From: Candidatus Fermentibacterota bacterium
Lineage (GTDB): Bacteria > JAFGKV01
Length of the DNA: 22,758 nt
Reading direction: 5' to 3'
Assembly: GCA_030620115.1 (NCBI GenBank)
Contig: JAUXFG010000058.1
Coordinates: 1-22,758, forward strand
Every line of letters begins with the position of its first letter. Within the stretch, counting starts at the first letter, position 1. This document shows positions 1 through 22,758 of this stretch, piece after piece. Position numbers and translations under genes: made by a program. The notes beneath the pieces were generated by a model. The model was not told the origin of the DNA and ran no database searches. It saw nothing but the letters and a program-made list of their open reading frames with translations.

Positions 1-2119
1 ATCCGAGAACAGCACCTCAGCAGGCAATTCCGGGGTTTCTCTGCCCAGGAGAGTCATCAGCATAATCCGCCAAGCAATGACAAGGTTAATGGCAATAGCT
101 CGCCGCAGGCGTTCAGCGGTTTCGTGTGCGAGATCCCCAATGCGACAACCGGACTTCAGCACTCGATGCCAATCTTCGATACGCCAGCGCAGGTGGTACC
201 AACGCAGGCATTGCTTGGCATCTTCGGCCGAGGTTGACATCGATCGTGGTCAACAGAAACCACTCCACGGCCTCGGTCTTCGCCGGCGAGTTCTCCTCCA
301 GCGCATGAACCACCCATATATCAATGGGATCCTTGTCGGCGTGATAGCGTGCTGGACGGAGTTTGATCCGCATAGAGCGTACCGCCATATCCGCCACGCG
401 ACTGGGCCTCTTGGATCGAGCCTTTTGTTTGCTTCTCTTCGGCCGGGCGCTCTGCCGCGGGATGTGAACCCGAACCCGGCTCTGAACGGACTCCTGTCGA
501 ACGGCTGCAAACAGTTTGAAGGGTTCTTCGGCTATGTTACGGTTATACTCGGCGCGCACCAGTAGATCGACGCGAGGGTTTTGGCGTTCCTCGTCGAACA
601 GCTCGAAGAAGTCCGCTTCCCGGTCGCACACGTCGATCAGTCGTGTATGGGGCATTTGGGAAGCCAGTTCAACCAGATCGCGGTGATGTTCTATCCAGAC
701 AAAGGTCTTCTTCTCCTCGATCGGAATGGCGTACGTGGGTCGGTCTTCCTCCGGCGATTTACCTTTGGGGGCTATGCACTGAGCACGCAGCACCCCCAAG
801 GGAAGTCCGTTCGGAGCTACCGCCAACGTAGAGTGCAAATGCAATCCGCGGCTCTTTGCACCGGTCTGGTTAGTTCCCATCTCACCCAGACCTTCACACT
901 GATCCAGGTTGGTGTAGGTCAGATCGCTGCCGTCCTGCACGCACAACACGGTCTTTTGTCCCATCATTCGCCGCACTGTGCGCTTCCGGTGGGGCGCCAG
1001 GATGTTGGCCATGTTGATCGCCGACTCCTCCGGCTGGTCAATCATGCGGTAATACGCCTTTACCGCCGGCCAATCTCCCTTGGCCACCCCGCTGAAGGCG
1101 CGGCCCGGCATTTCTGCTTTCGCTGCTGCCACGTTCACAAGCCTCTTGCTCAGCCGTGCATCACCCAGTGGTGCGCCGCCGAACTCGTTTTCCGCCCAAT
1201 GGTCTGCCTCCAAACCGGCCGCCGGGTCCAACGCACCCAGACCGGCATCCGGCGATAAAGCCATGCGCCTTCGGAAGTCGTGCTCCATGGGGTATACATA
1301 GATCGCTTTGACGCTCAAAGCAAACTGTTTGTAACGATCCTGTCTGCCGCGACCCTTTGTCTTCCCCACCGCTATCCAGTTCGCCGCCCGATAGCATGTC
1401 CCCGAATAGCAACTAGTATCCACAAAACTCTCTACCAGCCAGGGCCTGTAGCCGTACTGCCGTTCAAAATCATCGGGCAAAGCCGCCATGCTCATGCTCA
1501 GAACCTTCGAGGCCAGGTTTTGACATTGCACGCTCGGGCGAATCAGAAAACGGCTCATCCCCACCACATAATGCAGATACCCCCGACGCTGGTCAGCATC
1601 CCAGCCGATCCACTCGTCTCGGTCACCCAATTGCAGGGCCGCCGCGGCAAATCCAAATCCGCCAAGCCAACCGTGTGGTGAACCGATGAGGTAGCGCAAC
1701 TGCCGTCCCACCAGAGGACCCGCCCCTTGTGGATGTTCGTTGATCATCAGCTCATTCCATATCCGCATCTGCTCGGGCATGGTCGCCAATACCAGCTCCA
1801 GTCCGCGGACCTCCCCGGCTTGAGAGGGAACCTCTATGGGCAATGCAACCGGCTCCGATAATCGCCGGGGAGAACGACGCCCGGGGCTTGTACGAGCCGC
1901 CGGCAAAACAAAATGTCCGGCTGCTTCCAGTTCTCGCAACGCCTTCAGGCATCCGCCTCGTTGCTCCTGGCCACGGGCGTCATAGAATCCAAACTGTTCG
2001 CATACAAGTGCGGCCAGTTCGCTTCTGTGACGAATTTCGTTGCTCTCAAGCAGCCCGCAAACATATTCTATGTTCGTGGGCTCCGACAGAGTCCGTTTGA
2101 TTTGCTTTTGTGTATTCAT
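1..2119 (-). pseudogene. DruA (DUF4338)-IS4/Tn5-type DDE transposase fusion, frameshifted and cut by the window edge
   Basis: Residue numbers count from an alternative GTG at 2134; the ATG at 2119 is preferred, though neither has a clear ribosome site. Residues about 20-285 match DUF4338, the DruA domain of Druantia defence (GYRPWLVESFVDT, GTCYRAANW, GRGRQDR, KAIYVYPM). Residues about 312-375 match the Tn5-type DNA-binding domain (HWAENEFGGAPLGDARLSKR). The DDE core follows, with Asp401 (VQDGSDL) and Asp504 (VCDREADFFELF). The frame breaks near 232. One base over, the minus strand encodes LRWYHLRWRIEDWHRVLKSG, which holds the complete IS4 Y-x2-R-x3-E-x6-K motif with the catalytic Glu, and this frame stays open to base 1. 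The frame before the break ends at a stop near 113. One extra base or two lost bases explains it, so this is a decayed element or a sequencing error. The combination of DruA and transposase looks like one polypeptide in origin. Confidence 0.85.
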
Positions 2120-2181
2120 GCCCCAAGAATACACGACACGAGTCTGATTGTTCAGTCCTCATTTACGGGTAAAGGGCAGGC

Positions 2182-2446
2182 CTAGCCCGACTTTCTCATC
2201 CCGCGTCCGCCGGGGACTACAGCGACGGATCTGGCAGCCTCTGCTTCGTTACGCTTCCTCCGCCTCCTCGATCCCGCGTCGGCCGCGGGACAGAGGATAC
2301 ACCTTCGGGCTTCGCCACGGCGGAGCCAGGCTACGCCCTGACAGAGCCGGGGTCCTCGGTCGTCCCGCACCCAAAGCGTTGGGTGCGGGACAACCGCAAC
2401 CACCTTCGCCGCTTCGCGACGAAAGCCGGTGAAAAAACGGGTTAGC
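2182..2446. repeat. Composite palindromic repeat between transposase and kor operon
   Basis: The stretch opens with CCTAGCCCGACTTTCTC and closes with AAAAAACGGGTTAGCC, so its ends form an imperfect TAACCCG/CGGGTTA inverted pair. Inside are several hairpins: TCCCGCG-TCGGC-CGCGGGA at 2272-2290, a GGCTTCGCC/GGCGGAGCC pair near 2309-2329, and a perfect 13-bp stem with loop AGCG at 2362-2391. The outer parts align with the shorter element at 9591-9675, as if about 190 bases had been inserted in its middle. The rest of 2120-2481 shows no convincing gene. Confidence 0.7.
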
Positions 2447-2481
2447 CATTTCCAACCCCGTAGCGCCCGAGGGATCAACTC

Positions 2482-2670
2482 TTGTTGACCAGGCATCGAT
2501 TCTGTCTTTGTTGTCATGCCAGTTTCGTTTGTGGAATCTTCGCGACGAATAAGTACTGTGGTGAATGTGGCCGATCGGTCCTTCGTTGGACAAGTGGGAA
2601 AACCGAAACCTCCCTTGGAGTACCGGTTCTCTTTGTTCGTGATGGATCAAGGCTAAGGAGGCAATGGTGA
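2482..2670 (+). CDS. Possible small zinc-ribbon protein (62 aa)
   Basis: The frame opens with TTG, preceded at about 8 bases by GAGGG, and carries two cysteine pairs: FCLCCH (Cys8, Cys11) and KYCGECG (Cys26, Cys29). The second pair closely resembles the FCGECG half of double zinc-ribbon domains often attached to signalling proteins. The C-terminal half (SLGVPVLFVRDGSRLRRQW) matches nothing I know. Its stop overlaps an AAGGAGG/ATG start site about 60 bases before korA, so it could be the first gene of that operon, a remnant of a longer zinc-ribbon protein, or chance. It is not a ferredoxin: the CxxCxxCxxxCP pattern is absent. The rest of 2447-2730 holds only this frame and a 26-codon ORF (2664-2744). 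Confidence 0.35.
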   Translation: MLTRHRFCLCCHASFVCGIFATNKYCGECGRSVLRWTSGKTETSLGVPVLFVRDGSRLRRQW

Positions 2671-2730
2671 GTTTGCCCTTTCCCGGGGCAAGTCTTTTGG
2701 CCGGGCAGGATGCCTTGGCAGGAGAGCCTC

Positions 2731-4458
2731 ATGGCATGCAATGAATTGGTGATCCGCATAGCGGGCGAGGCCGGGGAGGGTGTGATCTCCACGGGCGATT
2801 TCCTCACCCGGGCCGCTGCGCGGGCAGGTTTCCATTTGATCACGTTCAAGACGTTTCCTGCAGAGGTTCGAGGTGGGCATTCTGTGTTTCAACTCCGGGT
2901 GTCCTCTGACCAGGTGTTCACCCAGGGCGATGGGATTGGGCTCCTGGTGGCAATGAACGAGGATTCATTTGACAAGCATAAGGAAGATCTGATCCATGGA
3001 GCCAAGGTGGTCTACGATTCGTCTGTGTACACTCCGGAGGTCGACGAATCAGTTATTCAGTTAATCGGTATCCCCTTCTTCGCGTTGGCGAGAGATGAGC
3101 TCCAGTTCGAGCTTGGGAAAAACATGATTGCCGTGGGAGCTCTGGCTCGTCTGCTCAATCTGCCCCTGGGCGAGATCTCGATCATGCTCACCAAGAAATT
3201 CCGTCGCAAAGGGGAGCGTATCGTCCAACGGAATGAGGCGGCACTGGAACTTGGTTGGGAGTGGGTGAAAAAGAATCTTGGGGATGAGATTGGCCTCTAT
3301 CTTACTCCGCCGAGGGTCAAGGAAGAACTCATGCTTGCTACGGGAAATGAGGCGGTGGCATTGGGCGCCATGGCATACGGCCTGAAGCACTATTTCGGAT
3401 ATCCGATTACCCCCGCTTCCGAGATCATGGAATTCATGGCGCTGCATCTTCCCAAAGTAGGCGGTGTCATGCTCCAAGCCGAAGATGAGATCGCCTCTAT
3501 CGCCATGGCTATCGGCGCTTCATTCTCCGGTGTGCCCGCAATGACCGCCACCAGCGGGCCCGGGCTCAGTCTCATGAGTGAGGCCCTTGGCCTGGCAGGA
3601 ATCGTCGAAACACCGGTGGTCATTGCGAATGTTCAGCGTGCTGGTCCTTCCACTGGGATGCCCACAAAACACGAGCAGTCCGACCTCTATGTCTCGATGT
3701 TTGGCGGACACGGCGATTTACCCAGAGTAGTCATCGCGCCGGTCTCCGTGCGCGACTGTTTCGAACAGATGATTGTTGCATTTAATGTAGCGGAACGGCT
3801 CCAGCTCCCGGTGATCGTTCTGACGGATCAGAGCATGGCGGTTCGGACTCAGACTATTCCGATGCCGAGATTAAACAATGTAAAGAGAGAAGAGAGGTTG
3901 CTCTGGGAGGGAGGAGAGGAACCGTATCTCCGATTCGAACCAACTGCCACCGGCGTCACGCCTGTCGCCATACCCGGCATGAAAGGCGGGGAACATGTGG
4001 TCAGTGGCCTCGAGCAGAGCGAAGAAGGTAGGCCGAGATATGATGGGGAGACCCACGCGCGCATGACCGAGAAGCGGTTCCGGAAACTGAAGGAGGTTCC
4101 GTCTATGGTGGATGGCTTGCTTCAGTTCGGCGAACCAAACGCAGATGTCGGTGTGTTGACCTGGGGCTCAGCCGCCGGGGAAGCTCGGGAAGCGGTGAAG
4201 ATATTGGCTTCGCGTGGCCAGCCTGTGGCAGGTCTGGCGGTTCGACTCCTCTCGCCGTTTCCCATGAATGAGGTCTTGGATTTCATGGCCGGCAAAAAGG
4301 CAGTGGTTGTGGTGGAAATGAACTACCAGGGACAGATGGCCTCGCTGATTGAAGGACGACAAGGGCCGAGAACCAAGATTCACAAGCTGAATCAAGTCAC
4401 CGGCGTTCCTTTCCGTACCGGGGAGATCATCTCCATTTTGGAGGAGGTGGCCAGGTGA
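2731..4458 (+). CDS. korA: 2-oxoacid:ferredoxin oxidoreductase, fused gamma-alpha subunit (KorA)
   Basis: With KorB this cytoplasmic enzyme oxidatively decarboxylates a 2-oxoacid, most likely 2-oxoglutarate, to an acyl-CoA and reduces ferredoxin; the reaction can run reductively in CO2-fixing pathways. The first about 190 residues are the gamma domain (GEAGEGV at 12-18, then TFPAEVRGGHS). The alpha domain follows, with GYPITP at 223-228, TSGPGLSLMSE, and the substrate-site stretch RAGPSTGMPTKHEQSD at 303-318. The C-terminal domain II ends in EIISILEEVA. The length (575 aa) is normal for the two-subunit type. The ATG at 2731 is preferred to an in-frame ATG at 2710 because GGAG lies 6 bases before it. 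Its stop overlaps the korB start (GTGA), indicating translational coupling. 2-oxoglutarate specificity is inferred from the gamma-alpha fusion; pyruvate or another 2-oxoacid is possible. Confidence 0.95.
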   Translation: MACNELVIRIAGEAGEGVISTGDFLTRAAARAGFHLITFKTFPAEVRGGHSVFQLRVSSDQVFTQGDGIGLLVAMNEDSFDKHKEDLIHGAKVVYDSSVYTPEVDESVIQLIGIPFFALARDELQFELGKNMIAVGALARLLNLPLGEISIMLTKKFRRKGERIVQRNEAALELGWEWVKKNLGDEIGLYLTPPRVKEELMLATGNEAVALGAMAYGLKHYFGYPITPASEIMEFMALHLPKVGGVMLQAEDEIASIAMAIGASFSGVPAMTATSGPGLSLMSEALGLAGIVETPVVIANVQRAGPSTGMPTKHEQSDLYVSMFGGHGDLPRVVIAPVSVRDCFEQMIVAFNVAERLQLPVIVLTDQSMAVRTQTIPMPRLNNVKREERLLWEGGEEPYLRFEPTATGVTPVAIPGMKGGEHVVSGLEQSEEGRPRYDGETHARMTEKRFRKLKEVPSMVDGLLQFGEPNADVGVLTWGSAAGEAREAVKILASRGQPVAGLAVRLLSPFPMNEVLDFMAGKKAVVVVEMNYQGQMASLIEGRQGPRTKIHKLNQVTGVPFRTGEIISILEEVAR

Positions 4459-5297
4459 ACAGTCCAAACATGTACAAGAGCGCTGTCAAGCCGACCTGGT
4501 GTGCAGGTTGTGGAGACTATGCTGTTCTTTCGGCTACCTTGCGAGCATTCGCTGAGATGGGCTGGGCCAACGAAGAAATCGTGGCGGTTTCGGGAATCGG
4601 CTGTTCTTCGCGATTTCCGTTCTTCTTAAAGACGTATGGGTTCCACTCCATTCACGGGCGAGCCCTTCCCGTTGCCACGGGCATCAAGACCGCGCGGCCC
4701 GAGCTCAACGTGGTGGCATTCGGCGGTGATGGCGATGGGTTTGCCATCGGCGCGGGGCATTTCGTGCATACGGCACGCAGAAATGTCGATCTCACCTACA
4801 TCGTGATGGATAACCACATCTACGGGCTGACCAAGGGGCAAACAAGCCCCACCAGCGGCTTACACTTCAAGACGAAGAGCTCGCCATACGGCAATGTCGA
4901 ATTCGCGATACACCCATTGGTTGCCGCACTCTCTTCAGGAGCTACCTACGTCGCACGTGGGCTATCCAGTGACCCAAAGACATTGAAAGAGCTTTTCTTA
5001 GGTGCCATGCAACACCGTGGATTCGCCATGGTTGATGTGCTGAGTCCATGTGTCACCTATAACAAGGTTGATACGTTCAAGACATTCAGGGATCGTTCCA
5101 AGCCCCTGCCCGAGGATCACGACGTGACGGACTTGATTGGCGCATTGTCCATGGCCATGGACGACACCGTCATGCACACCGGCGTCTTCTACAGGGCCGA
5201 GAAACCTGTGCTGGGTGATCATTTGGAAGCGCTCAAGAGCAAAGATGGCAGGGAGTGGGAGGAAATTATCGAGGGAATTCTCCGTGGCATGACCTGA
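4455..5297 (+). CDS. korB: 2-oxoacid:ferredoxin oxidoreductase, beta subunit (KorB)
   Basis: This subunit binds thiamine pyrophosphate and one [4Fe-4S] cluster and pairs with KorA. The cluster ligands are visible as WCAGC (Cys16, Cys19), GIGCSSR (Cys50) and SPCVTYN (Cys199). The TPP/magnesium motif is GDGD at 91-94 followed about 26 residues later by MDNHIYGLTKGQTSPTS. At 280 aa it has the usual length. The start is GTG at 4455, with GAGGAGG 6-8 bases upstream and a 4-base overlap with korA; ATG 4470 would remove only five residues. Four bases separate it from the next gene, so 2731-6252 is probably one transcript. No separate ferredoxin gene accompanies the pair here. Confidence 0.96.
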   Translation: MNSPNMYKSAVKPTWCAGCGDYAVLSATLRAFAEMGWANEEIVAVSGIGCSSRFPFFLKTYGFHSIHGRALPVATGIKTARPELNVVAFGGDGDGFAIGAGHFVHTARRNVDLTYIVMDNHIYGLTKGQTSPTSGLHFKTKSSPYGNVEFAIHPLVAALSSGATYVARGLSSDPKTLKELFLGAMQHRGFAMVDVLSPCVTYNKVDTFKTFRDRSKPLPEDHDVTDLIGALSMAMDDTVMHTGVFYRAEKPVLGDHLEALKSKDGREWEEIIEGILRGMT

Positions 5298-5301
5298 TAT
5301 A

Positions 5302-6252
5302 ATGAGCCGACGTGCGGCCATGAAATACCTTGTGGTTATCGCTCCCCGGCCCGGGTTCGTCCACGAATGGGTTGATGCGTTGCCTTTTCGGGGGGTGGAT
5401 GTTGCCGCTGCTGAACAGATCCATTCCCCTGCGGTTCTGGAGGTCTCGAGCCCCGGCATCTACCATGATGTTGATGGGCTTGGTTCCAACGATAGGGGTC
5501 CTCTGCTCGTAGTGCGAAGTGCGGACTGCCTGCCTTTGCTTCTGCGTTCCTTTTCGAGCCGAGAGCGGGTGCTCGTTCATGCGGGTCGCAAAGGGATTGC
5601 CTCCGGTGTGGTGGAGCGTGCGGTGAATTTCCTTGTTTCTCGGGGAGCTCCGGCATTCGAAATACAGGTTTGGCTTGGGCCTCACCTCAAATCGTGTTGC
5701 TATAGATTCCCTGGCTCGCATCGACTCGTTGGGGAGATCGAGCGAGGCGCACCGCTGGGTGTGAGCCATGTTGGCGAAGAGCTCGTGCTTGACCTCGAGA
5801 GAGAGGTGCGAGGCCGTCTTGTACGTGCGGGTCTTTCGCCGCAACGGATCTTCTCTGACCCGAGGTGTACCTCATGTGGGCCGGGACGGCTCCCTTCACA
5901 TCGGAGAGAAGGCGCTCTGCGTTCACGTGTAATTCTGACGATTTCAGACGGGAGATTCCTGGAGGGTAGTACCATGGCAGTTGATCCCCAGCTATTGAAG
6001 ATCTTGGCCTGTCCGGAAACAAAAGAGCCAGTGTCTTTGGCCGCCGATGAGATCATCGAAAAACTCAATAATCTCATTGAATCAAAGAAGGTAATAAATC
6101 GTGGCGGTGAGCCCGTGACGGATCGAATGGATGCGGGATTGATCCGGGAAGACGGCAAATATCTCTATCCCATCCGGGACGATATCCCCATCATGCTCAT
6201 TGAGGAAGCCATCGAGCTCCCACCGCTGAACGAGTTCCTGAACCTCCCATAG
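5302..6252 (+). CDS. pgeF: PgeF/YfiH-type protein fused in frame to a Trm112-like domain
   Basis: Residues 1 to about 215 are a YfiH/PgeF (formerly 'polyphenol oxidase/laccase') domain, a family now tied to peptidoglycan-precursor editing and to purine nucleoside cleavage. The metal ligands are present: QIHS (His41), ADCLPLL (Cys76), VHAGRKG (His93). LGPHLKSCCYR and CTSCGPGRLPSHRREG also fit the family. The N-terminus is short, with about 40 residues before the first His ligand, lacking the usual 'NLG...GDD' stretch. No stop follows; the frame runs through DGRFLEGST into Met225 and a Trm112/YcaR-like domain (LLKILACPETKEPV ... DGKYLYPIRDDIPIMLIEEAI). An internal AGGAGG-like site precedes Met225, so the second domain is probably also made alone as a 92-aa protein. 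Its single CP pair replaces the four-Cys zinc site of classic members. The gene lies 4 bases after korB and lacks its own ribosome site at either ATG (5302 or 5320). Confidence 0.85.
   Translation: MSRRAAMKYLVVIAPRPGFVHEWVDALPFRGVDVAAAEQIHSPAVLEVSSPGIYHDVDGLGSNDRGPLLVVRSADCLPLLLRSFSSRERVLVHAGRKGIASGVVERAVNFLVSRGAPAFEIQVWLGPHLKSCCYRFPGSHRLVGEIERGAPLGVSHVGEELVLDLEREVRGRLVRAGLSPQRIFSDPRCTSCGPGRLPSHRREGALRSRVILTISDGRFLEGSTMAVDPQLLKILACPETKEPVSLAADEIIEKLNNLIESKKVINRGGEPVTDRMDAGLIREDGKYLYPIRDDIPIMLIEEAIELPPLNEFLNLP
5961..5976 (+). promoter_or_regulatory. Internal ribosome binding site and ATG for the Trm112-like domain
   Basis: GGAGGG at 5961-5966 lies 7-8 bases before the ATG at 5974, at the exact start of the Trm112-like domain and inside the upstream reading frame. 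This is as good as any ribosome site in the window and much better than the one for the fused gene itself. It argues that MAVDPQLLKILACP is made as a separate 92-residue protein, with or without the fusion product. Confidence 0.75.
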
Positions 6253-6423
6253 ACAGGAACGGTTCGTCTGGGCTAAGGAACTGCGCGCCTATGGGCCGGG
6301 TACGCCCACAGGAGGAAGTTGGTCCGACTGGTGGGGCCGAATCGAGGATTCAGCACCGGACAAACTGCATCCCACATAGCTGTCTTTTTCGACACGCCGA
6401 ATCATTTTTGAAGGAGCCCTTGC

Positions 6424-7341
6424 ATGATCTCCCGGCCTCTCACCAGATTTCTGTGGCTGGTCCCCCTGCTTGTGTGGAGCCAGTCCACGGCGACGGCGTC
6501 TCAAGGCGCTCTTCCATTGTTTGGTGTACCGGATCACCCCGCCGTGATCGCAACCGGTGGCGCCAGCGGACCGCTGGCCAGGGGCAGCAGGGCGATTTTC
6601 TCCAATCCAGCAGGTCTGGCGGGCTCTCCAGGAGCCTTCCAACTCTCCCACGGGTGGCTCTACCAGAATCTACGCCGATCCAGCGGAGCGTTCTTCCTCC
6701 CCATCGGATCGCCGGCTCTTCTCAAGGACAGATTGTGCTTGGGAATGGGAATCACCAGTATCGGATACCCCGATATGGAAAGAAGGACGGGGCCTTCCTC
6801 ATTGCCGGAAGGTGAGTATGGCGCCCACGACACAAGAGTGGGCGTTTCCATGGCATTTGACGCGGGGCGAGGATTCCGGATCGGAACCACGGGGAGCGTG
6901 GTGGATACGAGAATCTCCGGCGACGGCGCCAGCGGCTGGTCTCTTGATTTTGGGATCCAGCAATCGATCACCTCTCTCGGGCTCGAACTAGGCGCTGCCG
7001 CGCTGAATGTTGGTCGAATGGGGGCTGTGGTGAGTGAGACGAGCCATCTGTGGGCAACGTACCAGATCGGCATGCGGTGGACGTCTCCTGTGCAAGGGCT
7101 GAGCGCATCGGGGGCTCTGCGGCGTGATGATGATGGAGATCTCACGGAGTTGTTCGGGATGGAGTATACCATTTCTGAGCGATACGCGCTCAGAGGAGGG
7201 AAGGTGTTCAATCACGATACGGCGGGTTTTGCTGCTGGATGCGGGATTGTTTTGGGGGATCTCGGGCTCGACTACTCGTGGGAGGAGTATGGGCTCGACC
7301 TTGGCCCCGCCCACCGCATGGCTCTGAGCTGGAGGCTTTGA
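6424..7341 (+). CDS. PorV/PorQ-family outer-membrane protein
   Basis: It has a signal peptide (MISRPLTRFLWLVPLLVW, cleavage probably near TATAS) and the family hallmark ARGSRAIFSNPAGLAG. It then has alternating glycine/aromatic beta-strand segments, as in a FadL-like beta barrel, ending in a strand with terminal hydrophobic residues (HRMALSWRL). In T9SS bacteria PorV shuttles cargo from the translocon and PorQ belongs to the attachment complex; PorV/Q-like barrels also occur without T9SS. At 305 aa it is a little shorter than typical PorV. AAGGAG lies about 8 bases before the ATG. The 171 bases before it (6253-6423) show no gene or clear terminator, so it is probably transcribed separately from the kor operon. 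T9SS cargo elsewhere in the window makes the export role plausible; which family member it is remains uncertain. Confidence 0.75.
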   Translation: MISRPLTRFLWLVPLLVWSQSTATASQGALPLFGVPDHPAVIATGGASGPLARGSRAIFSNPAGLAGSPGAFQLSHGWLYQNLRRSSGAFFLPIGSPALLKDRLCLGMGITSIGYPDMERRTGPSSLPEGEYGAHDTRVGVSMAFDAGRGFRIGTTGSVVDTRISGDGASGWSLDFGIQQSITSLGLELGAAALNVGRMGAVVSETSHLWATYQIGMRWTSPVQGLSASGALRRDDDGDLTELFGMEYTISERYALRGGKVFNHDTAGFAAGCGIVLGDLGLDYSWEEYGLDLGPAHRMALSWRL

Positions 7342-7363
7342 TCGAGGACTGACACTAAGTAAC

Positions 7364-7508
7364 GTAGGTCGGGTTAGCCCAGCGTAACCCGACATTCCGC
7401 CCGGGGCGCGTATTAAGAAAATCCTGTGGCGGGGCGATCTCGTTGCCGGAGGACGTGGGAAACGAATGATATGGAGTTGTCGGGTTACGCTGCACTAACC
7501 CGACCTAC
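7364..7508. repeat. Paired inverted REP-like element (GTCGGGTTA/TAACCCGAC hairpins)
   Basis: The arms at 7364-7394 and 7478-7508 are reverse complements at 29 of 31 positions, separated by about 83 bases. Each arm is itself a hairpin with a perfect 9-bp stem, GTCGGGTTA and TAACCCGAC, around an 8-base loop. I recognise 'GTAGGTCGGGTTAG...CGTAACCCGAC' as a motif dispersed in many unrelated bacterial genomes. It sits 22 bases after the PorV-like gene. The spacer has no gene. Confidence 0.8.
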
Positions 7509-7573
7509 ATCGCCACTTTACCCCATATAGAGCGCGGATCTCTCGCAAATCTTCTGCTTTCCCCCTTTGGACT

Positions 7574-7596
7574 GCGGTAGCCATGCTACCGCTTTT
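7574..7596 (+). terminator. Possible intrinsic terminator
   Basis: The perfect 8-bp GC-rich stem GCGGTAGC/GCTACCGC with a 3-base loop is followed directly by TTTT. It could end transcription coming from the PorV-like gene 230 bases upstream. The U tract is short and the hairpin belongs to a repeat family, so the role is uncertain. Confidence 0.35.
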
Positions 7597-7706
7597 CCCG
7601 AGTCCCGCGTACTGCGCGGGATTGCTCATCGAACAGTTTGCAATGAGGACCCGTCCGTGTAGGGGCATGGCATGCCGTGCCCGGTGGGCGGGAGCATGGC
7701 TCCCGC
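7574..7706. repeat. Run of four short palindromes
   Basis: Four hairpins follow one another: GCGGTAGC-CAT-GCTACCGC (7574-7592), TCCCGCG-TACTG-CGCGGGA (7603-7621), a near-perfect palindrome around GGCATGCC (7663-7682) and GCGGGAGC-ATG-GCTCCCGC (7688-7706). The first and fourth are variants of one design, with different stems but preserved pairing and the same CAT/ATG loop. A direct duplication AAAGCTCCGGCC follows at about 7712-7736. Confidence 0.75.
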
Positions 7707-7734
7707 ACTCCAAAGCTCCGGCCAAAGCTCCGGC

Positions 7735-7827
7735 CGAAGCTCCCGATGAGGTTTTTGGGAGGAGGACGGGGAGGATCGCGGAGGGGAAAAGGAAAACATC
7801 GAACATTCAACATTCAACGTCGAAGTT
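7735..7827 (+). repeat. Dispersed 93-bp repeat, copy 1
   Basis: This block runs from GCTCCCGATGAGGTTTTTGG through GAGGGGAAAAGGAAAACATC to CATTCAACGTCGAAGTT. It recurs at 17309-17402 with only a handful of changes and one indel. Its end lies 18 bases past the stop codon of the minus-strand metalloprotease. The tail, built from AACATTC/AACGTCG-like steps, is internally repetitive. No ORF is conserved across the two copies. Confidence 0.85.
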
Positions 7828-7844
7828 CGAGACGAAGTTCAAGA

Positions 7845-9572
7845 TCAGGGGATGTCATAATCCGATGACCACGCGCCTATTCGGTTCGAATCGATTGATT
7901 GTGTCAGGCCATTTTGACCTCTGACGATATAGAACCATGTAGCGCCGGGCAGGACAGCTCCCGCATGGGTGTATGTGGTGGCCGTCAGATTGACCGGTGC
8001 AACCTGATCGGGCCGGAAGAACGGCGCCTGATCCATATAGAGCGCATAGTTCCAAGCGCCTGGTCTCGGTGACCATGTGAGGATCACGTCTGTTCCCGAG
8101 ACTGAACAAGCAAGATCGCTGACAGGCGGTATGCCCGGCGGTGACGCGTTCGCGGAGTAGTAGTAGCCGCTCGATCCGGAGTTACTCACACTGGTGATGA
8201 CGATGACGGCGTCCTCAAACGAGATACCAAAATCCGTAACATCGAAGCTTCCAGCCTGGCCTGCGCCCGGATTCCATAGGCCCACGTCCAAAGTGACCCC
8301 CGTGTTGCTTTCTATGGTCCGCAGGGCAAACACATTATTGTCGGATCCATCGAAAGAGAACGATAGGTCGGTGCCGTTGCGAAAAAGAACATAGTCGGCT
8401 GCCCAGTGGTCCACTCCCCTACTGAGAGGCCCCACGGGATATGTTTCGTGCACGGTTCTATTGAAGGACGGCAGTTCTTCACCCTCGTAACCATAAAGAC
8501 CGTCCTGGAACTCTTCGTCATCCAGGAAGTTCGCCACAACCCAATCGAGAAACACGTCTGAGAATAGTTTTGAATAGCCGTTCTGAGTCAGCACGGAGTC
8601 GTATCCCGCCGTACCGTTGGCGGGCTCGTGAACAACATCCCACACGGCGTCGAGCTCACCATAGTGCTCATAGAAATAGAGCGTCCAGAGGTATGTCTTG
8701 ATATAGTCAGCCCAGTTCCCATCCCAATTCGTCAGATTGTTGTCCGGGTTCGAAGGAAATGAGGTGATATTGTCAGGGTAGCCGTAGAGATACATGGCAA
8801 ACTCCGCGAGCCCTTCGTCGACCCACGTAGCCTCATCCTCGTCGTACTTCCAGTGGATCATATGCTCAAACTCGTGTGCTGCCACCGCGATCATGTAATT
8901 GCTGCTGGGGCTCTGACTGCCGGCCGAGTTCAGATATATCGTTTCACACTCATTGCTGGGGAATCCCGAGAATGTCCCGTCCGGGTACTCGTCGAAGTAA
9001 AAGAAGAATCCGTCTCCCGCGGAGCCGATATCGAACCACATGATGTAGATGCGTGGATCCTCATCAAGCTCGTCCGGCGGCTCACCAAAATAGAGTGAAT
9101 TGATATCGTAGATGCCCATGTCGCTATGGATTCCCAGAGAGCTGTTCTCCCACCGTTCCAGGATCATATCCACGTCATTCTGGAACATGTTCACTCCCCA
9201 TTGGGAATCCTCCACCACGACATATCCCCGGTCTGTCTTCCCCCGCACCGTACACATCTTCTGCTCGAAGTGGGGCGGCATGGGATAATGGTAGAAAAGC
9301 CACCACAGCCAGGAATCTCCCACCTCAGGATTTGGCGGCGGCGTCGCAGGCAGGCCCGGGTCGGCGGGCCGCTCGGGACCAAGGAGCTCCGGGCGAGGTA
9401 TGGGAACATCGCGTGTTGGATACTCCCCCGGGACGGATACTCTCACCGTTTCTCCAAGGATGCCGGAAGGGACCGCGCCAGCAGAGAATGGATAGACAAT
9501 CGCCAACAAAAAACCCGCGAGAGCAAGCATATGCATGGTCTGCTTGGCGCAAGCACTTGGTGTTCGTCGCAT
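7845..9572 (-). CDS. Secreted HExxH zinc metalloprotease with C-terminal FN3-like domain
   Basis: A signal peptide (hydrophobic stretch MLALAGFLLAIVYPFSAGA, residues 15-33) is followed by a proline-rich linker to about 85. The catalytic core contains AAHEFEHMIHW, with the HExxH zinc site at 233-237, and WVDEGLAEFA, whose Glu253 is the likely third ligand. This pattern resembles M30/M6-like gluzincins. Acidic, aromatic-rich sequence upstream (DPRIYIMWFDIGSAGDGFFF) suggests calcium binding. The last about 95 residues form an FN3-like module ending in SNRIGAWSSDYDIP, which parallels the C-terminus of the protein at 16527-17141. No type A T9SS domain is present. AGGAGG lies 10 bases before the ATG. 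Transcribed divergently from the GGDEF gene. Substrate unknown. Confidence 0.8.
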   Translation of the reverse strand: MRRTPSACAKQTMHMLALAGFLLAIVYPFSAGAVPSGILGETVRVSVPGEYPTRDVPIPRPELLGPERPADPGLPATPPPNPEVGDSWLWWLFYHYPMPPHFEQKMCTVRGKTDRGYVVVEDSQWGVNMFQNDVDMILERWENSSLGIHSDMGIYDINSLYFGEPPDELDEDPRIYIMWFDIGSAGDGFFFYFDEYPDGTFSGFPSNECETIYLNSAGSQSPSSNYMIAVAAHEFEHMIHWKYDEDEATWVDEGLAEFAMYLYGYPDNITSFPSNPDNNLTNWDGNWADYIKTYLWTLYFYEHYGELDAVWDVVHEPANGTAGYDSVLTQNGYSKLFSDVFLDWVVANFLDDEEFQDGLYGYEGEELPSFNRTVHETYPVGPLSRGVDHWAADYVLFRNGTDLSFSFDGSDNNVFALRTIESNTGVTLDVGLWNPGAGQAGSFDVTDFGISFEDAVIVITSVSNSGSSGYYYSANASPPGIPPVSDLACSVSGTDVILTWSPRPGAWNYALYMDQAPFFRPDQVAPVNLTATTYTHAGAVLPGATWFYIVRGQNGLTQSIDSNRIGAWSSDYDIP

Positions 9573-9590
9573 CTTTGATGATCCTCCTGG

Positions 9591-9675
9591 TCTAACCCGG
9601 ACTTCTCGCCCGTCCCGCGTCGGCTGCGGGACTATAGCGCTGTAGTCGAAAGTTGGTGAAGAATTCGGGTTAGGT
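9591..9675. repeat. Short palindromic element, relative of 2182-2446
   Basis: The ends TCTAACCCGGACTTCTC and GAATTCGGGTTAGGTC form an imperfect inverted repeat. Between them are two hairpins, GTCCCGC-GTCGGCT-GCGGGAC at 9612-9632 and the palindrome GACTATAGCGCTGTAGTC at 9630-9647, which share bases and so cannot both form. TCCCGCGTCGGCYGCGGGA is shared with 2272-2290. It lies between divergent genes and may overlap their promoters. The remaining bases to 9911 translate to an unconvincing N-terminal extension of the GGDEF gene and show nothing else. Confidence 0.75.
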
Positions 9676-9911
9676 CAATAGTATTGTGGCTATCTTCCAC
9701 CGATGCGCGTCCTGGTTCTATCCTAACCCTCAGATATGAACTCGGATGTCCGATGATTCCTCTTGACATGGATTCAGTTGAGCTCTTCGTTCGTAAGGTT
9801 ATTATCTTGCTGCCATACGTCCATAGCCGATTCGGCCAGGACAGTCTCTTGTTGCCGCGTGCTTGTTCGACCAACGCACGAATCGGCCGGCAACCCTGCA
9901 AGGTGCATGAG

Positions 9912-11645
9912 ATGAACGATGGGGACGATACTGAACTGACCCACGCCAAGACGCCACGTGAAACACCACAACGAGCTCCTGGAATAGCAGCGCATGAAGG
10001 CACAGAGGAGGGAATTCGGAGAGCAATCTACTGGGAGAGACAGCTCTTGGAGATTGCTCGTCACCTCACGGAGAGCCTTGACGTCAAGGAGGTGCTCACC
10101 CGCATTGGGATAGGGGCCAAGGAGATTCTGGCGGCCCATGGGTGTGCTATCTACCTCCTCTCGCCGGATGGCCGTACGCTCACGCCCGTTGTATCTATTG
10201 AGCCGCCCTATGAGGAACAGATTATCTCTACTCCGATCGATGTGGATTCTAGCTTCACCGGCCAGGCAGTCAAGGCGAGGCGGGGCCTCATCTTCAACGA
10301 TGCCGGGACTGATCCGAGCGGCCATCAAATCCCTGGTACTCCTGAAGAGGATGATGAGTGCGTTATTGTGGCGCCTTTTGTGGTCGACGACAGAATTCTC
10401 GGAGCCATGTGCCTCAACCGCATGGGCATCCTTTTCTCCGAGGAGGATCTGGCACTGGGGGAGACCTTTGCCACATATGCAGCTATGGCCTTGAAGAATG
10501 CGCAGACGCATCAAGAGTTGCAGCATGAGGTGGAGGAGCGGAAGCGGGTAGAAAAGGCGCTGCGAAACGCGCATGATGAGCTCGAAGCGCGGGTCGCAAA
10601 ACGGACGGCCGAGCTCGGAAGGGCCAATGAGGCATTGCAGGACGAGGTTGCCGAGCGCACGCGGGCAGAGGCGTCTTTGGCTGAGGCAAAACGCAAGATA
10701 GAGGACCTTCATGGAATAGCTCGGCGCATGGAAGAATGCGCAATCGAAGACGAACTGCTCAGTACGGCTGTGGACGCGGCGGAACGCATTCTTGGGCTCT
10801 CGATATCACATGTGGCCATCCTGGAGCAAGGCGGGCTCGAGACAGAAGCTGCATCATCTGAGTTCTCGACCCTGACAACAAACACCCGTGATGTGTGTCA
10901 TGAGCTGGCTGAAGAGACACTCCGCACGGGGAAAACCAACGTCTTCAGCACTACTGATGAGCTCCCTGTTATTATTAGAGGCATCGCAGATCTTGAGTCC
11001 GGGATCAGCGCACCGGTTGGAGACATGGGCGTATTCCAGGCATTCTCCACGGAGCCCAACGCCTTCACTCGTGATGATGTGGGGTTGATCGAGCTTCTGC
11101 TCGGCCACACTGTCTTGGCACTAAAACGGATACGTCTGCAGAACGAACTCCGAGAACAGGCTATTCACGATCCCCTGACGGGGGTCTACAACCGCTACTA
11201 CCTCAACGATGTTCTGGAACGAGAGAGTAAGCGGTCCAGAAGATATTCCCACAGTCTTGCCTTGCTGATGATTGATGTTGATGGGCTCAAAGAGATCAAC
11301 GATCGGTTTGGTCACCAGATAGGCGACAAAGCCCTTCAATATGTGGCTTCTCTGCTTGCCGATGAGGTGAGGGAAACGGACATCGTAGTCCGTTATGGTG
11401 GAGATGAGTTCCTCGTTATCCTGCCGGAGACAGGCCAGGAAGTAGAGGCCATCAAGAACAGAATTGTCGAGAAGGCTGCCGAGAGCGAAATACACGAGTC
11501 GCTTCCGGTCCCGGTCACGTTTTCCATTGGCATGGCCTACTGGAGCCAGGAGGGCCCAGAATCGGTAGAAGAAGTCCTGACCAAGGTGGATAAACGCATG
11601 TATGAGGACAAGAGACGGAACTGGGCTGACAAGGAATTAGACTGA
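9912..11645 (+). CDS. GAF-coiled coil-GAF-GGDEF diguanylate cyclase
   Basis: It is predicted to make cyclic di-GMP from two GTP in the cytoplasm under control of its GAF sensors. Residues about 55-195 are a GAF domain (CAIYLLSPDGRTLTP ... GAMCLNRMG). Residues 196-265 form a charged coiled coil. A second, more diverged GAF covers about 265-405. The GGDEF domain (414-575) opens with HDPLTGVYNRYYL and has the intact active motif RYGGDEF (GGDEF at 495-499). An RETD inhibitory I-site lies exactly five residues upstream, so product inhibition is likely. There are no transmembrane helices. The start at 9912 (AGGTG 6 bases upstream) is preferred; the frame stays open back to a TTG at 9684 and includes an ATG at 9753, but that extension is low complexity and partly beside a repeat. 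Confidence 0.9.
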   Translation: MNDGDDTELTHAKTPRETPQRAPGIAAHEGTEEGIRRAIYWERQLLEIARHLTESLDVKEVLTRIGIGAKEILAAHGCAIYLLSPDGRTLTPVVSIEPPYEEQIISTPIDVDSSFTGQAVKARRGLIFNDAGTDPSGHQIPGTPEEDDECVIVAPFVVDDRILGAMCLNRMGILFSEEDLALGETFATYAAMALKNAQTHQELQHEVEERKRVEKALRNAHDELEARVAKRTAELGRANEALQDEVAERTRAEASLAEAKRKIEDLHGIARRMEECAIEDELLSTAVDAAERILGLSISHVAILEQGGLETEAASSEFSTLTTNTRDVCHELAEETLRTGKTNVFSTTDELPVIIRGIADLESGISAPVGDMGVFQAFSTEPNAFTRDDVGLIELLLGHTVLALKRIRLQNELREQAIHDPLTGVYNRYYLNDVLERESKRSRRYSHSLALLMIDVDGLKEINDRFGHQIGDKALQYVASLLADEVRETDIVVRYGGDEFLVILPETGQEVEAIKNRIVEKAAESEIHESLPVPVTFSIGMAYWSQEGPESVEEVLTKVDKRMYEDKRRNWADKELD

Positions 11646-11654
11646 TTATAGTGG

Positions 11655-11683
11655 CCGTTCACGGGTTCTGAGGTTCAGGGGTT
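11655..11683 (+). repeat. Dispersed 'CCGTTCACGGGTT...GGTTCAGGG' repeat fragment
   Basis: This begins 10 bases after the GGDEF gene and matches 14123-14160 and, inverted, 14486-14507. The remainder of the 257 bases between the convergent genes (11646-11902) has a weak TTAAC...GTTAA hairpin at 11818-11839, a poor terminator candidate, and no gene. Confidence 0.6.
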
Positions 11684-11902
11684 GCCAGGAATCAGCAGAG
11701 CTTCACAACTTCGCCCTGATGTGGCTACGTCCAGCAAGCTTCCTGCCCGCCCAGCCCTCTTTCCTCTCTCACGGCGGGATCGAGTAAACCAATTTGATTA
11801 AGTTCCTGCGCATATACTTAACTGGAGTCTCCTGGTTAACTCTCTGCATTTCTACTCACCTATAGGGATCTGCGAGTCGGGCGTCCCGAAGCGCATCCGA
11901 TC

Positions 11903-13801
11903 CTACCTAACCATTACCAATCTTCTCGTGATTGCCTGACTCTCACCCTGAAGGCGACAGCAATAGATGCCGGACGAAAGACCTCGCCCAGTCAAAGGTA
12001 AGCAATGGTGACCCCGATCCAACTCCTCGTCCAAAAGGGTTGCGACCTCCCTGCCAAGCATATCAAAGACACGCACCATAATGTGCTGGCGGCGTGTGAG
12101 TATGAATTCGACGAGAGTACATTCTGAAAATGGGTTGGGAGCATTGCGGTAGAAGTATAATGTCTTCTCATGAGGCGGAGAGTTGCCTCCGGGGCCATCG
12201 GGAGCTTTCGTGATGGAGACAATCGGCACGTTGATGAGCGTGGGATGGGCCATGTCTTGACCGAGCAGCAAGGATCCATCAGCATTCCAGTACGGAACCG
12301 TCCAGACAGTGCTGTCTGAGACGTCGAAGTTATAGCTCGTCCAATCGAGGCAGAGCCGGTGTCCGACCGCGATGCGCCAACCCAGAATGGTGAACTCACC
12401 ACTGAGGCGCTGCCACAGGCTGGAATCCGGATTTGTGCGCTGCCCAAGACTGGTGTGCGCAAGATACATCAATCCGCCACCGGGGTCCTCATCGTAGAGT
12501 TGGAAGTTGATCTGGAATCGCGACGCCGTTCCTTTAGCAAAGACACAAGCGGTAGGGATCCCGAGGATCAACATAGGCTCGGAGAGCGGTGGTGTCCGCC
12601 ATCTTCTGTGTTCTTGCACAAACGCGTTGGGCACGCTGCGGAAGTGATCGTCTACTGCAGCCAGCCAGGTATATGACGGATCGGTGAGTTCGTGTTTGAG
12701 GCGTCGTGGTGGGTCCGTAGCACTGGGGACGGCTTGGCTCATGGCACCATCTGCGTGAAGGTAGTAGGTCAGAAGCTGCTGGCCCGCCTGGGGAAAAGCG
12801 TCCAGCTCGAGGTGCTCCCAGTCAGGTCCAAGCGCAATAACTGCCGGGCCGACATCATCAAGGCCATGATCTTCGCCTTTGAGCTCCTCTGCGAAAAACC
12901 GCCGCTGAAGATCATCACGAAATCCAGATTCTTCGGGTACGTCTCCTGAGCCGTGTCCTCCAACTCCAAGGTACAGAAGAGACCGATGTGGAGCCACAGC
13001 AAAAGCCCCGGGAACACGATTGTGCCAAAACACATGGTCATGCCAAGCGCCCATCATAAGGAAGCGCGCATGGGCAGCGGCGACATCCGTGGAATCAAAA
13101 TCTCTCCCCCCTGCGAGGACAGCACACACCGAGTCATACTCATCGGCTCGCAGCAAACGCTTCAAGGGAAAGGCCAGCGTGTCCAGACGCACCTCTGGTG
13201 ATGGATCGATCTCTGTGGCAATAGCAGTAGCGTAACAACCGTATCGAGCCGCGGCTGAGGAGCGAATTGGGATGCTATTGGCCGGCGCCACAGCACGAAC
13301 ATTCATGTGGTCAACAGCCGCAAACCAAGAGTGAAACCCGCCCTGAGAAGCGCCGGCAACTCCCAACAAGTCGGCATTCACGTTGGGTTGAGAGCCGAGA
13401 TAGTCGATGATGTGTGCCAGATCTTGCCGCTCACGGAACGAGAATACAGTGGAAAGGCCTTCTGATGCCCCCTGACCCCGCACGGAATAAGCAAGAGTGA
13501 CATACCCGCTCTCAGCGTACAGCTCCGCGATGGGTTCAACATCGCTTTTCGATCCCCCAAAACCATGAACAAACACGATAGCTGGAAAACCACCAGGAGG
13601 AAGAGCCGCCACAGGAGTGAACCGTGTGGCATCCAAATGGACACCATCGTCCATCTCAAGCCAAAGCGTATCGGGAATCGATTGAGAACACGCTTCTTCC
13701 GGGAGGAAAAGGAAGCCTGAAACGATGAACAGAATCCAAGCACAAAGGACGGCAGATTTCGGCCTCACTTGCGTCATCTTGAGCAAACCTTGAGGAAACA
13801 T
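11903..13801 (-). CDS. Secreted CocE/X-Pro-dipeptidyl-peptidase-like hydrolase with T9SS sorting domain
   Basis: The signal segment is VLCAWILFIVSGFLFLP. The alpha/beta-hydrolase core shows DGVHLDATRF, VFVHGFGGSKSD, SVRGQGASEG, and the nucleophile elbow GVAGASQGG (Ser152). Asp255 (GAWHDHVFW) and His283 (GVGGHGSGD) complete a plausible triad in the S15/CocE order. A beta-rich X-Pro C-terminal-like region follows (QINFQLYDED ... LCLDWTSYNFDV). The last about 85 residues are a type A T9SS domain (NAPNPFSECTLVEF ... VFDMLGREVATLLDEE ... SSGIYCCRL ... RLVMVR). Substrate may be a peptide or ester. The ATG at 13801 is preferred because GGAG lies 9 bases before it; ATG 13777 is also possible and the frame extends to 13837. 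Convergent with the GGDEF gene. Confidence 0.85.
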   Translation of the reverse strand: MFPQGLLKMTQVRPKSAVLCAWILFIVSGFLFLPEEACSQSIPDTLWLEMDDGVHLDATRFTPVAALPPGGFPAIVFVHGFGGSKSDVEPIAELYAESGYVTLAYSVRGQGASEGLSTVFSFRERQDLAHIIDYLGSQPNVNADLLGVAGASQGGFHSWFAAVDHMNVRAVAPANSIPIRSSAAARYGCYATAIATEIDPSPEVRLDTLAFPLKRLLRADEYDSVCAVLAGGRDFDSTDVAAAHARFLMMGAWHDHVFWHNRVPGAFAVAPHRSLLYLGVGGHGSGDVPEESGFRDDLQRRFFAEELKGEDHGLDDVGPAVIALGPDWEHLELDAFPQAGQQLLTYYLHADGAMSQAVPSATDPPRRLKHELTDPSYTWLAAVDDHFRSVPNAFVQEHRRWRTPPLSEPMLILGIPTACVFAKGTASRFQINFQLYDEDPGGGLMYLAHTSLGQRTNPDSSLWQRLSGEFTILGWRIAVGHRLCLDWTSYNFDVSDSTVWTVPYWNADGSLLLGQDMAHPTLINVPIVSITKAPDGPGGNSPPHEKTLYFYRNAPNPFSECTLVEFILTRRQHIMVRVFDMLGREVATLLDEELDRGHHCLPLTGRGLSSGIYCCRLQGESQAITRRLVMVR

Positions 13802-13906
13802 TACCAGCGTCTCCATTCTCCCAGGCGACACCGGCATGGCCGTTGGTTCGATGTTGCGTGCGTTGAATACAGCGTCGTTTCACTCCAACCTATGACTCGG
13901 GAGAAT

Positions 13907-13946
13907 GGAACACAATGGAACATGGAGGGATTGCGGAACCACAGAT
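13907..13946 (+). repeat. 40-bp dispersed repeat, copy 1 (ends CCACAGAT)
   Basis: GGAACACAATGG ... GGGATTGCGGAACCACAGAT recurs at 22721-22758, the right end of the window, with two substitutions and two single-base gaps. Here it continues into TACACAGATTGAGAG and then the GGGATT run. The other copy is cut by the window edge, so the full repeat unit is unknown. Confidence 0.75.
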
Positions 13947-13980
13947 TACACAGATTGAGAGAGGAGATTGGGAAGATTGA

Positions 13981-14012
13981 GGGATTGGGGGGATTGGGGG
14001 ATTGGGGAGGGG
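13981..14012 (+). other. Strong G-quadruplex motif
   Basis: Runs of 3, 6, 5, 4 and 4 guanines are separated by ATT, ATT, ATT and A. This meets the usual definition of four or more G3+ runs with short loops. A more degenerate GATTGGG series precedes it. It sits between divergently oriented genes at 13801 and 14705. Confidence 0.85.
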
Positions 14013-14122
14013 AGAGCATTCAGCGTTCAGCGTTGAGATGACTGGAGAGACGACACAGAACATCGAACATCGAACTAGGGAAGAGGAAGGGATTGGAGGG
14101 ATTGGGGATAGGCAAGAAGTAA

Positions 14123-14160
14123 CCGTTCACGGGTTGAAAGGTTCAGAGGTTCAGGGTTCA
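14123..14160 (+). repeat. 'CCGTTCACGGGTT...TTCAGGGTTCA' repeat, second copy
   Basis: The core CCGTTCACGGGTT and the following AGGTTCAGGG match 11655-11683. A shorter inverted copy (TGAACCCTGAACCCGTGAACGG) lies at 14486-14507, so this 900-base stretch holds both orientations about 330 bases apart. Confidence 0.65.
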
Positions 14161-14275
14161 CCGGGAATTTGGGGATCTTTCATTCTCTCGTTTTACGGTC
14201 TGGGCCTCGCGCTACGGCTCACGATAGGAATACAATATCCCGTAGAGAGATCACGGAACCGTGGCGCCACCCTCA

Positions 14276-14349
14276 GTCATTGCGAGGAGGGTAACGACGA
14301 AGCAAGCTCATCCGCCCACCCAGATCGCCGCGCTGTCGCTCGCGATGAC
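14276..14349. repeat. 'GTCATTGCGAGGAG' interspersed repeat
   Basis: It begins GTCATTGCGAG and ends CTCGCGATGAC, an 11-bp inverted pair with one mismatch, and contains GTAACGACGAAGCAAGC. I recognise the GTCATTGCGAGGAGCGAAGCGACGAAGCAA type of element from many unrelated bacterial genomes. A partial second copy starts at 14363 (GTCATTGCAAAAAGGGTAAC). Confidence 0.7.
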
Positions 14350-14704
14350 CCCTGGGGCCTCAGTCATTGCAAAAAGGGTAACGAAAGTGTAAGGCACTTC
14401 CCGCCCTGTCCTGAAATATGCCGGAATTTGAACCTCTGATTCGTGGGATCTGAAGGCAACCCTGCCTCCGGCCCGGCGGGAACAGTGAACCCTGAACCCG
14501 TGAACGGCTACGGGAAGAAACAGGCATTGATGGCGCTATCGTCACTAATAGCCATTGGCAGCTAACAGCTCAAGACAGAGTCTGAGAAAAATCTGAGCGG
14601 CAGATTGTATACTCTGAGTCGACTGAGAGAACGTGTTCCAAGACAATTCTTCCACGTCCGGCTTCTCAGTCCCTGATGTGGAAGACGTATCCAGGAGGTG
14701 TTGT

Positions 14705-16537
14705 ATGAGTTCATCTCAGGTTCGGCCAGGCTCCGCCATATTGGCGAGCCTCTTCGCGTTCGTGCTCTTCGGGAGCGCAATAGCGGAGATCCCTGAGCTC
14801 ATCAGCTACCAGGGGAAAGTGACCGACAGTGGCGGCACACCGGTAGCTGATGGAACCTACGCCATGCGCTTTCGAATCTATGATGCGGTCACCGGGGGCG
14901 CCATGGAGTGGGACAGCTTGAATAGATCGATTGCGGTTTCAGATGGTGTGTTCAATGTGCTTCTAGGCGAAAGCCCACAGCCGACGTTGAATCTACCGTT
15001 CGATGAGGACTACTGGCTGCTGGTGAGGTTCGAGGGGGTGGATCAGTCCCCTCGCCAGCGCCTGACCTCGGCAGGCTACGCCTACATGGCCAGTGGTCTG
15101 GTGCCGGGAACCCTGATCGAGGGATCGGTGGGCTCCTCTACCAGTGGTGCCGTCAAGGCCGTGAACACATCCAGCTCGGGTACCCGTTACGGGGGATACT
15201 TCGAGAGTGAGTCCCCGTCCGGCAAGGGCGTCTACGCCGAAGCGCCCCACACCGGCGTCTACGGCAGGGCCACCGCCACGACCGGCGCCGCATATGGCGG
15301 ATCCTTTGCCAGCAACTCACAGGACGGCAAGGGAATCCACGCCCAAGCGCCCCACACCGGCGTCTACGGCAAGGCCACGGCCACGATCGGCGCCGCATAT
15401 GGCGGATCCTTTGCCAGCAACTCACAGGACGGCAAGGGAATCCACGCCGAAGCTCCCCACACCGGTGTCTATGGCAAGGCCACCGCCACGACGGGCGTCG
15501 TGTACGGGGGATACTTCGAATCCCCGTCCAACCAGGCCTCGGGCATCCGGGCTTTTGCCACTTCCACTACCGGCGATCATGCGACATACGGAGTCTATGG
15601 CAGGAGTTCCGCTTCATGCGACGGGTCGATAGGTGTCTTTGGCTGGTCTTCCTATAACAGCAACTTGGGCGGGACTTACGGTGTGTACGGCAGGAGCGAT
15701 GGCCGGAACGCCACTTCCGCGGAGCCCTACCCCGTCGGCGTCTACGGTCTGGCAAGCAACACCTCGGGCAATGGCGTGGGTGGCTACTTCCAATCCAATG
15801 CGGTCAACGGTGTCGGCGTTGAGGGGCAAGGCAAGAACGTAGGCGTCAGGGGCTTGGCGACCGCAACCTTCGGGACCAACTACGGGCTCAGCGCCTCAGC
15901 GACGTCCGGCTGGGCGGGCTGGTTCGCGGGCAACGTCAATGTCACCGGAACCCTCACCAAGGGCAGCGGCTCCTTCCTGATCGACCATCCGCTCGACCCC
16001 GAGAACAAGCTGCTGAGGCACAACTTCGTCGAATCGCCGGAAAACCTCCTCATTTACAGAGGCACGGTGAAGCTTGGTTCTGACGGTATGGCTTTGGTCG
16101 AGATGCCGGAGTACTTCGAGGCGTTGACGAAGGAGAAGGAGGCGTCGGTACATCTGACGCCGGAGGGCAAGCCGTTCCTCACCGGGTATCGGTGGGGGGC
16201 TGATCACACCGCGTTCACCGCCTACGGCGATCCCAATCGGGAGGTCGCGTGGATGGTCATGGCCGATCGGGACGACCCGGTGATGCACCAACTGGCACGG
16301 CCGGTGGAAGAGGACAAGGGTCCGGACAACAATGTGTGCGACCGGGGCGAGCTGCTCTACCCGACTGCGTACGGCTACCCAAAAACCGCGGGCAGGGACT
16401 ACAAGATCTTCACCCCCGCCAATGTTCATCCTGTGGAAGAGCCGGAGGACTGGCGCACGACGGCGGCAGGGGCGAGCATCGAGCCCGATCGCACGAGCGG
16501 GGACGTGGACGTGATGGAGGTGGGCGATGCGCGATGA
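14705..16537 (+). CDS. Secreted repetitive YGVYG-rich surface protein
   Basis: A signal peptide (SAILASLFAFVLFGSAIA) precedes a domain, residues about 28-145, of the type LISYQGKVTDSGG ... FNVLLG ... RQRLTSAGYAYMA. I know this type from many secreted proteins of FCB-type and environmental bacteria; its function is undefined. Residues about 150-430 repeat the motif G-x-G-[VI]-x-A-x-x-x-T-G-V-Y-G followed by YGG-x-F, suggesting stacked beta-strands in a solenoid or trimeric fibre. The C-terminal part (FLIDHPLDPENKLLRHNFVESPEN, then VEMPEYFEAL and VAWMVMADRDDP) resembles a conserved terminal domain I associate with such fibre-like proteins. Start: AGGAGG lies 6 bases before ATG 14705; an earlier ATG at 14633 has no such site and would spoil the signal peptide. 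Overlaps the next gene by 11 bases. Confidence 0.8.
   Translation: MSSSQVRPGSAILASLFAFVLFGSAIAEIPELISYQGKVTDSGGTPVADGTYAMRFRIYDAVTGGAMEWDSLNRSIAVSDGVFNVLLGESPQPTLNLPFDEDYWLLVRFEGVDQSPRQRLTSAGYAYMASGLVPGTLIEGSVGSSTSGAVKAVNTSSSGTRYGGYFESESPSGKGVYAEAPHTGVYGRATATTGAAYGGSFASNSQDGKGIHAQAPHTGVYGKATATIGAAYGGSFASNSQDGKGIHAEAPHTGVYGKATATTGVVYGGYFESPSNQASGIRAFATSTTGDHATYGVYGRSSASCDGSIGVFGWSSYNSNLGGTYGVYGRSDGRNATSAEPYPVGVYGLASNTSGNGVGGYFQSNAVNGVGVEGQGKNVGVRGLATATFGTNYGLSASATSGWAGWFAGNVNVTGTLTKGSGSFLIDHPLDPENKLLRHNFVESPENLLIYRGTVKLGSDGMALVEMPEYFEALTKEKEASVHLTPEGKPFLTGYRWGADHTAFTAYGDPNREVAWMVMADRDDPVMHQLARPVEEDKGPDNNVCDRGELLYPTAYGYPKTAGRDYKIFTPANVHPVEEPEDWRTTAAGASIEPDRTSGDVDVMEVGDAR
15221..15535 (+). repeat. 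Three 105-bp in-frame tandem repeats
   Basis: Units start at 15221, 15326 and 15431 and each encodes 35 residues beginning GKG[VI]xAxAPHTGVYG. Units 1 and 2 are nearly identical in DNA and their last about 35 bases match exactly. Unit 3 has drifted in its second half. Degenerate copies of the TGVYG and YGG-x-F steps continue for about 400 bases. Confidence 0.9.
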
Positions 16538-17141
16538 AGCGGCGTGTGAACACGGCACGAGGATGCTGAAGCTGTCGGCACTGCTCGTGGTAAGTGTTCT
16601 CTTGCTGTACCCCACGATCGCCTTTGCACAATATGTGGTCGGCCCGTCAGTCATCGCCGGTGGAGGCGCTCGGCTGACGGGCGGCGGCTACGTCATCACC
16701 GGCACGACAGGACAGAGCGCCCCAATTGGCGCTTCAGGTGGGGGCAGCTACATGACCCATCATGGGTTCTGGCATGCGGTGACTGGAGGCGGTGGAGCCT
16801 TGAGTCCCATGGTGTTGGACATTGAGCTGATCAGCGCAACCACGGCGCGGATCTCGTGGCCTGTGGTGAGTGACGCCACTCACTACGACCTCTACCGGAG
16901 TCCTACACCATATTTCCACGCCTCAGGAGCGCCGTGGCAGATAGTAACCCATCCTACGGCACACCGTGATTTCACGGGAGGCATTGGAAACTCGAGCACG
17001 AACTACTTCTTCCTTGGGAAGGCCCGGAATGCCACTCAGGAATCGGTTGAGTCGAACATCGTCGGAGAGTTTGACTATGGGGCAGACATCCCGCTCGTGG
17101 GGTTCGATCTGTCAATGAGAGGTTCGGAAGCAGAACGGTAG
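16527..17141 (+). CDS. Small secreted protein with glycine-rich strand motif and FN3-like domain
   Basis: The signal peptide is LKLSALLVVSVLLLYPTIAFA. The mature N-terminus has the motif SVIAGGGARLTGGGYVITGT followed by GQSAPIGASGGGSYMTHHGFW, a pattern that recurs in secreted proteins of environmental bacteria. An FN3-like domain follows (DIELISATTARISWPVVSDA ... YDLYRSPTPYF ... YFFLGKARNATQESVESN). The end GEFDYGADIP parallels the metalloprotease C-terminus at 7845, then adds LVGFDLSMRGSEAER. GGAGGT lies 5 bases before ATG 16527; ATG 16563, at the signal peptide itself, is an alternative. The overlap with the upstream gene suggests co-translation, and both products may act together at the surface. 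Function unknown. Confidence 0.75.
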   Translation: MRDEAACEHGTRMLKLSALLVVSVLLLYPTIAFAQYVVGPSVIAGGGARLTGGGYVITGTTGQSAPIGASGGGSYMTHHGFWHAVTGGGGALSPMVLDIELISATTARISWPVVSDATHYDLYRSPTPYFHASGAPWQIVTHPTAHRDFTGGIGNSSTNYFFLGKARNATQESVESNIVGEFDYGADIPLVGFDLSMRGSEAER

Positions 17142-17151
17142 TTGGTACGAT

Positions 17152-17201
17152 GCCGAGGCTGAGCTGGCATGAGACTTCCTGCCATGTCAGCAGGCCTCGG
17201 C
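17152..17201 (+). terminator. Hairpin downstream of the 14705-17141 gene pair
   Basis: GCCGAGGC at 17152-17159 pairs with GCCTCGGC at 17194-17201, and the inner segments GCTGGCATG and CATGTCAGC extend the stem. It starts 10 bases after the stop codon. There is no U tract, so it is either a weak terminator or an mRNA 3'-end stabiliser. A second small hairpin, CCCGCC-AGTC-GGCGGG, lies at 17259-17274. Confidence 0.5.
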
Positions 17202-17308
17202 ACAGCCATCCTGCCCGTTCCGATCCCGTGCGCAAACCCTAAGAGGTGAGTGGCGCCACCCGCCAGTCGGCGGGATCATTCATGGAGGAAACTCGGCTCG
17301 GAAATCGA

Positions 17309-17402
17309 CGAGGCTCCCGATGAGGTTTTTGGGACGAGGAAGGGGAAGGATCGTGGAGGGGAAAAGGAAAACATCGAACATTCAACATTCAACGTCGAAG
17401 TT
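17309..17402 (+). repeat. Dispersed 93-bp repeat, copy 2
   Basis: It matches 7735-7827 in the same orientation, beginning near GGCTCCCGATGAGGTTTTTGG and ending CATTCAACGTCGAAGTT. Past its end the sequence continues with purine-rich GGAGGAAGGGGAAG until the orphan sorting-domain frame at 17457. The flanks of the two copies differ, as for independent insertions or recombined fragments. Confidence 0.85.
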
Positions 17403-17456
17403 TGGATGGGAGGAAGGGGAAGTTCGGGAGGAAGTTTCAGGTAAGGAGTACGAGAG

Positions 17457-17753
17457 TTGTCTTCAATGTATCGACTAAGCCAGAACGATCCCAATCCCAT
17501 TAGCAACGGAACAACCATAACCTACGCCTTGCCACGGGCCAGCTACGTTATTCTGGAGGTCTTGAATGGCCGGGGAGAGCGGGTTCGGTTGCTTGTCGAT
17601 GAGATCCAGGAGCCGGGGGACTATGCCGTGCCGTGGGATGGCAAAGACGATCATGATCGTGATACTGACGGTGGATTCTATGTCTGTCGGATGATTGCGC
17701 GCGGGGCAGGAGGCGGGGCGTCCATTCGGAGTTGTGAGATAGTTCGAGTCTAA
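17457..17753 (+). pseudogene. Orphan T9SS type A sorting domain (probable gene remnant)
   Basis: The 98-residue product consists almost only of a sorting domain: LSQNDPNPISNGTTITYALP, VILEVLNGRGERVRLLVDE, VPWDGKDDHD, GGFYVCRMIA and a terminal IRSCEIVRV. It has no signal peptide and no passenger, so it could not be exported by itself. The frame is closed by TAA 13 bases before its TTG start (AAGGAG 8 bases upstream); an ATG at 17466 is the alternative. It lies just after a dispersed repeat. The simplest reading is the 3' end of a larger cargo gene whose front was lost by rearrangement at the repeat. A real small protein cannot be excluded. Confidence 0.7.
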
Positions 17754-17789
17754 TATGGATAGAATATGCTTTCAACGAGGAGGGAGCAG

Positions 17790-19373
17790 ATGAAAACGCC
17801 TCTTGCCATGTGCGCGGCGATATTCATTGCAGTCTTGGCTTACGGATGTTACGGTGAGCTTCTACACAGTGATGATCTGCAGTACCTGGGTGCTTTCCGC
17901 CTGCCGGATGAAGGGGAATATGGATGGAACTATGCAGGATTTGCCGCGACGTTTTATCCTGGGGGCGATCCCACCGGCCCTATCGACGGCTATCCGGGCT
18001 CCATCTTCGCTCTCGGTCACGATCACCTCCAAGAGGTTTCCGAGATAACCATACCTGTCCCCATCATTTCTCCCTCCCAGAATGTCAACGACCTTAACAC
18101 GTCCCAAACTCTGCAGGGCTTTCATGACATCACAGGAGGCATGTTCGGGGATCTCGAGCAACCCACGGCCGGTCTGGCTTACCTGTCGGCCCAGGGCGCC
18201 CAGACGACCGAGAAGCTTCACTTCTGTTGGGGACAGATGCAGAATTCCCAGGACTTCGAGCCGTCCCATGGCTGGTGCGAAATGGATCTCTCAAATCCTC
18301 AACCGGCTGGTCCGTGGTATTTCGATGGCTACACGAACTATACAACATGTGACTACATGTTTGAGATCCCGGAAGCCTGGGCGTCTCAGAATACACCTGG
18401 TCAGCTATTGGTGACGGGACGGTTTCGTATCGGACAGTGGGGAGGGCTAGGGCCGACTCTCTTCGCCTATGGACCCTGGAATGACGGAAATCCACCGGAC
18501 CCGAATTCAACTTTGGAGACGCTCACGCCGCTTCTTCTGTACGGCATACAGATGCCCGGTGCACCGGAGATAGCCACTGATGATTCGATGAAGATGAACC
18601 ATTTCAAAACGGCAGATGACTGGTCAGGCGGGGCGTGGCTCACCAAGGGCAACCGATCGGCAGTGGTTCTGTTGGGGACAAAGGCCCTTGGCAACTCCTG
18701 GTATGGCTTCGCAGACGGTACAGTATGGCCGGAGAAGCCGCCCTATCCCGACGTGCCGCCCTGGCCATATGACGATCGGGGTTACTGGTCGGACAGCACG
18801 AAGACTCAAGTCTTGTTCTTTGATCCCAGCGAATTGGCGGCGGTAGCCGGAGGAGACATTCCGACGTGGGCGCCGCAGCCCTACGATTCTCTTGATATCG
18901 ATGAATATCTATTTGATCCGGTTTTCGATCCCTATCGAGCCAAGTACCATTTTGTTGGGGCGACGTGTTTCGATGGAGCGAACGGGTTCATATACATTTT
19001 TGAACGAAGGGCCGATGAGGAGAAATGCTTGGTTCACGTCTGGAGCATAACGACCGGTTCAGGCACAAACGAGCCTGAGACCGGAGTAACCCCCTTTAAG
19101 CTGCATCAGAACTACCCCAACCCCTTTCGAGCAAGAACCGCGATCTGTTATCAGATTGCGCAACCGATGCATGTGCGGCTCACGATTCTCAACGCCGCTG
19201 ACCAGGTCGTAAAGGAGTTATCAGCTGGGTATCAGAGGCCTGGGGCACACCGTGTGATTTGGGATGGAACCAACCAGCGTGGGATCGCGTTGGCGTCTGG
19301 AGTCTATTTCTGCCGCATTCATGATAGGCGTAACAAGAGTCATGCGGTGAAGCCGATGCTCCTACTTCGATGA
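17790..19373 (+). CDS. Unknown secreted protein with T9SS sorting domain
   Basis: The signal peptide is PLAMCAAIFIAVLAYG. The body (about 25-440) is rich in aromatic residues, with stretches such as LQYLGAFRLPDEGEYGWNYA, GSIFALGHDHLQEVSEITIP and LQGFHDITGGMFGDLEQPTA. They suggest repeated beta-sheet blades, possibly a propeller, but I cannot name the family or an active site. The last about 85 residues are a type A sorting domain: LHQNYPNPFRARTAICYQIA, VRLTILNAADQVVKELSAGY, VIWDGTNQRG and SGVYFCRIHD, ending LLLR. GAGGAGGGAG lies just before ATG 17790; an upstream in-frame ATG at 17766 is less well placed. It stands 36 bases after the orphan sorting domain. Cys at residue 20-21 is not in a good lipobox (AYGC), so lipidation is unlikely. 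Confidence 0.75.
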   Translation: MKTPLAMCAAIFIAVLAYGCYGELLHSDDLQYLGAFRLPDEGEYGWNYAGFAATFYPGGDPTGPIDGYPGSIFALGHDHLQEVSEITIPVPIISPSQNVNDLNTSQTLQGFHDITGGMFGDLEQPTAGLAYLSAQGAQTTEKLHFCWGQMQNSQDFEPSHGWCEMDLSNPQPAGPWYFDGYTNYTTCDYMFEIPEAWASQNTPGQLLVTGRFRIGQWGGLGPTLFAYGPWNDGNPPDPNSTLETLTPLLLYGIQMPGAPEIATDDSMKMNHFKTADDWSGGAWLTKGNRSAVVLLGTKALGNSWYGFADGTVWPEKPPYPDVPPWPYDDRGYWSDSTKTQVLFFDPSELAAVAGGDIPTWAPQPYDSLDIDEYLFDPVFDPYRAKYHFVGATCFDGANGFIYIFERRADEEKCLVHVWSITTGSGTNEPETGVTPFKLHQNYPNPFRARTAICYQIAQPMHVRLTILNAADQVVKELSAGYQRPGAHRVIWDGTNQRGIALASGVYFCRIHDRRNKSHAVKPMLLLR

Positions 19374-19454
19374 GATGTTCGGGTTAGCATCCGCAGATAC
19401 GTTGCCAGAGATGGAATTGGCAGAGACGAGGACGATTTTGGGGTCTTTCCCGGT

Positions 19455-22400
19455 CTATTCGGTCCTAAGAAGATCCTCGGCCACCTGTTCAAGAGTGAGC
19501 CCTCGCCCCTCGGCCAGAATGGCGTCGCGATCACCTGGAAAATCATGTTCAAATAAGTCTGCAAGAGCACGACCAGCTTCCATACTATTCCTATGCTCGA
19601 TTTCCTTCTGCGACGATACGAATGCATAGATCAGTGCTGCTTTGTACTTGTCTCCTCGAGCTTCGAGGAGTCTTCCCGACTCCAAGATGCTGCAAAGAGC
19701 AACAGGAGTGGCCTGGATTCCTACTGCGATCTGGAGAGCTTCCTTGAGTATCACTGCGGACTCTTCCACCTCACCCATCGCCAGCGTAGCACCGCCCAAT
19801 CCATTGAGCGATATCGCCAGGCCTCGCTGAATACCCATCTTGCGAAAACTCTTTATACTCTCAACAAAACGGCGTTTTGCTTCCTCATAGTCGTGTAAAT
19901 CTACAGCTACTTCACCAAGAGCATTCATACAATAGGCGGCTTCCCTCTTCTCACCGATTCCCATCGATAGCGCGACACTATCCTCCAATAGCTTTGTTGC
20001 GTTCTCATATTCACCCAATTGTTGGTAAACATATCCTAGAAGACACAGGCTACGAGCAATGCCGCTATCGCTTCCCACGCCTTTGGCAAACTCAAGGCGT
20101 TCTTGATAGAGCTCCTTGGCCATCTGGTAGTCCCCAAGTACGTATGCTGCATTGCCGACACTGCCCAAAAGAATAGCGATCAATGCCATGTCGCCGATAG
20201 CCCTCGCAACGGAAAGACCCTCTTCGTAATGCTCTTTGGCCTTGAGATAATCACCCTGGGAGTAGACCACATTGCCCAGGCCGTTGAGACACTTCACGAT
20301 GACGCGCAGATACTTGTGTACACGGCTGATCGATAGGCTTTGCTGGAACAGCATATTCGCATCATCGTACTCGCCGAGAAATGCGGCCGTTCCCCCCATG
20401 GTGGCCAGCACATTCGCCTCGGTCCACCGGTCAGCAATTTCCCTGCTCAAGAGCAGACACTGCTCACAGAGCCGCCGTGACTCGTCGTAGTTCCCCTCGC
20501 GTCTCGTGACCTCGGCCAACCCCCACAATGTGAAAGCCATGTCGGTGTGTTTCTTGTTAGTCTCGAAAACAGCCAGGCTCTGCTTCAGCGACTCTCGAGC
20601 ATCGTCGAGTCGACCGAGAAAGAAGTCAAATAGTCCCAGTCGTGCGCGCAATCTCTCCACCGTGATGTCTGTTTCCTTGCTGCTGTATTCATGTGACGGA
20701 TTAGCTCGGATCTTCGTCAACGCATCGCGAAGCATTCTACCGCCTTCTTCCAGCCAACTACGCACCTGATAGAACGAGCTTAGGGTAACAATGGATCTGT
20801 CGATTTTCTTGAGATCCCCGTGATCTATCGCCCACTTCCAGCCTTTGTGAATATTCCCAATCTCCTCCTCTATTTGGTCCAATGCGGACCTCTGGTCTTC
20901 TCCCCGCAACGAGTCCTCTCTCTCGTCCAGGAATGCGGCAAAGCATTGCGCATGAAGATCCTGCAACCGATCCTCGTCTTGGGTCGACTCGGCCAGCTTC
21001 TCCTCAAGATACTGCTCCAGTAGTCTGTGAATCTGATAGCGGCCTAAGGCATCTCTCTGTACTAAGGACTTGTCCACCAATCTCGAAAGGATCGACAAAG
21101 ATGCTCCTGCTACCTTTTCCGCAGCCTTTCTCCCAAAACCACCGCGAAAGACAGAGAGCTTCATGAGTGCTGTTTTTTCCTCTTCTTCCAGGAGTCGCCA
21201 CGAAAGATCGAATGTCGTGCGGATATTCCGATGGTGTTCGGGAACGTCTCGTTCCGTCGTGGCCAAAAAGCCGATGTCTCGTTCCATTTCCTCTGCTATC
21301 TCTCTGCATGAAAGAACCCGCACCCACCCCGAAGCAAGCTCTATCGCCAGGGGCACGCCACACAGCAACCGACATATCCGGACCACAAAAGGCGATTCTT
21401 TCGGAGTGAGCTTGAAATCCGAAGAGACTCTCCTGGCGTTTGCATGGAACAGTTGGACTGATTCACTGACGTGGAGACTTCGATCATCAGACTCATCGGG
21501 CACAGAGAGACCGGAAATCTCGATCACCCGTTCAATGCACAGATGCAAACGCTCTCTGGAAGTGAGCACGATCTTCACGCCGGCGGCGTTCTCAAGAATC
21601 TCCGTGACTATATCAGCGCCTTCCGCCAGCTGGTCGAAATCATCGAGAATCAGTAGCAGTTCTTTCGATCTCAGGTATCTAAGGAGCTGCAACCTTGGCT
21701 CAGGTTTATGGGTATACGCAAATCCCAATGCATTGCCAACTGCCAGAACGATGAACTCAGGGGATCTGACGGGATTCAACGGAACGAAGTAGACTCCGTC
21801 AGGGAATGATCCTATCACCTCTTGAGCGACCTGAAACGCCAATCGGCTCTTACCTATCCCCCCAGGTCCCACGAGTGTGAGCAATCTGTATTGGGGGTTA
21901 GCAAGCATTGTGGCGATACCGGCCATCTCCTCCTCGCGTCCTATAAAGGGGTTGGTCGTAAATGGCAGGCTGGATATAGTTGCCGCAGTCACTGATCCCT
22001 GGCTCCGGTTCTTCTGTGATTCGGATGGAGCCTCCACCGATTCCTCCATGGAATCCAGTACGTCCTCAAGTTGCGCCAGTACTGCCTCCAATTCTTGCAT
22101 CCGCAGATCGCGATCAGTATCCAACATCCGATAGATGAGAGTTGCGAGTTTCTCTGGGGTTTCCGGGCGAAGCGATAGGAGATCAGGAGGCAGAGCTTCG
22201 ATCTCTCCATCCGCCCCGATGTGATCCTGCTGAAACGGAGGGGCGCCCGCGATCATCTCGAAAAGAAGCACACCCAAACACCACACATGTGAGACCGCAT
22301 CCGGCGGGCTGCCGCGCATCACTTCAGGGCTCATATAGGGGAATACGTTCTTCCGGGATTCCGGCGATTGCTTCCCGGGCTCTGCTGCTGAAGGAGTAGA

Positions 22401-22667
22401 GGCAAAGTAAGGCTCCAGAGTCTCCTGCTCTAGAAAGATGTTCTCCGGCTGGAGTTCTCTGTAGAAAAGTTCCTCGTTCTGCGACCGGATCAGCTCACGA
22501 GCTACTGCCGCGCCGATCCTTACGCCTTCTCCTATGTGAAGTCGAGACTCCGCATTCAACAAATCGCGCAGAGTCATCTGGTGTGTTTTGTCTATCGGGT
22601 AACGGTCTCGTTCAGATTCCGGCATAGTGGCGCACTTGGCCCTGTTTGTGTTTTGGGCTGACACCAT
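19455..22667 (-). CDS. Pseudokinase lobe-STAND (NB-ARC-like) NTPase-TPR signalling protein
   Basis: Residues about 31-205 align with the C-lobe of a Ser/Thr kinase, but the N-lobe (glycine loop and ATP-binding Lys) is absent. The catalytic loop is YRELQPENIF (69-78), with Glu in place of the HRD Asp. No DFG is visible. YMSPEVMRG (111-119), VWCLGVLLFEM (128-138) and the final helix (DRDLRMQELEAVL) are kept. The STAND NTPase covers about 240-560: Walker A GPGGIGKS (267-274), Walker B LLLILDDFD, sensor VLTSRERL, CGVPLAIELASG and a winged-helix-like LSVFRGGFG. From about 670 to 1050 are roughly ten TPRs. It is soluble, with no signal peptide. The layout resembles PknK/AfsR-type regulators, in which TPRs sense a signal and ATP-driven oligomerisation follows; the dead kinase part is probably a protein-binding module. 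The stop lies 81 bases from the convergent gene at 19373. A role in transcription control or in phage defence is possible; nothing nearby decides. Confidence 0.9.
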   Translation of the reverse strand: MVSAQNTNRAKCATMPESERDRYPIDKTHQMTLRDLLNAESRLHIGEGVRIGAAVARELIRSQNEELFYRELQPENIFLEQETLEPYFASTPSAAEPGKQSPESRKNVFPYMSPEVMRGSPPDAVSHVWCLGVLLFEMIAGAPPFQQDHIGADGEIEALPPDLLSLRPETPEKLATLIYRMLDTDRDLRMQELEAVLAQLEDVLDSMEESVEAPSESQKNRSQGSVTAATISSLPFTTNPFIGREEEMAGIATMLANPQYRLLTLVGPGGIGKSRLAFQVAQEVIGSFPDGVYFVPLNPVRSPEFIVLAVGNALGFAYTHKPEPRLQLLRYLRSKELLLILDDFDQLAEGADIVTEILENAAGVKIVLTSRERLHLCIERVIEISGLSVPDESDDRSLHVSESVQLFHANARRVSSDFKLTPKESPFVVRICRLLCGVPLAIELASGWVRVLSCREIAEEMERDIGFLATTERDVPEHHRNIRTTFDLSWRLLEEEEKTALMKLSVFRGGFGRKAAEKVAGASLSILSRLVDKSLVQRDALGRYQIHRLLEQYLEEKLAESTQDEDRLQDLHAQCFAAFLDEREDSLRGEDQRSALDQIEEEIGNIHKGWKWAIDHGDLKKIDRSIVTLSSFYQVRSWLEEGGRMLRDALTKIRANPSHEYSSKETDITVERLRARLGLFDFFLGRLDDARESLKQSLAVFETNKKHTDMAFTLWGLAEVTRREGNYDESRRLCEQCLLLSREIADRWTEANVLATMGGTAAFLGEYDDANMLFQQSLSISRVHKYLRVIVKCLNGLGNVVYSQGDYLKAKEHYEEGLSVARAIGDMALIAILLGSVGNAAYVLGDYQMAKELYQERLEFAKGVGSDSGIARSLCLLGYVYQQLGEYENATKLLEDSVALSMGIGEKREAAYCMNALGEVAVDLHDYEEAKRRFVESIKSFRKMGIQRGLAISLNGLGGATLAMGEVEESAVILKEALQIAVGIQATPVALCSILESGRLLEARGDKYKAALIYAFVSSQKEIEHRNSMEAGRALADLFEHDFPGDRDAILAEGRGLTLEQVAEDLLRTE

Positions 22668-22673
22668 TTTGAC

Positions 22674-22702
22674 AGTATAAGAGAGTCATCAGTGGATCAC
22701 AA
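22674..22702 (-). promoter_or_regulatory. Near-consensus sigma70-type promoter placed for a leaderless transcript
   Basis: On the minus strand TTGTGA (22702-22697) and TATACT (22679-22674) are exactly 17 bases apart. The A of the ATG at 22667 is the seventh base after TATACT, the usual start point, so transcription would begin at or within a base or two of the initiation codon. No ribosome site is present before this ATG or before the next in-frame one (22625). Confidence 0.65.
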
Positions 22703-22720
22703 TCTATGATTTGTGGGAAC

Positions 22721-22758
22721 GGAACGCAATGGAGCATGGGGGATTGCGAACCACAGAT
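22721..22758 (+). repeat. 40-bp dispersed repeat, copy 2, cut by the window edge
   Basis: GGAACGCAATGGAGCATGGG ... GCGAACCACAGAT repeats 13907-13946. It begins 19 bases upstream of the -35 box of the pseudokinase gene. The window ends at its last matching base, so the repeat may continue. Confidence 0.7.

Follow-up and report, generated by a model that had tools for sequence, protein, structure and literature searches.

What can a protein do that begins halfway through a kinase fold and continues into a STAND ATPase? The question is raised by a gene near one end of the window, a stretch of 22,758 nucleotides that constitutes the entire contig C29 of the Candidatus Fermentibacterota genome G000. 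The same bacterial family is represented by this genome and two others (G001 and G002); the remaining sampled genomes are related at domain level only.

Gene and domain architecture

The open reading frame lies on the minus strand, with its ATG at 22667 and its stop at 19455, and encodes 1070 aa. Upstream of the ATG the contig extends for just 91 bases, and an in-frame stop is located 6 codons 5' of the start codon (open frame of 1076 versus 1070 codons). The domain order given by Pfam is a partial Pkinase, NB-ARC at residues 246–474 and TPRs from about residue 710 on. The features of the gene are as follows.

19455–22667, minus strand: whole gene, C-lobe-only pseudokinase/NB-ARC STAND/TPR protein, 1070 aa
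22674–22702, minus strand: promoter-like TTGTGA-N17-TATACT immediately 5' of the ATG, a consensus match only
22041–22583, minus strand: kinase C-lobe without N-lobe, residues 29–209 (Pfam, AlphaFold2, Z about 22 to PknB)
22440–22463, minus strand: degenerate catalytic loop YRELQPEN, residues 69–76, canonical HRDLKPEN (alignment with full-length kinases)
20982–21956, minus strand: NB-ARC/NOD with winged helix, residues 238–562, containing TSRERL, GVPLAIEL and the MHD-like IHRLL (Pfam; nearest solved STAND AfsR)
21846–21869, minus strand: intact Walker A GPGGIGKS, residues 267–274 (alignments)
19659–20681, minus strand: TPR superhelix, residues 663–1003, likely sensor (Pfam; AlphaFold2 pLDDT over 90)

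The promoter-like site weighs little, because such sites are not more numerous than in shuffles. Elsewhere in the window, one open reading frame (5302–6252, plus strand) joins a YfiH/laccase-type domain (Cu-oxidase_4) to a Trm112p-like domain, and in another (113–2134, minus strand) a DruA domain is followed by a transposase DNA-binding domain, with no PADLOC match.

Kinase C-lobe

The Pkinase match (E 6e-11, above cut-off) covers only model positions 84 to 253 of 263. When the protein is aligned with full-length kinases of the three family genomes, the first aligned residues are MTLRDLL against GSLRDLL, just past the hinge, and the PF00069 N-lobe (glycine loop, VAIK Lys and alpha-C Glu) is absent by both Pfam and alignment. 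The initial annotation had the protein starting directly in kinase C-lobe sequence with the HRD Asp replaced and DFG missing, and this description was borne out. In the catalytic loop D is changed to E and K to Q, so that HRD reads YRE; the residues aligned with DFG are YFA; and DxWSxG has become SHVWCLG, with the DxW Asp replaced by His. The SPE motif, the W-x-LG helix (VWCLGVLLFEM) and the final helix, which had been described as kept, are all retained in the alignment.

Structure prediction of the N-terminal part, named as a check by the initial annotation, did return a kinase C-lobe: residues 29–209 were folded as such by AlphaFold2 with pLDDT mostly >90, from an input alignment that contained active kinases. 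Structure comparison (Foldseek, VIA-align) gave Z ≥ 8 for 1000 of 1000 aligned chains, the best value being 22.6, to PknB. The query sequence by itself also matches kinase C-lobes in the PDB (E 4e-10). Judged by the catalytic parts that have been lost from its sequence, the N-terminal kinase part is clearly a catalytically dead pseudokinase.

NB-ARC ATPase and probable TPR sensor

The P-loop NTPase motifs had been reported as intact, and they are. NB-ARC is matched above cut-off (E 3e-12), and all of the STAND motifs are present: GPGGIGKS (Walker A), LLILDD (Walker B), TSRERL (TSR), GVPLAIEL (GxP) and IHRLL (MHD-like). About nine TPRs follow the NOD on its C-terminal side, the position of a repeat-type sensor. 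In the full-length AlphaFold2 model the TPR part has pLDDT over 90 and the NB-ARC is poorly predicted. Related STANDs of many phyla carry signalling or DNA-binding parts at the N-terminus, which were named by eye from sequence and include cyclase, BTAD, LuxR-type HTH, PP2C-like and kinase domains. The most economical reading of the window protein is a putative docking or oligomer-control module, the half-kinase, on a working STAND machine, in which the C-lobe would be the output or adaptor surface. The window genome encodes more large ATPase/TPR proteins on contigs C5, C49 and C179 (L005, L006 and L008; open frames of about 1070–1200 codons), and the examined parts of C5 and C49 open with a stretch similar to the last part of a GGDEF domain.

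Inheritance of the N-lobe loss

Homologues with the same loss were searched for, as had been proposed, and three related proteins in the two other genomes (G001:C164, G002:C85 and G001:C119/C277) were found to begin their kinase part at the hinge. The catalytic residues are gone from the alignment in all four members in which the region is visible, and Walker A and the NB-ARC core are retained across the N-lobe-less clade. A paralogue in the window genome, C163, is cut by a contig end at SPE. In G001:C186 and G002:C277 the kinase domain is complete, VAIK, HRD and DFG included. In a tree of the NB-ARC domains, the five proteins whose C-lobe is visible form one group (97/95), which also holds the N-terminally cut C222 and C355, and the active kinase-STANDs, with both lobes, form a separate adjacent group (100/100).

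By these comparisons the N-lobe loss is inherited, and the half-kinase form is a subfamily, not an oddity confined to the window genome. Most simply, the ancestor would have been a full kinase-STAND from which one lineage lost the N-lobe and catalysis once; a single loss is the simplest reading and no proof, because the tree was rooted at its midpoint. An intact N-lobe upstream in close relatives was also looked for: tblastn with three N-lobes found none on the contigs of the N-lobe-less clade, and the positive control was found at E 5e-54. A local truncation or frameshift is ruled out by this result and by the common starting point of the three relatives. Nor does chance account for the truncation, because three relatives repeat it. 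Outside the family, seven kinase-NB-ARC fusions were found over the full query (386 genomes in all), every one with an intact N-lobe, VAIK, HRD and DFG, and no N-lobe-less form was found among them. A further locus, L108, matches the query only over the kinase end and NB-ARC.

The main rival explanation is decay, in which the C-lobe is a leftover of N-lobe loss and the NB-ARC-TPR part needs no N-terminal module to work. The shortened activation segment and the free variation of the catalytic residues in C164 and C85 are in keeping with it, as is the identity between these two proteins, 47% in the C-lobe against 63% in NB-ARC. The C-lobe is therefore less conserved than NB-ARC in this pair, and part of it may be drifting. 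Against decay, the fold, SPE and the IYRMLDxDxDLRxQ helix have been kept across two genera although the C-lobes are only about 40% identical. Between the window protein and C163 the C-lobe is even the best conserved part (82%, versus 55% for NB-ARC and 30% for the TPRs), but gene conversion can explain this. Exactly at the C163 contig end, within the C-lobe, 97 bases (L002 3489–3585) are identical to window positions 22244–22340, and identity falls from 100% at the contig break to mostly 40–77% past the C-lobe. This pattern points to a 5' end that was recently exchanged or duplicated, with sensors that have diverged; a collapsed assembly repeat would look alike. No upstream extension of the window contig or of C163 was obtained through contig-end overlaps. 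Taking both sides together, we regard decay as unlikely.

A RAYT-derived N-terminus in one relative

In G001:C119 a single open reading frame codes for a RAYT-like domain (REP_Tyr_transpos, E 3e-7; Y1_Tnp just over cut-off), Bac_DnaA_C and the kinase C-lobe, in that order. The contig ends inside the C-lobe, and an exact 87-base overlap leads to contig C277 of G001, where NB-ARC and TPRs continue (L044 2025–3263 and L023 9942–12785 for C119 and C277). The continuation into NB-ARC/TPR depends solely on this overlap of two contigs. An assembly artefact was rejected as the origin of the RAYT fusion itself, with RAYT, DnaA_C, SPE and WSLG all in one open reading frame within one contig. The RAYT HuH motif and catalytic Tyr are lost; the fusion has QVH and E---LP where RAYTs of the same genomes have HIH/HYH and Y---NP, and because of these replacements it should not cut DNA. 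A subclass of RAYTs with DnaA_C is already known (PMC6006769), and no report of a RAYT fused to a STAND was found in the literature.

Fibre cassette beside the STAND genes

Conserved gene neighbours had been suggested as a further line of inquiry, and the search for them returned a secreted fibre cassette, which in the window comprises the following genes.

14633–16537, plus strand: secreted fibre-like protein of 634 aa with YGV-type repeats after a Bdello_MAT_N-like N-terminal domain (below NCBIfam cut-off)
16527–17141, plus strand: secreted fibre-partner, 204 aa, recurring beside kinase-STAND genes (locus comparison)
17766–19373, plus strand: secreted protein, 535 aa, whose tail is FlgD-like (T9SS-like); arranged tail-to-tail with the STAND gene and also present at G002:C85 (Pfam, locus comparison)

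The domain after the signal peptide is matched by NF053851 in five fibre proteins (window, C164, C85, C119 and C355; E 4e-4 to 1e-6) with scores of 20–29 bits against a curated cut-off of 60, and the proteins are thus similar to MAT but not assigned as members. One fibre protein also matches a phage tail family (E 9e-13).

A fibre gene is within view at six of the nine kinase-type STAND loci of the family, against 0.26 expected (Poisson P about 3e-7, an estimate that assumes an even spread of fibre genes and independent loci and was made after the linkage had been noticed). At one of them, C186, the fibre gene is seen by its C-terminal part only, and the 204-aa partner lies between it and the STAND gene. 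C163 is a seventh linked locus, its left flank being the 3' end of the 204-aa partner gene (62 aa at 97%). The cassette therefore adjoins 7/9 loci; the other two (C222 and C277 of G002) are cut by contig ends on one side. No cassette was found at three cyclase- or BTAD-type STAND loci of the same family, and none at seven kinase-STAND loci from other lineages. A STAND gene is missing beside most of the fibre genes, of which G001 alone has 31. The fibre N-terminal domain occurs in 5 (window genome), 31 (G001) and 18 copies in the three genomes; set against the 5 of the window genome, the 31 matches of G001 represent a greatly expanded adhesive fibre repertoire.

The STAND gene and the cassette may be head-to-head, tail-to-tail or on the same strand, and because the orientation differs between loci the linkage concerns the cassette, not a single promoter arrangement. 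This bears on an alternative in which the STAND would be a DNA-acting regulator that assembles on a promoter region common with the fibre gene, binding DNA through the dead RAYT and DnaA_C-like HTH in one member and through a C-lobe-docked partner in the others. The head-to-head arrangement with a fibre gene at three loci, RAYT and DnaA_C in frame with the C-lobe in G001:C119, and AfsR, a STAND activator, as the nearest solved STAND all speak for it. Yet the genes of the window, of C163 and of C186 are arranged tail-to-tail; no DNA-binding domain can be recognised in the window protein, C164 or C85; and the search for REP-like hairpins in the roughly 440 bases that separate the RAYT fusion from its fibre gene at C119 gave weak palindromes only, none convincing. 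We consider direct action on DNA quite improbable.

STAND proteins with repeat sensors serve bacterial immunity, and the initial annotation had hinted at an antiviral role. As an NLR-like anti-phage or conflict sensor, the protein would recognise a foreign protein with its TPRs, and the oligomer would set off a toxic or immune response. The TPR parts have diverged strongly between paralogues (30%), as those of sensors in conflict would. The hint nevertheless found no support: the window protein is without an effector enzyme, no defence genes were recognised alongside, and it is secreted fibre genes that recur as neighbours. The PADLOC matches of the window protein are to generic kinase (PD-T4-6, mad6) and TPR models, with partner genes scanned unsystematically. 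An immune function is accordingly very unlikely.

Proposed mechanism

The reading that we prefer, with a probability of about 0.45, is a STAND switch with a non-catalytic docking half-kinase that controls the adjacent adhesive fibre cassette. The TPR superhelix would sense a ligand, upon which NB-ARC, closed in its ADP state, would open in the ATP state and oligomerise; this closed/open switching is inferred for the window protein by analogy and carried over from MalT. The half-kinase, its C-lobe retained as a binding module after N-lobe loss, would serve as a non-catalytic docking surface gathered by the oligomer. The switch would in turn control the production or display of the neighbouring fibres: the STAND gene adjoins secreted fibre genes and therefore probably helps to control them, as far as genomic linkage can indicate.

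A wider generalization, which we regard as doubtful, would be a switch family dedicated to adhesive-fibre cassettes, with output modules made from dead enzymes (the C-lobe kinase and, ahead of it in one member, the dead RAYT) that dock protein or DNA and are clustered by NB-ARC.

Comparison with known systems

PknK, a kinase/STAND ATPase/TPR protein, is a probable parallel to the window protein by domain order. The order of kinase, NB-ARC-type ATPase and TPRs is common to the PknK type, to the active forms of the family (G001:C186 and G002:C277) and to the window protein, whose NB-ARC is 43% identical to that of C186. PknK-type proteins and these active forms have a complete N-terminal kinase, whereas the window protein has neither the N-lobe nor any of the catalytic residues. 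In sequence, the closest solved STAND is AfsR (SARP-NB-ARC-TPR; PDB entries 8k60 and 8jke), which matches residues 228–565 (E 2e-13); its N-terminus is a DNA-binding SARP/BTAD instead of a kinase C-lobe. MalT, a STAND with an arm and a TPR-like sensor, is closed in its ADP form and opens and oligomerises in its ATP form, and is the model for the proposed switch (PMC4381067); unlike the window protein, it binds DNA through a C-terminal domain and contains no kinase part.

To our knowledge, described pseudokinases generally retain both lobes. The bacterial families ActPs1–3, GLW, CP1, DYD and DLHK have catalytic motif loss in common with the window protein but are set apart from it by description, their review containing no STAND, NB-ARC, TPR or N-lobe-less family (PMC12599244). 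A literature search for C-lobe-only pseudokinases found nothing, which does not prove absence. In the window protein and its relatives the N-lobe was dropped and the C-lobe was kept through genus divergence, a natural test of what a C-lobe alone is capable of.

The MAT fibres of Bdellovibrio have a conserved domain after the signal peptide, followed by a trimeric fibre whose tips are exchangeable (PMC10769870). The neighbouring fibre proteins resemble them in having an N-terminal domain after the signal peptide and then a repetitive fibre region, and differ in their below-cut-off scores. If the fibre linkage reflects control, the half-kinase STAND would be a candidate regulator of such MAT-like fibres in bacteria other than Bdellovibrio, and would exemplify inactivated enzymes turned into a STAND output module.
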